From Microbacterium sp. (GTDB lineage Bacteria; Actinomycetota; Actinomycetes; Actinomycetales; Microbacteriaceae), in assembly GCF_017305435.1 (NCBI RefSeq), contig NZ_JAFKIP010000003.1, positions 186,001-250,000 of the forward strand: DNA of 64,000 nt, given 5' to 3'. Positions 1 to 64,000 of the stretch are shown here, one piece after another (position 1 is the stretch's first letter; every line of letters starts with the position of its first letter). The position numbers and the translations under genes are program-made. The notes under the pieces were generated by a model. It was not told where the DNA came from. It did not search any database and worked only from the letters and a program-made list of their open reading frames with translations.

Positions 1-2322
1 GTCGATCTCGTGCCGCGGATCGGAGCTGAGCAGCCCCGACGCCACGTAGCGTTCGAGGGGCTGCGCGGTCAGCAGGACGCGCGGCGGCAGCCCGAGCATC
101 GCGGCCTGCAGGAGACGTAACTCCACCCAGATCGGGTCCAGACGCTCTGAGAGGGATGCCGCGGCGAGGGCGCCACGCGGGCTCGCGATGTACGCACCGG
201 GCACGACGGCGGGCGCGAACGGCTCGGCGAGTGCGACGATCGCGTCGGCTTCACCGGCATCCGACACGTTCCGCACCGACAGGTGGACGCGTGGTCCTCC
301 CTCGCCCTCTATGTGTCCGCGAGCCGCGGCGAGACCGCGCAGCTGCGAGGTGAGCAGCGCGGGAACCCCGACCGGCAGCGCCAGCTCCGGGCGCACATCG
401 GTGAGCGCCACGGACTGCAGCAGCTCGCTCGTCTCGTCGACGAGGAAGTCGATGGCGCGCACGCCGAACTCCAGGTCGCCGGCGGCGGCGAACAGCGGCG
501 CGAACGCCGTCTCGATCACCGCCGACAGCCGCGCAAGCCCCGCCTCACCCGGTTCGGGCGCGCCGATCTCGCGCAGGATGTCGGTGAGCTCGGGGCTCGT
601 CGCGAGCGCATCCGCCGCCGCGACGACCACGCCGACGGCGCCGAGGTGGCGGGCGCGGGCGATCTCCTCCGCGGTTGCGGCGCGCGCGAGGAGGTCGACG
701 CCTGCGATCGCGCGGCAGTACGCCATCACGGCGTCGAGGTCGGCGTTGCCCGTGAGCGCATCGACGACGGGGATCCGCCCGGCGTAGACCTCGCCGGTGC
801 CGCCGTCGACAGAGACCCAGTCTCCTTCGCGGAGGGAACGGTCCCCGACGCGCAGCACGTCTCCGTCGATCGACAGCGGGGCGCAACCGACGACGCACGT
901 CTTGCCGAGGGCGCGCGCGACGACCGCCGCGTGCGATGTCGCGCCCCCGGTCGCGGTCACGACGCCAGCGGCGGCGATCATGCCGTGCAGATCTGTCGGG
1001 CTCGTCACCTCGCGGACCAGGATGACCGACTCGCCGGAACGCGCAAGCTCGCCCGCACGGTCAGGATCCAGGGCGACGATGCCGCTGACGTTCCCGGGGG
1101 ATGCGCCGATGCCCTCGGCCAGCAGGTCACCCGACGCGCGAGCCGCACCGACGGCCTTCTCGTCGAAGGCGGGGCGCACGACGCCGCGGATGTGGTCGAG
1201 GGTGACGGTCTCGAGGATCGATGCCGCCGTATCCCCGTTGTCGCGCAGGAAGTCCGCGGCGATGCGGACAGCCGCGGGCGCCGTGCGCTTTGCCGAACGC
1301 ACCTGAAGGAAGTACAGGACTCCCGACTCCACGGTGAACTCGATGTCGAGGACATCTCTATGCGCGTCTTCGAGCGCGGCGACGGTGCTGCGGAGCTCGT
1401 CGAACAGCTCCGGCTGATGCGCGGCGAGGGAGGCGACCGGTTCAGGGGTGCGGATGCCGGCGACGACGTCTTCACCCTGACTCGCCGCGAGGTATTCGCC
1501 GTAGAGGCCGGGCTCGCCCGTAACCGGGTTCCGAGAGAACACCACACCCGATCCGGAATTCTCGTCGCGGTTGCCGAAGACCATCGTCTGGACGACGACG
1601 GCCGTCCCCATCGCGTGGTCGATGCCGTGGAGCTCGCGATACGTGATCGCACGCCGTGTGTTCCACGACCGGAACACTGCGGCGATCGCGCCGAGGAGTT
1701 GCTCGTGCGGGTCATCGGGAACGGTGTCCTCGCCCGCCGCCTCCAGCTCATCCTGCAGGCGGCGCCAGACGGCGTCGTAGACGGCGCCGGCTTCGGCATC
1801 CTCGCCGAGCTCGTCAAGGACGGCATCCACGGGAGATGCAGGCGGCTCCATCGCATCGAGCACGATCTCGGCGTACATCGCATGGAATCGCGCGAGGATG
1901 TCGGCCATGAACCGCGCGCTGCCCGAGCGGCGCGCGACAGCGATCGCGGCGTTCCGGTCGAGGCCGAGGTTCAGGACCGTGTCCATCATCCCCGGCATGG
2001 AGATGGGCGCCCCCGAGCGCACCGAGAGCAGAAGCGGGTCGTCGGCACCGCCGAAGGCGCGTCCCGTCGCCGCCTCGACCTGAGCGAGGCGGCGATGGAT
2101 GTCGCGGACGAGGCCCTCCGGGAGCGACCGCTCGCGGAGGTAGGCCGCGCAGCATGAGGTTGCGAGGACGAATGCCGGCGGCACCCGGAGACCCCGGCGC
2201 GTCATCGAGACGAGGCCCGAGCCCTTGCCGCCCAGGAGTGCGCGGTCGTCGGTCCCCGCGTCGGCGACGAAGTAGGTGAGGTCGGTGTCGAACGCGACCG
2301 TTCCGGTCGCCGTAGCCACCAC
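1..2322 (-). CDS. PPDK-like PEP-utilising enzyme (partial, C-terminus off window)
   Basis: The 774 visible residues start at a GTG two bases after the upstream stop, behind a GGAAGGAG ribosome site. The N-terminal half is a nucleotide-binding domain like that of pyruvate phosphate dikinase: LLGGKGSGLVSM near residue 30 and SMPGMMDTVLNLG near residues 108-120 are PPDK hallmarks. A swivel domain follows with GGATSHAAVVARALGK; His464 is the expected phosphorylated histidine. The part that should be the PEP/pyruvate-binding barrel (about residue 540 onward) is alanine-rich and lacks the usual GLxRTEHMF-type and MIEVP-type motifs, so it may not use PEP or pyruvate in the standard way. It is the last gene of a four-gene operon with a separate swivel protein, so a dedicated phosphotransfer role is more likely than housekeeping PPDK. 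A normal PEP synthase exists at 55.1 kb. Confidence 0.8.
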   Translation of the reverse strand, partial: MVATATGTVAFDTDLTYFVADAGTDDRALLGGKGSGLVSMTRRGLRVPPAFVLATSCCAAYLRERSLPEGLVRDIHRRLAQVEAATGRAFGGADDPLLLSVRSGAPISMPGMMDTVLNLGLDRNAAIAVARRSGSARFMADILARFHAMYAEIVLDAMEPPASPVDAVLDELGEDAEAGAVYDAVWRRLQDELEAAGEDTVPDDPHEQLLGAIAAVFRSWNTRRAITYRELHGIDHAMGTAVVVQTMVFGNRDENSGSGVVFSRNPVTGEPGLYGEYLAASQGEDVVAGIRTPEPVASLAAHQPELFDELRSTVAALEDAHRDVLDIEFTVESGVLYFLQVRSAKRTAPAAVRIAADFLRDNGDTAASILETVTLDHIRGVVRPAFDEKAVGAARASGDLLAEGIGASPGNVSGIVALDPDRAGELARSGESVILVREVTSPTDLHGMIAAAGVVTATGGATSHAAVVARALGKTCVVGCAPLSIDGDVLRVGDRSLREGDWVSVDGGTGEVYAGRIPVVDALTGNADLDAVMAYCRAIAGVDLLARAATAEEIARARHLGAVGVVVAAADALATSPELTDILREIGAPEPGEAGLARLSAVIETAFAPLFAAAGDLEFGVRAIDFLVDETSELLQSVALTDVRPELALPVGVPALLTSQLRGLAAARGHIEGEGGPRVHLSVRNVSDAGEADAIVALAEPFAPAVVPGAYIASPRGALAAASLSERLDPIWVELRLLQAAMLGLPPRVLLTAQPLERYVASGLLSSDPRHEID

Positions 2323-2324
2323 GC

Positions 2325-2942
2325 TCACTCCTTCCGGGCGCGCCCGAGGGTGCGCAGGAGGTCTTCGTGGAATTCGAACCACACGTTGTGGATCGAATCG
2401 CGCACGGGCGAAGAGACCAGGTCGACATCGCCGCGATTGACGGCGTCACCGGCATCCGCGAACCGGCGCACGTACGCGTGGAAGCGGGGATCGCGAGCCT
2501 CCAGCACCTCGATCAGGCGGGAGAGGCGCGCGACCTGCTTGTCGAGCCGGTCGAGGATCTTGCCGTCGTAGTCCGCGTCGGCGTGATCGTTGGCGACCTT
2601 CTTGCCGCCGACCTCAACGAGCTGCCACGCGCTGATCGTCTGGAGGAACTGCGAGTTGACGACCTCGAACCGCTCGGCCATCTCGTGGACCTCGGGGTCC
2701 TCGCGCAACTGCGCGTATCGCTGGGCGGCCGCCTGGGCCAATTGCTCGGTGGCGTCGTCGCTCGGCAGTGCCGCGTCGCCGACCATGACGAGCGATCCCT
2801 GATCGGCGAGGCGATCCAGCGCGGCACGCGCTTCGGCTTCGGCCACATCCGTCGCCGCGGCGATCTGCGCGGCGGTGGCCATCTTCTTCAGCGCGACGGC
2901 GTTGAGGACGGTGTAGTCGGTGTCGGTCAGGGTGTCGGTCAC
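2325..2942 (-). CDS. Unrecognised 205-residue helical protein of the PEP-swivel cluster
   Basis: I do not recognise a named family. The GTG start at 2942 gives a protein beginning MTDTLTDTDYTVLNAVALKK, with GGAGG about nine bases upstream; a longer open frame upstream is low-complexity and unlikely. Residues 5-65 look like a winged-helix fold (VLNAVALKKMATAAQIAAAT followed by AEARAALDRLADQGSLVMVG). The rest is charged and helical, with a basic end (LGRARKE). There is no signal peptide or membrane segment. The stop lies two bases before the PPDK-like start, so the two are probably translated together. It could be a regulatory or scaffolding subunit of a multi-subunit phosphotransferase; this is inference from position only. 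Confidence 0.75.
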   Translation of the reverse strand: MTDTLTDTDYTVLNAVALKKMATAAQIAAATDVAEAEARAALDRLADQGSLVMVGDAALPSDDATEQLAQAAAQRYAQLREDPEVHEMAERFEVVNSQFLQTISAWQLVEVGGKKVANDHADADYDGKILDRLDKQVARLSRLIEVLEARDPRFHAYVRRFADAGDAVNRGDVDLVSSPVRDSIHNVWFEFHEDLLRTLGRARKE

Positions 2943-3048
2943 GATCGTGGCCTCCGGGATCGGGAGTGCGAAAGAGGGATGACGGTGCGGCCGCGGGTTC
3001 TTCCGTCCGCGGCCGCACCGGGTCTGTGTCGGTCGGGCCGGCGAGGCG

Positions 3049-4488
3049 TCAGAACAGCTGCGCGTACTTCGACGCCCGGATGTCCGCGTTCTCACCGAAG
3101 GGGAGGTATCCCGCTCCGGAGAAGATCTTCAGCGGCACCGTCTCCTGCGCGAATCCGCGCTTCTGGATGTCGTAGTAGTAGTTCGCGACGCGCTGGTCGA
3201 CTTCCTTGATCTGCCACTCGTTCACGGCGCGGTCCCACGTACCGGCCTTCCGGAGGTGCGGGAGGATCATGCCGTAGTAGTAGACGTCGTGGCCGGCCCA
3301 GATGAGCTCGCGCTTGGACATCGTCGACACCTTGCGGTACAGCTTCAGCGTCGCGCGCTGGATCTTCTCGAGGTCCGTGCCGAGATCGGCGATGGGGATG
3401 TTGCGCACCTCGCCCATCGGGGTGTCCCACTTCTCCCGCGCGAAGACCGCGCCCCCGACGATGTAGGGGATGTAGTTCTTCGGACGCGTGAAGGTCGTGC
3501 CGATGTCGTTGACGCGAATCTCCTGCAGGCCCATGGCGTTCGCGTCCAGCACGATAGCCAGGGTGTACGCGTGGGGCAGCCCCTCATCCTCGCAGACATC
3601 GCTCCAGTGGTACTCGGCCTCGTTCACGAACAGGTCCCGAAGGATGAGGATGTTCCCGTCGGGGAGCTCGTACGGTCCGGTGTCGCCGAGTCCGAGGCGG
3701 CAGTCGAAATGGTCGAGGAACGAGAGCAGCTCGGCGGCGGCGTTGAAGCGCGTGAACGAGTCGTGCGCGGGACTCCCCGGCTCGAGCTGCTCCACCTGGG
3801 AGATGATCGGCTGCAGGAAGTCGTCGTCGTGGATGGTGCAGCGGTAGCGGTCCTGCGAGTTCAGCAGGTAGCCGTCCTGCTTCTTGCCCCACAGCACGCG
3901 CTGCATGAACTTGAGGATGTCGTTGCTCTCGGCGACATAGTCGTCGGCCTTGATCGCCTCCAGCGCGAGCAGGCCGCATCGGCCCATGCCGAAGCCGACC
4001 GCGCCAATCGACCAGTCGTGCACCGCGTTGATCTTCGTGCCGATCTCCCGGCGGGCAGAGGCGCCGATCTCGAGCACGCCTTCGGCGCCGACCTCGTCGG
4101 TCGTCTTCCGCAGGAATTCGGGCCAGCGGTAGAACTCGTGCATGAAGGCGAGGATCTCGTACTCTTGCCGCGGGATCATACCCGAGACGCCCTCTGTGGC
4201 ACGCATGACCAGAACATCCCAGATGTTCCAGGCCAGGTAGTTGTTGAGGTCGTTGAGCTCGTCGATCGTGAACTGGTCCTTGAGGACCTCTTCGCGGCTG
4301 ACCTTCTCGAGCACCTTCGACTTCGCGCGCTGCTTCTGCACCTTGTCGCCGAGGATGCCGTCCTTGAGTGGCTCCTGCCCGACGAAGTTGCCGACGAACT
4401 CGAGGTCCTGGAAGCGGAGCCCGTCGTCCTCCTCGCGGTAGCGGTCTTTGTATGTGGCCTTCTGTCCGGCCTCGAACTGCATCGTCAT
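3049..4488 (-). CDS. Unrecognised 479-residue soluble protein of the PEP-swivel cluster
   Basis: The protein runs from MTMQFEAGQKATYKDRY to a C-terminal ASKYAQLF and has no signal peptide or transmembrane segment. It is rich in aromatic and acidic residues (HDVYYYGMILPHLRK; RVANYYYDIQKRGF) and has a notably balanced composition for this genome, typical of a conserved enzyme. No P-loop, Rossmann glycine pattern or metal-binding cluster stands out. GAGGA lies about ten bases before the ATG. It is between the stand-alone swivel domain (44 bases upstream) and the 205-residue protein (about 100 bases downstream), in one transcription direction. Given its partners it may be the acceptor-substrate subunit of a PEP-type phosphotransferase. 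I cannot support a named function. Confidence 0.8.
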   Translation of the reverse strand: MTMQFEAGQKATYKDRYREEDDGLRFQDLEFVGNFVGQEPLKDGILGDKVQKQRAKSKVLEKVSREEVLKDQFTIDELNDLNNYLAWNIWDVLVMRATEGVSGMIPRQEYEILAFMHEFYRWPEFLRKTTDEVGAEGVLEIGASARREIGTKINAVHDWSIGAVGFGMGRCGLLALEAIKADDYVAESNDILKFMQRVLWGKKQDGYLLNSQDRYRCTIHDDDFLQPIISQVEQLEPGSPAHDSFTRFNAAAELLSFLDHFDCRLGLGDTGPYELPDGNILILRDLFVNEAEYHWSDVCEDEGLPHAYTLAIVLDANAMGLQEIRVNDIGTTFTRPKNYIPYIVGGAVFAREKWDTPMGEVRNIPIADLGTDLEKIQRATLKLYRKVSTMSKRELIWAGHDVYYYGMILPHLRKAGTWDRAVNEWQIKEVDQRVANYYYDIQKRGFAQETVPLKIFSGAGYLPFGENADIRASKYAQLF

Positions 4489-4532
4489 GTCCTGTTCCTC
4501 ACTTCTTCGTGTGGTGGTCTGCGCGCCGTCGA

Positions 4533-4946
4533 TCAGACCTCGACGACGCGTCCCGTCTCGGAGTCGTCCACTTCGAGGCGAACGCGCTTGCCTTCCAGGC
4601 CTGCGCGGATCTCCTCGAAATGCGCTTCATCGGTGTTGCCGACCTCGTAGCGCGAGTCGCTCGAGGTGAGGTGGGCGGTCATGACGCACGGAGTCTGGAA
4701 CTCGCGCGACAGGATGCCGAGGTGCGATTCGGGCGCACCCGACATCGTGATGATGCCGATCGCGCCCATGCTCAGCGCGGGGGACAGGAACGTCGTGGTC
4801 CCGCCGCGAACGAGCAGGATGTGGTCCTTCAACTTGCCGCTCGAGAGCAGGGCGATGACGTCTTGCGGGGAGCCCAGGAACTTTACTTCGCCTTCGGGCT
4901 GCTTGTTGGTTTCGAAGGCATTGAAGCCCTCAGCGAGAACAGTCAC
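4533..4946 (-). CDS. Stand-alone PEP-utilising swivel (mobile) domain protein
   Basis: This 137-residue protein consists almost only of the phosphohistidine swivel domain found in PEP synthase, PPDK and enzyme I. GIITMSGAPESHLGILSRE (residues 64-82) aligns with the family pattern GGxTSHxAIxARE, and His75 takes the place of the phosphorylated histidine. Cys88 in QTPCVM matches the region after the motif (GIPAVV in PEP synthase). The start is GTG with AGGAGG six bases upstream. No ATP-grasp or PEP-binding barrel is attached, so the phosphoryl group must come from a partner, most simply the PPDK-like protein encoded at the end of the operon. Phenylphosphate synthase is a known precedent for PEP-synthase domains split over subunits; equivalence is not shown. 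Confidence 0.82.
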   Translation of the reverse strand: MTVLAEGFNAFETNKQPEGEVKFLGSPQDVIALLSSGKLKDHILLVRGGTTTFLSPALSMGAIGIITMSGAPESHLGILSREFQTPCVMTAHLTSSDSRYEVGNTDEAHFEEIRAGLEGKRVRLEVDDSETGRVVEV

Positions 4947-5041
4947 ACCGATCCTCCTTGTTCGGTACGCAGAGTCCCGACGTCGACGTCGGGCGTGATC
5001 CCATGATTCGCCGCGCCCCTCGACTCCTCATGATCCCGCCA

Positions 5042-5066
5042 GATAGCAAACAGGGAGCGTGCTATC
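5042..5066. promoter_or_regulatory. Palindrome upstream of the PEP-swivel operon (candidate TetR operator)
   Basis: GATAGCA (5042-5048) and TGCTATC (5060-5066) form perfect 7-bp arms with an 11-bp spacer, AT-richer than the surroundings. The site lies between the TetR stop codon and the GTG of the swivel gene, about 95 bases upstream of the latter, in the position expected for control of the 4946-1 operon. The assignment to the adjacent TetR protein is inference. Confidence 0.5.
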
Positions 5067-5086
5067 CCGCGCGGACAAGTGCTGCC

Positions 5087-5665
5087 TCACCCCTCGATCA
5101 GAGACCGCAACGCCATGTCCCCCAGGATCCGTCCTGCGTCGCGATGCGTGGCGGGTGCCGAGTACGGCGTCGAGTTGAGGAGGCCGAAGGTCCCCAGAAG
5201 ACGCACCTGACGCTCGGGCCCGGAGAGGTCAGATCGGTGGCGAGCGAGCACGCCGTCCCAGTTCTGGACGTACTCGCGCTGCAGCGCGCGGACACGACGG
5301 TTGACCTCGACGGGCAGCTGGGCGAGCTCACGATCCTGGATGCGGATGATATCCGGCTCGCTCGTGGCGAAGTCGATGTGGAAGCCGATGAGAGCGACGA
5401 GCGTCTCGAGCGGGGTCAGCTTCTCGGCCAGAATCTCCCGTGCACCCGCGACGAGCTGCTCACTCGCTCCCTGCAGCAGCTCCTGCAGCAGCTCATCCTT
5501 GCTGCGGACGTAGTTGTAGAGCGCAGGGCCGCTCATACCCACGGCATCCCCGAGTTCCACCGTGGAGACCGCGGCGAACCCGCGCTCGGCGAAGAGCCCG
5601 GCGGCGGCCCGCAGCAGCTCGGCGCGACGGCTCGCCTTCTGCACAGCGCGCCATCCCGATGCCAT
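5087..5665 (-). CDS. TetR/AcrR family transcriptional regulator
   Basis: A 192-residue protein with a typical N-terminal TetR helix-turn-helix: RAELLRAAAGLFAERGF, then VSTVELGDAVGMSGPALYNY with recognition helix and VRSKDELL. The C-terminal ligand domain (TPLETLVALIGFHIDFATSE) resembles acyl-CoA-responsive TetR proteins such as the KstR2/FadR-like group, so a CoA thioester effector is possible. Translation probably starts leaderless: TAGACT (5672-5677 read on the minus strand) is six bases before the ATG. It is transcribed in the same direction as the PEP-swivel operon, whose promoter region carries a 7-bp-arm palindrome 20 bases after this gene's stop. Confidence 0.85.
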   Translation of the reverse strand: MASGWRAVQKASRRAELLRAAAGLFAERGFAAVSTVELGDAVGMSGPALYNYVRSKDELLQELLQGASEQLVAGAREILAEKLTPLETLVALIGFHIDFATSEPDIIRIQDRELAQLPVEVNRRVRALQREYVQNWDGVLARHRSDLSGPERQVRLLGTFGLLNSTPYSAPATHRDAGRILGDMALRSLIEG

Positions 5666-5688
5666 ACGGCGAGTCTAGGGGCGGCCTA

Positions 5689-5773
5689 CGAGGCTACGCC
5701 TCGCGAATCCCCGTCGATACGCCGCGCTGCACGCGGCTACTCAGGGACCGACGGCTGCGAGGCTACGCCTCGC
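5689..5773. repeat. Paired CGAGGC-TAC-GCCTCG hairpins around a TGAGTAGC/GTATCGA dispersed repeat
   Basis: Two near-identical hairpins (5689-5703 and 5757-5773, stems CGAGGC and GCGAGGC, loop TAC) flank a minus-strand copy of a small element (5714-5743) that reads TGAGTAGC, a GC-rich stem, then GTATCGA. The second hairpin overlaps the stop codon of the transglutaminase gene, so it may end that transcript. A second copy of the TGAGTAGC/GTATCGA element lies at 7584-7611. I recall this repeat type as common between genes in Microbacteriaceae; its function is unknown to me. Confidence 0.6.
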
Positions 5774-6635
5774 GGGTGATCGTCACCTGGACGTGCAGCT
5801 CGCCCTTCACCGGGCCCGCGTAGACACCGCGGAGCGGCGGCACGTCGTTGTAGTCGCGACCCCGCCCGACGAGCACGTGCCGGTCACCGATCTCGCTGCC
5901 GTTGGTCGGGTCGTAGCCCTGCCAATCGCCGCCGAACCACTCCACCCACGCGTGCGACTCACCCGTCACGGGCACGCCGACTTCGGGGTGCGCGCTCGGG
6001 TGCAGGTAGCCGGACACGTACCGCGCCGGGATGCCGACCTCCCGGAGCGCCCCGAGCGTGATGTGGGTGATGTCCTGGCAGACGCCCTTGCGCTCGACCC
6101 ACGCCTCGGCGCCCGTCGAATGGACGCCCGTCACGCCGGGCATGTACTCCACGGCGTCGCCGATCGCTCCGGCGATCGCGATGGCCGCCCGCCCCGGGTC
6201 GGTGTGCTGCGATGCGATCGAGCGCGCGATGTCGGCGACCTCGGGGTGCGGCGCCGTGCGTGCGGACTGCCCGAGCATCTCGACGGTCGCGATCGAGCGC
6301 CCCGCCTCGCGTTCCAGACGGTCCCACGCGATGTCGGCGAACTCGATGGGCCGGGGCCGCACCTCGACGAGCGAGCGGGACGTGATGTCGAGCGCACTGT
6401 GCCCCGCGAGCACGTCGAACGCCGCGACGCGCGTGCCGAAGTAGTCGGTGTAGTAGTTGACGCTCGTGGACGGCTCGATGTCGAGCTGCGAGCTCAGCAC
6501 GAACTGCGCGTCCGTCGACCCCGGCAGCATGCGCGCCTCGTTGTAGGAGGCCCCGACATCGCCCGGGTAGGTGAACCCGGTCGCGTGCTCGATACGCAGC
6601 CGACGGACGGTACCGACGGTCTGGCGAAGGGTCAT
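5763..6635 (-). CDS. Transglutaminase-like cysteine peptidase family protein
   Basis: A 290-residue protein with the N-terminal beta-sandwich typical of this family (residues 10-130) and a transglutaminase core. WVERKGVCQDITHITLGAL supplies the catalytic Cys186, SHAWVEWF the histidine and YDPTNG the aspartate. There is no signal peptide, so it acts in the cytoplasm. The ATG overlaps the upstream alpha-E stop by four bases (ATGA). Together with alpha-E and the circularly permuted ATP-grasp protein it forms a conserved bacterial cassette that has been predicted to make and cleave a peptide or amide product; the natural product is unknown. A longer in-frame extension upstream was rejected because it is arginine-rich and overlaps alpha-E. 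Confidence 0.9.
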   Translation of the reverse strand: MTLRQTVGTVRRLRIEHATGFTYPGDVGASYNEARMLPGSTDAQFVLSSQLDIEPSTSVNYYTDYFGTRVAAFDVLAGHSALDITSRSLVEVRPRPIEFADIAWDRLEREAGRSIATVEMLGQSARTAPHPEVADIARSIASQHTDPGRAAIAIAGAIGDAVEYMPGVTGVHSTGAEAWVERKGVCQDITHITLGALREVGIPARYVSGYLHPSAHPEVGVPVTGESHAWVEWFGGDWQGYDPTNGSEIGDRHVLVGRGRDYNDVPPLRGVYAGPVKGELHVQVTITREA

Positions 6636-7564
6636 GAGGTCTCTCCGATCCAGCTGGGCTCGGCGTGCGTCGGGAAGAAGCGGTCGCGGATCGCCTCCGA
6701 CGCCTGACGCGTCACCTTCTGCACCTGCTCCATGTGCTCGGGCAGCTCCGCGAGGATCTCCTCGATCGGGCGGTACTCGAGGTCGTTGCGGATGCGGCCG
6801 AGCGCCCGCAGCACGGTGTTCGAGTGGCCCACGCGATCGGCGACGGGGTCGATCGCGCTCATGCAGTTCTCGGCGACCGTGATCGAGTGGATCACCGACC
6901 GCGGGAACAGGCGGTCGAGCAGCAGGAACTCGGCGGCGTTCGCGGCGCTCGGCATCCCGCGATACGTGCGCAGGTAGGCCTCGTAGGCGCCGCACGAACG
7001 CAGGATCGTCGTCCAGGACGGGCCGGATGCCTCGGTCAGGGCGCGTGTCGCGAGGAGGCGCGCCGTCATGTCCGTGCGCTCGATCGCGCGCCCGAGCGTC
7101 AGGAACTGCCAGGCCTCGTCACGGCTCGTCGACGAGTCGGTCACCCCGATCGCGAGGGCCGAACGCTCGCGCACCCACTGGAAGAACTCGTGCGCCTTCT
7201 CGTTGTTGATCCGCCGCGGCATCCGCGAGTAGGTCGTGTTGAGGGTCTCCCAGATCTCCGTCGACACGATCTCTCGCGCGCGACGCGCGTTCTCGCGGGC
7301 GGACTGCAGCGCGTACGCGATGCTCGACGGGTTCGTCCGGTCGACGGCGAGACTCGTCAGCACGTCGCCGCGCGTGACGTCCGCGGTCGCCGGCGGGGGG
7401 AACGACCCCATCACTCCCATGAGCGAGCGGCAGGCCGTGTCCTCGTCGATCCACGGGTCTTCGAGAAGGAGCTGCAGGTGCACGTCGAGAATCCGCGCCG
7501 TGCCGTCGGCACGCTCGATGTACCTCCCGATCCAGAACAGAGATTCGGCGATGCGACTAAGCAT
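6632..7564 (-). CDS. Alpha-E domain-containing protein
   Basis: A 310-residue all-helical protein of the alpha-E family. It starts MLSRIAESLFWIGRYIERAD, the diagnostic beginning (ARxxESLFWxGRYxER), and repeats the pattern inside (LGRAIERTDMTARLLATR near residue 160). The family always accompanies the circularly permuted ATP-grasp protein and transglutaminase and is thought to be part of the same amide-bond system; no reaction has been assigned. It overlaps the transglutaminase start by four bases and begins about 60 bases after the ATP-grasp gene, with a small dispersed repeat between them. Confidence 0.9.
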   Translation of the reverse strand: MLSRIAESLFWIGRYIERADGTARILDVHLQLLLEDPWIDEDTACRSLMGVMGSFPPPATADVTRGDVLTSLAVDRTNPSSIAYALQSARENARRAREIVSTEIWETLNTTYSRMPRRINNEKAHEFFQWVRERSALAIGVTDSSTSRDEAWQFLTLGRAIERTDMTARLLATRALTEASGPSWTTILRSCGAYEAYLRTYRGMPSAANAAEFLLLDRLFPRSVIHSITVAENCMSAIDPVADRVGHSNTVLRALGRIRNDLEYRPIEEILAELPEHMEQVQKVTRQASEAIRDRFFPTHAEPSWIGETS

Positions 7565-7583
7565 CGCGGCCTCCTTCGGTTGT

Positions 7584-7611
7584 TGAGTAGCGCCCGCAGG
7601 GCGCGTATCGA
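7584..7611 (+). repeat. TGAGTAGC/GTATCGA dispersed hairpin repeat, copy 2
   Basis: The element reads TGAGTAG, then a GC-rich stem-loop (CGCCC-GCA-GGGCG), then CGTATCGA. It matches in form the minus-strand copy at 5714-5743. It sits in the short gap between the ATP-grasp and alpha-E genes, inside what is otherwise one transcription unit. Confidence 0.6.
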
Positions 7612-7627
7612 AACACGGCGATGCGGC

Positions 7628-9301
7628 TCAGCACGATGCCACCTGCCCCTGCTGCTGCTGCTCCTGCTGCTCCGAGAGCGGGCCGGCGTCGCGCGGGGCC
7701 TGGGCGGGCGACGCCTGCGGGTCGTAGATGATCGGGATCGCCTGCGTGACGGATGCCTGGTCGGCGACCAGGCTCGCCAGGCCGCCCGACTCGTGGGGTC
7801 CCCGGATGCTCCGCTGCGGCGCGTCGCCGCCGACGATCCAGGTGTCCTTCGATCCGCCGCCCTGCGACGAGTTGACGACGAGCTGCCCCTCGGGGAGCGC
7901 GACCCGGGTGAGCCCGCCGGGCAGCACCCAGATGTCGTCGCCGCTGTTGACCGCGAAGGGGCGCAGGTCCGCATGCCGCGGCCGCATGCCGTCCTCCACG
8001 AGCGTCGGGATGGTCGAGAGCATGATGACGGGCTGCGCGATCCACCCGCGGGGGTCCTTGATGAGCTTCTTGCGCAGCTTCTCGAGTTCCGCGGGCGAGG
8101 CATCCGGCCCGACGACGAGCCCCTTGCCGCCGGAGCCGTCGACGGGCTTCACAACGAGCTCGTGCAGGCGGTCCAGCACCTCTTCGAGCGCCGCCGGCTC
8201 CTCGAGGCGCCACGTGTCGACGTTTCCGAGGAGGGGCTCCTCGGACAGGTAGTAGCGGATGAGGTCGGGCACGTACGTGTAGAGCAGCTTGTCGTCGGCG
8301 ACGCCGTTGCCGACCGCGTTCGCGATCGTGACGTTGCCGAGCCGTGCGGCGAGCATGAGGCCCGGCGCGCCGAGCATCGAGTCGGCACGGAATTGCAGCG
8401 GATCGAGGAAGTCGTCGTCGACGCGGCGATAGATGACGTCGACCCGCTTGGGGCCGCGCGTCGTGCGCATGAAGACCTTGCCGCCGAGGCACTGCAGGTC
8501 GCGGCCCTCGACGAGCTCGACGCCCATGAGGCGGGCGAGCAGGGTGTGCTCGAAGTAGGCCGAGTTGTAGACGCCGGGCGTGAGCACCACGACGTTCGGA
8601 TCCTCGACACCGGGCGGCGCCGAATTGCGCAGGGCGTGCAGCAGCTTGTTCGGGTAATCGCCGACCGGCTGCACCCGCATGGAGTGGAAGAGCTCGGGCA
8701 GCGTCTGCGCCATGACACGTCGGTTCGAGATGACGTAGCTCACGCCGGAGGGCACGCGCACGTTGTCCTCGAGCACGCGCATCTCGCCGTGCTCGTCGCG
8801 GATGAGGTCGATGCCGGCGACCTGGATGCGCACACCGTTGGCGGAGTGGATGCCGGCCGCCTGGCGGTAGAAGTACTGCGAACTCGCGATGAGCGCCGCC
8901 GGCAGCACGCCGTCGCGCACGCAGTACTGGTGGCCGTACGCGTCGTCGAGGAACGCCTCCAGCGCGCGCACCCGCTGCTTGACACCCGCCTCGACGCGGG
9001 ACCACTCGTCGTAGTCGATGATGCGGGGCACGGCATCCAGCGGGAACGGCCGCTCCTCACCCGCGAAGTCGAACGTCACGCCCTGTGCGAGGTACGAGCT
9101 GGCGAGCGACTCGGTGCGGCCGCGCAGCTCCTCCTGCGTGAGCTGCGCGAGCGCCTGGTACAGCTCTCGGTACGCCGCGCGGGAGGGGGCCTCCTGGCCC
9201 GCGTGCGCGGGGTGCTCGAACATCTCGTCGAACGCGGGTACGCCCGACACCGTCTTGCGCGGCGCCAGCGTGGAGCCGTAGCCGTCGAACAGATCACCCA
9301 T
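7628..9301 (-). CDS. Circularly permuted type 2 ATP-grasp protein
   Basis: A 557-residue protein of the circularly permuted ATP-grasp family. Recognisable pieces are MGDLFDGYGSTLAPRKT at the start, RVLEDNVRVPSGVSYVISNR (about 170-190), NAVGNGVADDKLLYTYVPD (about 330) and VVKPVDGSGGKGLVVGP (about 385-400, the nucleotide-binding lysine/glycine loop). Family members are predicted carboxylate-amine ligases working with alpha-E and transglutaminase proteins, which follow here. The last 35 residues are a low-complexity tail with a run of glutamines (SEQQEQQQQGQVASC), an unusual end. Transcription is probably leaderless: TAGGCT (9308-9313, minus strand) lies six bases before the ATG. Confidence 0.92.
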   Translation of the reverse strand: MGDLFDGYGSTLAPRKTVSGVPAFDEMFEHPAHAGQEAPSRAAYRELYQALAQLTQEELRGRTESLASSYLAQGVTFDFAGEERPFPLDAVPRIIDYDEWSRVEAGVKQRVRALEAFLDDAYGHQYCVRDGVLPAALIASSQYFYRQAAGIHSANGVRIQVAGIDLIRDEHGEMRVLEDNVRVPSGVSYVISNRRVMAQTLPELFHSMRVQPVGDYPNKLLHALRNSAPPGVEDPNVVVLTPGVYNSAYFEHTLLARLMGVELVEGRDLQCLGGKVFMRTTRGPKRVDVIYRRVDDDFLDPLQFRADSMLGAPGLMLAARLGNVTIANAVGNGVADDKLLYTYVPDLIRYYLSEEPLLGNVDTWRLEEPAALEEVLDRLHELVVKPVDGSGGKGLVVGPDASPAELEKLRKKLIKDPRGWIAQPVIMLSTIPTLVEDGMRPRHADLRPFAVNSGDDIWVLPGGLTRVALPEGQLVVNSSQGGGSKDTWIVGGDAPQRSIRGPHESGGLASLVADQASVTQAIPIIYDPQASPAQAPRDAGPLSEQQEQQQQGQVASC

Positions 9302-9307
9302 GCAGTG

Positions 9308-9405
9308 AGCCTAGTCGCGGGCGTGTTTCCAGAGTGTGTCGGATGCCCCGGCATCCCTCGTTCGCACGAGACCCCCACCCCGCACACGCCGGACGGTCGT
9401 AGGCT
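9308..9405. promoter_or_regulatory. Divergent leaderless promoters with identical TAGGCT -10 boxes
   Basis: On the minus strand TAGGCT (9308-9313) is six bases before the ATP-grasp ATG. On the plus strand TAGGCT (9400-9405) is six bases before the oxidoreductase ATG at 9412. Neither gene has a Shine-Dalgarno sequence, and the spacing leaves room only for a transcript that begins at or near the start codon. Confidence 0.6.
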
Positions 9406-9411
9406 CCGCAC

Positions 9412-10980
9412 ATGGACACCGACAGCGCCGCCGCTCCGGCGCACCTCGGCGCGCTCGCGGGCGTCGCGGCGGTGACGCTCGGGGCGGGGCTGGGTGAACT
9501 CACCGCCCTCGCCATCACGCCGTCGTCGAGCCCGGTCGCCTCGATCGGCGGCGCGCTGATCGACGCCGCTCCGGCGTGGGCGAAGGACGCCGCGATCTCG
9601 CTCTTCGGCACGAACGATAAAGCGGCCCTGCTCACCGGGATCGCGATCGCCCTGTTCGCGGTCGCGTGCGCCGCCGGGTGGCTCGAGCTGCGCCGCCCGC
9701 CGTGGGGGCGTGTCGCCGCCCTCGCTCTCGGTGCGGTCGGCGTGGCCGCCGCTCTGACGCGCGCCCAGGCATCCCCGATCTGGGCTGTGCCGTCGGTGGT
9801 CGCCGGCGTCGCCGCCGCGCTGATCCTGGGCGCGCTCGCGCGACGCGCGCGCGGCACCGCCCGTGCGGTGAGCCCGGCGACCCCGGTAGCCGGTGCCGAT
9901 CCGGACGGCCGCGGCGCCGATCGCCGGACGTTTCTCCTCTGGTCGGGCGTCGCGACCGTCGCGGGGGCGATCGCACTCGTCGGCGGCGGGATCGTGCGCG
10001 CGAGCAGCCAGGCGGCGTCGGCGGTGCGTGCCGCGGTCCGCCTGCCGCAGCCCGTCGCGACGGTCGCGGTCCCCGCGGCTGCGGAGCTCGGCATCCCCGG
10101 CCTCGCCCCGTACGTGACCCCGAACGAGAGCTTCTACCGCATCGACACGGCGCTGGTCGTGCCGCAGATCGACCCCGCCGACTGGCGGCTGCGCATCCAC
10201 GGACTCGTCGCGCACGAGGTGACGCTCACGTGGGACGAGCTGCTCGCCCTCCCGCTCGAGGAGAGCGTGACGACGCTCGCGTGCGTCTCGAACGACGTCG
10301 GGGGCGACCTCATCTCGAACGCCGTGTGGCTGGGTTACCCGATCCGCGCGCTCCTCGCCCGTGCGGAGCCGGCCGCCGACGCCGACATGGTGCTCTCGAC
10401 GTCGATCGACGGGTTCACGGCATCCACTCCCCTCGACGTGCTCACCGACGACCGCGCGGCGATCCTCGCGGTCGGGATGAACGGCGAGCCGCTGCCGGCG
10501 GAGCACGGCTTCCCCGTGCGGATGGTCGTGCCGGGCCTGTACGGCTACGTCTCGGCGACGAAGTGGGTCGTGGATCTCGAGGTGACCCGCTTCGCGGACG
10601 CGACGGCGTACTGGACCGATCGCGGATGGTCGCCGCGCGGCCCCGTGAAGCTCGAGTCACGCATCGACGTGCCGCGCGCGGGAACGGCGGTGGATGCCGG
10701 TGACGCGGTCATCGCGGGCGTCGCCTGGCAGCAGCACGTCGGCGTCGCCGGCGTCGAGGTGCAGGTCGACGACGGGGAGTGGCAGGCCGCGACGCTCGCG
10801 TCGGCCGTCTCGGGCGACACCTGGGTGCAATGGTCGCTGCCCTGGCGGGCGACGAGCGGCATCCACACCCTCCGCTGCCGCGCGATCTCGGCGACCGGTG
10901 AGACGCAGACCTCGACCGTCACGGGGGTCGTCCCCGACGGCGCGACCGGGTGGCACGAGGTGCGGGTCCAGGTCGCCTGA
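9412..10980 (+). CDS. Membrane-anchored molybdopterin-dependent oxidoreductase (sulfite oxidase family)
   Basis: A 522-residue protein. Residues 10-150 hold three to four hydrophobic segments, and a further one (TFLLWSGVATVAGAIALVGG) near residue 180 is preceded by DRRTF, resembling an RR export/anchor motif. The catalytic part (about 225-430) is the sulfite-oxidase/YedY fold: VTLTWDELLALP, TTLACVSNDVGG with the molybdenum-ligating Cys291, and PGLYGYVSATKWVVDLEVT. A C-terminal Ig-like dimerisation domain follows (DVPRAGTAVDAGDAVIAGVAWQ onward). The enzyme probably faces outside the membrane and uses membrane electron carriers; the substrate is unknown, and oxidised methionine residues or sulfite-like compounds are family precedents. 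It stands alone as a transcription unit. Confidence 0.9.
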   Translation: MDTDSAAAPAHLGALAGVAAVTLGAGLGELTALAITPSSSPVASIGGALIDAAPAWAKDAAISLFGTNDKAALLTGIAIALFAVACAAGWLELRRPPWGRVAALALGAVGVAAALTRAQASPIWAVPSVVAGVAAALILGALARRARGTARAVSPATPVAGADPDGRGADRRTFLLWSGVATVAGAIALVGGGIVRASSQAASAVRAAVRLPQPVATVAVPAAAELGIPGLAPYVTPNESFYRIDTALVVPQIDPADWRLRIHGLVAHEVTLTWDELLALPLEESVTTLACVSNDVGGDLISNAVWLGYPIRALLARAEPAADADMVLSTSIDGFTASTPLDVLTDDRAAILAVGMNGEPLPAEHGFPVRMVVPGLYGYVSATKWVVDLEVTRFADATAYWTDRGWSPRGPVKLESRIDVPRAGTAVDAGDAVIAGVAWQQHVGVAGVEVQVDDGEWQAATLASAVSGDTWVQWSLPWRATSGIHTLRCRAISATGETQTSTVTGVVPDGATGWHEVRVQVA

Positions 10981-11006
10981 CCCGCACGCGGGCGCAGCGG
11001 GGCGGG

Positions 11007-12224
11007 TCAGCCGGCGAGCACCAGGCGCAGCTGCTCGACGGCCCAGTCGAGCTCGGTCGCGCGGACGACGAGGGGCGGCGCGATGCGGATCGTCTGACCG
11101 TGCGTGTCCTTCACGAGCACGCCGCGGGCGAGCAGCTTCTCGGCGATCTCACGCCCCGTGCCGACGGCCGGGTCGATGTCGACGCCCGCCCAGAGGCCCG
11201 CGACGCGGATGCCGGTGACCCCGGCTCCCACGAGCGCGCCGAGCGCCCCCTCGAGGTGCTCCCCAAGGGCCTGCGCGCGCGTCTGGAACTCTCCGGAGGA
11301 GAGCATGTCGACGATCTGCCGCCCGACGGCGCAGGCGAGCGGGTTGCCGCCGAACGTCGATCCGTGCTCGCCGGGTCGGATGACCCCGAGCACGTCGGCG
11401 TCCGCCACGACGGCCGACAGCGGCACGATGCCGCCGCCGAGCGCCTTGCCGAGAAGGTACACGTCGGGGACGACACCCTCCCGGTCGCACGCGAACGTGG
11501 TGCCGACGCGCGCGAGGCCCGACTGGATCTCGTCGGCGATGAAGAGGACGTTCCTCTCGTCGCAGACCTCGCGGATGCGCCGCAGGTACCCCTCGGGCGG
11601 GATCACCACGCCCGCCTCGCCCTGGATCGGCTCGACGAGCACCGCCGCGGTGTTCTCGTCGATCGCGGCGGCGATGACCTCGGCATCCCCGTACGGCACC
11701 GACACGAAGCCGGGCGTGAAGGGGCCGAACCCGTCGCGCGCCTGCGGATCGTCGCTGAAGCTCACGATCGTCGTCGTACGACCGTGGAAGTTGCCGTCGG
11801 CGACGACGATCTTCGCTGCGCCGGCCGGCACGCCCTTCACCCGGTACGCCCACGCGCGCGCGACCTTGATGCCGGTCTCGACGGCCTCGGCGCCCGTGTT
11901 CATCGGGAGCACCATCTCCTTGCCGCAGAGTTCCGCGAGCGCCGCGGCGAACGGCCCGAGCTGGTCGTTGTGGAAGGCCCGGCTCGTGAGCGTCACGCGC
12001 CCCAGCTGCGCCGTCGCAGCGGCGACGAGCGCAGGATGCCGGTGACCGAAGTTCAGCGCCGAGTAGGCCGAGAGGAGGTCGAGGTAGCGCTTGCCCACGG
12101 CATCCGTCACCCAGGCCCCTTCGCCGTGCGCGACGACGACCGGGAGCGGGTGGTAGTTGTGCGCGACGTGCGCCTCCTCCGCCCGGATGAAGTCCGCGGT
12201 GAGGTCGTCGGAGGCCGGGGTCAT
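11007..12224 (-). CDS. rocD: Ornithine aminotransferase
   Basis: A 405-residue class III PLP aminotransferase. It starts at the ATG overlapping the stop of the upstream hydrolase (ATGA). NYHPLPVVVAHGEGAWV and SALNFGHRHP near residues 25-70 are typical of ornithine-oxo-acid transaminases. FIADEIQSGLARVG carries the PLP-binding aspartate, and LLGKALGGGIVPLSAVVA the Schiff-base lysine. It converts ornithine and 2-oxoglutarate to glutamate-5-semialdehyde and glutamate; the semialdehyde is the substrate of the PutA dehydrogenase encoded 2 kb away. Coupling to the dimethylargininase-like gene suggests catabolism of arginine derivatives. Confidence 0.92.
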   Translation of the reverse strand: MTPASDDLTADFIRAEEAHVAHNYHPLPVVVAHGEGAWVTDAVGKRYLDLLSAYSALNFGHRHPALVAAATAQLGRVTLTSRAFHNDQLGPFAAALAELCGKEMVLPMNTGAEAVETGIKVARAWAYRVKGVPAGAAKIVVADGNFHGRTTTIVSFSDDPQARDGFGPFTPGFVSVPYGDAEVIAAAIDENTAAVLVEPIQGEAGVVIPPEGYLRRIREVCDERNVLFIADEIQSGLARVGTTFACDREGVVPDVYLLGKALGGGIVPLSAVVADADVLGVIRPGEHGSTFGGNPLACAVGRQIVDMLSSGEFQTRAQALGEHLEGALGALVGAGVTGIRVAGLWAGVDIDPAVGTGREIAEKLLARGVLVKDTHGQTIRIAPPLVVRATELDWAVEQLRLVLAG

Positions 12225-13105
12225 GACTTTCCTCGCAGTTCGAGTGTGCAGCACTTGATGCCGCCGCCGCCGAGCAGCAGCTCGGACAGGTCGACGAGAA
12301 CGGGGTTATAGCCGCGTTCGCGCAGCTGGGCTTGGAAGCCCGTCGCGCGCGGCGAGACGAAGACGTTGCGGCCGTCGGATGCCGAGTTGAGACCGAACAC
12401 GGCGCCGTCCGCGTCGGATACCAGGATCGCGTCGGGGTAGCGCTCGGCGAGGATGCGGCGCGACTCGTCGTCGAACGCGGTGGGCAGGTAGGCGATGTTC
12501 GCCTTCTCGACGCCTCCGGGGCCCTCCACGGGATCGAGCACCGAGATCGCGGTGTCGAGGTGATAGAAGCGCGGGTCGATGAGGCGCAGCGAGACGACCT
12601 CGCGCCCGAACACCTCGGCGACCTCGCGGTGGCTGTCGCCGACGGAGCGGAAGCCCGTGCCCGCGAGGATCACGTCGCCCACGAGCAGGAAGTCGCCTTC
12701 CCCCTCCTGGATCTCGACGGGCTCCACGACCTCGAGTCCGTGGCGGGCGAACCAGTCCATGAACGGGCGCTCCTCACCGCGGCGCTCCTCGACACGGAAG
12801 CGCACGCCGAGCGCCGTCCCATCGATGACGAACCCGCCGTTGGCCGTGTAGACCATGTCGGGAAGGCCCGGAACGGGATCGATGAGCTCGACGTCGTGGC
12901 CGAGGGCGACGTAGGTGTCGTAGAGCGTCTGCCACTGCGCGAGCGCCGTGGCCGTGTCGGTGGGGTTCTGCGGCTCCATCCATGGGTTGATCGTGTAGCT
13001 CACCGTGAAGTGCTCCGGCCGGCACATCAGATAACGGCGGTGCTGCGCGATGCGCTCGGGTGCGGGGTGCGCGGCCGCGGCCGTCGACTCCGGAGAGGTG
13101 GACAT
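12221..13105 (-). CDS. Dimethylargininase-like amidino hydrolase
   Basis: A 294-residue member of the DDAH/arginine deiminase superfamily. RYLMCRPEHFTVSYTINPWM and VYTANGGFVIDG near residues 25-90 are conserved in actinobacterial DDAH-like proteins. FYHLDTAISVLD supplies the catalytic histidine, and GIKCCTLEL near the end the nucleophilic cysteine (Cys285 or Cys286). Such enzymes hydrolyse N-methylated arginine or related guanidino compounds to citrulline-type products. The start at 13105 is preceded by AGAGGAG. The gene is the first of a two-gene operon with ornithine aminotransferase; the exact substrate (methylarginine, arginine or another guanidine) cannot be told from sequence. Confidence 0.85.
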   Translation of the reverse strand: MSTSPESTAAAAHPAPERIAQHRRYLMCRPEHFTVSYTINPWMEPQNPTDTATALAQWQTLYDTYVALGHDVELIDPVPGLPDMVYTANGGFVIDGTALGVRFRVEERRGEERPFMDWFARHGLEVVEPVEIQEGEGDFLLVGDVILAGTGFRSVGDSHREVAEVFGREVVSLRLIDPRFYHLDTAISVLDPVEGPGGVEKANIAYLPTAFDDESRRILAERYPDAILVSDADGAVFGLNSASDGRNVFVSPRATGFQAQLRERGYNPVLVDLSELLLGGGGIKCCTLELRGKS

Positions 13106-13306
13106 CTCGCTCCTCTTGTCCTCGTCTGCTTCCCCGGGTGTGAGTCCCAGGGCGTGGATCCCAGGCGGCGGACGCTGTCCAGAGGCCCGTCGACGCTCGA
13201 ATCGACCGTGGGTGCGGCGAGGAGAGGTCGGGGCGGGCACGCCGGCATCCATTCTGCCAGACGGGGCCTATCGGGCGCGGAGCGGTGGAGAGTAGGTTTC
13301 TTCTGC

Positions 13307-14041
13307 ATGGGGCGTCGCTCGGGAGACGAGACCCGCGCACTGTTGCTGCGGGTGGGGATGCAGATGCTGCTGGAGCGTGGGGTCTCGGCCGGCGTCCAGC
13401 ACATCCGCCTGCAGGAGGTGCTGCGACGGGCGGGTCTCACGACGGGCGCGGCGTACCGCCTGTGGGGCGACCAGGAGGATTACCAGCGCGACCTCGCCGT
13501 CTCGATGGTGCAGCTGCGTCTGAGCGGCCCCGCGGATTACGTCCGCACGGCGGTCGACGACCTCATCGCGTCGGGCGCCCCGGGCGACGACGTCATCCGC
13601 GCCGCTGCGCAGGCGCACGTGCGCGCCACGGTCGCCGATGCCGACGCGGACGACCCGACGACCGTCCTCGACACACAGCAGTTCCTGATCTCGCTCGCGC
13701 TGCGCACGACGGCGCAGACGTGGCCGGAACTGCGGGATGCCGCGAACGAACGCCACCGCGAGTCCATTGCGGCGTTCGCGGAGTTCTACGCGTATCTGAT
13801 GGAGGCGTACGGGCTGCGGATGAAGTCGCCGCTGACGATCACCGACTTCACGGAGGCGATGGCGGCGATGGGCGAGGGGTTCGCGATCCGCGCGCTCGAA
13901 GGCCTGGAGCACCCGCGGTACGAGTCCACCAACGGCGACGAGATCCCGGCCGGCGAGTGGACGCTGTTCGCCCTGGGCGTGCGCGCGCTCGTCAACGAGT
14001 TCATGACGGCAGTCCCCGCCGGCGCCGAGACCGCCCGCTGA
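13307..14041 (+). CDS. TetR-like transcriptional regulator
   Basis: A 244-residue protein. TRALLLRVGMQMLLERGVS, VQHIRLQEVLRRAGLTTGAA and YRLWGDQEDYQRDLAVSM form a TetR-type helix-turn-helix, with YRLW in place of the more usual YxHF. The C-terminal domain is helical and specific to the protein. Transcription is likely leaderless, with TAGGTT (13293-13298) eight bases before the ATG. It is divergent from the dimethylargininase/ornithine aminotransferase operon with about 200 bases between, and convergent with putA, so it may regulate arginine-derivative use; this is inferred from position. Confidence 0.8.
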   Translation: MGRRSGDETRALLLRVGMQMLLERGVSAGVQHIRLQEVLRRAGLTTGAAYRLWGDQEDYQRDLAVSMVQLRLSGPADYVRTAVDDLIASGAPGDDVIRAAAQAHVRATVADADADDPTTVLDTQQFLISLALRTTAQTWPELRDAANERHRESIAAFAEFYAYLMEAYGLRMKSPLTITDFTEAMAAMGEGFAIRALEGLEHPRYESTNGDEIPAGEWTLFALGVRALVNEFMTAVPAGAETAR

Positions 14042-14212
14042 CGACACGGGCGGGAGCTCTGGAGCCGAGTACCCCCAACCCCAGAGCGACACTCCCCCCG
14101 GTGTGTCAAACGACAGCGGACGAGTGGCTCCGCGATGCGGTCGTCCTCTTGTCGCCATCGGCGCTCCCCAGATGCGCCACTCACATGCTGACTCGCCCCG
14201 AACGTGCGCGCC

Positions 14213-14267
14213 AGAAAGATAAGTTCTTTCTTTCGGCGGCGGTTTGATGGATGCCATCCATCAAACC
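14213..14267. terminator. Two stem-loops between convergent tetR and putA genes
   Basis: AGAAAGA (14213-14219) pairs with TCTTTCT (14225-14231) over a 5-base loop. GGTTTGATGGAT (14241-14252) pairs perfectly with ATCCATCAAACC (14256-14267) over a GCC loop. The second hairpin ends eight bases before the putA stop codon. Both are AT-rich for this genome. They probably end transcription from both sides; no long T-run is present, as is common in actinobacteria. Confidence 0.65.
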
Positions 14268-14274
14268 GATGAGC

Positions 14275-17200
14275 TCAGATGACCGCCTCGCTCCAGTGGT
14301 CGGGGTTGCCGAAGCGGTGCGCCGTGATCGACACGGACTGCTCATGGAGGAAGGGCAGCAGCTCGATGCGCCCCGCGGTCGTGACCTCGTTCGCGTACAC
14401 CGCGAGGTCGGGGTCGCCGGCGGTCGCGGCGGCGAGCGCATCCTGCAGCGTCACCGACGCGTGGGGCGAGCCCGCTCGCCCGACGATCCGCACCCGCCCG
14501 GTGCCCCCCGCGTCGCGCTCGTGGCGCACGCGCGTGATCCACTCATCATCCGTCTCGATGAAGACGGGCACATCGAGCTCGCCCAGCGCACGGCGCACCG
14601 GGCCCGGAAGGCCCACCGGAGCGCTCAGGCTGAACCCCCCTCCCGCACGCACGCCCGCGACGACGACGCGGAGGACCGACTGCCACGTGGCATCCCCGGT
14701 CGCCCGCACCGCCACCGGGACCGGCCGGTAGCGGAAGAGGTTCCGCTCTACACCGAGCCTCGAGACGTCCCGCACCCGGCCGAACTCGCGATCCCACACG
14801 ACGGCGTCCGACAGCGCTCCCCGGCGCAGCCATTCGAAGCTCTCGTAGTCGAGGGAGGGCTGGGCGGCCTCGATGAGGTCGGTGATGCGCGTGTCGAGCC
14901 CGCGCAGGTGCAGCGTCGACGAGGGTGCTCCGCCCGACGTGGCCCGCCACGAGCCGAGCCCCACGAGGTAGTTCGGGCCGCCCGCCTTCGTCCCCGCGCC
15001 GACCGAGGAGCGCTTCCAGCCCCCGAACGGCTGACGCTGCACGATCGCGCCCGTGATGCCGCGATTGACGTAGAGGTTTCCGGCCTGCACCTCGTCGAGC
15101 CAGAGCTCGAGATCGGCCGGATCCTGCGTGTAGAGGCCCGCCGTCAGTCCATAGGCGACGGCGTTCTGCAGCTCGATCGCCTCCGCGAGCGACGACGCAT
15201 GCAGGACGCCCATGACGGGTCCGAAGAATTCCTCCAGGTGCATACGTGAGCCGGGCTTCACCCCCGTGCGGATGCCGGGGCGCCAGAGCCGTTCGGCATA
15301 CTCGGCGGGCGCGTCCTCGACGAGGCGCGGCTCGACGAGCCACTGCTCGCCCTCATCGAGCGTCGTGAGCGCCCATGCGAGCTTGCCCCGCGGGGGTTCG
15401 ATGACCGGGCCTACCTCACTGCGCGGGTCGGAGGGCGGCCCGACGCGGAGCGACTCGGTGGCATCCACCAGCTGCCGCGCGAAGCGCGCGGAGCGCGCGA
15501 CGGGACCCACGAGGATCGCGAGGGACGCCGCCGAGCACTTCTGGCCGGCGTGGCCGAAGGCGCTCTTCACGAGGTCGGATGCCGCGAGGTCGAGATCGGC
15601 CGAGGGCATGACGATCATGGCGTTCTTGCCGCTCGTCTCGGCGAGGAGCGGCAGGTCGGCACGCCACGAGCGGAAGAGCGCCGCGGTCTCCCACGATCCG
15701 GTGAGGATGACGCGGTCGACACCCTCGTGCGCGATGAGCTGGCGTCCGAGCCCGCCCTCGTCGATGTCGACGAGGGCCAGGATGTCGCGCGGGATGCCGG
15801 CGTCGTCGAGCGCCGCCCAGATCGCCTCCGCGACGACGGCGGCGCACCGGCGCGCCTGAGGGGCCGGCTTGAACACGACGCCCGAACCGGCCGCGAGTGC
15901 TGCGAGGACGCCGCCCGCCGGGATCGCGATGGGGAAGTTCCACGGCGGCGTCACGACCGTGAGGCGCGCGGGCACGAAGACGGCGCCGGGCACGCGATCG
16001 AGCTCCTTCGCGGTCGCGGCGTAGTAATCGGCGAAGTCGACCGCCTCGCTCACCTCGACGTCGGCCTCGGCGAAGACCTTGCCCGTCTCGGATGCCGCGA
16101 CCTCGATGAGCTCGCCGCGGCGCGTCTCGAGCGCCCGGGCGACGGCCTGGAGCACCGCGCTGCGCTCGACGGCGGGGCGCGCGCCCCACTCCTCGGCCGC
16201 CCCGCGCACGCGCTGCACGACCGTGTCGAGAACATCCTCGGCGTCCAACCGGGCGGCGGCGATCGTGTCGTCTCCCGCTGTCGAGGTCTCGACGCGCGCG
16301 AGGATCTCGGCGGACCACACCCGGTTGGCGGGGAGGGCGGGGTCGCTGTCCGGCGCATTGGCGAAGCCGGCGGCTCCGGATGCCACGGCACTCGACTCAC
16401 GCGCGGAGAACACCGCCGTCTCCACCCAGTCGTCGCCGAAGCCGGCGGGCTCTGCGACGTCGTCGTCCTCGCTGCGCGCGGCTGCGCGCGCGATCGACAG
16501 GACCGCCTGCGTGAGGTCGCCGTCTTCGGCGCCGGGACGCGTGAGCGACGGCGCGGCGGGCGCCGGCGCCGCGGTGCGATCCTGGCGGCGGTTCGGCCCG
16601 ACGGGGAGCGACGGGTCGTGCGCGCGTTCCACGGACGCGAGGAACCGGTCGCGCTCGCGCGCGAACATCGCCTCGTCGCTCGAGAGCTCGAAGACCGCGG
16701 AGAGGAAGTTGTCGCTCGAAGCGTTCTCTTCGAGCCGCCGTACGAGGTAGCTGATCGCGACGTCGAACTCGTCGGGCCGCACCACGGGGACGTAGACGAG
16801 GACGTGACCGACCTCGCGCGCGACGGCGTCGACCTGGCCCTGGGCCATGCCGAGCAGCATCTCGAACTCGAGGTCGGGGCGGACGCCCCGCTCCCCCGCG
16901 AGCAGCCACGCGTATGCGATGTCGAAGAGGTTGTGGCCGGCGACGCCGATCCGCACCGCGCGGGTGTGGGCGGGCTGCAGCGCCTCATCGAGGCAGCGCA
17001 GGTACGAGGCATCCGAGTCGAGCTTCGACGCGTGCGTCGCCTGCTCCCAGCCGTGCATGACGGCATCCACGTGCTCCATCGCGAGGTTCGCGCCCTTCAC
17101 CAGCCGCACCTTGATGCCCGCGCCCCCGGCGTCGACGCGCTCCTGCGCCCACGCGGTGAGCTGCCGGAGGGCGGGGAGGGCGTCGGGGAGGTACGCCTGC

Positions 17201-17976
17201 AGCACGATGCCCGCCTCAAGGCCGGTCAGGCGCGGGTCCTCGAGGATCCGGGTGAACACGGCGATCGTGAGGTCGAGGTCGCGATACTCCTCCATGTCGA
17301 GGTTGAGGAAGGTGCCGTTCGACGCCGCGGTGAGGTAGAGCGGCAGGAGGCGTTCGACGACGGCATCCACCGTCTCGTCGAACGCCCACATCGAGATGTG
17401 GCTCGCGATCGCCGAGACCTTGACCGACACGTAGTCGACGTCATCGCGACGGACGAGGTCGTGGATGCCGTCGAGCCGTCGCCGCGCCTCCTTCTCCCCC
17501 AGGACCGCCTCGCCGAGGAGGTTGAGGTTCAGCCGCGCACCCGACCCGCGAAGGGTCGCCAGCGCGGGGCCGAGTTTGTCGGGGCGCGCATCGACGACGA
17601 GGTGGCCGACCATCTCGCGCAGGACGCGACGGGCGATCGGCACGACGGGGCTCGGCAGCACGGGCGCGACGGCCCCGCCCGTGCGGACGGCCGCGCGCAG
17701 GTACCACGGCAGGAAGTCGGGGACGAGCGGGGCGACGCGCTGCAGATTGGATGCCGCGGCGCTGAGCGACTCGGGGCGCATGACGCCGTCGACGAATCCG
17801 ATCGTGAAGGGCAGACCGTTCGGGTCCTTCAGCACGCCGGCGAGTCGCTCGGCGGCGGGGTCGACCGGCACGTCGGCGGACTCGGCGACCCAGCGCTGCG
17901 CGAGCGCGACGGCCTGATCGGGAAGCTTCGGGGCGGCGTCTTCGTGGGTCACGGTCCCAGCCTGCACTGTCGTCAT
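14275..17976 (-). CDS. putA: Bifunctional proline dehydrogenase / glutamate-5-semialdehyde dehydrogenase
   Basis: About 1233 residues from the ATG of MTTVQAGTVTHEDAAPKL; an in-frame upstream start adds 16 residues overlapping the promoter region. The N-terminal third is the FAD-dependent proline dehydrogenase barrel (YVSVKVSAIASHISMWAF, IKVRLVKGANLAMEHVD, RIGVAGHNLFDIAYAWLLAG). A variable linker near residues 450-560 is followed by the aldehyde dehydrogenase domain: TVVTPPWNFPIAIPAGG, LLAETSGKNAMIVMPSADLD and GHAGQKCSAASLAIL with catalytic Cys814. The protein oxidises proline to glutamate in two steps and channels the intermediate. No N-terminal ribbon-helix-helix DNA-binding domain is present, so it is not the self-regulating type; the divergent LysR gene is the likely regulator. 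Confidence 0.95.
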   Translation of the reverse strand: MTTVQAGTVTHEDAAPKLPDQAVALAQRWVAESADVPVDPAAERLAGVLKDPNGLPFTIGFVDGVMRPESLSAAASNLQRVAPLVPDFLPWYLRAAVRTGGAVAPVLPSPVVPIARRVLREMVGHLVVDARPDKLGPALATLRGSGARLNLNLLGEAVLGEKEARRRLDGIHDLVRRDDVDYVSVKVSAIASHISMWAFDETVDAVVERLLPLYLTAASNGTFLNLDMEEYRDLDLTIAVFTRILEDPRLTGLEAGIVLQAYLPDALPALRQLTAWAQERVDAGGAGIKVRLVKGANLAMEHVDAVMHGWEQATHASKLDSDASYLRCLDEALQPAHTRAVRIGVAGHNLFDIAYAWLLAGERGVRPDLEFEMLLGMAQGQVDAVAREVGHVLVYVPVVRPDEFDVAISYLVRRLEENASSDNFLSAVFELSSDEAMFARERDRFLASVERAHDPSLPVGPNRRQDRTAAPAPAAPSLTRPGAEDGDLTQAVLSIARAAARSEDDDVAEPAGFGDDWVETAVFSARESSAVASGAAGFANAPDSDPALPANRVWSAEILARVETSTAGDDTIAAARLDAEDVLDTVVQRVRGAAEEWGARPAVERSAVLQAVARALETRRGELIEVAASETGKVFAEADVEVSEAVDFADYYAATAKELDRVPGAVFVPARLTVVTPPWNFPIAIPAGGVLAALAAGSGVVFKPAPQARRCAAVVAEAIWAALDDAGIPRDILALVDIDEGGLGRQLIAHEGVDRVILTGSWETAALFRSWRADLPLLAETSGKNAMIVMPSADLDLAASDLVKSAFGHAGQKCSAASLAILVGPVARSARFARQLVDATESLRVGPPSDPRSEVGPVIEPPRGKLAWALTTLDEGEQWLVEPRLVEDAPAEYAERLWRPGIRTGVKPGSRMHLEEFFGPVMGVLHASSLAEAIELQNAVAYGLTAGLYTQDPADLELWLDEVQAGNLYVNRGITGAIVQRQPFGGWKRSSVGAGTKAGGPNYLVGLGSWRATSGGAPSSTLHLRGLDTRITDLIEAAQPSLDYESFEWLRRGALSDAVVWDREFGRVRDVSRLGVERNLFRYRPVPVAVRATGDATWQSVLRVVVAGVRAGGGFSLSAPVGLPGPVRRALGELDVPVFIETDDEWITRVRHERDAGGTGRVRIVGRAGSPHASVTLQDALAAATAGDPDLAVYANEVTTAGRIELLPFLHEQSVSITAHRFGNPDHWSEAVI

Positions 17977-18068
17977 CCGTTCAGGATGCGGCACGCGTAT
18001 AGTTCGGGAAAAGCGATCATCCATGACTGATATCGCTCGATTTTCTCGATGGATGCCGAGGAGGGACC

Positions 18069-18968
18069 GTGTTCGAGCTGCGCCGCCTCCGTCTGCTGCA
18101 CGAACTCGCTCTGCGCGGCACTCTCGCCGCGGTCGCCGACGCGCTCGCCTACAGCCCGTCCACGATCTCGCAGCAGCTCGCCCTGCTCGAGCGGGAGGCG
18201 GGCGTGGCCCTGCTCGCCCCCGACGGGCGGCGCGTGCGTCTCACCGAGCACGGCGCGGCGCTCGCGGCGCACGCCGCCCGCGCCCTCGACGCCGACGAGC
18301 AGATCCGCGCCGAGCTCGAGCTGCTGCAGCCGGGCATCGCGCCGGTGCGGGTCGCCGTGCTCCAGACGGCGGCGCGCACGATCGTGCCGGCCGCGCTGAC
18401 CCTCCTCGCCGAGCGGGCGCCGGCGCTCCGCGTCGAGCTGTCCGAAGTCCCGCCGGAAGAGGGCCTGTTCGAGCTGTCGGCACGCGGCTTCGATCTCGCG
18501 ATCGCCGAGCAGTACCCGGGGCTCACGCGCGCTCACCGCCCGGACCTCGAGCGGCACGTCCTCGGGAGCGACCCGATGCGCCTCGCGACCGCGCGCGGGG
18601 GGACGGGGGGCGGCGCGGCCCGTCCGCTGGCTGCGCTCGCGGGGCATCCCTGGGTCATGGAGCCCGCCGGCACCGCTGCGCGGGACTGGGCCGTGCAGCA
18701 GTGCCGCGCGGCGGGATTCGAGCCCGACGTCCGGTTCGAACTCGCCGACCTCGGCGCGCATGTCTCCCTCATCGCTGCGGGCCGCGCCGTCGGGATGCTC
18801 CCCGACCTGCTGTTCGTCGGCGCGCGGGCGCCGATCGCGCTCGGAGCACTGCCGGGCGACCCGGTGCGAGAGATCTTCACCGCGACCCGTCGCGCGAGCG
18901 CGGGGCGCCCCGGCATCCACCTCGTGCAGGAGGCGATCGCGGAGGCGTTCGCCGCCGCGCGGGCGTGA
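18069..18968 (+). CDS. LysR family transcriptional regulator
   Basis: A 299-residue LysR protein with a GTG start behind GAGGAGG. The winged helix-turn-helix is at residues 1-60 (LRLLHELALRGTLAAVADAL, then YSPSTISQQLALLEREAGV). A periplasmic-binding-like effector domain follows (VRVAVLQTAARTIVPAAL onward) and is alanine- and arginine-rich. It is divergent from putA with 92 bases between, so proline or P5C control of putA is the natural hypothesis. The intergenic stretch holds CATCCAT (18019-18025) and ATGGATG (18049-18055), an inverted pair, with the TCGA-rich core CTCGATTTTCTCGAT between them. Confidence 0.88.
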   Translation: MFELRRLRLLHELALRGTLAAVADALAYSPSTISQQLALLEREAGVALLAPDGRRVRLTEHGAALAAHAARALDADEQIRAELELLQPGIAPVRVAVLQTAARTIVPAALTLLAERAPALRVELSEVPPEEGLFELSARGFDLAIAEQYPGLTRAHRPDLERHVLGSDPMRLATARGGTGGGAARPLAALAGHPWVMEPAGTAARDWAVQQCRAAGFEPDVRFELADLGAHVSLIAAGRAVGMLPDLLFVGARAPIALGALPGDPVREIFTATRRASAGRPGIHLVQEAIAEAFAAARA

Positions 18969-18986
18969 GGCCGAGGAGGGTCCCGG

Positions 18987-19547
18987 CTACTCCCAGACGC
19001 TCGGGGCGGGAGACTTCGTCGAGGGGAGGGCGGAACCCGCCGCCCAGTCGATCACCCACTGCGGCAGCGGCGGGGTGTCGTCGGGGCGACCGAGCGCAGC
19101 GAACAGCTCGTCGGTGTTGACGACGCCCCCGCTCTTACGGAGGAACCGGGCGCGCACGATCATCTCGGCATAGACCTCGCCGCCGACGACCGCGCGGTGG
19201 ATCTGGTACACCGCCTTGTCATCGTGCCCGAGGATGCGCGACTCGACCGTGAAACGCTGCCACAGCTCGAGCGACTTCCGGAACACGACCGACTCGCTCG
19301 CGACGACGGCGTACCAGTCGCGCCCGTTCATGGCATCCCACAGTCCGGTGCGGATGAGAAGGTCGAACCGCCCCAGATCGAACAGCGAGGCGTAGCGCCC
19401 GTTGTTCATGTGCATGAGCAGGTCGATGTCGGTCGGGAGCGTCGTCAGGCGCACCCGGCCGACCGAGTCGGGCGCGATCGGCCCGCGGCGGCGCAGCAGG
19501 GTCTTCGCGCGCCAGATCGTCAGGAGAGTCCGCCACCACACATTCAC
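18987..19547 (-). CDS. Acyl-CoA thioesterase (hot-dog fold)
   Basis: A 186-residue protein of the 4-hydroxybenzoyl-CoA thioesterase-like hot-dog family. LTTLPTDIDLLMHMNNGRYA is the diagnostic active-site stretch, and FDLGRFDLLIRTGL and VVFRKSLELWQRFTVESRIL follow. The GTG start (VNVWWRTLL) is supported by TAGTCT (19555-19560, minus strand) seven bases upstream, a leaderless arrangement. A longer frame upstream would cross this promoter. It converges on the LysR gene. The substrate is unknown. The DNA just upstream of its promoter is one of the two direct repeats that bound the carboxylase island. Confidence 0.85.
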   Translation of the reverse strand: MNVWWRTLLTIWRAKTLLRRRGPIAPDSVGRVRLTTLPTDIDLLMHMNNGRYASLFDLGRFDLLIRTGLWDAMNGRDWYAVVASESVVFRKSLELWQRFTVESRILGHDDKAVYQIHRAVVGGEVYAEMIVRARFLRKSGGVVNTDELFAALGRPDDTPPLPQWVIDWAAGSALPSTKSPAPSVWE

Positions 19548-19562
19548 TCGCCGGAGACTAGC

Positions 19563-19594
19563 GCGTGTCTCCGCATATCTCCGGTGAGGCTCGC
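19563..19594 (+). repeat. Island-flanking imperfect direct repeat, left copy
   Basis: The sequence is GCGTGTCTCC, G, CATATCTC, CG, GTGAGG, CT, CGC. Compared with 30538-30568 it shares the blocks GCGTGTCTCC, CATATCTC, GTGAGG and CGC in the same order and orientation, with one inserted base and four substitutions. The two copies lie 11 kb apart and enclose the regulator, carboxylase operon and alcohol dehydrogenase exactly. Confidence 0.6.
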
Positions 19595-19747
19595 TGCAGT
19601 CCGATTCGGCGAGGTCTGCGGGCGACAGGGAAGACACATGGCCTGGGTCGAGGTGGTGCACCACCCCAACCAGGTCGACAGAGGCCGACAGCGATCTCGC
19701 GATGAGCCCTTCGGAGCGTCGTGACGTCCGTGTCGTCTTCGCCGGTC

Positions 19748-21532
19748 TTACACCGTGATGCTGTACTGCCGCAGCTTGCGATAGAGAGTGGCGCGGCTGA
19801 TGCCGAGCCGTTCCGCCGCCCGCACCCGATTCCCCTCGCTGCCGCGCAGCGCCGTGATGATCGCGTCTCGCTCCGCCGACTCAAGGCTGCCCGCCGGCCG
19901 ATCCACCTCGGCGAAGAGCACGTGAGGAAGGTCTTCGGCTCGGATGGGGCCTACCGGCCGTTGCGCGCACGCCGATTGGAGCACGGCTCGCAGCTGCGTC
20001 AGGTTGCCGGGCCACTCATACCTGGAGAGCGCCTTCTCAGTGTGAATCGACAGGGTGCGCTGCGAGCCCAGGTCTGCCAGCATCTGCGCGGCGATCTCGG
20101 GCAGGTCGGGGAGTCGGTGACGCAGGGGCGGCAGTACTGCGCACGTCGCGAACGACCGAATAAGCGGAGAGCCCTCTCCGCCGGACCCATGTTCCGACGT
20201 GAAGGTCGCCGCGACGACAACGCCATCACGCTGGCCCGCGCCCGCGATGAGCGTAATGAGCGCCGTGGCGTCGGCCGCTTCCGCGGCGTCGATGTTGCGC
20301 AACAGCAGGAGCGCGGGGCGCCCCGCAGCGTCGAGTTGCGCGCGCGCTCGTTCGGCGACGCCCGGCTGTGACGCATCCAGGATCAGCCGCGGAGCCTCGG
20401 GTCGCTGCGCCGCGAAGGACTGCACGATCGCAGTGGCACGGCCTGTTCCCCGCTCACCGAGCACCAGCAGGGGGCTGGCGTCCCGCAGCGCCGCGCCGAT
20501 CTCGTCCGTTGCGCGCCGCCACGCCGGCGTGCGACTGGGGCGAGTCTGTGGACCCTGGACACGCCGTTCCGGAGCGGCGCAGGTCCCCGCCGGGTGCGGG
20601 AGAGCCAACTCGTCCCCTCGTGTCCCATAGGCCTCATAAACGACCCCGATCGTGCGTCCGGCGGCCTCGACCGCGCGGGCGCGCAGCGTCACGAGGCGCC
20701 CACCGTCGAGCGCGATCTGCTCGACGGCCGCCTCGCTGCGCTCGGCGAGGAAACGCGCGTGGCTGCGCAGCACCTCCTGTTCTTCGGGGGTGTAGTTCTC
20801 GTGCATCGTCTGGTCGGCGAGGATCATCGTCATGCCGACCGCCCCGACCGCCGCTGAACGGGCACGCAAGGTGGCGAGGGCGAACGCGTCGAACACGGCG
20901 TGCTGGTCCTCACCGCGGTCCATCAGCAGGTTGCGCTCGATCTCGCGAGCGGCGCTGCGCACGAGAGAGCGCAGCAGTGGCGTGGAGTCCTCGAACAGAC
21001 AGGTCACGTCCAATAGGCCCTCCACGCGACCCGTGACCGGGTCGCGGATCGGCGCGGCGGTGCAGGAGAACGCCTGGAGCCGCTCGCTGAAGTGCTCCGG
21101 CCCGTGCACCTCGACGGGCTGGCCCGACTCCAACGCGGTGCCGATGCCGTTCGTCCCCATCGTGCTTTCGCCGTACTCGAACCCGGGAGCGAACTGCACG
21201 CCGTCCAGGAGTCGGCCGATTCGCGGTTCCGAGTCCAGTCGGAGCAGCAGCCGCGATCTCGAGTCGGTGAGCGCGATACTCAGCGCCAGTTCGGACGCCT
21301 CATCGGCGACGCGATCGAGGATGGGGCGCGAGAGACGCACCAGCCGCGTATCCACGAGCGGGTCGGAATAGAAGGTCGCACTGGTGGCGCCAGCATCGAG
21401 GCCGATGGCGCGGCTCCTGCGCCACGACGCCGCGATCACGGATCGTACGTCGCTGTCGGCGCGCTCGTCGCCGGCGAGGAAGTCCGCCCGCGCGGCCGCA
21501 ACCTGAAGCCGCCTCAGTCTGATCTCATTCAT
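19748..21532 (-). CDS. GAF-Fis family regulator with decayed AAA+ domain (AcoR-like)
   Basis: About 594 residues from ATG 21532; a GTG four codons upstream is possible. Residues 30-200 are the sensory GAF region typical of AcoR-like activators (SVIAASWRRSRAIGLD; GFEYGESTMGTNGIGTALES). Near 355-370 is a P-loop-like segment, VLGERGTGRATAIVQ, where the catalytic lysine of GxxGxGKE is lost. The Walker B acid pair is replaced by LLLLRNIDA, and no GAFTGA loop is present. The end is a Fis helix-turn-helix (RVRAAERLGISRATLYRKLRQY). It therefore cannot act as a sigma-54 ATPase activator and probably works with the housekeeping sigma factor. It is divergent from the carboxylase operon, with a perfect palindrome in the shared promoter region. 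Confidence 0.88.
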   Translation of the reverse strand: MNEIRLRRLQVAAARADFLAGDERADSDVRSVIAASWRRSRAIGLDAGATSATFYSDPLVDTRLVRLSRPILDRVADEASELALSIALTDSRSRLLLRLDSEPRIGRLLDGVQFAPGFEYGESTMGTNGIGTALESGQPVEVHGPEHFSERLQAFSCTAAPIRDPVTGRVEGLLDVTCLFEDSTPLLRSLVRSAAREIERNLLMDRGEDQHAVFDAFALATLRARSAAVGAVGMTMILADQTMHENYTPEEQEVLRSHARFLAERSEAAVEQIALDGGRLVTLRARAVEAAGRTIGVVYEAYGTRGDELALPHPAGTCAAPERRVQGPQTRPSRTPAWRRATDEIGAALRDASPLLVLGERGTGRATAIVQSFAAQRPEAPRLILDASQPGVAERARAQLDAAGRPALLLLRNIDAAEAADATALITLIAGAGQRDGVVVAATFTSEHGSGGEGSPLIRSFATCAVLPPLRHRLPDLPEIAAQMLADLGSQRTLSIHTEKALSRYEWPGNLTQLRAVLQSACAQRPVGPIRAEDLPHVLFAEVDRPAGSLESAERDAIITALRGSEGNRVRAAERLGISRATLYRKLRQYSITV

Positions 21533-21602
21533 GTCGATCCGCACGCCATCGTGCCCGGAAGTTCCGAGATTCCGACATTATCCCCCGCAGCAGCCGGGGC
21601 GA

Positions 21603-21623
21603 GGTGTCTCGATTTGAGACACC
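21603..21623. promoter_or_regulatory. Perfect palindrome GGTGTCTC-N5-GAGACACC, candidate Fis-regulator operator
   Basis: Eight-base arms separated by GATTT lie between the regulator (start 21532) and the carboxylase operon (start 21696). An extra half-site GAGACAC is at 21634-21640. The core geometry GTGTC-N9... is shared with a palindrome at 52549-52569. This fits dimer binding by a Fis-type domain; the binding partner is inferred. Confidence 0.6.
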
Positions 21624-21695
21624 CCAGTGAGGTGAGACACGAGTCACGATCGGAACCCGGCGACAAAGCCGAACGACGACAACGGAGTCACTGGA

Positions 21696-23627
21696 ATGAA
21701 CAAGCTGATCAACATCGACAATGGCGGCACCCTCACCGACGTGTGCGTCTGGGATGGCTCGGAGTTCACCTTCACCAAGACGCTCACCACGCCCCACGAC
21801 CTCTCGCAGTGCCTGTTCGACGGGATCGAGAAGGCGTCCACGAACCTCTACGGAGAAGCCGCCCTCACGCGGGTGCTGCACGAGACACGACACATCCGCT
21901 ACTCGACGACGCAGGGCACGAATGCCTTGGTGATGCGCCGTGGACCCGATCTGGGCCTCATCGTCGACGATCGGGGCACCATCGACGACCTTCGCGACAC
22001 TGTCGAAGAGGTCGACCTCTTCGACGACATCATCGGCCGTCGCGTGGGCGTCGTCGACACGGGGCTGTCGGACGATGAGCTCGAGAAGGCCGCGGTGAAA
22101 GAGGTCAACGCCCTGATCAACGCAGGGGCCGCGCGCATCGTCATCGCCGTCGGTCAAGACCGCGGCATCACTGAGCGTCGCCTGCGAACGATCCTGCTGC
22201 GCACCTTCCCTCGCCACCTGCTCGGGAGCGTTCCTCTGCTGTACTCGTGGGAGTTCGTCGACGACAGCCGTCGCGACCGCCGGGTGTGGTCGGCGCTGCT
22301 GAACTCGTTCCTGCACCCCACGATGGAGCGATTCCTCTACAACACCGAAGACCGCCTGCGCGACTACAAAGTGCAGCACCCGCTGCTGGTGTACCGCAAT
22401 GACGGCGCCTCCTCTCGCGTCGCGAAGTCGGTCGCTCTGAAGACATACTCCTCCGGCCCGCGCGGCGGCCTCGAGGGCACTCGAGCCCTCGCCGACGCCT
22501 ACCACCTCGCTCGCGTGCTGATGGTCGACGTCGGCGGCACCACCACCGACGTCGGCATCGTCGATGATGCAACCATCGCGACGACACGACGTGGCCGCAT
22601 CGAAGGTGTGCCGGTGTCGTACCCGCTCAGCGAGGTGCACTCCAGCGGCGTCGGCGGCAGCAGCATCATCCGGGTGGTCGACGGCGAGATCACCGTCGGC
22701 CCCGAAAGCGTCGGCGCCGCGCCCGGCCCCGCCAGCTTCGGTTTCGGTGGCACGAGCGCAACCATCACCGATGTCAATCTGCTGCTCGGCGTGCTCGACC
22801 CCTCCACCTATCTCGACGGCAACTTCAGCCTCGACGCCTCACGCGCCGAGGCCGTGATCCGCTCCACGATCGCCGAGCCGCTCGGCATCAGCTTGGAAGA
22901 GGCCCTGGTGCAGATGGAGCAGGCGTACTTTGCCCGCATGGCCGCCGCCTTCCACGCGTTCGTCGGCGACGACCCCGCGCGCACGACACTTGCCGCGTTC
23001 GGTGGCGCCGGCCCGATGAGCGCGGCGGGATCGGCGCACCTCGCCGGAATCCGCCGCGTCATCGTGCCGCGGATGGCGGCGGTGTTTTCGGCGTTCGGCA
23101 TCGGGTTCTCGAACCTCGGCCGCAGCTACGAGGCGACGATCTCGGATCGCTCGGTCGAGGCGGTCGAGGAGCAGAAGGCCGCGCTCACCGCGCGCGCCGA
23201 GCGCGACATCTTCCAAGAGGGCTACCCGATCGAAGACTGCGATCTGCGATGGAGCGTCGAGATCGAAGACGCCGCCGGCGAGCACGTCGAGTCCGTCGAC
23301 TACGACCCGCAGGCGCTCCCCGAACCCGCGGCCGGTCATGGGCTACTTCTGCGGCTCGACATCACCGCAGCGCTGCCGCAGGCATCCCTCCCCGACGACG
23401 TCGCCGTCCCCGCCGCGCCCGCACAGCGGCAAGGCGTGCGAGCGGTGCGTTCGGCAGCCGACACGGTCAACGACGTTCCCGTCTTCACCCTCGATGACCT
23501 GTCACCCGGAGCCACCGCCTCGGGCCCCGCGATCGTCGAAGGTCCCTTCTTCACAGCCCGCGTGCTGGAGGGGTGGGACTTCCGCGTCAGTGCCGCCGGA
23601 GACCTGCTTCTCGAAGACACCCGCTGA
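21696..23627 (+). CDS. HyuA-type subunit, acetophenone-carboxylase alpha-like
   Basis: A 643-residue protein of the hydantoinase A / ATP-dependent ketone carboxylase family. The actin-like ATP site is visible at the N-terminus (INIDNGGTLTDVCVWDGS; STTQGTNALVMRRG) and in the middle (LMVDVGGTTTDVGIVDD; SSGVGGSSIIRVVDG). HyuA-type subunits use ATP to activate the substrate. It is about the size reported for ApcA (roughly 70 kDa) and is the first gene of a five-gene run whose order and sizes match apcABCDE. The ATG has ACGGAG about nine bases upstream. Oxoprolinase or hydantoinase function is less likely because of the zinc-binding small subunit next door. Confidence 0.85.
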   Translation: MNKLINIDNGGTLTDVCVWDGSEFTFTKTLTTPHDLSQCLFDGIEKASTNLYGEAALTRVLHETRHIRYSTTQGTNALVMRRGPDLGLIVDDRGTIDDLRDTVEEVDLFDDIIGRRVGVVDTGLSDDELEKAAVKEVNALINAGAARIVIAVGQDRGITERRLRTILLRTFPRHLLGSVPLLYSWEFVDDSRRDRRVWSALLNSFLHPTMERFLYNTEDRLRDYKVQHPLLVYRNDGASSRVAKSVALKTYSSGPRGGLEGTRALADAYHLARVLMVDVGGTTTDVGIVDDATIATTRRGRIEGVPVSYPLSEVHSSGVGGSSIIRVVDGEITVGPESVGAAPGPASFGFGGTSATITDVNLLLGVLDPSTYLDGNFSLDASRAEAVIRSTIAEPLGISLEEALVQMEQAYFARMAAAFHAFVGDDPARTTLAAFGGAGPMSAAGSAHLAGIRRVIVPRMAAVFSAFGIGFSNLGRSYEATISDRSVEAVEEQKAALTARAERDIFQEGYPIEDCDLRWSVEIEDAAGEHVESVDYDPQALPEPAAGHGLLLRLDITAALPQASLPDDVAVPAAPAQRQGVRAVRSAADTVNDVPVFTLDDLSPGATASGPAIVEGPFFTARVLEGWDFRVSAAGDLLLEDTR

Positions 23628-23672
23628 CCCGCCAACCCGCACACCTCAACTTCAAAGACGAAAGAGGAACAC

Positions 23673-24116
23673 ATGAAGATCCCGATGACTGAGTATCTGT
23701 ATATCGATTTCGATGATGAGCGCTGGCACTGCCGTCGCTGCGACCACGACTTCGGAGATGCGCGCGGAAACTACAAAGAGGGCACCCTCGTCTACGACCG
23801 TGACCCCCGGGAGATCCACCAGCCGATCCTCGACCCGGACCGTTACGAGTACACCTTCTCGCCCGACCCCGAGTACTGCCGAATCCTCGAGTACTACTGC
23901 CCGACGTGTGCGACCCAGCTCGAGACCGAGTACGTGCCGCCGGGGCATCCGCCGGTGCACGACATGGAGTGGGACATCGACGCGATCCGCGCGCAATGGG
24001 AAGAGCGCGGCGTCGATCCCGAGACGGTGATCGCCTACGGCCCCGGCGAAGACGTCGAGCGCCACACCGGAGGCGGCACGCTGAAGGCGCGACTGGCCGA
24101 GGGGGGTGTTCGCTGA
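23673..24116 (+). CDS. Small zinc-binding subunit, acetone/acetophenone carboxylase gamma-like
   Basis: A 147-residue acidic protein: MTEYLYIDFDDERWHCRRCD, then YKEGTLVYDRDPREIHQPIL and CRILEYYCPTCATQLETEY. Cys20/Cys23 and Cys76/Cys79 form a four-cysteine zinc site. This layout is that of the small subunit shared by acetone carboxylase (gamma) and acetophenone carboxylase (ApcB, about 15 kDa). It marks the operon as a ketone carboxylase rather than a hydantoinase. AGAGGAAC precedes the ATG, and the stop overlaps the next start by one base (TGATG). Confidence 0.82.
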   Translation: MKIPMTEYLYIDFDDERWHCRRCDHDFGDARGNYKEGTLVYDRDPREIHQPILDPDRYEYTFSPDPEYCRILEYYCPTCATQLETEYVPPGHPPVHDMEWDIDAIRAQWEERGVDPETVIAYGPGEDVERHTGGGTLKARLAEGGVR

Positions 24117-26242
24117 TGCGTCGCATCTCTGTCGACATCGGAGGCACATTCACTGACTGCTTCTTCGTGTGGGACGACTCGTACATCGAAGCGAAGGCGC
24201 TGACCACGCACCACAACCTCGCACTGGGCTTCAACGAAGCGCTCGACATCGCCTGCGACCGTGCCGGACTCAATCGTGACACGGTGCTGTCGGGCGTGGA
24301 CTCGGTGCGCTACGCCACCACGCTCGGCACCAACGCACTCATCGAGCGGAAAGGACCGCGGGTCGCTGCGATCGTCACGCACGGTTTCGAGGACACCATC
24401 CCGCTCTCGCGCGGCCGCGGCTACGGCGAAGGGCTCGACCCTTCGATGCAGCAGAACCTGCCCGCCGCCGAGCGCCCGGTGCCGCTGGTGCCGCGCCACC
24501 TGATCCGGTCCGTGCGCGAACGGGTCAACTCCGCCGGCGGGGTGGTCGCACCCCTGGACGCTCAGGACGTGCGCGAGCAGGTGCGCCAACTGGTGGATGC
24601 CGGGGCCGAGGCGATCGTCGTCTCGCTGACCAACGCAACCGAGAACCCGACGCACGAGCTGCGCATCCAGGAGATCCTGCACGAGGAGTACCCGCCGCAC
24701 GAGCTCGGGGCGATCCCGATCCTGCTCGGGCACCAGGTCTCCGGCCGTAAAGGCGAGTACGTGCGCGCGACGTCGACCATCGTGGACGCGTTCCTGCACG
24801 AGACGATGTTCCACGCTCTCGGACAGCTGGCGAACAACCTGCGCGGATCTGGTTACGACAAGCCGATGCTCGTCGTGCACAACTCCGGCGGCATGGCACA
24901 GATGAACTCTACCGACGCGCTGCAGACGATCCACTCCGGTCCGATCGCCGGCGTCAGCGCCGCCGATCACCTGTCCGCCAAAACCGACATCGGCGGGGTG
25001 ATCGCCACCGACATGGGCGGCACCTCATTCGATATCGGCCTCGTGCCGCAGGGCGGGGTGAAGCACTACGACTTCCAGCCGACGATCGATCGGTGGCTGG
25101 TGTCGGTGCCGATGGTGCACCTGCTGACGCTGGGGGCCGGGGGCGGGTCGATCGCGAGCTTCGATCGGATCCACAAGGGCGTCAAGCTCGGCCCCGAGTC
25201 CGCCGGGTCCTCGCCCGGGCCCGCGTGCTACGACCGCGGCGGCCTCAAACCCACGGTCACCGACGCCGACCTGCTGCTCGGCTACCTCGATCCCGACAAC
25301 TACGCCAACGGCTTCATCAAGCTCAACCCGAAGCGGGCGAGGTTCGCGATCGAGGAAGAGCTGTGCGACCCGCTCGACATGGACGTCATCGAGGCGGCCA
25401 AAGAGATCAAGAAGGGCGTCGACGAGCAGATGGCTCTCGGCATCGCCAAGGAGCTGCGGGTTCGGGGTTACATGCCGGAGGACTTCACGATGCTCGCCTA
25501 TGGCGGCAACGGGCCGCTGCACGCCTGCGGGATCGCCGAGAAGGCCGGCATCCGCCGCGTTCTCGCGCCGCCCTTCTCGTCGGTGTTCAGCGCGCTGGGC
25601 GCGGGCAACCTCAACCAGATGCACTTCCACGAGCGAGGCGCGCACATCACGCTGTACAACGCCACCAACCGCGTGCTGTTCGACAAGTACGACGAGTTCA
25701 ACGCGATTGTCGAAGAGCTCGAGGCGAAGGGGCGCGAGGACCTCGTTCGCCAGGGCTTCGACCCGAGCCAGGTGCGCTACCGTCTCGAGCTCGATATGCG
25801 CTACGGCAACCAACTGCTCACTCAGGCGGTGACGCTCGACATCAACCGCATCACCAGCGTGGGCGACGTGTTGCACGTGGCGAAGGTCTTCGGCGACGTA
25901 TACAGCCACCGATTCGGGTCGAATTGCGCGGCACCCGAGGCCGGCATCCGTATCGGCACGGTGCGTGTGGCGTCGTTCGTCGAGGGCGAGACGGTGGAGT
26001 TCACCGCGCTGGACGACGACGCCGAGCGCACAGTTCCCGAGCCGATCGGACGCCGCAGCATCCACATCACCACGCTCGACGCGCCCGTCGACGCACCCCT
26101 CTACGACGCGACAGCGCTGCGGCGCGACCGCGTGATCCCGGGCCCGGCGATCGTCACCACAGAGAACACCACCTACCTGGTGGAGCCGGGGTGGCGACTG
26201 GAGCCGATCGAGCAGGGAGCGGTGTGGTTCCTTCGAGACTGA
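24116..26242 (+). CDS. HyuA-type second subunit, acetophenone-carboxylase-like
   Basis: A 708-residue HyuA family protein starting at the ATG that overlaps the small-subunit stop. RRISVDIGGTFTDCFFVWDD and YATTLGTNALIERKGPR form the N-terminal ATP-binding region. GVIATDMGGTSFDIGLVPQG, LGAGGGSIASFDRIH and AYGGNGPLHACGIAEKAGIR follow in family order. Size (about 76 kDa) and place fit the second HyuA-like subunit of acetophenone carboxylase; acetone carboxylase has only one. Two different HyuA proteins would let the complex spend two ATP-type activations, on bicarbonate and on the enol, as described for the known enzyme. Confidence 0.85.
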   Translation: MRRISVDIGGTFTDCFFVWDDSYIEAKALTTHHNLALGFNEALDIACDRAGLNRDTVLSGVDSVRYATTLGTNALIERKGPRVAAIVTHGFEDTIPLSRGRGYGEGLDPSMQQNLPAAERPVPLVPRHLIRSVRERVNSAGGVVAPLDAQDVREQVRQLVDAGAEAIVVSLTNATENPTHELRIQEILHEEYPPHELGAIPILLGHQVSGRKGEYVRATSTIVDAFLHETMFHALGQLANNLRGSGYDKPMLVVHNSGGMAQMNSTDALQTIHSGPIAGVSAADHLSAKTDIGGVIATDMGGTSFDIGLVPQGGVKHYDFQPTIDRWLVSVPMVHLLTLGAGGGSIASFDRIHKGVKLGPESAGSSPGPACYDRGGLKPTVTDADLLLGYLDPDNYANGFIKLNPKRARFAIEEELCDPLDMDVIEAAKEIKKGVDEQMALGIAKELRVRGYMPEDFTMLAYGGNGPLHACGIAEKAGIRRVLAPPFSSVFSALGAGNLNQMHFHERGAHITLYNATNRVLFDKYDEFNAIVEELEAKGREDLVRQGFDPSQVRYRLELDMRYGNQLLTQAVTLDINRITSVGDVLHVAKVFGDVYSHRFGSNCAAPEAGIRIGTVRVASFVEGETVEFTALDDDAERTVPEPIGRRSIHITTLDAPVDAPLYDATALRRDRVIPGPAIVTTENTTYLVEPGWRLEPIEQGAVWFLRD

Positions 26243-26286
26243 CGCCGCCGACCCCAACCCGCATGCACTGAGTCAAGGAGACATCA

Positions 26287-28596
26287 ATGACGATCATCGA
26301 CCAGCCCGCCCCGACACCGGTGGGACTGAGCCCGCTCGAGCAAGAGTGGGTCAACAAGTTCATGGACGACACGACGCTGTTCCTCGGGCCCGACCCCGAG
26401 ATCATGCGCTCGCACCATATCGCGCCGCGCACCGCGATCGAGAACCAGTACATCTCGCGCGGGGTCGACCCGCTCGAAGTCGACCGCATCCGCAAGCGTC
26501 TGGCGGCGGCCCTCGACGAAGGCTTCGAGATGTGCGAGGCGCAGGGGGCGGCACCGGGTGCCAAATGGGGCGATCTCACCACGGCGGTCTACACCGCTGA
26601 AGGCGACGTCACCTACCTCTCGTGCCACGGGGTGATCGCGTTCTCGGCGATCCTGCACCATCCGATCCGCTACATCATGAAGTACTGGAAGGACGAGCCC
26701 ACCGTCGGGATCCACCCAGGCGACGGATTCATCCACAACGACGCCCGCTACGGCAATGTGCACAACACCGACCAGTCGATGATCATGCCCATCATCCGCG
26801 ACGGCGAGATACTCGCCTGGGTGGCGGCGACGATCCACGAGGGCGAGAACGGCGCGTGCGAGCCCGGCGGCATGCCGTCGGGCTCGGAAACTCCCTTCGA
26901 CGACGGACTGCGGATGAGCCCCTTCAAGATCGTCGAGGGCGGCGAGCTTCGGCGCGACCTGCTGACGTTCCTGCAGCACTCGGTGCGCGACCCGAAGCTG
27001 CAGCTGGCAGACCTCAAAGTGAAGATCGCCTCGGTCACCCGCATCATGCAGCGCATCGACGCGATCATCGATGAAGTCGGTGTCGACACCTTCGTCGCGG
27101 CGCTACGGATCACCGTCGAGGACGTCGAGGCCGAGGTGCGGCGCCGCATCAAGGAGCTGCCCGACGGCACGGTGCGCTTCAACCAGTTCATGGACTCGAC
27201 CTTGAAGGAGAACGTCCTGCTGAAGTTCGCGTGCGCCATCACCGTCGCCGGCGACCAGATGACGATCGATCTGCGCGGGACGGGGCCCGAGATCCTCAAT
27301 CGGGCGATGAACTCGCCGCTGTGCTCGGTCAAGTCGATGATGATGCAGGCGATCCTCGCCTTCTGGTGGCCCGACCTTCCGCGGTGCACCTCCGCCATGA
27401 GCCCGATCACGATCATCTCCGATGAGGGGACCTGGGCGGATGCCTCCTACGACGCCCCCATGGGGCAGTCGCTTCAGGCATCCTTCCGCGGCTTCTCCGC
27501 GCTGCAGGCTCCGTGGGCAAAGCTGCAGTTCTCGAACCCCGAGAAGTTCTCGAACGTGCTGGCGCCCTGGTTCAACCAGATCAACACGTTCTTGTGGGGT
27601 GGCGTGAACCAGCACGGCGACCAGCTGGGGAACCTCTGCGCCGATCTGAACGGCATGCCGGGCGGGGCCAAAGCTTTCCGCGACGGCGAGGATGCCATCT
27701 CGCCGCTGTTCTGCGCGATGGCCGACACCGCCGAGCAGGAGGTGATGGAAGAGGAAGTTCCCTTCATGCAGCTGGTGGCCAAGCGTCTCGTGCGCGACAA
27801 CATGGGTTTCGGCAAGCACACCGGCGGCATGGGCTACGAAATGATCGTCGCCAGCGAGGGCACTCCCCTGTGGGGTTTCATGACGGTGACGTCGGGTGCG
27901 AAGTTCTCGTCGATCTACGGCCAGTTCGGCGGGTACGGCAGCGGCACCTACCCGCTCGCGATGGTCAAGGGGATCAACGCGTACGAGGAATTCCGCACCA
28001 AGCCCGGCTCCTTCGACCTGTCAATGGAGCGAATCATGAACGAGCAGCCCTTCGAGGGCGGCCAGTACAAGACCGCACACATGGGCTTGCAGTTCGACGT
28101 CGCGAAAGACGGCGAGCTGTACATGATCTCTCAGGGCGCGGGCGGCGGTTATGGCGACCCGCTCGACCGCGAACCGCAGGCGGTCGCAAAAGACCTCGAG
28201 CTCGGCCGTATCAGCCAGAAGGTCGCCCGCGATATCTTCGCCGTCGAGTGGAGTGCCGAGACCCGGCGCCTCGACGTGACGGCGACCGAGCAGCTGCGGT
28301 CGGAGGCGCGCGCGGCGAGATTGCGACGGGGCAAGCCCTACGCCGAGTTCGTCGAGGAGTTCGTCCAGCCCGAGCCGCCGGAGAAGCTCCTGTACTACGG
28401 CGCGTGGGGCGATGACACTGACGAGCTGACGGCGACGGTGTTCGACATCAACGGAAGGCGGCGCGTGGTCGCCCCGGTGGACGAGCTGCCCATCATCCTC
28501 ATGCCCGACAAGCGCGAGGTGAAGATCTCGGAGCTCGAGGCGCGCGTGCGCGAGCTCGAGGACAAGTACGGCGATCGCGTCGCGAGGAAGTCGTGA
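26287..28596 (+). CDS. HyuB-type subunit, acetophenone-carboxylase-like
   Basis: A 769-residue hydantoinase B family protein, close to the roughly 85 kDa HyuB-like subunits of ketone carboxylases. AAGGAGAC lies six bases before the ATG. GDGFIHNDARYGNVHNTDQS (residues about 145-163) corresponds to the family's metal-binding strand, with His150, Asp152, His159 and Asp162 as candidate ligands. CEPGGMPSGSETPFDDG and QGAGGGYGDPLDREP are further family marks. An extra C-terminal region with a charged helix (KISELEARVRELEDKYGDRV) could form a coiled coil. The stop overlaps the GTG of the next gene by four bases. Confidence 0.85.
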   Translation: MTIIDQPAPTPVGLSPLEQEWVNKFMDDTTLFLGPDPEIMRSHHIAPRTAIENQYISRGVDPLEVDRIRKRLAAALDEGFEMCEAQGAAPGAKWGDLTTAVYTAEGDVTYLSCHGVIAFSAILHHPIRYIMKYWKDEPTVGIHPGDGFIHNDARYGNVHNTDQSMIMPIIRDGEILAWVAATIHEGENGACEPGGMPSGSETPFDDGLRMSPFKIVEGGELRRDLLTFLQHSVRDPKLQLADLKVKIASVTRIMQRIDAIIDEVGVDTFVAALRITVEDVEAEVRRRIKELPDGTVRFNQFMDSTLKENVLLKFACAITVAGDQMTIDLRGTGPEILNRAMNSPLCSVKSMMMQAILAFWWPDLPRCTSAMSPITIISDEGTWADASYDAPMGQSLQASFRGFSALQAPWAKLQFSNPEKFSNVLAPWFNQINTFLWGGVNQHGDQLGNLCADLNGMPGGAKAFRDGEDAISPLFCAMADTAEQEVMEEEVPFMQLVAKRLVRDNMGFGKHTGGMGYEMIVASEGTPLWGFMTVTSGAKFSSIYGQFGGYGSGTYPLAMVKGINAYEEFRTKPGSFDLSMERIMNEQPFEGGQYKTAHMGLQFDVAKDGELYMISQGAGGGYGDPLDREPQAVAKDLELGRISQKVARDIFAVEWSAETRRLDVTATEQLRSEARAARLRRGKPYAEFVEEFVQPEPPEKLLYYGAWGDDTDELTATVFDINGRRRVVAPVDELPIILMPDKREVKISELEARVRELEDKYGDRVARKS

Positions 28597-29369
28597 GCGA
28601 CGTCCTCCCAGGGGTGGCCGGCCGCCAGACCGGCCACCCGGTCCTCGTCATCGATGCGCTCGACTACGGTCGCGCCGTGCTGCTGCAAGGCGGAGAGATT
28701 CCGTGGGAGCCGAACGAGCACGCACGCTTCCTCGGCCAGCTCGGCGCGCTCTTGCGCCCCGACCGCACACTGGTCGACGTCGGAGCCTTCGTTCGCCACC
28801 TGCTTCGGGAGCGCCCGGAGTTGATCGAGGCGATGGCCGTCCGTTCGCGAGCCGGGTACGCGCTGAGAACAATGCTCGGGGACGACCGGATCCGGGACGC
28901 CGTCGTGCAGCTGCTCGGGGTAGTGGCGGCGTCCGCGTCGTCTCCCCTCGTGTTGCAGTTGCCGTCGCCGGGCGTGTGGCTGCCCGAGACGGCGCGACTC
29001 GCCGGCGTCGATGCCGAAGCAGACGTCGACGACCTCGAGAACGCCTCGGTCTACTACGCGGACTGGCTACGTCGCCTGGCGGAGGTGCCGATCGACACCG
29101 TGCTGCTCGACGGACGCGGCGCCGCCGTCGGGGAGTCGCTGGAGTGCTACGGGCCGCTTCGGGGGGTGGCCGAGCATCACCGGTGGCAACTGGCACTGCG
29201 CTGTGGCGACGAGGTGCAGTCGATCCCGGGCGTCGCCGCGGAGCTCGCGCCGGAGTTCTGGGAGGGCACGGAGGTCGACGCACCAATGGGGACACTAATG
29301 ATCGCCGAGATCCCGGGGGGTGCGCTGCCGGAGCACGTGCTCCGGCAGCGCAAGCGGCTTCAGGCATGA
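28593..29369 (+). CDS. Fifth carboxylase-operon protein, ApcE-like by position
   Basis: A 258-residue protein with a GTG start overlapping the HyuB stop (GTGA). I recognise it mainly by place and size: the fifth gene of the acetophenone carboxylase operon encodes a loosely bound epsilon subunit of about 30 kDa needed for activity. Sequence features are VLVIDALDYGRAVLLQGGEI, PLVLQLPSPGVWLPETARLA and PIDTVLLDGRGA; the middle one recalls the substrate loop of TIM barrels of the methionine synthase/uroporphyrinogen decarboxylase type. No membrane segment or cofactor motif is evident. Confidence as coding sequence is high, as ApcE homologue moderate. Confidence 0.75.
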   Translation: MSDVLPGVAGRQTGHPVLVIDALDYGRAVLLQGGEIPWEPNEHARFLGQLGALLRPDRTLVDVGAFVRHLLRERPELIEAMAVRSRAGYALRTMLGDDRIRDAVVQLLGVVAASASSPLVLQLPSPGVWLPETARLAGVDAEADVDDLENASVYYADWLRRLAEVPIDTVLLDGRGAAVGESLECYGPLRGVAEHHRWQLALRCGDEVQSIPGVAAELAPEFWEGTEVDAPMGTLMIAEIPGGALPEHVLRQRKRLQA

Positions 29370-29447
29370 CCGAGCCCGATTGAGGCGCGTCGGCGGCCGC
29401 CGACGAAGAGCGAGACGGACTCTCGAGAAGATAGAGGAGAAAGCACT

Positions 29448-30503
29448 ATGAAAGCACTCGTTTACCAGGGGCCGGGCCAGAAGGAGTGGGTGGAGGTTCC
29501 CGACCCGGTCCTCCAGAAGTCGACGGATGCCGTCGTCAAGATCGAGCACACCACGATCTGCGGCACGGACTTGCACATCCTCAAGGGCGACGTTCCCGCC
29601 GTGGAGCCAGGCCGTATTCTCGGCCACGAGGGCGTAGGAGTGGTCACCGCCGTCGGCGACGCGGTCGCCAACATCGCCGTCGGTGATCGCGTGATCATCT
29701 CGTGCGTGTCGACGTGCGGAACCTGCGCATACTGCCGCGCCGGCGTCTACTCGCACTGCCAGTCCGACGAGGGCGCTCCGGGCGTCGGCTGGATCTTCGG
29801 GCATCTGATCGACGGAACCCAGGCCGAGTACGTGCGCGTGCCGTTCGCAGACACGTCCCTGCACAAGCTCCCCGACGGAGTCGTACCCGAGCAGGCCGTG
29901 CTGATCAGCGACATCCTGCCGACCGGTCACGAGATCGGCGTGCGCAACGGCGAGGTAAAGCCGGGCGATGTCGTCGCCGTCATCGGCGCGGGTCCGGTGG
30001 GCCTGGCCGCGATCACGACCTCGTCGCTGTACGGCCCCAGCCGGGTGATCGCGATAGACCTCGACCCGAACCGCGTTGCGCAGGCCAAGCACTTCGGCGC
30101 CACCGACGGGGTACTCTCCACCGATCCCGACTGGAAGGAGCAGGTGCTGGCGCTCACCGACGGGCTGGGAGTGGACGTCGCCATCGAGGCAGTCGGTGCC
30201 CCGGCCACGTGGGGTATGGCACTCGACATCGTCCGCGCGGGTGGCAACGTCGCGAACGTGGGGGTGCACGGCGTTCCCGTGACATTCCCGATCGACAGGC
30301 TCTGGAGCGAGAACCTCACTATCCGCACCGGTCTGGTCAACACGAACACCTCGCCGATGCTGATCAAGCTGCTCGCCCAAGGTCGCTTGGATGTCGGCGG
30401 CTACATCAGCCACCATTTCGCGCTGGACAGGATCCTCGATGCCTACGACACCTTCAGCCGCGCCGCCGAGACCAAGGCGCTCAAGGTCGTGCTCAACGCT
30501 TGA
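29448..30503 (+). CDS. Zinc-dependent secondary alcohol dehydrogenase (MDR family)
   Basis: A 351-residue medium-chain dehydrogenase. Catalytic zinc ligands are Cys38 (TTICGTDLH) and His60-Glu61 (ILGHEGVG). The structural zinc cluster is Cys90, Cys93, Cys96 and Cys104. The Rossmann loop is VVAVIGAGPVGLAA near 176-188, with Asp204 at the end of the second strand (RVIAIDLDPNR), which favours NAD over NADP. It follows the carboxylase operon by 78 bases with its own AGAGGAGA site. Its likely role is oxidation of a secondary alcohol (2-propanol, 1-phenylethanol or similar) to the ketone that the carboxylase uses. Confidence 0.9.
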   Translation: MKALVYQGPGQKEWVEVPDPVLQKSTDAVVKIEHTTICGTDLHILKGDVPAVEPGRILGHEGVGVVTAVGDAVANIAVGDRVIISCVSTCGTCAYCRAGVYSHCQSDEGAPGVGWIFGHLIDGTQAEYVRVPFADTSLHKLPDGVVPEQAVLISDILPTGHEIGVRNGEVKPGDVVAVIGAGPVGLAAITTSSLYGPSRVIAIDLDPNRVAQAKHFGATDGVLSTDPDWKEQVLALTDGLGVDVAIEAVGAPATWGMALDIVRAGGNVANVGVHGVPVTFPIDRLWSENLTIRTGLVNTNTSPMLIKLLAQGRLDVGGYISHHFALDRILDAYDTFSRAAETKALKVVLNA

Positions 30504-30537
30504 GGTGAGAGCGGTGCACCCGGGCCCGCCACCGATG

Positions 30538-30568
30538 GCGTGTCTCCCATATCTCGAGTGAGGGCCGC
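30538..30568 (+). repeat. Island-flanking imperfect direct repeat, right copy
   Basis: The sequence is GCGTGTCTCC, CATATCTC, GA, GTGAGG, GC, CGC, the partner of 19563-19594. It lies 35 bases after the alcohol dehydrogenase stop. The 200 bases from here to the acetyltransferase hold no supported gene. Confidence 0.6.
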
Positions 30569-30745
30569 AACGAGAATCACGCTGCCCGAGCAGCGCACAG
30601 GAGATGGGACCGAATCATGAGAATCCGTCTTGGCGCGAAGGTGAAGGGTCCGGCCGTGATATCTGCGCCATACTCACGTGGGCACTCCGGGGAGACCCGC
30701 CCTCCCCGATTTGGCGTGTGCGCGGGCCGGACGTAGAGTCTGGCC

Positions 30746-31252
30746 ATGGAAGCCGAGCTGAAGACCGACATCGTCGTCCGTCCTGTTCGCGACGTGGATG
30801 CCGAGGCCCTGGGCCGGGTGCACGCCACCTGCTGGCACGAGACCTACGACCACCTGATCAGCAAGGCCGCTCTCGAGAAGGTCTCACCCAAGCGCCTCGC
30901 CGAGTTGTGGACCCACTGGGCCGCACAGGGCCCCGAATTCAAGATGTTCGCGGCGCTCGCCGACGGCGAGATCGTCGGCTTCGTCGGGTCTGGCCCCGCG
31001 CGCGATCGCGACGCCCCGCGCGGCCGGGAGCTGTACTTCATCTACCTGCTCGATGCGTTCCACGGCACGGGCACGGGCCAGCGCCTGTTCGACGCTGCCG
31101 TCGAGGAGGGCGAGCCGCTCTACCTGTGGGTCGCCGACGACAACCCGCGCGCGCACCGCTTCTACACGCGCAACGGATTCGCCCTCGACGGCGCGACCCA
31201 CACCGAGCCGTTCCTCGGCGAGACCCTGACCGAAGTCCGCTTCGTCCGCTGA
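30746..31252 (+). CDS. GNAT family N-acetyltransferase
   Basis: A 168-residue GNAT protein. VRPVRDVDAEALGRVHATCW at the start, FAALADGEIVGFVGSGPARD in the middle and ELYFIYLLDAFHGTGTGQRL (motif A, acetyl-CoA binding, with Q/R-x-x-G-x-G/A spacing) are clear. LWVADDNPRAHRFYTRNGFA is motif B. Transcription is probably leaderless: TAGAGT (30734-30739) is six bases before the ATG. The acceptor substrate is unknown. Confidence 0.88.
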   Translation: MEAELKTDIVVRPVRDVDAEALGRVHATCWHETYDHLISKAALEKVSPKRLAELWTHWAAQGPEFKMFAALADGEIVGFVGSGPARDRDAPRGRELYFIYLLDAFHGTGTGQRLFDAAVEEGEPLYLWVADDNPRAHRFYTRNGFALDGATHTEPFLGETLTEVRFVR

Positions 31253-31340
31253 CCCGGCCGGCCCTCGCGCTCCGCGAAGGGTCGCGACACGCGGCATCCT
31301 CGCGCCCTCGCGCGGCGCGTCGCGACCCCTCGGTCAGGCC

Positions 31341-32852
31341 TTACGCCAGCGCCAGCGCCGTCCAGGACACCGGCGGCAGCGTCACGGTGAGGAGGCCGTC
31401 GGCGAGGCGGACGGACTCATTGACGTGCGGCGCGACCCGCTCGGGGTTCTCGAGCGTGTTCGCCGCATCGAGGTCGGTATCGGCGAGGGTGTGCGATTCA
31501 CGCACCTCGCTCGCACCGAGCGCTGACACGTCGACGGCGACCACCACGGCATCCGTCGTGCTGCGGTTCACGAGGAAGACCGCGCTCTCCGCGGAATTGG
31601 CGTCATGCGTAGCGACGGCGTCGACGAGCGGAACGGCGCCATAGCGCGTGGTCTCGTAGGTGGGGACGCTGACGTCGACCTTGAGCGCGACGCCCTTCGC
31701 CAGTCGCGACGTGATCGAGAACGGGAAGAACGTCGTCTGACGCCAGGCCGGGCCACCGGGCTCCGTCATGATCGGCGCGATGACGTTGACGAGCTGCGCG
31801 AGCGAAGCGCTCGCGACGCGATCGGCGTGCTTCAGCAGGGAGATCATCAGATTGCCGAACACGACGGCATCCTTCACCGAGTAGACGTCCTCGAGCAGTC
31901 GCGGCGCGACGGGCCAGTTGTCGATGCCCTCGATCTTGTCCACGTTCTCGAAGCGCGACAGGTACCAGACGTTCCACTCGTCGAAGGAGATGTCGATCTG
32001 CTTGTCGCTGCCACGCACGGCGCGCACGTGGTCAGCCGTCGCCACGACGGTCTCGATGAACCCGTCCATGTCGACCGCCGACGCGAGGAAGCTCCCCAGG
32101 TCGCCGTCGTGCTCTTCGTAGTAGGCGTGGCAGGAGATGAGGTCGATGTCGTCGTAGGTGTGCGTGAGGACGACGCGTTCCCACTCACCGAACGTCGGCA
32201 TGTGCGCGCTCGAAGAGCCGCACGCGACGAGCCGGATGCCGGGGTCGAGCTGCCGCATGCCCTTGGCGGTGCGCGAGGCGAGCTTTCCGTAGTCCTCCGC
32301 GGAGCGATGGCCGAGCTGCCAGGGGCCGTCCATCTCGTTGCCGAGGCACCACACGCGCACGTCGAACGGCTCGCCGCGCCCGTTGCGGATGCGTCGCTCG
32401 CTGATCTCGGTGCCGCCCGGAAGGTTGCAGTACTCGAGCAGGTCGATCGCTTCGAGCGTCCCGCGGGTGCCGAGGTTCACCGCGAGCATGAGGTCGCTGC
32501 CGACCTTCTCCAGCCAGTGCGAGAACTCGTGCAGGCCGACCTCGTTGGTCTCGGTGGAGTGCCAGGCCAGGTCGAGGCGGCGCGGGCGCTCGTCGCGCGG
32601 GCCCACGCTGTCCTCCCAGCGGAAACCCGAGACGAAGTTGCCGCCGGGGTAGCGGATGGTCGAGACGCCGAGTTCCTTGACGAGCTCGATGACGTCCTCA
32701 CGGAACCCCTCGGCGTCGGCGCTCTCATGGCCGGGTTCGTAGATGCCGTCGTAGACGTGTCGTCCGAGGTGCTCGACGAAACCGCCGAAGAGTTCGCGGC
32801 GTACGGTGCCCACGACGGCGTCGGGGCTCAGAGTCATGCGCGCAGTGGGCAT
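31341..32852 (-). CDS. abfA: Alpha-L-arabinofuranosidase, GH51
   Basis: A 503-residue cytoplasmic enzyme (no signal peptide) of glycoside hydrolase family 51. GGFVEHLGRHVYDGIYEPGH, STIRYPGGNFVSGFRWEDSV and VWCLGNEMDGPWQLGHRS are family hallmarks; Glu173 in GNEMDGPW is the acid/base and Glu292 in ISFDEWNVW the nucleophile. It removes terminal arabinofuranose from arabino-oligosaccharides that have been imported. It lies downstream of, and in the same direction as, a LacI repressor, with an AT-rich operator-like stretch between them. No sugar transporter is visible in the window. Confidence 0.95.
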   Translation of the reverse strand: MPTARMTLSPDAVVGTVRRELFGGFVEHLGRHVYDGIYEPGHESADAEGFREDVIELVKELGVSTIRYPGGNFVSGFRWEDSVGPRDERPRRLDLAWHSTETNEVGLHEFSHWLEKVGSDLMLAVNLGTRGTLEAIDLLEYCNLPGGTEISERRIRNGRGEPFDVRVWCLGNEMDGPWQLGHRSAEDYGKLASRTAKGMRQLDPGIRLVACGSSSAHMPTFGEWERVVLTHTYDDIDLISCHAYYEEHDGDLGSFLASAVDMDGFIETVVATADHVRAVRGSDKQIDISFDEWNVWYLSRFENVDKIEGIDNWPVAPRLLEDVYSVKDAVVFGNLMISLLKHADRVASASLAQLVNVIAPIMTEPGGPAWRQTTFFPFSITSRLAKGVALKVDVSVPTYETTRYGAVPLVDAVATHDANSAESAVFLVNRSTTDAVVVAVDVSALGASEVRESHTLADTDLDAANTLENPERVAPHVNESVRLADGLLTVTLPPVSWTALALA

Positions 32853-32898
32853 GGTGACCTTTCGGATCGCAGCGCACGGCGGCGCTGGGGATAGGTAA

Positions 32899-32921
32899 AC
32901 GTTGTAATTGGACGTCGTAGT
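32899..32921. promoter_or_regulatory. Operator-like repeats upstream of the arabinofuranosidase
   Basis: ACGTTGTAAT (32899-32908) and ACGTCGTAGT (32912-32921) are direct repeats 13 bases apart in an unusually AT-rich segment between the LacI gene and the arabinofuranosidase. TAAACGTT at 32896-32903 resembles LacI-family half-sites, which centre on CG. Binding by the adjacent LacI protein is inferred. Confidence 0.5.
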
Positions 32922-32961
32922 AAATCTTGAAGCCGCACCGAGCGGTTGTCAATGCGGCCGC

Positions 32962-33987
32962 TCAGGTCGGATGCGCGCCCGTCGCCGGGGCGGATTCTCG
33001 CACCACGAGGCGATACTCCGCTTCGAGCAGACGCGGCGCCCCTGCGTAGTCGCCGCTGATCCGCTCCAGGAGCGTCGACACCGCGGCCTGTGGCAGCCAC
33101 TCGCGACCCGGATCGATCGTCGTCAGCGAGGGGACGGCGTACTGCGACTCGTCGAGGTCGTCGAACCCGACGACGGCGACGCGCCCCGGCACCCCGATCC
33201 CCTCCTCGCTCAGCGCGCGCATGGCACCCAGGGCGAGGGTGTCGTTGAGTCCGAAGACCGCATCGAACGGGACACCGTCGGCGATCAGCGCGCGCACGAC
33301 GGCCGCACCGTTGGCGCGCTGCCAGATCGGCGCCGGTCGGATGAGCTCCGGATCGAACCGGATCGCCGCGGCATCCAGCGCCTCGCGATAGCCACGAAGA
33401 CGCAGTCCCGGCGAGCCGTCGACATCGCCCGCGTGGGCGCCGATCACCGCGATACGGCGACGCCCCAGATCGATGAGGTGCTGAGTGGCGGCGCGAGCGG
33501 CCGCCACGTTGCGCATCGTCACGTGATCGGCCGGACCGCCGAAGATGCGCTCGCCGAGCACGACCATCGGGTAGGGGGTCCGCAACGCCCCGACATCGTC
33601 CGCGGTCATTCCGAGCGGGCTGAAGAGCAGGCCGTCGGTCAGCTTGCGGCGCGGGCTGCGCAGGAGCGCCAGCTCGCGATCGCGGTGCCCGCCCGTCTGC
33701 TCCACGAGCACGACGACGCCCGCGCGCTCCGCCGCCTCGATCGTGCCGGCGGCGAGCTCGGCGAAGTAGCTCAGCCCGAGGTCGGGGACAGCGAGCCCGA
33801 TCGCACCGGTCCTGCCGGAGCGCAGCCCCCGCGCGGTGAGATTCGGCGTGTAGTCCAGCGCCGCGATCGCCTCACGGACCCGCTCCCGGGTCTCGGCGCG
33901 CACGTGCGGGTGATCGTGGATGACGTTGGAGACCGTCTTTATCGAGACACCGGCCCGCCGTGCCACGTCGTGCAGTGTCGCCGCCAC
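32962..33987 (-). CDS. LacI family transcriptional repressor
   Basis: A 341-residue LacI protein. The helix-turn-helix is ATLHDVARRAGVSIKTVSNV, with the hinge helix near residues 50-58 (TARGLRSGRTG). A periplasmic-binding-like sugar domain follows (GAIGLAVPDLGLSYFAELAA; AVFGLNDTLALGAMRALSEE). The GTG start is only six bases after the cytochrome gene stop, so it may also be reached by read-through from the etf operon. It most likely represses the downstream arabinofuranosidase in response to arabinose or an arabino-oligosaccharide. Confidence 0.9.
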   Translation of the reverse strand: MAATLHDVARRAGVSIKTVSNVIHDHPHVRAETRERVREAIAALDYTPNLTARGLRSGRTGAIGLAVPDLGLSYFAELAAGTIEAAERAGVVVLVEQTGGHRDRELALLRSPRRKLTDGLLFSPLGMTADDVGALRTPYPMVVLGERIFGGPADHVTMRNVAAARAATQHLIDLGRRRIAVIGAHAGDVDGSPGLRLRGYREALDAAAIRFDPELIRPAPIWQRANGAAVVRALIADGVPFDAVFGLNDTLALGAMRALSEEGIGVPGRVAVVGFDDLDESQYAVPSLTTIDPGREWLPQAAVSTLLERISGDYAGAPRLLEAEYRLVVRESAPATGAHPT

Positions 33988-33993
33988 GACGGT

Positions 33994-35604
33994 TCAACGC
34001 CCGCTGACGGTGCCGAACAGTCTGGCGATCGGGGCGAGCACGAGGGGGCGCGCCGCGATCCATGCGGCAGCGATGACCGCGAGGGATGCCACGAACATCC
34101 AGAACCCCGTCCAGTTGTCGGCGTAAGCGACGCCGTCGACGGAACCCTGGGCGGCGTACATGTGGTTGAGGTTCCGCAGGGCGCCCGTCGCGAGGACGAG
34201 CGCGACGTGGATGAAGATGAACACGACGAAGTACAGCATCACGGGGAAGTGCACCTTGCGCGCCCACTCGATGGGGTACGCAGCGCTGAGCTTCGCGTTC
34301 TTCTTCGGCCACAGACCGCTCATGCGGTAGCCCGTCACGATCGCCAGGGGCGCCGCGATGAACACCGTGGAGAAGTACGCGAGCTGCTGCAGCGAGTTGT
34401 AGTTCACCCAGCCGTTCTCGGTCGGCCAGTCGAGCGAGACGTACTGCAGCGCGGCGCTCAACGCGTTGGGGAAGACCTCCCAACTCGTCGGGACGATCCG
34501 CATCCACTGGCCCGTGACGAAGAGCAGGGCCACGAAGACGAACCCGTTGACGATCCAGAGCAGGTCGAGCGACTGGTGGAACCAGATCGTGAGGCTGACC
34601 TTGCCCTTCTTGTTCCGCTTGGGCGTCCAGAAGACGGCGGGGCGTTTCTCGGTACGGATCGTGAGGCCGGTGCGGATGATCAGCACCATCAGGAACACAT
34701 TGAAGAAGTGCTGCCAGCCGAGCCACGCGGGGATGCCGACGGGCGCCCCCTCGGGCAGGTGGTACTCGCCCGGATAGGTCACGAGGAAGTCCTGCATGAA
34801 CTCGAGGCTCAGGAACCAGCGGACGAACACGACTGCCATCCCGGCAGCGAAGAGGAGTCCCGCGCCGCCGACGATGATCGCCCCCGCCCACTGCGCCTTC
34901 GTGAAGGGGCCGTAGCGCTTCGGCTCGGCAGGCGGGGCGGGGCGGTGAGATGCCGCACGTCCCGGCCACACCGTCTGCGTGAACGGCAGCGGCGGCCGCG
35001 GTCCGTCCGGCGCCGCGGAGACGGCGACGGCTGCTCGCGCGGGTGCGGCCGGGGCATCCGCCTGTTCGGCGCCGGTTTCCTGCAGCGGCGCCTGAGGTTC
35101 CTGGCGCCCCGGCAGAGAGATGGCGCCCTCGTTCGCGGTGGGAGCGGCGGCGGGGTCGCCCACGCGCGCGAGGATTCCGCCGGGCGGCCACGGCTCGCCG
35201 CCGGGCGTGCGCGGCAGTCCGCGGCGCAGCGCCGTGGCATCCGTGTCGGAGGGCACGCTGTGGGTGGATGCCTCGGAGGTGGGGGGCGCCGTCGCGAGAG
35301 CCGGCGCGGCATCCGTCTCGGAAATCAGTACCTGCGGGTTCGACCCCGCCGAGGCAACATCGTGTGCCGCGCGAGCACCGCCACCCGGCGGCCACGGCTC
35401 GCCGCCGGGCGTGCGCGGCAGGCCGCGGCGCAGGGCCGCAGCCTCGCCCTGCAGAAGTGTCCCGATCTGTCGGGCGGCGCTCTCCGGCGCAGCAGAAGTG
35501 GCCACATCTGCAGCATCGGCTGCGCCCGCGGGGGGCCACGGCTCTCCCCCGGCGACGCGGGGCAGGCCGCGGCGCAGCGTGGACCCCGAACCCGACGACG
35601 CCAT
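33994..35604 (-). CDS. Membrane b-type cytochrome with N-terminal GGEPWPP repeats
   Basis: A 536-residue protein. The first 240 residues are a disordered, proline/alanine-rich region with three copies of LRRGLPRxPGGEPWPP (about 10-25, 58-73, 126-141). The rest is a di-haem cytochrome b-like membrane domain of the formate dehydrogenase gamma/cytochrome b561 type: hydrophobic helices near 245-270, 305-325, 350-372, 410-432, 455-480 and 500-520, with haem-ligand candidates in GWQHFFNVFL, IWFHQSLDL and RKVHFPVMLYF. The start overlaps the etfA stop by one base. Coupling to EtfBA suggests it passes electrons from reduced ETF to the quinone pool, in place of ETF:quinone oxidoreductase. That role is inference. 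Confidence 0.8.
   Translation of the reverse strand: MASSGSGSTLRRGLPRVAGGEPWPPAGAADAADVATSAAPESAARQIGTLLQGEAAALRRGLPRTPGGEPWPPGGGARAAHDVASAGSNPQVLISETDAAPALATAPPTSEASTHSVPSDTDATALRRGLPRTPGGEPWPPGGILARVGDPAAAPTANEGAISLPGRQEPQAPLQETGAEQADAPAAPARAAVAVSAAPDGPRPPLPFTQTVWPGRAASHRPAPPAEPKRYGPFTKAQWAGAIIVGGAGLLFAAGMAVVFVRWFLSLEFMQDFLVTYPGEYHLPEGAPVGIPAWLGWQHFFNVFLMVLIIRTGLTIRTEKRPAVFWTPKRNKKGKVSLTIWFHQSLDLLWIVNGFVFVALLFVTGQWMRIVPTSWEVFPNALSAALQYVSLDWPTENGWVNYNSLQQLAYFSTVFIAAPLAIVTGYRMSGLWPKKNAKLSAAYPIEWARKVHFPVMLYFVVFIFIHVALVLATGALRNLNHMYAAQGSVDGVAYADNWTGFWMFVASLAVIAAAWIAARPLVLAPIARLFGTVSGR
35181..35577 (-). repeat. Three 47-bp coding repeats (LRRGLPR-PGGEPWPP)
   Basis: Near-identical 47-base units lie at 35181-35227, 35387-35433 and 35531-35577 inside the cytochrome gene. 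The first two differ by a single base; the third, at the protein N-terminus, has diverged more. Each encodes one LRRGLPR..GGEPWPP unit. Spacing is irregular and the units are coding, so this is not a CRISPR array. Confidence 0.8.
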
Positions 35605-36602
35605 CAGGCCTTCTTGGCGTTGAGCGCGGCGATCAGCTGGGGCACGACCTGGAACACGTCGCCCACGATGCCGTAGTCGGCGATCTCGAAGATCGGCGCA
35701 TCGCCGTCCTTATTGATCGCGACGATCGTCTTCGCGGTCTGCATGCCCGCTTTGTGCTGGATGGCGCCCGAGATCCCCAGCGCGACGTACAGCTGCGGCG
35801 CGACGGACACCCCGGTCTGCCCGACCTGGTGCGAATACGGGATGTACCCGGCATCCACGGCCGCGCGCGACGCTCCGACCGCAGCACCCAGCGCGTCGGC
35901 GAGTTCCTCGACGAGCACGAACTTCTCCGCCGAGCCAAGGCCGCGCCCGCCCGAGACGACCTTCGCCGCGCCGCGCAGCTCGGGGCGCGACGAGGTCGCG
36001 ACCTCCGCCGTGAACGAGGCGATCCGCGCCGCCGGGAGCCCCGATGCCGCCACCGCGAGCTCTTCGACGACAGGGGATGCCACGGCCTCCGCACGCGCGT
36101 CGATGGCACCCTGCCGCACCGTCACGACGAGTGCGCCGAACGTCGGGGCCGACGTGGCGTTGAACGCCCCGCCGTAGACCGAGTGCTGCGCGAGGACGCC
36201 CTCCTCGTCGCGCGCGACACCGACCGCGTCGACCGCGAGCGCGAGCGATCGCCGCGCGGCGAGCCGCCCCGCCACGTCGCGCCCCTCGATCGAGTTCGAC
36301 ACGAGGACCGCATCGGGCTGCACGAGGTCGTAGGCGGATGCCGCGGCATCCACGATCGGCACCGTCAGCGCGTCGTCGGCCCCGCCTGCGCCGCCGAGCG
36401 CAGCCGTCAGCACCACCGGAGCGCCCAGCTCACCGGCCGCCGCAGCGAGCGCCGCGAGCGCCTCGTCCGCGGCGACGACCAGCGCGACGGGCGTGCCGAT
36501 CTCGGCGGCGGCTCCCAGGAGCCCCGCCGACGACGACGCCAGGGCGCCGCCCGGTGTGACGTCCAGCACGACCAGAATCGAATCCGCAGCGAACTCCGCC
36601 AT
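35604..36602 (-). CDS. etfA: Electron transfer flavoprotein alpha subunit
   Basis: A 332-residue protein from the ATG of [15 protein letters not shown]. The C-terminal FAD-binding domain is clear: [40 protein letters not shown] and [25 protein letters not shown] with the family's ISGAIQH motif. With EtfB it carries electrons from acyl-CoA dehydrogenases. The start is 10 bases after the etfB stop, and the stop overlaps the cytochrome start. Confidence 0.95.
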
Positions 36603-36612
36603 GGTGTGCCCC

Positions 36613-37389
36613 TTACGCCAGTCGGTTCTCGATGAGGTATGCCGCGAGCTTCTCGCCCGCATCGCCCTCGTCGGTGATCTTCACGCCCGCGCCGCGCGGC
36701 GGCTTCTCGCTCACCGCGGTGAGGATCGACTGCGGCGCGGATGCCGGGTCGACGTCGGCCCCGAGGCCCTGGAGCGACACCGTCTCGAACGGCTTCTTCT
36801 TCGCCGCCATGATGCCCTTGAAGTTCGGGAACCGCGCGTCGGGCAGCGCCTCGGTGATCGAGATGACCGCCGGCAGCGTCGCGGTGGCCTGGGCCGTCCC
36901 GGCATCCGTCGCACGCGTGCCCGACACCTCGCCCTCCGCGATCGTGACGGCCGACAGCGCCGTCGCCTGGGCGACGCCGAGGTGCTCCGCGAGCATCGCG
37001 GGGATCACTCCGCCCGAGCCGTCGGTGGAGAGGTTGCCCGTGATGACGAGGTCGAATCCGGCCCGCTGCACGGCTGCGGCGAGGACGCGCGCGGTGATCC
37101 CCAGATCGGCCCCGGCGAGACCCTCGTCGACGACCTGCAGCGCGGATGCCGCGCCCATCGCGAGACCCTTGCGGATCGTCGCGGCCGATGCCTCCGCCGC
37201 CATCGACACGACCTGAACCTCGGTTCCGGGGTTCGCGTCGGCGTAGCTCAGCGCGACCTCGAGGGCGCGTTCGCCGATCTCGTCGAGGACGCGCTCCGAG
37301 GCGGCGCGATCGGCGAGCCCCGTCTCCAGGCTCAGCTTCCGATCACCGTAGGTATCGGGGACTTCCTTGACCAGCACCACGATCTTCAT
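36613..37389 (-). CDS. etfB: Electron transfer flavoprotein beta subunit
   Basis: A 258-residue Etf[41 protein letters not shown] and [20 protein letters not shown] are family regions, and [19 protein letters not shown] is the signature ETF beta motif near residue 195. It binds AMP and forms the heterodimer with EtfA. It is the first gene of etfB-etfA-cytochrome b, downstream of and in the same direction as the acyl-CoA dehydrogenase and enoyl-CoA hydratase genes. Confidence 0.95.
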
Positions 37390-37472
37390 CGCATCTCCTT
37401 CGCGCTGTACCCATCATAGGAGATGAGACGCAGTTTCAGATTGTGTGAGACGGCGGATCACCGTCGCCACCG

Positions 37473-38249
37473 TCAGCGATTCCTGAACCGCGGCGCCCTC
37501 TTCTCGCGGAAGGCGGCCATGCCCTCCTTCTGGTCCTCGGTGTCGAAGAGGCCCGAGAACGCCTGCCGCTCGAACCGCAGACCCTCGGCGAGCGAGCTCT
37601 CCAGGGCGGCATCCAGCGCCGCCTTCGCGGCGAAGAGTGCGACGAGCGACTTCTCGGCGACGGATGCCGCGACCTTCTCCGCCTCCGCGACGAGCTCGGA
37701 TGCCGGGACGACACGCGAGACGAGTCCGACCTCGGCGGCCTCGGCGGCATCGAGCAGGCGCCCCGTGAGCACCAGATCCGCGGCGACGTACGGCCCGACG
37801 GCACGGACGAGTCGCTGCGTGCCGCCCATGCCCGGGATGACCCCGAGAGTGATCTCGGGCTGGCCGAAGCGCGCCGTGTCGGCCGCGAGGATGATGTCGC
37901 ACATCATGGCGAGCTCGCATCCCCCGCCGAGCGCGTAGCCCGAGACCGCCGCGATCACCGGCGTGCGGACCGCCGCGAAGCGTGCCCAGGCGCCGAAATG
38001 GTCGTCCATGAGCATCTCGCGGCCCGACTTCTGCTCCATCTCCTTGATGTCCGCGCCCGCCGCGAACGCCCGCTCACTGCCGGTCACGACGATCGCGCCG
38101 ATCGCGGTGTCGGCGTCGAACGCCTCGGCGGCGGCGACGACGTCGCGCATGACCTGCGTGTTCAGGGCGTTGAGGGCCTCGGGACGGTTCAGGGTGATCC
38201 AGCCGACGCGCCCGCGCGTCTCGACGAGGATCGTCTCGTAATCGGTCAT
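37473..38249 (-). CDS. Enoyl-CoA hydratase
   Basis: A 258-residue crotonase from the ATG of [20 protein letters not shown]. Oxyanion-hole regions [11 protein letters not shown] and [17 protein letters not shown] are present. The two catalytic glutamates are expected in the [19 protein letters not shown] segment and the helix before it, and are conserved here. It hydrates trans-2-enoyl-CoA to 3-hydroxyacyl-CoA in beta-oxidation. It begins 31 bases after the acyl-CoA dehydrogenase gene and belongs to the same transcription unit. An in-frame extension upstream overlaps that gene and is not real. Confidence 0.92.
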
Positions 38250-38280
38250 GGCGTCAGTCTTCCAGCCTCGTCGGCGCCGA

Positions 38281-39438
38281 TCACGCGCCGACGATGCCGC
38301 GGCCGATGACGACGCGCATGATCTCGTTCGTCCCCTCGAGGATCTGGTGCACGCGCAGATCACGGACGACCTTCTCGATGCCGTACTCCTGCAGGTATCC
38401 GTACCCGCCGTGCAGCTGCAGCGCCCGATTGGCGACCTCGAACCCGGCATCCGTCGCGAAGCGCTTCGCCATCGCGCACTGGACGGCGACGTCGGGGGCG
38501 TCCTCGTCGATCGCACGCGCGGCCCGCTCGACGAGCGCCCGCGCGGCGACGAGCTCCGTCGCCATGTCGGCCAGGGCGAACACGACCGACTGGCGTTCGG
38601 CGAGCGCCTCGCCGAACGTGAAGCGCTCGTGCACATAGCGGATGGCGCGGTCGAGGGCCCACTGCGCACCGCCGATCGAGCACGCGGCGATGTTGACGCG
38701 CCCGCCGTTGAGGCCCTTCATCGCGATGCGGAACCCGCCGCCGAGCTCGCCGAGGACGGCGGATGCCGGGACGCGCACCTCGTCGAGGATCACCTGCCGC
38801 GTCGGCTGCGCGTTCCACCCCATCTTGTGCTCGTTCGCGCCGAAGCTCAGGCCCACGGCATCCGCCGGGACGAGGAACGCCGTGATGCCCCGAGCGCCGG
38901 GCGCACCCGTCCGCGCCATGACGACGTAGACGGATGCCTCGCCGGCGCCCGAGATGAACTGCTTGACGCCCGTCAGCACGTACTCGTCGCCGTCCGCGAT
39001 CGCGCTCGTCGTGATCGCCGCGGCGTCCGACCCGGCGCCGGGCTCGGTGAGGCAGTACGCCCCGAGGTCGCGCAGCGTCGCCAGCCGCGGCAGCCACTGC
39101 TCGCGCTGCGCGGGCGTGCCGTTCTGATCGATCATCCACGCGACCATGTTGTGGATCGTGATGTACGCCGCGATCGTCGGGTCGCCCATCGCGAGCGCCT
39201 CGAAGATCGCCGCGGCGTCCTCGCGCCGCAGGCCCGTGCCGCCGACGTCCTCGCGTACGTACAGCGCCCCGAGGCCGAGCTCGCCCGCCTCGGCGAGGAC
39301 GTCCCGGGGGAAGTGCTTGCGCCGATCCCAATCGAGCGCGCCCGGCGCGAGCCGCGTCTGCGCGAACTCGCGGACGGCGTCCAGGATGGCATCCCGCTCT
39401 TCGGCGGAGAGCGCAGTGGGTATGGCAGTCATGCTCAT
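38281..39438 (-). CDS. Acyl-CoA dehydrogenase
   Basis: A 385-residue FAD enzyme. [20 protein letters not shown] and [20 protein letters not shown] are diagnostic. The C-terminal [20 protein letters not shown] holds the usual FAD/substrate region, with the catalytic base likely the Glu in [16 protein letters not shown]. The layout resembles isobutyryl-CoA/short branched-chain dehydrogenases more than long-chain ones. Electrons would go to the EtfBA pair encoded downstream. The start has GAGGA about nine bases upstream. Confidence 0.94.
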
Positions 39439-39557
39439 GCAGTCACGTCCTCGTGAGACAAATCGACATCTTCGTCAGCGCCGGGTAGGGCACATTGCTC
39501 AGTGTACGTGACGACCGTCCGCCGCGGCGAGCGCCGGAGGGCACGGACCACCCGTTC

Positions 39558-39579
39558 GTTCACCCGCGGGTCACGCCCG
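39558..39579 (+). promoter_or_regulatory. PHO-box-like direct repeat upstream of the 5'-nucleotidase
   Basis: Two adjacent 11-base units, GTTCACCCGCG (39558-39568) and GGTCACGCCCG (39569-39579), fit the streptomycete PHO-box unit G[GT]TCAYYYR[GC]G: fully in the first, partly in the second. The site is 57 bases before the start of a surface 5'-nucleotidase, a common phosphate-starvation gene. PhoP binding is inferred. Confidence 0.5.
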
Positions 39580-39635
39580 CGCCACCGGAGATCGTTAGGC
39601 AGAAGGCACCCTGCCCATACGACCTGAGGACATCC

Positions 39636-42600
39636 ATGCCTTCGCCTGTCCGGCGTCGCACGATCGGCGCCGTCACCACCGCCGCACTCGTGTGCACGCT
39701 CGCCCTGACACCGCTCGCCTCCCCCGCCTTCGCCGCGCCCGACCCCGCCGTGCCGCTCGTGCACGCGGCGGAGGATGCCGCCATCTCGCTCACCCCGATC
39801 GGGACGCACGCCACCGGCGTGTTCGGCGAATCCGCCGCCGAGATCGTCGCCGCCCACAGCGACCGCCTCTTCGTCGTGAACGCGCAGGCCGGCGCCGTCA
39901 CCGTGCTCGACTACTCCGACGCGACCGCACCCGCGGAGCTCTACGAGATCGCCTCCGACGGCATCGCGAACTCGGTCGCGGTGCGCGCGGACGGCCTCGG
40001 CGTCATCGCGCTCGAGAACCCTGTGAAGACCGACCCCGGACGCCTGGTGTTCTTCGACGCGGACGCCGCAGCCCCCACCGTGCTCGGCAGCGTCACCGTC
40101 GGCGCCCTCCCCGACATGGTGACGGTCTCGAAGGACGGCCGGTACGCCGTCGTCGCGAACGAGGGTGAACCCGCCGCGGACTTCTCGCTCGACCCCGAGG
40201 GCTCGGTCGGCGTCGTCAGCCTCCCCGCCGGGAAGGCGGCGCCGTCGCAGAGCGACGTGCGCCTCGCCGGCTTCGGCGCCTACGAAGGCGAGAACCTCCC
40301 CGCGGACGTCCGCGTCTTCGGCCCCGACGTCGCCGCGCCCGACCAGGGCGAGCGCCCGCTCGCGGCGAACCGCGTCAGCCGCAACCTCGAGCCCGAGTAC
40401 ATCACGATCGACGGCGGCACGGCGTACGCCGCGATCCAGGAGGCGAACGCGATCGCCGTCATCGACCTCGCCTCGGCATCCGTCACCGACCTGTACTCGC
40501 TCGGATTCAAGGATCACGGTGTGGCGGGCAACGGCCTCGACGCGAGCGACCGCGACTCGGCGATCGACATCGCCACCTACCCGGGACTGAAGGGCGTGTA
40601 CATGCCCGACGGCATCGCGTCCTACCAGGCGGCCGGGCAGACCTACCTCGTCACCGCGAACGAGGGCGACGCGCGTGAGTGGGGCTCGTACATCGACGAG
40701 GCCCGCGTGAAGGACCTCGGCAAGAAGGGGCTCGCCGCGGTCTGCGCCGACAGCCCGCTCTCCGGTTCCAAGGCCGACGCCAAGCTCGGACGCCTCAAAA
40801 TCGCGACGGACCTCGGCATCGCCGACGGTGCCGACTGCTACAGCGAGCTCTACAGCTACGGCGGGCGCTCCTTCTCGATCTGGACGACGGCCGGCGAGCA
40901 GGTCTTCGACTCCGGCGACGGGTTCGAGCAGATCATCGCCGACGCCATCCCCGACTACTTCAACTCGGGCCACGACGAGACCGGGTTCGACACCCGCAGC
41001 GCGGCGAAGGGCCCCGAACCCGAGAACGTCGCGATCGGCGCCGTGAACGGCCGCACCTACGCATTCGTCGGCCTCGAGCGGGTCGGCGGGATCATGGTCT
41101 ACGACATCACCGACCCCGCCGCCGCGACCTTCGTCACCTACGTCAACAACCGGGACTTCACGGCGGGCAAAGAGCCGAGCGCCGCATCGCTCGACCTCGG
41201 CGCCGAGGGCGTCACGTTCATCCCCGCGGAGCAGTCCACGACCGGCGAGCCGCTGCTCGCCGTCGCGAACGAGGTCTCCGGCACGACGACCCTCTTCGCG
41301 ATCGATAACGGCCTCACCGACATCCAGGTGCTGACGATCAACGACTTCCACGGGCGCATCGAGCAGAACCTCGCCAACAAGGAGGCCGGCGCCGCCGTGC
41401 TCGCCGGCGCGGTCGACGCGTTCGAGGCGCAGAACCCGAACACGCTGTTCGTCTCGGCGGGCGACAACATCGGGGCATCCACGTTCACGTCCTTCATCCA
41501 GCAGGACACCCCGACGATCCAGGCGCTCAGGGCCGCCGGTCTCGACGTCGGCGCCGTGGGCAACCACGAGTTCGACGCGGGCTTCGACGACCTCAAGAAC
41601 CGGGTCACGCCGGCCCTCGGCGGCAGCCACCTCTCCCTGGGCGCGAACGTGTACCTCAAGGGCGCGAAGACGCCGGCGCTCGACGAGTACCGGGTCGAGA
41701 CCGTCGACGGCGTGCGCATCGCCTTCATCGGCACCGTCACCGAGCAGACCGCGGCGATGGTCACCCCGACCGGGATCGCCGGCATCGAGTTCGGCGACCA
41801 GCTCAAGGCCGTCAATCGCGTCGCGGCGAAGATCACCGACGGCGACCTCGCCGACGTCATCGTGCTGCTCACGCACGAAGGCCCCGCGACGGCGTCCTGC
41901 GAGGCCGTCGCCGGTGACACGACGGCGTTCGGCGAGCTGATCCGCGGGGCATCCGCCGCGGTGGATGCCATCGTCACCGGCCACACGCACCAGTCGTTCG
42001 CGTGCGAGGTCGCCGGCCCCGGCGGCGAGCGCCCGGTGATCCAGGCGCACCAGTACGGCACGACGCTCGGAAAGCTCGACCTGACCGTGGACTCGACCAC
42101 GAAGGAGCTCGTCTCCGTCACGCCGTCGCTGGTTCCACTCGTCGTGAACGGCGCTGCCGCCTACCCGGCGGACCCCGCGGTCGCGAAGATCGTGTCGGAC
42201 GCCGTGTCCGTCGCGAACGAGAAGGGCACGGTCGAGGTCGGCGCCATCAGCGCGGACATCCTGCGGGGTGGCACGGGCGGCTCGGATCGGGGCGTCGAGT
42301 CCTCGCTCGGGAACACCGTCGCGGACCTGTACCTGTGGGCGACCTCGAACGAGGACTACGCGGGGACGCCCGCGCAGATCGGCCTCATGAACCCGGGAGG
42401 CCTGCGCGCCGACCTCATCAAGGTCGGCGACGGCACCGTCACCGTCCGCGACGTGGCGAACGTGCAGCCGTTCGCGAACACGCTCGTCACCGTCACCCTC
42501 ACCGGGGCGCAGCTGAAGGCGGTGCTCGAGGAGCAGTGGCAGCCGGACGGCTCGTCGCGACCGAAGCTGCACCTGGGTGTGTCGGAGGGCTTCACGTACA

Positions 42601-43304
42601 CGTACGACCCGACTGCCCCGCGCGGCACGCGCATCGCGTCGATGAGCCTCGACGGTAAGACGATCGCCGCGAGCGACCGGTTCACCGTCGTGACCAACTC
42701 GTTCCTGGCGGCGGGTGGAGACAACTTCGTCACCTTCGCGCAGGGCACCGACCGCACCGACACGGGCCAGGTCGACCTGCAGGCGACGGTCGCGTACTTC
42801 GCGGCGCACGACGTCGTCGACCCGGCACCGCTCGGGCGCGCGGTCGTGCGCACGGGCGGCGGCGACCTTCCGAGCACCGGCGGACCGACCGCCGAAGAGC
42901 TCGGCGCCGCACTCGAGGCCGCCGCGATCACGTACGGGACGGGCCGCGTCCTGCAGGGCGAGTCGTTCACGGTGAACGTGGCCGGACTGCTGCCCGCTCA
43001 GCAGCTCGCGGCGACGCTGTTCAGCGACCCGATCGTGATCACCGGCATCCCCGCTGCGGGAACGGACGGGCGCGTCTCGTTCACGGTCACCGTGCCGGCG
43101 AACCTCACCCCCGGCGCGCACACGCTCGTGCTCACGTCGGGCACGGGTGAGGTGCGGCTCCCCGTGACCGTCCTCGCCGATGGCAGCCTCGCTGCCACCG
43201 GCGGCACGTTCCCGATCGGGTTCGTCACGGTGCTCGCGGCGATCCTGCTCGCCGCCGGTCTCGTACTGGTCGCGCGACGGCGCAGCGGGCGCGCGAGCGT
43301 CTGA
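39636..43304 (+). CDS. Cell-wall-anchored choice-of-anchor I / 5'-nucleotidase fusion
   Basis: A 1222-residue secreted protein starting MPSPVRRRTIGAVTTAALVC, with a signal peptide ending near ASPAFA/A. Residues 45-550 form a choice-of-anchor I beta-propeller-like domain (RLFVVNAQAGAVTVLDYSD; LVTANEGDAREWGSYIDEAR). Near residue 565 starts a metallophosphoesterase (LTINDFHGRIEQN, SAGDNIGAS, VGNHEFDAGFDD, THEGPA, TGHTHQSF), and near 870-1060 the 5'-nucleotidase C-terminal domain (LMNPGGLRADL). LAATGG at 1185 plus a hydrophobic helix and RRR tail is a sortase signal of the LAXTG type. An LPSTGG at 1078 is internal. It likely releases phosphate from extracellular nucleotides; the PHO-box-like site upstream agrees. 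Confidence 0.92.
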   Translation: MPSPVRRRTIGAVTTAALVCTLALTPLASPAFAAPDPAVPLVHAAEDAAISLTPIGTHATGVFGESAAEIVAAHSDRLFVVNAQAGAVTVLDYSDATAPAELYEIASDGIANSVAVRADGLGVIALENPVKTDPGRLVFFDADAAAPTVLGSVTVGALPDMVTVSKDGRYAVVANEGEPAADFSLDPEGSVGVVSLPAGKAAPSQSDVRLAGFGAYEGENLPADVRVFGPDVAAPDQGERPLAANRVSRNLEPEYITIDGGTAYAAIQEANAIAVIDLASASVTDLYSLGFKDHGVAGNGLDASDRDSAIDIATYPGLKGVYMPDGIASYQAAGQTYLVTANEGDAREWGSYIDEARVKDLGKKGLAAVCADSPLSGSKADAKLGRLKIATDLGIADGADCYSELYSYGGRSFSIWTTAGEQVFDSGDGFEQIIADAIPDYFNSGHDETGFDTRSAAKGPEPENVAIGAVNGRTYAFVGLERVGGIMVYDITDPAAATFVTYVNNRDFTAGKEPSAASLDLGAEGVTFIPAEQSTTGEPLLAVANEVSGTTTLFAIDNGLTDIQVLTINDFHGRIEQNLANKEAGAAVLAGAVDAFEAQNPNTLFVSAGDNIGASTFTSFIQQDTPTIQALRAAGLDVGAVGNHEFDAGFDDLKNRVTPALGGSHLSLGANVYLKGAKTPALDEYRVETVDGVRIAFIGTVTEQTAAMVTPTGIAGIEFGDQLKAVNRVAAKITDGDLADVIVLLTHEGPATASCEAVAGDTTAFGELIRGASAAVDAIVTGHTHQSFACEVAGPGGERPVIQAHQYGTTLGKLDLTVDSTTKELVSVTPSLVPLVVNGAAAYPADPAVAKIVSDAVSVANEKGTVEVGAISADILRGGTGGSDRGVESSLGNTVADLYLWATSNEDYAGTPAQIGLMNPGGLRADLIKVGDGTVTVRDVANVQPFANTLVTVTLTGAQLKAVLEEQWQPDGSSRPKLHLGVSEGFTYTYDPTAPRGTRIASMSLDGKTIAASDRFTVVTNSFLAAGGDNFVTFAQGTDRTDTGQVDLQATVAYFAAHDVVDPAPLGRAVVRTGGGDLPSTGGPTAEELGAALEAAAITYGTGRVLQGESFTVNVAGLLPAQQLAATLFSDPIVITGIPAAGTDGRVSFTVTVPANLTPGAHTLVLTSGTGEVRLPVTVLADGSLAATGGTFPIGFVTVLAAILLAAGLVLVARRRSGRASV

Positions 43305-43317
43305 CCCACCCCGCACG

Positions 43318-43356
43318 GAGAACGGCTCCGGATGCCTGGCATCCGGAGCCGTTCTC
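43318..43356. terminator. Bidirectional terminator hairpin
   Basis: A perfect 19-base inverted repeat (arms 43318-43336 and 43338-43356, starting GAGAACGGCTCCGGATGCC) lies exactly between the convergent 5'-nucleotidase and prpC genes. It is the strongest hairpin in the window and should stop transcription from both sides. Confidence 0.85.
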
Positions 43357-43366
43357 GTCCCGCACG

Positions 43367-44551
43367 TCAGTCGGCGGCTTCCTCCGGGCGCTCCGCGACC
43401 CGCAGGGTGGCCGTGTCGGGGGTGTAGCCCTCGATGTGGCGCTCGTCGGGCCCGTTGTACTCGGAGAGCGGCCGGATGAGGGCGTTGGACCCCATCTGCT
43501 CCATGATGTGCGCCGTCCAGCCCGCCACGCGCGCCGCGACGAACAGCGGCGTGAAGGTCAGCGTGTCGAATCCCATCAGGTTGTACGCGGGGCCGGACGG
43601 GTAGTCGAGGTTCGGGTAGATGCCCTTGAGGCCCACGAACTCGCTCTCGAGGGTGTCGTAGAGCTCCTTCACGTCGGGCCGGTCATAGTGGTCGACCAGG
43701 CTGTACAGCGCCGCCTGCATCGTCGGGACGCGCGAGTCGCCACGCTTGTAGACGCGGTGACCGAAGCCCATGATCTTGCGCTTGGATGCGAGAGCGTCGT
43801 CGAGCCACGCCGTCACGTTCGCGGCCTCGCCGATCTCGTCGAAGATGTGCATCACGGCTTCGTTGGCGCCGCCGTGCAGGGGTCCCTTGAGCGCGCCGAT
43901 CGCCCCGGTGACGGCGGAGTACAGATCACTGAGCGTCGACGTGATGACGCGCGCCGTGAACGTCGAGGCGTTGAACGAATGCTCCGCGTAGAGCACCAGG
44001 GAGCGGTTGAAGGCATCCACGACGACGGGCTCGGGCTCCTCACCGAAGGCCATCCAGAGGAAGTTCGCGGCGTAGTCGAGGTCCTCGCGCCACTCGATCG
44101 GCTCGAGCCCGTGCCGACGGCGCTGGCCGTAGGCGACGATCGCGGGCAGCGCGGCGTACAGGTGCAGGCTGCGGGCGCGGTTCTGCTCGATCGTGCCCAC
44201 GGCATCCAGCACGTTGTCGATACCCGCGAGGTCGATCGCGCCGATCACGCTGACCGCGGTGCGCACTTCGTCCATCGGGTGCGAATCGAGCGGGAGAGCG
44301 TCGATCGCGGCCTTCACCTCGGGCGCGAGCGCGCGCCACGGCCGGCCCTCCTCGCGCTGCGCCTCGAGCTGCTCCGGCGTCGGCAGCTCACCGTTCCACA
44401 GCAGGTAGGCGACGGCGTCAGCCGGCTGGGTCGCCGCGAGCTCCTGCACGGGGTACCCGCGGTACAGCAGCGAGTTCGTCTCGGGGTTGACCTTGCTGAT
44501 GGCCGTGTAGTCGACGACGACGCCGGCCAGGCCCTTCTTGATGTCCGTCAT
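43367..44551 (-). CDS. prpC: 2-Methylcitrate synthase
   Basis: A 394-residue citrate synthase family protein. GLAGVVVDYTAISKVNPETN and LLYRGYPVQELA are typical of the short methylcitrate synthases. ALKGPLHGGANEAVMHIF and IMGFGHRVYKRGDSRVP carry active-site histidines, and GFDTLTFTPLFVAARVAGW the aspartate region. It condenses propionyl-CoA with oxaloacetate. The place at the end of the prpD-prpB-prpC operon, three bases after prpB, decides for methylcitrate rather than citrate synthase. Confidence 0.94.
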   Translation of the reverse strand: MTDIKKGLAGVVVDYTAISKVNPETNSLLYRGYPVQELAATQPADAVAYLLWNGELPTPEQLEAQREEGRPWRALAPEVKAAIDALPLDSHPMDEVRTAVSVIGAIDLAGIDNVLDAVGTIEQNRARSLHLYAALPAIVAYGQRRRHGLEPIEWREDLDYAANFLWMAFGEEPEPVVVDAFNRSLVLYAEHSFNASTFTARVITSTLSDLYSAVTGAIGALKGPLHGGANEAVMHIFDEIGEAANVTAWLDDALASKRKIMGFGHRVYKRGDSRVPTMQAALYSLVDHYDRPDVKELYDTLESEFVGLKGIYPNLDYPSGPAYNLMGFDTLTFTPLFVAARVAGWTAHIMEQMGSNALIRPLSEYNGPDERHIEGYTPDTATLRVAERPEEAAD

Positions 44552-44554
44552 GGG

Positions 44555-45457
44555 TCACTCCCTCGTGATCTGAAAGTTGAAGACGCTCTGGTCGAAGTGG
44601 TTGTAGGCCTCGTAGTCGAGGAGGTCGTACAGGTCGGCGCGGTGCTGCATCTGATCCAGCTGCGAGGTCAGGTGCCCCTCCTCGTTCAGGGTATCGAGCG
44701 CGCGGCCCGCCGCCCCCATGGCCATCCGCAGCAGCGACACCGGCCAGATGACGATCTGCACCCCGGCATCCTTCAGCCGGGCGGTCGAGAACAGCTCGCT
44801 CTTGCCGAACTCGGTCATGTTGGCGAGGACCGGGACGTCGACGGCGGATGCCACGGCCTCGAACTCACCGAGATCGGCCATCGCCTCGGGGAAGATCGCG
44901 TCGGCCCCGGCGTCAACGAGCGCCTTGGCGCGGTCGATCGCGGCGGCGAGCCCGTCGACGGCGCGGATGTCGGTGCGCGCCATGATGAGGAAGTTCGGGT
45001 CGCGGCGGGCGTCGACGGCCGCGCGGATGCGCTTCAGCGCGGTGTCCTGGTCGACGACCTGCTTGCCGTCGAGGTGTCCGCAGCGCTTCGGGTTGACCTG
45101 ATCCTCGATGTGGGTGCCGGCGAGCCCGGCATCCTCGAGCGTCTGGATCGTGCGGGCCACGTTCATCGGCTCGCCGAACCCGGTGTCGGCGTCGATGATC
45201 GCGGGGAGCTCGGTCATGCGGGCGATCTGCTGCCCACGCCCGGCGACCTCGGTGAGCGTCGTGAGGCCGATGTCGGGCAGGCCCAGGTCGGCCGACAGCA
45301 CCGCGCCCGAGATGTACACGCCCTCGAAGCCTTTCCGCTCGATGAGCCGGGCGCTCAGCGGATTGAACGCACCGGGAAAGCGCAGGAGCTCGCCCGCGGC
45401 GAGCCGCTCGCGCAGCAGCCGTCGCTTCTCGGCGGCCGGAGTCTGGGCGTACAGCAT
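44555..45457 (-). CDS. prpB: 2-Methylisocitrate lyase
   Basis: A 300-residue member of the isocitrate lyase/PEP mutase family. LRFPGAFNPLSARLIERKGF, DADTGFGEPMNVARTIQTLE (metal-binding aspartate region) and EDQVNPKRCGHLDGKQVVD with catalytic KRCGH identify PrpB. It cleaves 2-methylisocitrate to pyruvate and succinate. The start overlaps the prpD stop by one base. The pyruvate made here needs PEP synthase (55.1 kb) for gluconeogenesis. Confidence 0.95.
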   Translation of the reverse strand: MLYAQTPAAEKRRLLRERLAAGELLRFPGAFNPLSARLIERKGFEGVYISGAVLSADLGLPDIGLTTLTEVAGRGQQIARMTELPAIIDADTGFGEPMNVARTIQTLEDAGLAGTHIEDQVNPKRCGHLDGKQVVDQDTALKRIRAAVDARRDPNFLIMARTDIRAVDGLAAAIDRAKALVDAGADAIFPEAMADLGEFEAVASAVDVPVLANMTEFGKSELFSTARLKDAGVQIVIWPVSLLRMAMGAAGRALDTLNEEGHLTSQLDQMQHRADLYDLLDYEAYNHFDQSVFNFQITRE

Positions 45458-46977
45458 CAGAAGAGCCCCTTCGGGCTGGTGACGGATGCCAAGACGCCCG
45501 CCTTCGCGACGATGTTGAGCTCCCGGACCTCGGCGGCCGTCAGCTCCGGCAGACGCTGGGCGAGGTCGAGGAACCGCTCGATCTCCTCCGGCGCGAGCAC
45601 GGGCTCAGCGAGCAGGCGGAACTTCGCGATGTAGTTCTCGCGGGCGAACGGACGAGCGCCGAGCGGGTGCGCGTCGGCGACGGCGATCTCGTCGGTGATC
45701 ACGGTGCCGTCCTGCAGCGTGATCTCGACGCGCCCGCCGAAGGCCTTCTCGTCCGGGTCCTCGGAGTGGTATCGGCGGGTCCACTCCGGATCCTCCGCCG
45801 TCGTGATCTTGTGCCAGAGCGCGACGGTGTCCTCCCGTGCAGCACGCGACGGCAGGTACGAGTCGACGTGGTGCCAGCCGCCGTCCTGCAGGGCGACCGC
45901 GAAGATGTACGGGATCGAGTGGTCGAGCGTCTCGCGCGAGGCAGCGGGGTCGTACTTCTGCGGGTCGTTCGCGCCCGAGCCGATCACGTAGTGCGTGTGG
46001 TGCGACGTGTGCAGGACGATCGACGCGACATCCGCGGGGTCGAAGGATGCCTCGTGGTGGAGCTTGCGGGCGAGGTCGATCCACGCCTGCGCCTGGTACT
46101 CGGCCGAGTGCTCCTTCGTGTACGAGTCGAGGATCGCGCGCTTGGGCTCGCCCGGCGCGGGGAGGGGCACGTCGTAGCTCGCGGACGGGCCGTCGAGCAT
46201 CCACGCGATGACGCCGTCCTCGCCTTCGTAGATGGGGCTCGGCGAGGTCTGCCCGCGCATCGCACGGTCGACGGCTTCGACCGCCATCTTGCCGGCGAAG
46301 GCGGGGGCGTGCGCCTTCCACGTGGAGATCTCGCCCTTGCGCGACTGCCGCGTGGCCGTCGTCGTGTGCAGTGCCTGCCCGACGGCTTGGGAGATCGTCT
46401 CGACGTCGAGACCGAGGAGCGTGCCGATGCCGGCCGCGGCCGACGGCCCGAGATGGGCGACGTGGTCGATCTTGTGCTTGTGCAGCGAGATCGCGCGCAC
46501 GAGGTCCATCTGGATCTCGTAGCCCGTCGCGATGCCGCGCACCAGTGCCGCGCCGTCCGCGCCGACATGCTGGGCGACCGCGAGGATCGGCGGGATGTTG
46601 TCGCCCGGGTGCGAGTACTCCGCCGCCAGGAACGTGTCGTGGTAATCCAATTCGCGGACGGCGACGCCGTTCGCCCACGCCGCCCACTCGGGGCTCGACA
46701 CGGTCTCGTTCGGCTCGCCGAACACCGTGCCGCCATGGCCGTTCCGCGACACCGGGTGGTCGAGGGCCTGGCTGCGCGCCGCCGTCACAGGCCCGCGCGT
46801 GAGCGAGGCGGCGGCGACGGACGCGTTGTCGATCACGCGGTTGATGATCATCTCCACGACCTCGGCGTCGACGGCGACCGGGTCGGCGGCGACCTCGGCG
46901 ATCTCGTACGCGAGCTGGTCCTCCCGCGCGAGGTTCTCTTCGCTCCGGTGGACGCGGACGTGATGGATGACGGTCAT
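45457..46977 (-). CDS. prpD: 2-Methylcitrate dehydratase
   Basis: A 506-residue MmgE/PrpD family protein. [30 protein letters not shown]-like [20 protein letters not shown], and [20 protein letters not shown] with [16 protein letters not shown] are PrpD hallmarks. It dehydrates 2-methylcitrate to cis-2-methylaconitate without an iron-sulfur cluster. The start overlaps the GntR stop by four bases, so regulator and enzymes share one transcript. Confidence 0.95.
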
Positions 46978-47627
46978 GGGGTGGCCTCCGGGGTGTCGGA
47001 CGAGATGACGTGCAGGGTGTCGAGGATCGACGTGAGGGCGTTGTGCAGGTGGACGTGGGTCGCGTGCGCCGCGAGCTCGCCGTCGCCCGCGGCGATCGCC
47101 GCCGCGATCACGCGGTGTTCGGCGACGGATGCCGCGAGGCGATCGGGGTTGTCGCGCGCGAGCCGTCGCACGCGGACGAGGTGGGTGCGGACGTTCCGCA
47201 GCGCCGCCGTGAGGTAGTCGTTCGCGACGGCGGCATCCAGCTCTCGGTCGAATCGGGCGATCAGGGCGTAGTACGCGTCGGGGGATGCCGAGGCATCCGT
47301 CGCCGCGAACTCGCTCGCGAGGGCGCGGAAGACCTCGCGGTCGCCCCGGGTGGCGCCCGCGCGCGCCGCGGTCTCCTCGAGCGCGCGGCGCAGTTCGAAC
47401 AGGGCGCGGATGTCGCCCGCGTCGATGTCGGTGACGACGGTCACGCGGGGGGATGCCTGGGCGACGAGTCCGTCGGCAGTGAGGCGCGAGAGCGCTTCAC
47501 GCAGCGGGGTCCGGCTGACGCCGAGGCGGGAGGACTGCTCGACCTCGCCGAGCACGGTGCCGGGGCGCAGTGCGCCGGACTGGATCTCGTCCAGCAGCGT
47601 GGCGTATGCCCGATCGCTCGCGCGCAT
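46974..47627 (-). CDS. GntR (FadR/FCD) family regulator of the prp operon
   Basis: A 217-residue regulator. The winged helix is at residues 5-70 ([40 protein letters not shown]), followed by a helical FCD effector domain with metal-binding histidine candidates ([25 protein letters not shown]). AGGAGG precedes the ATG. It is the first gene of the operon and overlaps prpD. Two GTATACAAAGA sites lie just upstream, so autoregulation of the whole operon is likely, perhaps with methylcitrate or propionyl-CoA as signal (inference). Confidence 0.9.
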
Positions 47628-47649
47628 CCGTGACCTCCTGGAAGGTCAG

Positions 47650-47708
47650 TGTATACAAAGATCCCCGCTCACGGGAGCGGCGGGCGCCTTATTCTCTCTC
47701 AGGTATAC
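47650..47708. promoter_or_regulatory. Two GTATACAAAGA sites upstream of the prp operon
   Basis: TGTATACA (47650-47657) is a perfect palindrome followed by AAGA. A second GTATACAAAGA begins at 47703, inside the last codons of the neighbouring aminotransferase gene. They lie 23 and 76 bases upstream of the GntR start and are strikingly AT-rich for this genome. Between them is a GC hairpin (CCCGCT/AGCGGCGGG). Confidence 0.55.
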
Positions 47709-50608
47709 AAAGAGGTCAGCACGCGATCGAGCGCGGCGACGAACGCACGAGCCTGATCGGCGGTCAGCACGAGAGGAGGCTTGACCTTCAGGACGTTCTG
47801 CCGCTCGGAGGCGGCCTGCACGATGAAGCCCTCACGCAGCATCCGCTCGCACACCTCCGCCGCCTCGGCGCGCGCGGGCTCGAGGCTCTCCCGGCCCCGC
47901 ACGAGCTCGATCCCGAGGTACAGCCCGCTGCCGTGCACGGCCCCGATGAGCGGATGCCGCTCGGCGAGCGCCCGGACGCCGTCCGCGATCGCACCGCCGA
48001 CATCGGCGGCGTTTTGCTGCAGATCCTCGCCGTCGATGATGTCGAGGATCGCGGACCCGGCGACGGCGCTCACGGGTGTGCCCCCCGCCGAGGAGAAGAA
48101 CGTGCCCTCCCGCGCGAGCGCGTCGACGATCTCGCGTCGCGTGAGCACCGCCCCGAGCGGGTAGGCGTTGCCGGCGGCCTTCGCGACGGCGATGATGTCG
48201 GGCACGACGCCGTGGAGCTGCGCGCCCCAGAACGCCGCGCCGAGGCGGCCGTAGCCGACCTGCACCTCGTCGGCGATGAAGAGCCCGCCGTGCGCGCGCA
48301 CGGCATCGGCGACCGCGGCGAGGTACCCCTCGGGCGGGATCACGCCGCCCGCGTTGCCGAGGACGGGCTCGCAGATGAACGCGCCGGCGGGTCGGCCTTC
48401 GTCGGCGAGGCGGGCGGCGAGCGCCGCGACCTCCGCCGCGTACTGCGCCCCGGCATCCGGCCCGCGATGAGGGCCGCGATAGGCGTTGGGCGCGTCGACG
48501 AGGTGCACCCACTCGGGGCGCGACGCGGCGGCCGCGGGGTTGTCGAACGCCGACGTCGACACCGCGTCGGCGGCGGCCGTCCAGCCGTGATAGCTCTCGC
48601 GCACCGCGATGACGTCGCGGCTGCCGGTCGCGACGCGCGCGAGGGTGAGGGCGAGGTCGACGGCCTCCGACCCGCTGTTGACCGGGATGACGGTGTCGAG
48701 CGACGGATCGGGTGCGTGCGCGACGAGCCGCTCGGCGAACTCCGCATAGGCGTCGTAGAGGAAGCGGGAGTTCGTGTTGAGCAGGTGCAGCTGGCGGCTC
48801 ACGCGGTCGGCGAAGCCGGGGTGGGCGTGGCCGATCGCCGTGACGTTGTTGACGAGGTCGACGTAGGCGCGCCCGCGCGTGTCGATGAGGAGCGCCTGCC
48901 ACCCTCGCTCGATCTGCGGCGGCTCGGCGTAGAAGCGCTCGGCCGCTGCCCCGATCGCGTTCTCGCGACGCCGGCGCGCGCGACGCTCTGCCCGGATGGG
49001 ATCCGGGGCGGGCTGGATGCCGAGGATCGCCGACGGATCGGCGGCCCCGGGGCGCTCGAACTCGTCCTCGGCGCCGGCGAAGAGGTCGTCGCGCTCGGCA
49101 CCCGCGAGGCGACGGGAGACGAGCAGGTGGCCGAGCCCGTCGTCGCCTGCAAGGGCCGTGCCGATCGGGGTCCCGGCCGCCACCGGCCCCGTCGGCGCGA
49201 CCGGGTCGCCGGCGACCCCGGCGATACGGAGCACGACCGTGGCATCCGTCAGCTCGATGAACCCGTCGCCCCGGGTGAGCATGCCCGCGAAGGGCGCATG
49301 GGTGCCGGCGCCCGCCGCCGTCCAGATCTCGACCACCCGCGCGCGCGTCGCCGCCGGGTGAGTGACATCGGCGGATAGGCGGCTGAGCCGCGCCTCGCCG
49401 AACCGTGCCGCCACCGCGGTCGTGTCGGGGCTCGCGAGGGCGGCGCCGGCGAGCGCCGTCTCGATGCCCGGCTCGAGGAAGCGGCCCCGATCGAGCAGCG
49501 GGCTGCGCACCCCCAGATCGAGCACGGCCGGCGCCGCGGACGCAGCATCCTCGTCCGCGGCGAGCAGCGCGGCGTAGATCAGCCCGCGGCGATGCGGCCG
49601 GCCCGCTGCGAGACGCAGCTGCAGCTCGGCATCCGCCGACGCGACCCGGCGCGCCGCGTCGAACACCCGCCACTCGTGCTCGACGCGCTCGCGCGCGTAG
49701 TCGTTGCCCGGGTCGATGCGCAGCTGGCTCCACCCGCTGACGGCGAGCACGGCTCCGCGCAGCACCACGAGGGGCCAGAGCGCCTGCAGTTCGTCGTCGG
49801 TGAGCGGCGCAGCGCGGTCGAAACCAGCGACGGCGCGGCCGACGATCGTGAGGTCGCCGGTGCGACCGTAGAGGTCCGCGCACAGCACGGCGAGCTCGCC
49901 GACCCGCCACGAGAGCGCGGTGTCGCCGAGGTCGATCACCCAGTGCCGGCCGCGCCGGTCTCGCATGACGTTGTCCGCGGTGACGTCTCCGTGGATGATC
50001 TGGCGCGGCAGCGCTCCCGCGACGGCGGCGAGCTCGGCGGCCGCGCCGCGCGCGGCGGCGAGGCAGAGCTCGCGCCGATCGTCCGGCAGATCGCCCTGGA
50101 GCTGCTCGACGACGGCGAGGGCGTTGCCGAGCTCCCACTGGAGGTTTCGGTCGGCACCCGCTTCGGGGAGCGCGGCGAACGCGGCGACGACATCTCCTGC
50201 CAGTTCGCCCAGCTCGTCGGCGTAGGCGCCGTCGACGGTCGCGACGTCCGACAGCGGCTCGCCGTCGACGATCTCGAACGCGGCGACGATCGCGGTCGCG
50301 CCGTCGTCGCACGCGATGGACGTCACGCGCGCGCCGTCCGCGGTCGGCAGGACGCGCGGGGTCAGCATCCCGGCATCCCGGAGGCGATCGGATGCCGCGA
50401 GATACAGCGCCACCGCCTCGGCGGGCACCGAGGGGTGGAAGATCTTCAGCAGCACGCCCGCGCCGGCGGCATCCGTCACGAGGAAGTTGCGGTCCTGCTG
50501 ACTGCCGAGCTCGTGCAGCTCACCATCCACGCCGTACGCGAGGCGCGCGAGCGCGCGAGCCTCGTCCAGGTCGATCTCGGGCCGGGCGAGCAGCCATTCG
50601 TCGGTCAT
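47699..50608 (-). CDS. Aminoglycoside-phosphotransferase-like kinase fused to class III aminotransferase
   Basis: A 969-residue fusion. Residues 1-330 are an APH/choline-kinase fold with catalytic loop PRQIIHGDVTADNVMRD and the metal DLGD in WVIDLGDTALSW. A central segment (about 430-540; THAPFAGMLTRGDGFIELTD) looks like a lipoyl/M23-type beta domain. Residues 555-969 are a PLP aminotransferase: PVNSGSEAVDLALTLARVAT, LFIADEVQVGYGRLG, and AVAKAAGNAYPLGAVL with the PLP lysine. The layout recalls hydroxylysine kinase plus phospholyase, where an amino alcohol is phosphorylated and then eliminated as phosphate and ammonia. The start is supported by TATGCT (50616-50621, minus strand) seven bases upstream. 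The substrate is unknown. Confidence 0.88.
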   Translation of the reverse strand: MTDEWLLARPEIDLDEARALARLAYGVDGELHELGSQQDRNFLVTDAAGAGVLLKIFHPSVPAEAVALYLAASDRLRDAGMLTPRVLPTADGARVTSIACDDGATAIVAAFEIVDGEPLSDVATVDGAYADELGELAGDVVAAFAALPEAGADRNLQWELGNALAVVEQLQGDLPDDRRELCLAAARGAAAELAAVAGALPRQIIHGDVTADNVMRDRRGRHWVIDLGDTALSWRVGELAVLCADLYGRTGDLTIVGRAVAGFDRAAPLTDDELQALWPLVVLRGAVLAVSGWSQLRIDPGNDYARERVEHEWRVFDAARRVASADAELQLRLAAGRPHRRGLIYAALLAADEDAASAAPAVLDLGVRSPLLDRGRFLEPGIETALAGAALASPDTTAVAARFGEARLSRLSADVTHPAATRARVVEIWTAAGAGTHAPFAGMLTRGDGFIELTDATVVLRIAGVAGDPVAPTGPVAAGTPIGTALAGDDGLGHLLVSRRLAGAERDDLFAGAEDEFERPGAADPSAILGIQPAPDPIRAERRARRRRENAIGAAAERFYAEPPQIERGWQALLIDTRGRAYVDLVNNVTAIGHAHPGFADRVSRQLHLLNTNSRFLYDAYAEFAERLVAHAPDPSLDTVIPVNSGSEAVDLALTLARVATGSRDVIAVRESYHGWTAAADAVSTSAFDNPAAAASRPEWVHLVDAPNAYRGPHRGPDAGAQYAAEVAALAARLADEGRPAGAFICEPVLGNAGGVIPPEGYLAAVADAVRAHGGLFIADEVQVGYGRLGAAFWGAQLHGVVPDIIAVAKAAGNAYPLGAVLTRREIVDALAREGTFFSSAGGTPVSAVAGSAILDIIDGEDLQQNAADVGGAIADGVRALAERHPLIGAVHGSGLYLGIELVRGRESLEPARAEAAEVCERMLREGFIVQAASERQNVLKVKPPLVLTADQARAFVAALDRVLTSLYT

Positions 50609-50639
50609 GCGCGTCAGCATAGGGTGCGGGCGGGCGGGC

Positions 50640-50745
50640 GGGCGTTCCGTATTCAGTCTGCCCGGGCGCGGCCCCGGCCCTCTCCCCCGGAATTCCGCGG
50701 GCCGCCCGCGGTGACCGCTCCGCGGAGACTGAATACGGAACGCCC
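50640..50745. repeat. 106-bp element with perfect 20-bp terminal inverted repeats
   Basis: Left arm 50640-50659 (GGGCGTTCCGTATTCAGTCT) and right arm 50726-50745 are exact reverse complements. The 66-base interior is GC-rich and itself partly palindromic (CCGCGG and GGGCC blocks, GGAATTCC near the centre). It lies upstream of the kinase-aminotransferase start and downstream of the alanine dehydrogenase stop. No coding potential is seen. It is either a miniature mobile element or a strong structured RNA/terminator. Confidence 0.7.
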
Positions 50746-50769
50746 ACCCGACGGAAGACCCGGCGGGAA

Positions 50770-50807
50770 TCAGCCGGGGATCAGCCCAGATCAGCCGGAA
50801 TCAGCCG
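50770..50807 (+). repeat. Short tandem repeat of ATCAGCC at the alanine dehydrogenase stop
   Basis: ATCAGCC (or AATCAGCC) occurs four times at 10-11 base steps (50770, 50780, 50790, 50800). The last copy contains the stop codon of alanine dehydrogenase on the minus strand, so the repeat is a ladder of TGA triplets downstream of that gene. Confidence 0.6.
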
Positions 50808-51874
50808 AGGATGCGCGCGTCGATGACCTCGCCGCCGCGGATCGAGAGCCCGGCGCGCAGCGACGCGTCGCTCTCGAGCGCGGCATCCACGCCCTGATCG
50901 GCGAGTGCAAGCGTGTACCGCAGAGTCGCGTTCGTGAGCGCGAGGGTCGAGGTCAGCGGCACTGCGCCCGGCATGTTCGCGACCGCGTAGTAGATCGCGT
51001 CGTGCACGGGATAGGTCGGGTCGGAGTGCGTCGTCGGGTGCGTGCCCTCGAAGCAGCCGCCCTGATCGACCGCGATGTCGACGAGCACCGACCCGGGCCG
51101 CATCCGCTCGACCATGTCGAGCGTCACGAGCTTGGGCGCCGCGGCGCCCGGCACGAGCACCGACCCGACGACGAGGTCGGCGTCGGCGACGAGATCGGAG
51201 ATGACGCTCCGCGACGACACGCGCGTGTCCACCCGCCCGCCGAACTGCTCGTCGAGCACGCGCAGGCGCGGGATCGACACGTCCACGATCGTCACGTGCG
51301 CGCCGAGCCCGACGGCCATCTGCGCCGCGTGCGTGCCCGCGACGCCGCCGCCGATGACGACGACGCGGCCGCGGGGCGTCCCCGGGACGCCGCCGAGCAG
51401 GATGCCGCGACCGCCGGCCGGGCCGAGCAGCTGCTGCGCTCCGACCTGTACCGAGAGGCGCCCCGCGATCTCGCTCATCGGCGCCAGCAGGGGCAGCGAC
51501 CGGTCGGGGAGCTGGACGGTCTCGTACGCGATCGCGGTGGTCCCGGCATCCCGCAGCGCCTGCGTCAACGCGGGCGCGGCGGCGAGGTGCAGATAGGTGA
51601 AAAGGGTGAGGTCCGCGCGCAGATAGCCGTACTCGGAGGCGATGGGCTCCTTGACCTTGACGAGCAGTTCCGCCGCTCCCCACACGTCGGCGGCGCCCGC
51701 CACCACCTCGGCGCCCGCCGCACGATAGGCGTCGTCGGAGAAGCCCGACCCGGCGCCGGCACCCGACTGGACGAGCACGCGGTGGCCGCGCGCGACGAGC
51801 TCGTCGACGCCCGTCGGCGTCATGCCGACGCGGCGTTCGCTGTCTTTGATCTCTGCCGGGACACCGATGATCAT
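50801..51874 (-). CDS. ald: Alanine dehydrogenase
   Basis: A 357-residue NAD-dependent alanine dehydrogenase. MIIGVPAEIKDSERRVGMTP is the family start with the conserved arginine. LLVKVKEPIASEYGYLRADL carries the substrate lysine, TYLHLAA the histidine region, and VVVIGGGVAGTHAAQMAVGL the NAD loop. DIAVDQGGCFEGTHPTTH is the C-terminal signature. It interconverts alanine and pyruvate plus ammonia. AGGAG precedes the ATG. A divergent AsnC-type gene is 133 bases away, as is usual for ald regulators. Confidence 0.95.
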   Translation of the reverse strand: MIIGVPAEIKDSERRVGMTPTGVDELVARGHRVLVQSGAGAGSGFSDDAYRAAGAEVVAGAADVWGAAELLVKVKEPIASEYGYLRADLTLFTYLHLAAAPALTQALRDAGTTAIAYETVQLPDRSLPLLAPMSEIAGRLSVQVGAQQLLGPAGGRGILLGGVPGTPRGRVVVIGGGVAGTHAAQMAVGLGAHVTIVDVSIPRLRVLDEQFGGRVDTRVSSRSVISDLVADADLVVGSVLVPGAAAPKLVTLDMVERMRPGSVLVDIAVDQGGCFEGTHPTTHSDPTYPVHDAIYYAVANMPGAVPLTSTLALTNATLRYTLALADQGVDAALESDASLRAGLSIRGGEVIDARILG

Positions 51875-52007
51875 GCGCGCGCTCCTCCACTCCGCGCGGC
51901 CTCGATCGAGGCGGCGCGGAGTGAACGATGACAGGCGCGAGGGGAGCCGACAAGAGTCGTCGCAGATTCGGTGGAATCGGCGGGACTCATCGAACTACGA
52001 TCGGTAC

Positions 52008-52481
52008 ATGGCGCATGATGCGACGAATCCTTCGATGGATGCCACCGATCTCCGACTCGTCGACGAGTTGCGCATCGATGCGCGCCAGCCGCTCAGCCGC
52101 CTCGCGGAGCACCTGGACGTCGCCGCCTCGACCGTGCACGCGCGCATCGCGCGACTCGTGTCGCGCGGGGTGATCCGCCGCTTCACCGTCGAGGTCGATC
52201 CCGCGGCGCTCGGCTACCGCACCGAGGCACTCGTCTCGGTGCGCATCCGGCCGGGTGCGCGCGCCCAGCTCACCCGCTTCGCGGAGGAGCTGAAGGCGCA
52301 CCCCGACGTCGCGCAGTACTTCTACGTCGCGGGCGCGGAGGACTTCGTCATCCATTTCCGCGGGCGCGACAGCGCGGACCTCCGCTCGTTCGTCACCGAT
52401 CATCTGTCGACGCACTCGATCGTCGCCGCGACGAACACGAGCCTCATCTTCGAGCGCACCGACGGCCGCCGCGGCGTCTGA
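52008..52481 (+). CDS. Lrp/AsnC family regulator (AldR-like)
   Basis: A 157-residue Lrp/AsnC protein. The helix-turn-helix is MDATDLRLVDELRIDARQPL, then RLAEHLDVAASTVHARIARL. The ligand-binding RAM domain follows (EALVSVRIRPGARAQLTRFA; VAQYFYVAGAEDFVIHF). Transcription is probably leaderless: TACGAT (51996-52001) is six bases before the ATG. It is divergent from alanine dehydrogenase and most likely senses alanine or another amino acid to control ald; mycobacterial AldR is the precedent. Confidence 0.9.
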   Translation: MAHDATNPSMDATDLRLVDELRIDARQPLSRLAEHLDVAASTVHARIARLVSRGVIRRFTVEVDPAALGYRTEALVSVRIRPGARAQLTRFAEELKAHPDVAQYFYVAGAEDFVIHFRGRDSADLRSFVTDHLSTHSIVAATNTSLIFERTDGRRGV

Positions 52482-52548
52482 GCGGCCTCCGCACCGATCG
52501 TCCGCATCGAGCACCTCCTCCGGTCGAACCGTCCGGACATGGCCGCGC

Positions 52549-52569
52549 CGTGTCATCCGGTGAGACACG
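52549..52569. promoter_or_regulatory. Palindrome CGTGTC-N9-GACACG, same geometry as 21603-21623
   Basis: The outer arms are perfect, and the right half (TGAGACAC) is identical to the right half of the carboxylase-operon palindrome. Both sites fit GTGTC-N9-GACAC. It is about 32 bases upstream of the permease start at 52601. Binding by the same Fis-type regulator is inference. Confidence 0.5.
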
Positions 52570-52600
52570 AACGCTACACATCGGAAACGCAGCGCCCCTA

Positions 52601-54079
52601 ATGTTCGATCACCCGACACCTTCGCGCACCGCGCCGACGTCCATGGAGGTCATCACGAACGAGTCACTCGCGGGCACCGCAACCGCCCGCCGCACACCCA
52701 ACCTGGCCCGCACACTCGGCCTCTGGTCGATCGTCGGCCTCGGCCTCGGCTACATGACGCCGACCGTCATCTTCGACACCTTCGGCAACGTCGCCGTCGA
52801 GACGAACAACGTCGTCCCCGCCGCGTACGCCGTCGCCCTGATCGTCATGGGCTTCACCGCGATCAGCTACGGCAAGATGGTCGGCGCGATCCCGAGCGCC
52901 GGGTCCGCGTACACGTACGTGCGCGAGTCGATGCACCCGAGCCTCGGCTTCCTCGTCGGCTGGACCTCGCTCATCGACTACCTGCTGCTCCCGCTGGTCA
53001 ACGCACTCATCCTCCGCAGCTACATGGAGGCCTTCTTCCCGGACGTGCCCGGCTGGATCTGGGTCGTGGTGTTCACGGCCGGCGTCACCGGCATCATCTA
53101 CGTCACGATGCGGGGCACCTCGAACGTCAACATGATCCTGCTCGTCTTCTCGATCATCGTGATGACGGTCTTCGTCGTGATGGTCGCCGTCCAGCTCCTG
53201 CAGGGTGCGGGCGCCGGCACGATCGCCTCGGTGCGGCCGTTCATCCACCCCGAGGTCTCCTTCGGCGCGGTCCTCGCGGGAGCCACGGTCGTGTGCTTCT
53301 CGTTCATCGGCTTCGACGCCGTGACGATGTACGCCGAGGAGGCGAAGACGCCGAAGATCATGCCGCGCGCGATCCTCCTCACGGTGCTCATCGGCGGCGC
53401 GATCTTCCTCGTCGCGGCGTACTTCACGCAGTTGCGCTTCCCGTCGTACGAGGCGTTCCCCGAAGAGGCGATCTCCGACTCGACGCTCCCCGAGATCGGC
53501 TCGCAGGTCGGCGGCCTGTGGCTCCAGGCCGTGCTCACCGCCGCCGGTTTCGCGGCCACCCTGGCATCCTGGCTCGCCTCGCACGCCTCCGTCGCGCGCA
53601 TGCTGCTCGTGATGGGCCGCAACGGCGTCCTCCCGAAGAGGTTCTTCGGCTACGTCAGCCCGCGCACGCACACTCCGGTGTTCACCGTCATCCTCACCGG
53701 CATCGTGTGCCTGGCGGCGATCGCGTTCACGCTCGACCAGATCGTCGACTACATCAACTACGGCGCCCTCATCGCGTTCACGTTCGTCAACATCTCGGTG
53801 ATCGCATACTTCGCGGTCCGTCGCGGACGCCGCAAGACTCCGAAGGACGTCTTCACGTACATCGTGATGCCGGCGATCGGCATGCTCCTCACGGGCCTGC
53901 TGTGGGTGAACCTCGACGACCACGCGCTCATCGTGGGCCTCATCTGGACGGGTCTCGGCCTCCTCTACCTGGTGTTCCTCACGCGCGGCTTCCGACGGCC
54001 GATCGTCTCGTTCGACGAGAACCAGCCCGTCACCGGGTTCAACAAGATCGTCGAGCCGGGGCCGCGCTCGCAGATCTGA
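52601..54079 (+). CDS. APC family amino acid/polyamine permease
   Basis: A 492-residue protein with about 12 transmembrane helices of the APC superfamily. The first helix carries TLGLWSIVGLGLGYMTPTVI, YGKMVGAIPSAGSAYTYVRE is the conserved loop, and FSFIGFDAVTMYAEEAKTPK the family motif near residue 235. It resembles putrescine importers of the PuuP type and short-chain amine or amino-acid permeases. The ATG at 52601 is chosen; ATG 52643 would remove 14 poorly conserved residues. A palindrome like the carboxylase operator lies just upstream, so the cargo could be linked to that pathway, but this cannot be told from sequence. Confidence 0.88.
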   Translation: MFDHPTPSRTAPTSMEVITNESLAGTATARRTPNLARTLGLWSIVGLGLGYMTPTVIFDTFGNVAVETNNVVPAAYAVALIVMGFTAISYGKMVGAIPSAGSAYTYVRESMHPSLGFLVGWTSLIDYLLLPLVNALILRSYMEAFFPDVPGWIWVVVFTAGVTGIIYVTMRGTSNVNMILLVFSIIVMTVFVVMVAVQLLQGAGAGTIASVRPFIHPEVSFGAVLAGATVVCFSFIGFDAVTMYAEEAKTPKIMPRAILLTVLIGGAIFLVAAYFTQLRFPSYEAFPEEAISDSTLPEIGSQVGGLWLQAVLTAAGFAATLASWLASHASVARMLLVMGRNGVLPKRFFGYVSPRTHTPVFTVILTGIVCLAAIAFTLDQIVDYINYGALIAFTFVNISVIAYFAVRRGRRKTPKDVFTYIVMPAIGMLLTGLLWVNLDDHALIVGLIWTGLGLLYLVFLTRGFRRPIVSFDENQPVTGFNKIVEPGPRSQI

Positions 54080-54102
54080 TCCGCGTTCGCGATCCGCACG
54101 CG

Positions 54103-54148
54103 GAAGAGCCGGGGATGCCGGGGGCTGGGGCCTCGGCATCCCCTCTTC
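54103..54148 (+). terminator. Terminator hairpin after the permease
   Basis: GAAGAG then GGGGATGCCG (54103-54120) pairs with CGGCATCCCC then CTCTTC (54134-54148), followed by a pyrimidine run (CTTTCCC). It begins 24 bases after the permease stop. Confidence 0.7.
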
Positions 54149-54200
54149 CTTTCCCACTCGAAAGTTCCTCGATTCTTGTGTAGCTGAATCGGGGGAGAGA

Positions 54201-54227
54201 GGTCCGAACTTTTCGTAGCGTCGGACC
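54201..54227 (+). promoter_or_regulatory. Leaderless promoter and inverted repeat abutting the ppsR start codon
   Basis: GGTCCGA (54201-54207) and TCGGACC (54221-54227) are perfect 7-base arms ending directly at the ATG of the PEP synthase regulatory protein. TAGCGT (54216-54221), six bases before the ATG, fits a -10 box of a leaderless promoter and lies inside the inverted repeat, so a DNA-binding protein here would block transcription. Confidence 0.5.
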
Positions 54228-55082
54228 ATGGCGGCACCTACCCCCCGTTCACCGTCGGCGCTTCCGGCCGAAGCCACACCGCGCGCGGCGTACTTCGTCT
54301 CCGACTCGACGGGCATCACCGCGGAGACGCTCGGCCGCGCGCTGCTGGTCAACTTCCCCGGCGTGACGTTCCGCCACCACACGATCCCGTTCGTGGACTC
54401 GGCGGAGGGCGCCGCGGCGGCCCTCCGCGAAATCGATCGCGCCGCGGATGCCGGGGCGCAGCCGATCGTCTTCCACACCGTCCGGTCCCCCGCCGTCGCG
54501 CGCGTGCTCAGCGGCGCCCGCGCCACCCACATCGACCTCCTCGGCGGGCACCTCACCGAACTCGAGCAGGCCCTGGGCACGACGGCCTCCGAGCAGCTCG
54601 GCTCGTTCCACACCGTCGGCGACACCGAGCAGTACTTCGCGCGCATGCGCGCCGTCGAGTATGCGATCGAGCACGACGACGCGCAGTCGATGCGTGCGCT
54701 CGATCAGGCCGACGTCATCATCGTGGCCCCCTCGCGGTGCGGCAAGACGCCCACGACGATGTACCTGGCGCTCCAGTACGGGCTCCTCGTCGCGAACTAC
54801 CCGCTGACCGACGACGACTTCCCCACCGAGGGCCTGCCCCGGCCGATCGCGCCCTTCGCCGCCCGCTGCTTCGGGCTGACGACGACGCCGCTCCGCCTGA
54901 GCCAGGTGCGCCACGAGCGCCGACCCGACTCGACGTACGCCTCGCTCGCGCAGTGCACGCTCGAGCTCCGCCGCGCGGAGGACCTCTACCGCCGCACGCA
55001 CATCCCCTTCGTCAACTCGTCGACCAAGAGCGTCGAGGAGATGTCCGCCGTCATCATGCAGTCCCTCAAACTCCGCACCTGA
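54228..55082 (+). CDS. ppsR: PEP synthase regulatory kinase/pyrophosphorylase (DUF299 family)
   Basis: A 284-residue protein of the PPSR/PDRP family. RAAYFVSDSTGITAETLGRA is the family start, HHTIPFVDS and IVFHTVRSP follow, and the P-loop-like IIVAPSRCGKTPTTMYLALQ is near residues 163-182. The family inactivates PEP synthase or PPDK by ADP-dependent phosphorylation of a threonine next to the catalytic histidine, and restores it with phosphate. It sits 63 bases upstream of ppsA. The target PEP synthase has GGRTCHAA around its histidine, with the threonine in the expected place. Confidence 0.93.
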   Translation: MAAPTPRSPSALPAEATPRAAYFVSDSTGITAETLGRALLVNFPGVTFRHHTIPFVDSAEGAAAALREIDRAADAGAQPIVFHTVRSPAVARVLSGARATHIDLLGGHLTELEQALGTTASEQLGSFHTVGDTEQYFARMRAVEYAIEHDDAQSMRALDQADVIIVAPSRCGKTPTTMYLALQYGLLVANYPLTDDDFPTEGLPRPIAPFAARCFGLTTTPLRLSQVRHERRPDSTYASLAQCTLELRRAEDLYRRTHIPFVNSSTKSVEEMSAVIMQSLKLRT

Positions 55083-55145
55083 CCCGGTGCGGCTCCCCCG
55101 GCGTGCACCCCTCCGGTGCGCCTCACCTCACGGAAGGCCCGACAC

Positions 55146-57536
55146 ATGAGCAGCATCCTCTGGTTCGACCAGCTCGGCATGGCAGACCTCCCCGCCGTGG
55201 GTGGCAAGAACGCATCGCTCGGCGAGATGGTCTCGCATCTCTCCTCGCTCGGCGTCAGCGTGCCGGGCGGGTTCGCAACGACCTCCGACGCGTACCGTGC
55301 CTTCCTCGCCGAGGGGGGCCTCAGAGAGCAGATCGCCGATATCATCCGCGGGGTCGATGTCGAAGACGTGGCCGCGCTCACCCACACGGGCACGCAGATC
55401 CGCGCGTGGGTCGAGGAGCAGCCGTTCCCCGCAGACCTCGAGGCGGACATCCGCGCCGCGTACGAGAAGCTCGCGGGCGCGCACCCCGAGGCATCCTTCG
55501 CCGTGCGCTCGTCGGCGACCGCGGAAGACCTGCCGGATGCCTCCTTCGCCGGCCAGCAGGAGACCTTCCTGAACGTCGCAGGCATCGACAACGTGCTCGC
55601 CGCGATCCGCTCCGTGTTCGCCTCGCTCTACAACGACCGCGCGATCGCCTACCGCGCCCACCACGGCTTCGACCACGACGAGGTCGCCCTGTCGGCCGGC
55701 ATCCAGAAGATGGTGCGTTCCGACGTGGGCGCCGCCGGCGTCATGTTCACCGTCGACACCGAGTCGGGGTTCGATGAGGCCGTCTTCATCACGAGCTCCT
55801 ACGGGCTCGGCGAGGCGGTCGTGCAGGGCGCTGTCAACCCCGACGAGTTCTACGTCTCGAAGGTGGCGCTCCGCGCCGGGCGCCCCGCAGTGCTCAAGCG
55901 CTCGGTCGGCGAGAAGGCGATCGCCATGAGGTACACCGACGCCACCGAGGCGGGCGCCTCCACCCGTTTCGAGGACGTCGCGGCGGACGACCGCCGGCGC
56001 TTCTCGATCGACGACGCCGATCTCGTGGAGCTCGCCCGGCAGGCGCTCGTCATCGAGGAGCATTACGGGCGCCCGATGGACATCGAGTGGGGCAAGGATG
56101 GGATCGACGGTCGGATCTACATCCTGCAGGCGCGGCCCGAGACGGTCGTCTCCCGTGTCGAGGCCGGGGTGACGCGCCGATTCGTGCTCGGCGCGCGCGG
56201 CGAGGTCGCGACCGTCGGCCGGGCGATCGGCCAGCGGATCGGCGCCGGCCCCGCCCGGGTGCTCCGCAGCCTCGACCAGATGGCGGACTTCCAGCCCGGT
56301 GAGGTGCTCGTCGCCGACATGACCGACCCGGACTGGGAGCCCATCATGAAGCGCGCGAGCGCGATCGTGACCAATCGCGGCGGTCGGACGTGCCACGCGG
56401 CGATCATTGCACGCGAGCTCGGCATCCCCGCCGTCGTCGGAACGGGGGATGCCACGACGACGATCCGAGACGGCGACGAGGTCACCGTCTCGTGCGCGGA
56501 GGGCGACACCGGGTTCGTGTACCGCGGCATCCTGCCGTTCGAGGAGGAGGTCACGCGCCTCGATTCCATGCCGGATGCCCCCGTCAAGATCATGATGAAC
56601 GTCGGCACGCCCGACCAGGCGTTCTCGTTCTCGCGTCTGCCGAACCGGGGCGTCGGCCTCGCGCGGCTCGAGTTCATCATCAACCGCCAGATCGGCATCC
56701 ACCCGAAGGCGCTGCTCGAGTTCGACGCCCTGGATACCGAGCTGCAGAGCCGCATCGCGACCGCGACGGCCGCCTACGACTCGCCGCGCGACTACTTCGT
56801 GCGCCGCGTCGCCGAGGGGGTCTCGATGATCGCGGCGGCGTTCTGGCCCGAGCCCGTCATCGTGCGGCTGAGCGACTTCAAGTCGAACGAGTACGCCAAT
56901 CTCGTCGGCGGCGAGCTGTACGAGCCGCACGAGGAGAACCCGATGCTCGGCTACCGCGGGGCATCCCGGTACATCTCGCCCGACTTCCGCGCGTGCTTCG
57001 ACATGGAGTGCGAGGCGCTGCAGTTCGTGCGCGACGAGATGGGCTTCACGAACGTCCAGGTGATGGTGCCGTTCGTGCGCACGGTCGGCGAGGGGCACGC
57101 CGTCGTCGAGCTGCTGGCCGAGAACGGCCTGCGCCGCGGGCTCAACGATCTGAAGATCATCATGATGTGCGAGCTGCCGTCGAACGCCCTGCTCGCGGAG
57201 GAGTTCCTCGAGTTCTTCGACGGGTTCTCGATCGGCTCGAACGACATGACCCAGCTGACGCTGGGGCTCGACCGCGACTCGGGGCTCGTTGCGGCGACCT
57301 TCGACGAGCGCGACCCGGCCGTGAAGAAGCTGCTGTCGCTCGCGATCGCGGCCTGCCGCACGGCCGGCAAGTACGTCGGCATCTGCGGTCAGGGCCCGTC
57401 TGACCACCCCGACCTCGCCGAGTGGCTCGTCGAGGAAGGCATCGAGTCGGTCTCGCTCAACCCTGACACCGTCGTCGAGACGTGGCTGCGCCTGGCCGGG
57501 GTGGAGCATCGGGCTTCGCAGGCGCCCGTGCGCTGA
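55146..57536 (+). CDS. ppsA: Phosphoenolpyruvate synthase
   Basis: A 796-residue full-length PEP synthase. ATP-grasp: [15 protein letters not shown] and [20 protein letters not shown] near residues 20-140. Swivel: [20 protein letters not shown] with phosphohistidine His417. PEP/pyruvate barrel: [55 protein letters not shown] and [17 protein letters not shown] with the catalytic cysteine. It makes PEP from pyruvate and ATP, the entry to gluconeogenesis from propionate, alanine or ketones. The ATG is behind GGAAGG. It is paired with its regulator. Confidence 0.96.
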
Positions 57537-57608
57537 GAGGCGCCGCACCTCTCGGATCCGTCGAGGGGATGCCGCGCGGGCGCGAGTTCCGTGCGGCATC
57601 CTGGAGAC

Positions 57609-58802
57609 ATGAACGAAGCCGTCATCGTCGACGTCATCCGGACCGCGTCCGGGAAGGGCAAGCCGGGCGGCGCCCTCTTCGGCGTCCACCCCGTCGACCT
57701 GCTCGCGACGGTGCTCGAAGCGCTCGTCGCGCGCACGGGTGTCGACCCGGCCCTCGTCGACGACGTGATCGGCGGCTGCGTCGGGCAGGCGGGTGAGCAG
57801 TCCACGAACGTCACGCGCCAGGCGGTTCTCGCAGCGGGCTTCCCCGAGCACGTGCCCGCGACGACCGTCGACCGCCAGTGCGGCTCCAGCCAGCAGGCGG
57901 CTGCCTTCGCCGCGCAGGCGATCATGTCCGGATCCCAGGACGTCGTCATCGCGTGCGGCGTCGAATCCATGAGCCGCGTGCCGATGGGCGCATCGACCCT
58001 CGGGCAGGACATCTCGGGCCGCAAGCTCCGCGCCCGGTACACCGAAGGGCTCGTGAACCAGGGCGTCTCGGCCGAGCTCATCGCGGCGAAGTGGGGCTTC
58101 TCGCGCGCGCAGCTCGACGACTTCGCGGCCCAGTCGCACGCGTGGGCCGCGTCCGCCGAGCGGAACGGCCTGTTCTCCGGCGAGATCGTACCGGTCCCCG
58201 TGACGAATGCCGACGGCATCCTCCGCGCGCACACCGTCGACGAGACCGTGCGCGCCACGACGACCTCCGCAGGTCTCGGCGGGCTGAACCCCTCCTTCTT
58301 CAGCGAGGACTACGCCGAACGCTTCCCGCAGATCGCGTGGGCGATCACGCCCGGCAACTCGTCTCCGCTCACCGACGGCGCCTCGGCCGCGCTCATCATG
58401 TCGGCGGAGAAGGCGAAGGCCCTGGGGCTCAGGCCCCGCGCCCGCTTCTCCGCCTTCTCCGTCGTCGGCGACGATCCGCTCTACATGCTGACCGGCCCCA
58501 TCCCGGCGACCGCCAAGGTCCTCTCCCGTGCGGGCCTGTCGATCGGCGACATCGACGCGTTCGAGGTCAACGAGGCGTTCGCTCCGGTTCCGCTCGCGTG
58601 GCTCGCCGAGACCGGCGCCGACCCCGCGAAGCTCAATCCCCGCGGCGGCGCGATCGCCCTCGGCCACGCACTCGGCTCGTCCGGGACGCGCCTGCTCGCG
58701 ACCCTGGTGAACCAGCTCGAGGCCACCGGCGGCCGCTACGGCTTGCAGACGATGTGCGAAGGTGCGGGCATGGCGAACGCCACGGTCATCGAGAGGATCT
58801 GA
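57609..58802 (+). CDS. Acetyl-CoA acetyltransferase (thiolase)
   Basis: A 397-residue thiolase from the ATG of MNEAVIVDVIRTASGKGKPG, behind a GGAG site. TVDRQCGSSQQAAAFAAQAI has the acyl-accepting Cys91. NEAFAPVPLAWLAETG, GGAIALGHALGSSGTRLL with the catalytic histidine, and TMCEGAGMANATVIER with Cys383 follow. It either degrades 3-ketoacyl-CoA or condenses acetyl-CoA. In this context it could thiolyse the CoA ester of the beta-keto acid made by the carboxylase. No CoA-transferase is in the window. Confidence 0.93.
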   Translation: MNEAVIVDVIRTASGKGKPGGALFGVHPVDLLATVLEALVARTGVDPALVDDVIGGCVGQAGEQSTNVTRQAVLAAGFPEHVPATTVDRQCGSSQQAAAFAAQAIMSGSQDVVIACGVESMSRVPMGASTLGQDISGRKLRARYTEGLVNQGVSAELIAAKWGFSRAQLDDFAAQSHAWAASAERNGLFSGEIVPVPVTNADGILRAHTVDETVRATTTSAGLGGLNPSFFSEDYAERFPQIAWAITPGNSSPLTDGASAALIMSAEKAKALGLRPRARFSAFSVVGDDPLYMLTGPIPATAKVLSRAGLSIGDIDAFEVNEAFAPVPLAWLAETGADPAKLNPRGGAIALGHALGSSGTRLLATLVNQLEATGGRYGLQTMCEGAGMANATVIERI

Positions 58803-58845
58803 TCGCAGGGATCTGATCGCACACCGGAGGCGTACTCTCAGCCTC

Positions 58846-59802
58846 ATGGATGCTGTCATTCGCACGCGTGCGCTCCACAAGCACTACCGCCGCGTCCATG
58901 CTCTCGACGGACTCGACCTGAGCGTCGAGGCCGGTCAGGTGCACGGATTCCTCGGCCCGAACGGCGCCGGGAAGTCGACGACGATCCGCATCCTCCTGGG
59001 GCTCGCGCGGGCGACGAGCGGCGAGGCGCGCGTCTTCGGGACGGATCCGTGGCGTGATGCCGCCCAGCTGCACCGGCGCATCGCGTACGTCCCGGGGGAT
59101 GTGAGCCTCTGGCCGAACATCTCCGGCGGCGAGGCGATCGACCTCCTCAGCCGCCTCCGCGGCGGGGGGCGCGGCGCCGAGTACGCGGCATCCGTCCGGC
59201 GCCTGAACGACGCGTTCCAGTTCGACCCGCGCAAGAAGGGCCGGGCGTACTCGAAGGGCAATCGTCAGAAGGTCGCACTCATCGCCGCTTTCGCCGTGCC
59301 CGCCGACCTCTACGTCCTCGACGAGCCGACGAGCGGGCTCGACCCCCTCATGGAGGTCGTCTTCCGCAGCGAGATCGCACGCGTGCGCGCCGTCGGCGCG
59401 ACGGTGCTGCTGTCGAGCCACATCCTCTCCGAGGTCGAGCTGCTGTGCGATCGCGTCTCGATCATCCGCGCCGGGCGGATCGTCGACTCGGGAACCCTCG
59501 CCGACATGCGCCACCTCACCCGCACCGAGGTCTCCTTCATCGCGGGCGGGGCCGTCGACGTCACCACGGCGGCGACCGTGCCGGGAGCCGAGGATGTGGC
59601 GGAGGATGCCGGCCGCGTCAGCTTCACACTGCCGAGCGACGCGGTCGCGGCATCCCTCCCCCGGCTCGGCGCCCTCGGCGTCGAAGGCCTGCGGATCGCG
59701 CCGCCGTCGCTCGAGGAGCTGTTCCTGCGCCACTACGGCGATCCGGCCGGCACGCCGCCCATCCGCCGCGGCGATCAGATCGGGGAGCGCGCGCAGCGAT
59801 GA
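58846..59802 (+). CDS. ABC transporter ATP-binding protein
   Basis: A 318-residue ATPase. Walker A is GFLGPNGAGKSTTIRILLGL and Walker B is DLYVLDEPTSGLDPLMEVVF. The signature loop reads YSKGNRQKVALIA in place of LSGGQ. It follows the thiolase but has its own leaderless promoter (TACTCT 58833-58838, seven bases before the ATG). It overlaps the permease start by four bases. The pair resembles actinobacterial drug/polyketide-type exporters; the cargo is unknown. Confidence 0.92.
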   Translation: MDAVIRTRALHKHYRRVHALDGLDLSVEAGQVHGFLGPNGAGKSTTIRILLGLARATSGEARVFGTDPWRDAAQLHRRIAYVPGDVSLWPNISGGEAIDLLSRLRGGGRGAEYAASVRRLNDAFQFDPRKKGRAYSKGNRQKVALIAAFAVPADLYVLDEPTSGLDPLMEVVFRSEIARVRAVGATVLLSSHILSEVELLCDRVSIIRAGRIVDSGTLADMRHLTRTEVSFIAGGAVDVTTAATVPGAEDVAEDAGRVSFTLPSDAVAASLPRLGALGVEGLRIAPPSLEELFLRHYGDPAGTPPIRRGDQIGERAQR

Positions 59803-61421
59803 GCACCCTCCTGCCCCTGCTGCGACAGCGCCTGCGGCGCGATGCGGTGCAGCTGATCCTGTGGATCGGCGGCACGGCGGCCCTCGCGGTATCCGGCTTC
59901 GCGGGAGTCGTCACCTCTTACGGAGACGCCGAGCAGCGCACCGCGCTCCTCGCGACGGTCATGGCGAACCCCGTCATCCTGCTCTTCCGCGGCCTTCCCT
60001 CCGGCGCCGGCGAGTCGCAGATGGTCGTCTTCCTGCTGCTGCCGTGGCTGCTCCTGCTCGCCGCGCTCATGAGCTCGTTCCTCGCGGTGCGGCACACCCG
60101 CGGCGATGAGGAGGACGGACGCCTGGAGCTCCTCTCCGCGACGCCGGCGGGGCGGTGGATGCCGCTTGTCGCGACCCTCGTGCACGGCATCGTCGCGAAC
60201 ATCGCCCTGGGCGCCCTCGTCGGAGCGGCGTTCCTCGCGAACGGCGCGGCCGTGACCGGATCGGTGCTCGTCGGGGTCTCGTGCACCCTCGTCGGCGTCG
60301 TGTTCCTCGGGGTCGGCCTCGTCGCGGCGCAGCTCATGCCGACGTCGCGCGGAGCGAACGCGCTCGCGGTCTGGGTCCTCGTGGGCACGTTCGTCCTCGC
60401 GGGCATCGGCAACACGCTCGGCACCCCCAGCGACGATCTCACGCGCATGTACAGCTCGTGGGTGACCTGGCTGTCGCCGTTCGGCTGGGCGGAGAACGTG
60501 CGCGCCTTCGACGCCGATGCCGCCGGCCCCGTCGGCCTGCTCGGCATCGCTTCGGCCCTGTTCATCGCCGCCGCGGCAGCGCTGCAATCGCGGCGCGACA
60601 TCGGCGGCGCGTTCGTCGCGGAGCGCACCGGTCGGGCGCGAGCACGGGCCGACTTCGGCTCGAACCTGGCGCTGATCACCCGGCAGTCGACCGCGTCGAT
60701 TGTCGGATGGGTCGTCGGCGGCCTGCTCACGGGCGTCCTCGCGACGTCGCTCGGGGCGGTCGCGAACCAGATCGGGGGCCAGAACCCGTCGGTCGCCGAG
60801 GTGCTCGACAAGCTCGCGGGCGGAGGCGGCGACCTCGAACGGGGCATCGTCGTCGTGTTCTTCCTCATGCTCGGCATCCTCGCCGCCTGCGCGGGCGTGC
60901 AGACGATCGCCCTCGCGCGCCGGGAGGAGACGCGCGGCACCGCGGAGATCGTGCTCGCGACTCCGATCTCGCGCGTGCGGTGGCTCGCGGACTACCTCAT
61001 CGTGGCGATGGTCGCCGCCGCGCTGACCCTCGTCGCCGGAACGGCCGGGGCGGTCTTCGGCGCGCTGACGACCGACGACACGGGCACCCTCGTGCGTGAC
61101 GCGGCGATCGCGGCGGCAGGCCAGTTGCCGGCGGCCTGGGTCTTCGTCGGCCTCACGGCGCTCATCTTCGTGCTCGCACCGCGCCTGACGATCGCGGGTG
61201 GCTGGGTGCTGGTGATGGTCGCGGCGATGATCGGGCTGTTCGGCCCGCTGTTCGGCATGGCCGAGTCCGCCACGAAGGTGTCCCCGTTCGCCGCAGCTCC
61301 GTCGCCGACCACCGACGGCATCGACGCGGGCGGCCTGTGGTGGATCGTCATCGCCGTCGTGGCGCTGACCGCGGCATCCGTGGCCGCGATGCGCCGACGG
61401 GAGCTCGCGCCGGCGGGATGA
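59799..61421 (+). CDS. ABC transporter permease (exporter type)
   Basis: A 540-residue membrane protein with about 12 hydrophobic helices in two similar halves, each with an RREETRGTAEIVLATPISR- or RHTRGDEEDGRLELLSATPA-type cytoplasmic loop (near residues 98 and 370). This duplicated layout is that of actinobacterial exporter permeases of the tetronasin/polyketide-antibiotic type. It overlaps the ATPase stop (ATGA). There is no substrate-binding protein, consistent with export. Confidence 0.88.
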   Translation: MSTLLPLLRQRLRRDAVQLILWIGGTAALAVSGFAGVVTSYGDAEQRTALLATVMANPVILLFRGLPSGAGESQMVVFLLLPWLLLLAALMSSFLAVRHTRGDEEDGRLELLSATPAGRWMPLVATLVHGIVANIALGALVGAAFLANGAAVTGSVLVGVSCTLVGVVFLGVGLVAAQLMPTSRGANALAVWVLVGTFVLAGIGNTLGTPSDDLTRMYSSWVTWLSPFGWAENVRAFDADAAGPVGLLGIASALFIAAAAALQSRRDIGGAFVAERTGRARARADFGSNLALITRQSTASIVGWVVGGLLTGVLATSLGAVANQIGGQNPSVAEVLDKLAGGGGDLERGIVVVFFLMLGILAACAGVQTIALARREETRGTAEIVLATPISRVRWLADYLIVAMVAAALTLVAGTAGAVFGALTTDDTGTLVRDAAIAAAGQLPAAWVFVGLTALIFVLAPRLTIAGGWVLVMVAAMIGLFGPLFGMAESATKVSPFAAAPSPTTDGIDAGGLWWIVIAVVALTAASVAAMRRRELAPAG

Positions 61422-61461
61422 CCGCGGCGACGACGGCGCGGTCATCGACTACCGTCGAGGA

Positions 61462-61998
61462 GTGAGCGAGACCGCCGAAACGTACACCGTGGCCACCGAC
61501 GGCGCCTGCAAGGGCAACCCCGGACCGACCGGCTGGGCCTGGGTCGGCGAGGACGGTCAGTGGGCGGCGGGGGCGATCCCGGTCGGGACGAACAACATCG
61601 GCGAGCTGATGGGGCTGCTGAAGGCGATCGAGGATCACGCCGGCATCCCGCATCTGGTCGTGCAGGCGGACTCGAAGTACGCCATCGACACGTATTCCTC
61701 GTGGATGGACGCCCACCGCCGCCGGGGGTGGAAGACCTCCACCGGCGCCCCGACCAAGAACCGCGACCTGCTCGAGCAGCTCATCGCCGCCCGCGACGCG
61801 CGGCGGGCGGCGGGTCTCCCCGACGTCGTGCTGGAGCACGTGCGTGGGCACCGTGGGCACGTGCTCAACGAGTGGGCGGACGAGCGCGCCGTGCGCGGCG
61901 CCGATCACGCCGCGAAGGGCACCGCGAGCGCGTGGTCGAGCCTCGGCGGCCTGCATCCGGCCCTCGATGTGAGCGCGGCGCCGTCCAAGAAGCGCTGA
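61462..61998 (+). CDS. Ribonuclease HI family protein
   Basis: A 178-residue protein with an RNase HI domain. YTVATDGACKGNPGPTGWAW has the first catalytic aspartate, NNIGELMGLLKAIE the glutamate, VVQADSKYAIDTYSSWM the second aspartate, and HVRGHRGHVLNEWADERAV the histidine and last aspartate. A 25-residue tail follows. The GTG start is supported by TACCGT (61450-61455) six bases upstream, a leaderless pattern; the purine run GAGGAG abuts the start codon and is too close for a ribosome site. Confidence 0.92.
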   Translation: MSETAETYTVATDGACKGNPGPTGWAWVGEDGQWAAGAIPVGTNNIGELMGLLKAIEDHAGIPHLVVQADSKYAIDTYSSWMDAHRRRGWKTSTGAPTKNRDLLEQLIAARDARRAAGLPDVVLEHVRGHRGHVLNEWADERAVRGADHAAKGTASAWSSLGGLHPALDVSAAPSKKR

Positions 61999-62024
61999 GA
62001 ATGCGCTGAGCCCGCGCATCGCCG

Positions 62025-62110
62025 GTGCACAACTCCTTCGATTCGACACGCACAGGCAGGGCGAAACGATTCGGGGGGCGCCTCTCGACCGTATCGAAGG
62101 AGTTGTGCAC
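62025..62110. repeat. 86-bp element with perfect 18-bp terminal inverted repeats
   Basis: Left arm 62025-62042 (GTGCACAACTCCTTCGAT) and right arm 62093-62110 are exact reverse complements. The interior is 50 bases with a purine/AT-richer core (GCGAAACGATTCGG). It lies between the convergent RNase H and Nudix genes, so it could end transcription, but the arms are longer than needed and the element is built like the one at 50640-50745. Confidence 0.7.
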
Positions 62111-62145
62111 GCTGCACCCACGCCCGGTGCGCCCGATCTCCGAGG

Positions 62146-62634
62146 TCAGGAACCGCCGACGCCCAGCATCCCGACCAGTCGGTCGAGGGCCGGGCGCTGG
62201 CCCGCGACCAGAAGGGAGCGGGCTTCGGCGAGCCCCACCCATTCCGCGCGGTCGACCTCGGGGAACGACTGCCGCCGTCCGGACCGCGGCGGCCACTCCA
62301 TCTCGAACTCCCCGAACACGAACACCGGGTCGGATGCCGCGAACGCCGATCCGTCCGCCGCGAACACGGTCACCCGTTTGCCGGACGCATAGGCGAAGGT
62401 GCCGAGCTCGGCGTACGGCCCGGGAGGCGCGTCGACGCCGAGCTCTTCGCGGAACTCCCGGCGCGCGGCATCGATCGCCGTCTCGCGGGCCGGATCGAAC
62501 TCGCCCTTCGGGATCGACCACGCGCCCTCATGGCGGCGCGCCCAGAAAGGCCCGCCCATGTGGGCGACGAGCACCACCACCTCACCGTCCGGGAGTGCCC
62601 GGTGCAGCAGGATGCCGGCGCTCGTCACCGCCAC
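62146..62634 (-). CDS. Nudix hydrolase
   Basis: A 162-residue Nudix protein. WSIPKGEFDPARETAIDAAR leads into the Nudix box, which ends REFREELGVD near residue 65 (pattern Gx5Ex7REUxEExGU). AFAASDPVFVFGEFEMEWPP and SFPEVDRAEWVGLAEARSLL are typical of the subgroup that hydrolyses nucleoside di- or polyphosphates such as 8-oxo-dGTP or diadenosine compounds; the substrate is not clear. The GTG start is six bases after the aldo-keto reductase stop, so the two are translated together. Confidence 0.9.
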   Translation of the reverse strand: MAVTSAGILLHRALPDGEVVVLVAHMGGPFWARRHEGAWSIPKGEFDPARETAIDAARREFREELGVDAPPGPYAELGTFAYASGKRVTVFAADGSAFAASDPVFVFGEFEMEWPPRSGRRQSFPEVDRAEWVGLAEARSLLVAGQRPALDRLVGMLGVGGS

Positions 62635-62640
62635 GGCGGT

Positions 62641-63654
62641 TCAGACGAGTCGCGTCTTCGGCGAGACCGTGTACGTCGCGGATCCGTCCGAGACCGCGAC
62701 GGACGCGAGCGCGGCGTTCACCGCGTCGTAGGCCGACTGCTCGAGCACGATCTCGGACGCCTTGACCGTGTCCTCGAGCTGCTCGGGGCGCGAGGCTCCG
62801 ACCAGGGCCGCGGCGATGTTCGGGTTGTGCAGCACCCACGCGAGCGAGAGCTGCGCGACCGTGATGCCGGCCTCCTCGGCGATCGGCGTCAGCTTCTGCA
62901 CGGCCTCGAGCACGTCATCCCGCAGGAACCGCTTGATGAAGTTGGCGCCGCTCTTCTCGTCGGTCGCGCGCGATCCTTCCGGCACGGGCTGGCCGGGCAG
63001 GTACTTGCCGGTGAGCACGCCCTGGGCGAGCGGCGACCAGACGATCTGAGAGATCCCGAGCTCTTCGGACGCCGGGATCACCTTCTCCTCGATCACGCGC
63101 CACAGCGCCGAGTACTGCGGCTGGTTCGAGACGAGCTGGAATCCCAGCTGCTGAGCGAGCGCGTGGCCGTCGCGCAGCTGCTCGGCCGTCCATTCGCTCA
63201 CGCCGATGTAGAGGGCTTTGCCCTGGCGGACGATGTCGGCGAAGGCCTGCATCGTCTCTTCGAGCGGCGTCTCGTAGTCGTAGCGGTGCGCCTGGTACAG
63301 GTCGACATAATCGACCTCGAGGCGGCGCAGCGACCCGTGGATGCCGTCGAAGATGTGCTTGCGCGACAGCCCGGTGTCGTTCGCGCCCTTGCGTCCGATC
63401 GGGAAGTACACCTTCGTGAAGATCTCGAGCGACTCGCGCGGCTGCCCCTTCAGGGCCTTCGCGAGGACGACCTCCGCCGCCGTGTTGGCGTACGTGTCGG
63501 CGGTGTCGAAGGTCGTGATCCCGAGGTCCAGCGCCTTGTGCACGGTCGTGATCGCCGCGTCGTCGCCCACCTGCGACGCGTGCGTGACCCAGTTGCCGTA
63601 GGTGATCTCCGAGATCTTGAAGCCGCTGTTGCCGAGATAGCGATAGTTGACCAT
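62641..63654 (-). CDS. Aldo/keto reductase
   Basis: A 337-residue AKR of the potassium-channel-beta-like group. MVNYRYLGNSGFKISEITYG, DLGITTFDTADTYANTAAEV (catalytic Asp and Tyr), LEIFTKVYFPIG (Lys), DLYQAHRYDYETPLEETM (His) and QPQYSALWRVIEEKVIPASE are in family order. It reduces aldehydes with NADPH; the substrate is unknown. Transcription is probably leaderless: TAGCGT (63661-63666, minus strand) is six bases before the ATG. Confidence 0.94.
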   Translation of the reverse strand: MVNYRYLGNSGFKISEITYGNWVTHASQVGDDAAITTVHKALDLGITTFDTADTYANTAAEVVLAKALKGQPRESLEIFTKVYFPIGRKGANDTGLSRKHIFDGIHGSLRRLEVDYVDLYQAHRYDYETPLEETMQAFADIVRQGKALYIGVSEWTAEQLRDGHALAQQLGFQLVSNQPQYSALWRVIEEKVIPASEELGISQIVWSPLAQGVLTGKYLPGQPVPEGSRATDEKSGANFIKRFLRDDVLEAVQKLTPIAEEAGITVAQLSLAWVLHNPNIAAALVGASRPEQLEDTVKASEIVLEQSAYDAVNAALASVAVSDGSATYTVSPKTRLV

Positions 63655-63712
63655 GACCCCACGCTAGCGGCGACGGTGGATGCCGCGGGCCGAGCGACGG
63701 GATGTGACGCGA

Positions 63713-64000
63713 TCAGTCGACGGGGACGGATGCCGCGACGGCGCGGTCCTCCTCGGTGGCGACGAGCTGACCGCAGGCGCCGTCGATCTCCTTGCCGCGG
63801 GTGTCGCGGAGGGTCGTCGGGATGCCGGCCTCGTTGAGCCGGCGCACGAACTCGCGCTGCACGTCCTTCTCCGACGCCGTCCACACCGACCCGGGGGTCG
63901 GGTTCAGCGGGATGGGGTTGACGTGCACCCAGCCGTGACCGCGTGCGTTGAGCTTCTGGGCGAGGAGGTCCGCGCGCCAGGCGTGGTCGTTCATGTCCTT
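63713..64000 (-). CDS. rlmN: 23S rRNA (adenine-C2)-methyltransferase, C-terminal part
   Basis: The last 95 or so residues of RlmN; the rest is beyond the window. [20 protein letters not shown] and [20 protein letters not shown] are diagnostic, the latter with the conserved C-terminal cysteine that forms the methyl-cysteine intermediate. RlmN is a radical SAM enzyme that methylates A2503 of 23S rRNA and also some tRNAs. Confidence 0.93.

Follow-up and report, generated by a model that had tools for sequence, protein, structure and literature searches.

Gene company of a four-gene dikinase-like cluster in Microbacterium sp. suggests phosphorylation of a branched alcohol beside a microcompartment locus

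Introduction

The phenol dikinases HpeHI, CreHI and PpsAB and rifampin phosphotransferase (RPH) use an ATP-grasp domain and a phosphohistidine swivel to place a phosphoryl group on a small organic alcohol or phenol. The four-gene cluster of Microbacterium sp. described here shares the two domains, split over subunits, and would share the type of acceptor. It differs from these systems in that its ATP-grasp subunit is PPDK-like, with a swivel of its own and a degenerate barrel, and in that it has a second, free swivel and an added winged-helix-like subunit. In its fusions the swivel precedes the presumed acceptor part rather than standing C-terminal to it.

Two other kinds of system are close. 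The 25-hydroxysteroid kinase of Sterolibacterium denitrificans, in the available part of its description, is a 43-kDa monomer that acts on steroids and has little similarity to known phosphotransferases; the step that follows this kinase and its partner, 25-phosphosteroid lyase (25-PSL), is a hydroxylase, whereas here it would be a phosphatase. Metabolosome-type bacterial microcompartments (BMCs; EUT, PDU, RMM, ARO and the unassigned MIC and MUF) have in common with the locus that adjoins our cluster BMC-H, BMC-T, EutN, EutJ, a CoA-acylating aldehyde dehydrogenase and an alcohol dehydrogenase, but the signature step that we propose here consists of a kinase, a phosphate lyase and an encapsulated phosphatase.

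Tertiary alcohols cannot be oxidized directly. One of them, 2-methyl-3-buten-2-ol (MBO), arises as a metabolite when bacteria degrade fuel oxygenates. It is also a plant volatile (PMC7728719), given off by trees, and a 2016 paper describes the enzymes proposed for the isomerization of MBO to prenol as uncharacterized at that time. We found no open-licence paper that pairs a microcompartment with phenylphosphate synthase, and none among the open-licence matches listed pairs one with MBO, prenol or prenal. Neither Methylibium nor dikinase is mentioned in the main text of the 2014 BMC catalog or in that of 2021.

Samples and counting

The window is the whole 64,000-nucleotide stretch that was analyzed (contig NZ_JAFKIP010000003.1, positions 186,001 to 250,000). 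The genome scan kept 80 of 136 confirmed stretches. Nine of 78 loci, in which the 479-residue protein of the cluster (K479) fell below 60% identity, were left out, giving 69 close loci, and counts over 50 leave out a further 19 with short flanks. ORF starts were set by rule (the start codon nearest the match), so ORF lengths are approximate.

Results and Discussion

Four ORFs, all on the minus strand, lie at the beginning of the window, as the sequence-only reading had claimed. The stand-alone swivel subunit (4533..4946, 137 aa) matches Pfam PEP-utilizers at 2.2e-7 and carries the motif TMSGAPESHLG with His75; its profile aligns with other swivels at a probability of 94.7, which bears out the free swivel domain described earlier. 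The motif T[ML]SG[AV]PESHLG is found in 67 of the 69 swivels, and the other two (L059 and L092) miss the count owing to short ORFs of 49 and 111 aa. The PPDK-like subunit (1..2382; PPDK_N 2.3e-39, PEP-utilizers 7.9e-23) runs 234 bases past window base 1, so that 794 of the 871 residues of its longest ORF (L006:7767-10382) lie inside. Its own phosphohistidine, also noted before, stands in the motif TATGGATSHAA as His484 of the longest ORF, or as His464 with a start 20 codons downstream, and the motif is kept in 60 of 61 proteins, the sole miss being a truncated sequence. An ATP-grasp nucleotide domain and swivels with catalytic histidines are thus present, as in RPH and HpeHI-type dikinases.

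The PEP/pyruvate barrel with its binding arginine, which marks pyruvate phosphate dikinase and PEP synthase, is not kept in this subunit. Its phmmer alignments to solved PPDKs stop at query residues 592-685, varying by chain (in one weaker chain the best stretch stops at residue 316), and there are 7 invariant positions within 551-871 against 115 before. At the position of R561, the PEP-binding arginine of C. symbiosum PPDK, each of the 61 aligned sequences, our own included, has Val, Leu, Ile, Ala or Met in place of Arg. The degenerate barrel of the sequence-only reading is therefore real, and the "ATP- or PEP-dependent" transfer that it left open narrows: we reject PEP because its site is lost, and the donor is probably ATP.

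K479 (3049..4488) belongs to no family that we could recognize: it has no Pfam family above cut-off, no NCBIfam match at E 1 and no PDB sequence at E 10 (phmmer), and a six-sequence profile gave two chance rows against the PDB (E 0.3 and 1.1). Its predicted fold has no convincing Foldseek match, and RPH is absent among the best 50 of 57 matches. From its position and fusions we presume that it is the acceptor subunit, which binds the alcohol. The analogy with phenylphosphate synthase drawn earlier holds for the logic of the system; in the test made, K479 shows no relation to four proteins with a C-terminal swivel (hhalign probability 0.2, where the positive control reaches 92.1); these four were chosen by layout, from which their HpeH membership is presumed, and may be cut at the N terminus. 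The 205-aa protein (2325..2942, with a start codon of our choosing) had likewise been assigned to no known family. Its N terminus is winged-helix-like (MarR_2 2e-4, below the Pfam cut-off). Its conservation over 50 sequences is highest outside the winged helix, with a conserved C-terminal WFEFHED region, and it looks like a member of the complex.

Tabulated as the earlier reading had suggested, the swivel, K479, 205-aa and PPDK-like genes occur together in 47 of the 50 well-flanked loci; at L065, L067 and L081 a recognized PPDK was not found within the flank. The same order is also found in distant bacteria, which is more than chance. In Rhodococcus opacus B4, L100, L103 and L104 the swivel, K479 and the 205-aa part form a single open frame. 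The swivel precedes K479 in all six fused frames (L014, L099, L100, L102, L103 and L104) and its gene stands before that of K479 in 69/69 close loci; in the divergent split sets of L098 and of Methylibium PM1 (its second set) it comes after. This co-occurrence and these fusions support the original proposal of a kinase built from several subunits that acts on an unusual small substrate, and neither finding named beforehand as fatal to a single complex, membership of the 479- and 205-residue proteins in known unrelated families or a lack of co-occurrence, was made.

What suggests a function is the BMC locus that adjoins the cluster outside the window, which the sequence-only reading lacked. G000 has a BMC domain and Aldedh by Pfam and EutJ above the NCBIfam cut-off, and EutN and BMC-H are annotated in pRB98 and PM1 and were located by tblastn in the loci. 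As in a metabolosome, shell genes of the BMC-H, BMC-T and pentamer kinds accompany a CoA-acylating aldehyde dehydrogenase. Kinase, DUF7064 and HAD phosphatase genes stay together even at loci without BMC genes; at L067, L072 and L081 we found neither a BMC nor a soluble oxidation route. The C-terminal tail of the HAD phosphatase fits an encapsulation peptide by length and residue spacing, which suggests targeting to the shell, although the spacing is missing in 7 of 47 tails. At L080 the HAD (351 aa) carries a tail but no BMC is seen, one side of the locus having 2 kb of flank, and the count of nine HADs from BMC-less loci leaves out this locus, L072 and the plasmid locus L018 (HADs of 351, 220 and 230 aa).

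The aldehyde dehydrogenase has Ala before the catalytic Cys in 46 of 52 ORFs at at least 50% identity, a count in which the pRB98 and G000 genes each enter twice through overlapping loci; in the remaining six the ORF stops short of the motif. The CoA-acylating prenal dehydrogenase (Becher 2018) is reported to share this residue. The carboxylase alpha subunit matches BT_MCC_alpha (1.2e-19), and the beta subunit matches AccD1 of M. tuberculosis (3e-247) and methylcrotonyl-CoA carboxylase (MCC; 1e-221) ahead of the geranyl type (7e-140); among chains named propionyl-CoA carboxylase, 9tps reaches 3e-217 and others 1e-77 or weaker. A Pseudomonas beta subunit scores 1065 bits to MCC against 480 to the geranyl type. 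Both subunits thus resemble MCC more than they do the propionyl or geranyl carboxylases. Genes for MCC stand next to the kinase at 2 of the 69 close genome loci (L068 and L095; flanks no longer than 10 kb) and next to the BMC genes in G000 and pRB98.

Taken together, the gene company suggests a kinase that phosphorylates a branched alcohol, probably MBO. We hypothesize, with somewhat better than even confidence, that the four proteins form one ATP-dependent dikinase with MBO as its most likely substrate, followed by DUF7064, HAD and BMC-based oxidation. The PPDK-like subunit would move a phosphoryl group from ATP to its own swivel histidine and from there to His75 of the stand-alone swivel, which would hand it to the alcohol on K479, while the 205-aa protein may be a structural or activating subunit. 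A dikinase is chemically sensible here because tertiary phosphoesters, in the part of the literature available to us, are too rich in energy for a single ATP bond to cover easily. With a tertiary, allylic C5 alcohol as substrate, the DUF7064 protein would ionize the tertiary phosphate, and phosphate would re-add at the far allyl end to give prenyl phosphate. The HAD phosphatase, sent into the BMC by its C-terminal peptide, would free prenol within the shell. This would be oxidized to prenal by alcohol dehydrogenase and on to 3-methylcrotonyl-CoA by the acylating aldehyde dehydrogenase, from which MCC, a MaoC hydratase and a CitE-type lyase would give acetyl-CoA and acetoacetate.

The DUF7064 protein is predicted to have the two-barrel AttH-like fold of 25-PSL, although no sequence match to 25-PSL appears at E 10. 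Hydratases and pericyclases have this fold too, and the best-scoring rows lie almost level, which leaves lyase action a proposal. DUF7064 could on those grounds be an independent hydratase or isomerase, with the kinase serving a separate salvage or regulatory phosphorylation, for instance as a PTS-like sensor of shell cargo, to which the winged helix of the 205-aa protein would be suited. We consider this improbable: kinase, DUF7064 and HAD travel together without the BMC, and four relatives have the 205-aa part fused into the kinase, its conservation being highest outside that helix. Activation of a phenolic compound before carboxylation, considered at first on account of HpeHI, would explain ATP-grasp and swivel parts that are the same in kind as those of HpeHI, CreHI and PpsAB (PMC12167813, available in part), as well as the nearby biotin carboxylase and phosphatases. 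We dropped it as very improbable after the BMC, DUF7064 and carboxylase evidence, for it leaves a lyase-fold protein and an acylating aldehyde dehydrogenase without a role, the carboxylase is of MCC type, the test of K479 against that acceptor layout gave no match, and the conserved genes found with the 22 queries that our maps cover include none for an aromatic ring.

The same kinase-lyase-phosphatase logic might instead serve another alcohol, converting isoprenol (3-methyl-3-buten-1-ol) to prenol via a phosphate or linalool to geraniol, or acting on a branched tertiary alcohol such as tert-amyl alcohol. We regard this as unlikely, but less so than the two readings above. 25-PSL, which shares the fold, has a bulky substrate, and the hydratase beside the Pseudomonas MCC fits the gamma-carboxygeranoyl-CoA hydratase model above cut-off, which keeps C10 substrates in play. 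PM1 may handle two alcohols, for it carries two genes for DUF7064 proteins, and another PPDK gene stands next to its Rieske oxygenase and a tyrosine-type phosphatase. The BMC-linked K479 of PM1 is a 105-aa remnant with no swivel found there, and at a distance of about 23 kb there is a second, divergent kinase set (31% identity). Against other alcohols, both tested carboxylase beta subunits are of MCC rather than geranyl type, which weakens a geranyl (C10) pathway, and the Ala-Cys aldehyde dehydrogenase points to prenal.

If MBO is the substrate, the locus would hold all candidate genes for its conversion to prenol at once and would suggest the signature reaction of a BMC for which no entry step had been apparent. 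K479 may represent a third kind of acceptor among swivel-type dikinases. More tentatively, and at slightly less than even confidence, we propose a new organelle class, a hemiterpenol microcompartment, in which a four-subunit ATP dikinase with two swivels and an acceptor of no recognized fold, together with a phospho-allyl mutase of the 25-PSL fold, would be the missing system from MBO to prenol.

The cluster is sparsely distributed. K479 has a match in 1 of 38 relatives (its own genome), in 6 of 396 genomes of the phylum sample, own included, and in 8 plasmid records. The closest aldehyde dehydrogenase in the other 98 genomes of the genus reaches only 44%, and for this reason the locus looks acquired; the closest plasmid match of the enzyme outside Rhodococcus is that of Methylibium PM1 (58%).

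Two further genes of the window had been noted from its sequence. The upstream TetR-family regulator (5087..5665, minus strand; SACE_7040 family, 185.8 bits against a cut-off of 250) had been suggested as the controller of the cluster, which we reject: a relative at 35% identity or more is present at 0 of the 69 loci, making it a local gene and not a conserved part. A ppsA elsewhere in the window had also been named, and at window base 56289 (C7:242289) there is indeed a second PEP-utilizer gene, whose open frame of 817 aa agrees with what ppsA should have and whose domain score is the strongest of the genome.

Genomic context of the four-gene operon

The genes for the 137-aa swivel protein (His75), the presumed acceptor subunit K479 (479 aa), the 205-aa winged-helix-like protein and the PPDK-like protein form one operon on the minus strand at window positions 1-4946. 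Only 44 bases separate the swivel and K479 genes and 106 bases separate K479 from the 205-aa gene, while the PPDK-like gene runs past the window edge to a full ORF of 871 aa in the genome sequence. The sequence-only reading assigned neither K479 nor the 205-aa protein to a recognised family, and a Pfam search agrees, as both fall under every family cut-off. A separate cluster at window 5763-9301 is ordinary, with Alpha-E and circularly permuted ATP-grasp genes (Pfam) and a transglutaminase-like gene (named from sequence reading).

A convergent gene set starts directly beyond window base 1 in the source genome (G000) and includes a CoA-acylating-type aldehyde dehydrogenase, EutJ and a BMC-domain shell protein. 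It also holds a relative of a gene annotated malate dehydrogenase in Methylibium petroleiphilum PM1 (47%, tblastn), a Zn-type alcohol dehydrogenase and a large regulator that reads as GAF/PucR-type. Farther out are BMC-H and EutN (identified by tblastn and from how their counterparts in pRB98 and PM1 are annotated), a DUF7064 protein, a HAD hydrolase, a tyrosine-phosphatase-like protein, an HpcH/HpaI (CitE-like) lyase, a MaoC protein and both subunits of a methylcrotonyl-CoA carboxylase (MCC)-type enzyme, with a BioY-like ORF beside the MCC genes (L019:10086-10718, sequence reading). Because shell and associated genes lie past base 1, the four kinase genes adjoin a bacterial microcompartment (BMC) locus.

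Distribution and co-occurrence

A search of 37 further relatives, 22 from the same genus, gave no K479 match. A six-sequence K479 alignment run against the genome collection gave, from the best 80 of 136 confirmed stretches, 78 loci. In 69 of these K479 identity is at least 60%, and these close loci span Actinomycetota, Alpha-, Beta- and Gammaproteobacteria and one Eremiobacterota bin; no more than 200 bases separate swivel from K479 in 67 of the 69. Among the 50 close loci with at least 6.5 kb of flank on each side, the swivel is present in 50, the 205-aa protein in 48, the PPDK-like protein in 47, DUF7064 and HAD in 45 each, and any BMC marker in 42. The expectation that the four genes co-occur in other genomes was borne out, with the quartet complete in 47 of 50 and accompanied by both DUF7064 and HAD in 42. 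Five loci have the quartet without DUF7064 and HAD (L027-L030 and L088); in L027-L030 the flank stops inside the BMC genes, short of the position of DUF7064 and HAD in G000. No PPDK gene was found in the flanks of L065, L067 or L081. The system is real, widespread and co-inherited.

Plasmids carrying the locus include Rhodococcus oxybenzonivorans pRB98 and that of PM1. An unannotated Paraburkholderia plasmid record (L018) has the full kinase, DUF7064, HAD, alcohol and aldehyde dehydrogenases and ligase, with no BMC. Two consecutive DUF7064 matches in L060 may reflect a duplicated or split gene, and L072, from a MAG titled Klebsiella pneumoniae, clusters with proteobacteria in the K479 tree and is probably a misbinned contig.

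Composition of the probable complex

Rhodococcus opacus B4 combines the swivel, K479 and winged-helix parts in one annotated protein of 793 aa, with Pfam matches at 57-108 and, under cut-off, 606-654, and a 44% match to residues 160-213 of the 205-aa query. One open frame likewise spans all three parts in L100, L103 and L104; swivel and K479 share a frame in L099 and L102, and the swivel is separate in L096, L097 and L101. In the 205-aa family the best-conserved region is the C terminus (DS.H..WFEFHED), the winged helix being less conserved. On the strength of the fusions and this pattern we read the 205-aa protein as an enzyme subunit rather than a regulator. We consider it very probable that the four-gene system is a kinase complex.

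The HAD phosphatase and the shell

HAD is 304-389 aa long in 46 complete BMC loci versus 216-268 aa in nine BMC-less loci, whereas the medians of five other proteins differ by just 1 to 18 residues between the two groups. The additional stretch has many Ala, Arg, Pro and Gly residues, and its final 35 positions show an amphipathic pattern of spacing in 40 of the 47 tails (500 shuffles: mean 5.7, maximum 14), leaving seven tails without it. Encapsulation peptides are described in a 2021 BMC catalog as a 15-20-residue amphipathic helix with a flexible linker. The BMC label needs three changes on the K479 tree (bootstrap range 3-3), and each of the three clades without BMC has the short form of HAD. 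HAD may possibly be a pyrophosphatase, to which a weak PpaX match points; its tail makes the phosphatase look like shell cargo. Tail features and short HADs in BMC-less clades together suggest that a phosphoester probably passes into the shell for cleavage there.

Proposed carbon route and substrate

We describe the system, from its gene content, as a putative BMC-linked tertiary-alcohol kinase. In the proposed route the kinase would phosphorylate 2-methyl-3-buten-2-ol (MBO), the DUF7064 protein would yield prenyl phosphate and HAD would release prenol in the shell, leading to 3-methylcrotonyl-CoA. The BMC aldehyde dehydrogenase carries NGTACVAEQ, with Ala before Cys, in 46 of 46 readable ORFs (45 distinct genes; six further entries end before the motif); this position is Ile in the five PDB relatives listed and Val in three AdhE of the genus. 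A paper on a CoA-acylating prenal dehydrogenase deals with an Ala at this site; according to a citing sentence, the enzyme converts prenal to 3-methylcrotonyl-CoA.

The carboxylase adjoining the BMC genes in G000 is MCC-type, and its beta subunit is the sole one of that type in the genome (next match 34%). MCC genes stand next to BMC genes in G000 and pRB98, and next to the kinase in two of 69 genome loci. One is Endobacter L068, where aldehyde dehydrogenase, MCC, MaoC, CitE and a 3-oxoacid CoA-transferase subunit precede DUF7064, HAD and kinase; the other is Pseudomonas NFACC02 (L095), where the kinase is followed by MCC beta, a hydratase and MCC alpha. The L095 hydratase matches a gamma-carboxygeranoyl-CoA hydratase model, a point against the proposed route. 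Six BMC-less loci (L064, L069, L076, L077, L079, L095) have a soluble alcohol dehydrogenase, aldehyde dehydrogenase and AMP-ligase in place of the BMC, which would give the same acyl-CoA; neither BMC nor soluble route was found in the flanks of L067, L072 and L081. A biotin synthase lies beside the MCC genes in L068 (2096-3082) and, with the BioY-like ORF of G000, gives the impression that genes for biotin supply accompany the route.

In PM1, MBO breakdown possibly begins with isomerisation to prenol by uncharacterised enzymes, according to PMC4791888. PM1 carries the BMC locus, yet its BMC-linked K479 is a 105-aa remnant with no swivel found beside it, and a divergent second set (31% identity) is ~23 kb away; PM1 is therefore less direct support for the route than G000 or pRB98. 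A tertiary or allylic isoprenoid alcohol is the likely substrate, and that this alcohol is MBO we infer as an evenly balanced call.

Divergent and additional sets

Elsewhere on the PM1 plasmid (L105, 500-509 kb), a Rieske oxygenase is paired with a PDR reductase, which together we take to be MdpJK. Flanking this pair are another PPDK-like gene and genes for a tyrosine-type and a histidine phosphatase, an arrangement that may point to a second set of tertiary-alcohol kinase genes. The PM1 divergent module at L021:44094-47885 comprises a second DUF7064 gene, a 415-aa K479 relative, a 153-aa protein and a swivel gene; that of L023 has a 415-aa K479 relative, 152-aa and 190-aa proteins, a PPDK-like gene and an ORF that reads as aminoglycoside-kinase-like. 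On a Rhodococcus pyridinivorans plasmid (L016:13611-21173), a 238-aa PEP-utilizing protein, 525-aa and 202-aa unknowns and a 579-aa PPDK-like protein adjoin biotin carboxylase genes, perhaps representing a further acceptor type. In L098 a 41% K479 relative is followed, not preceded, by the swivel gene, with a 205-aa relative adjacent.
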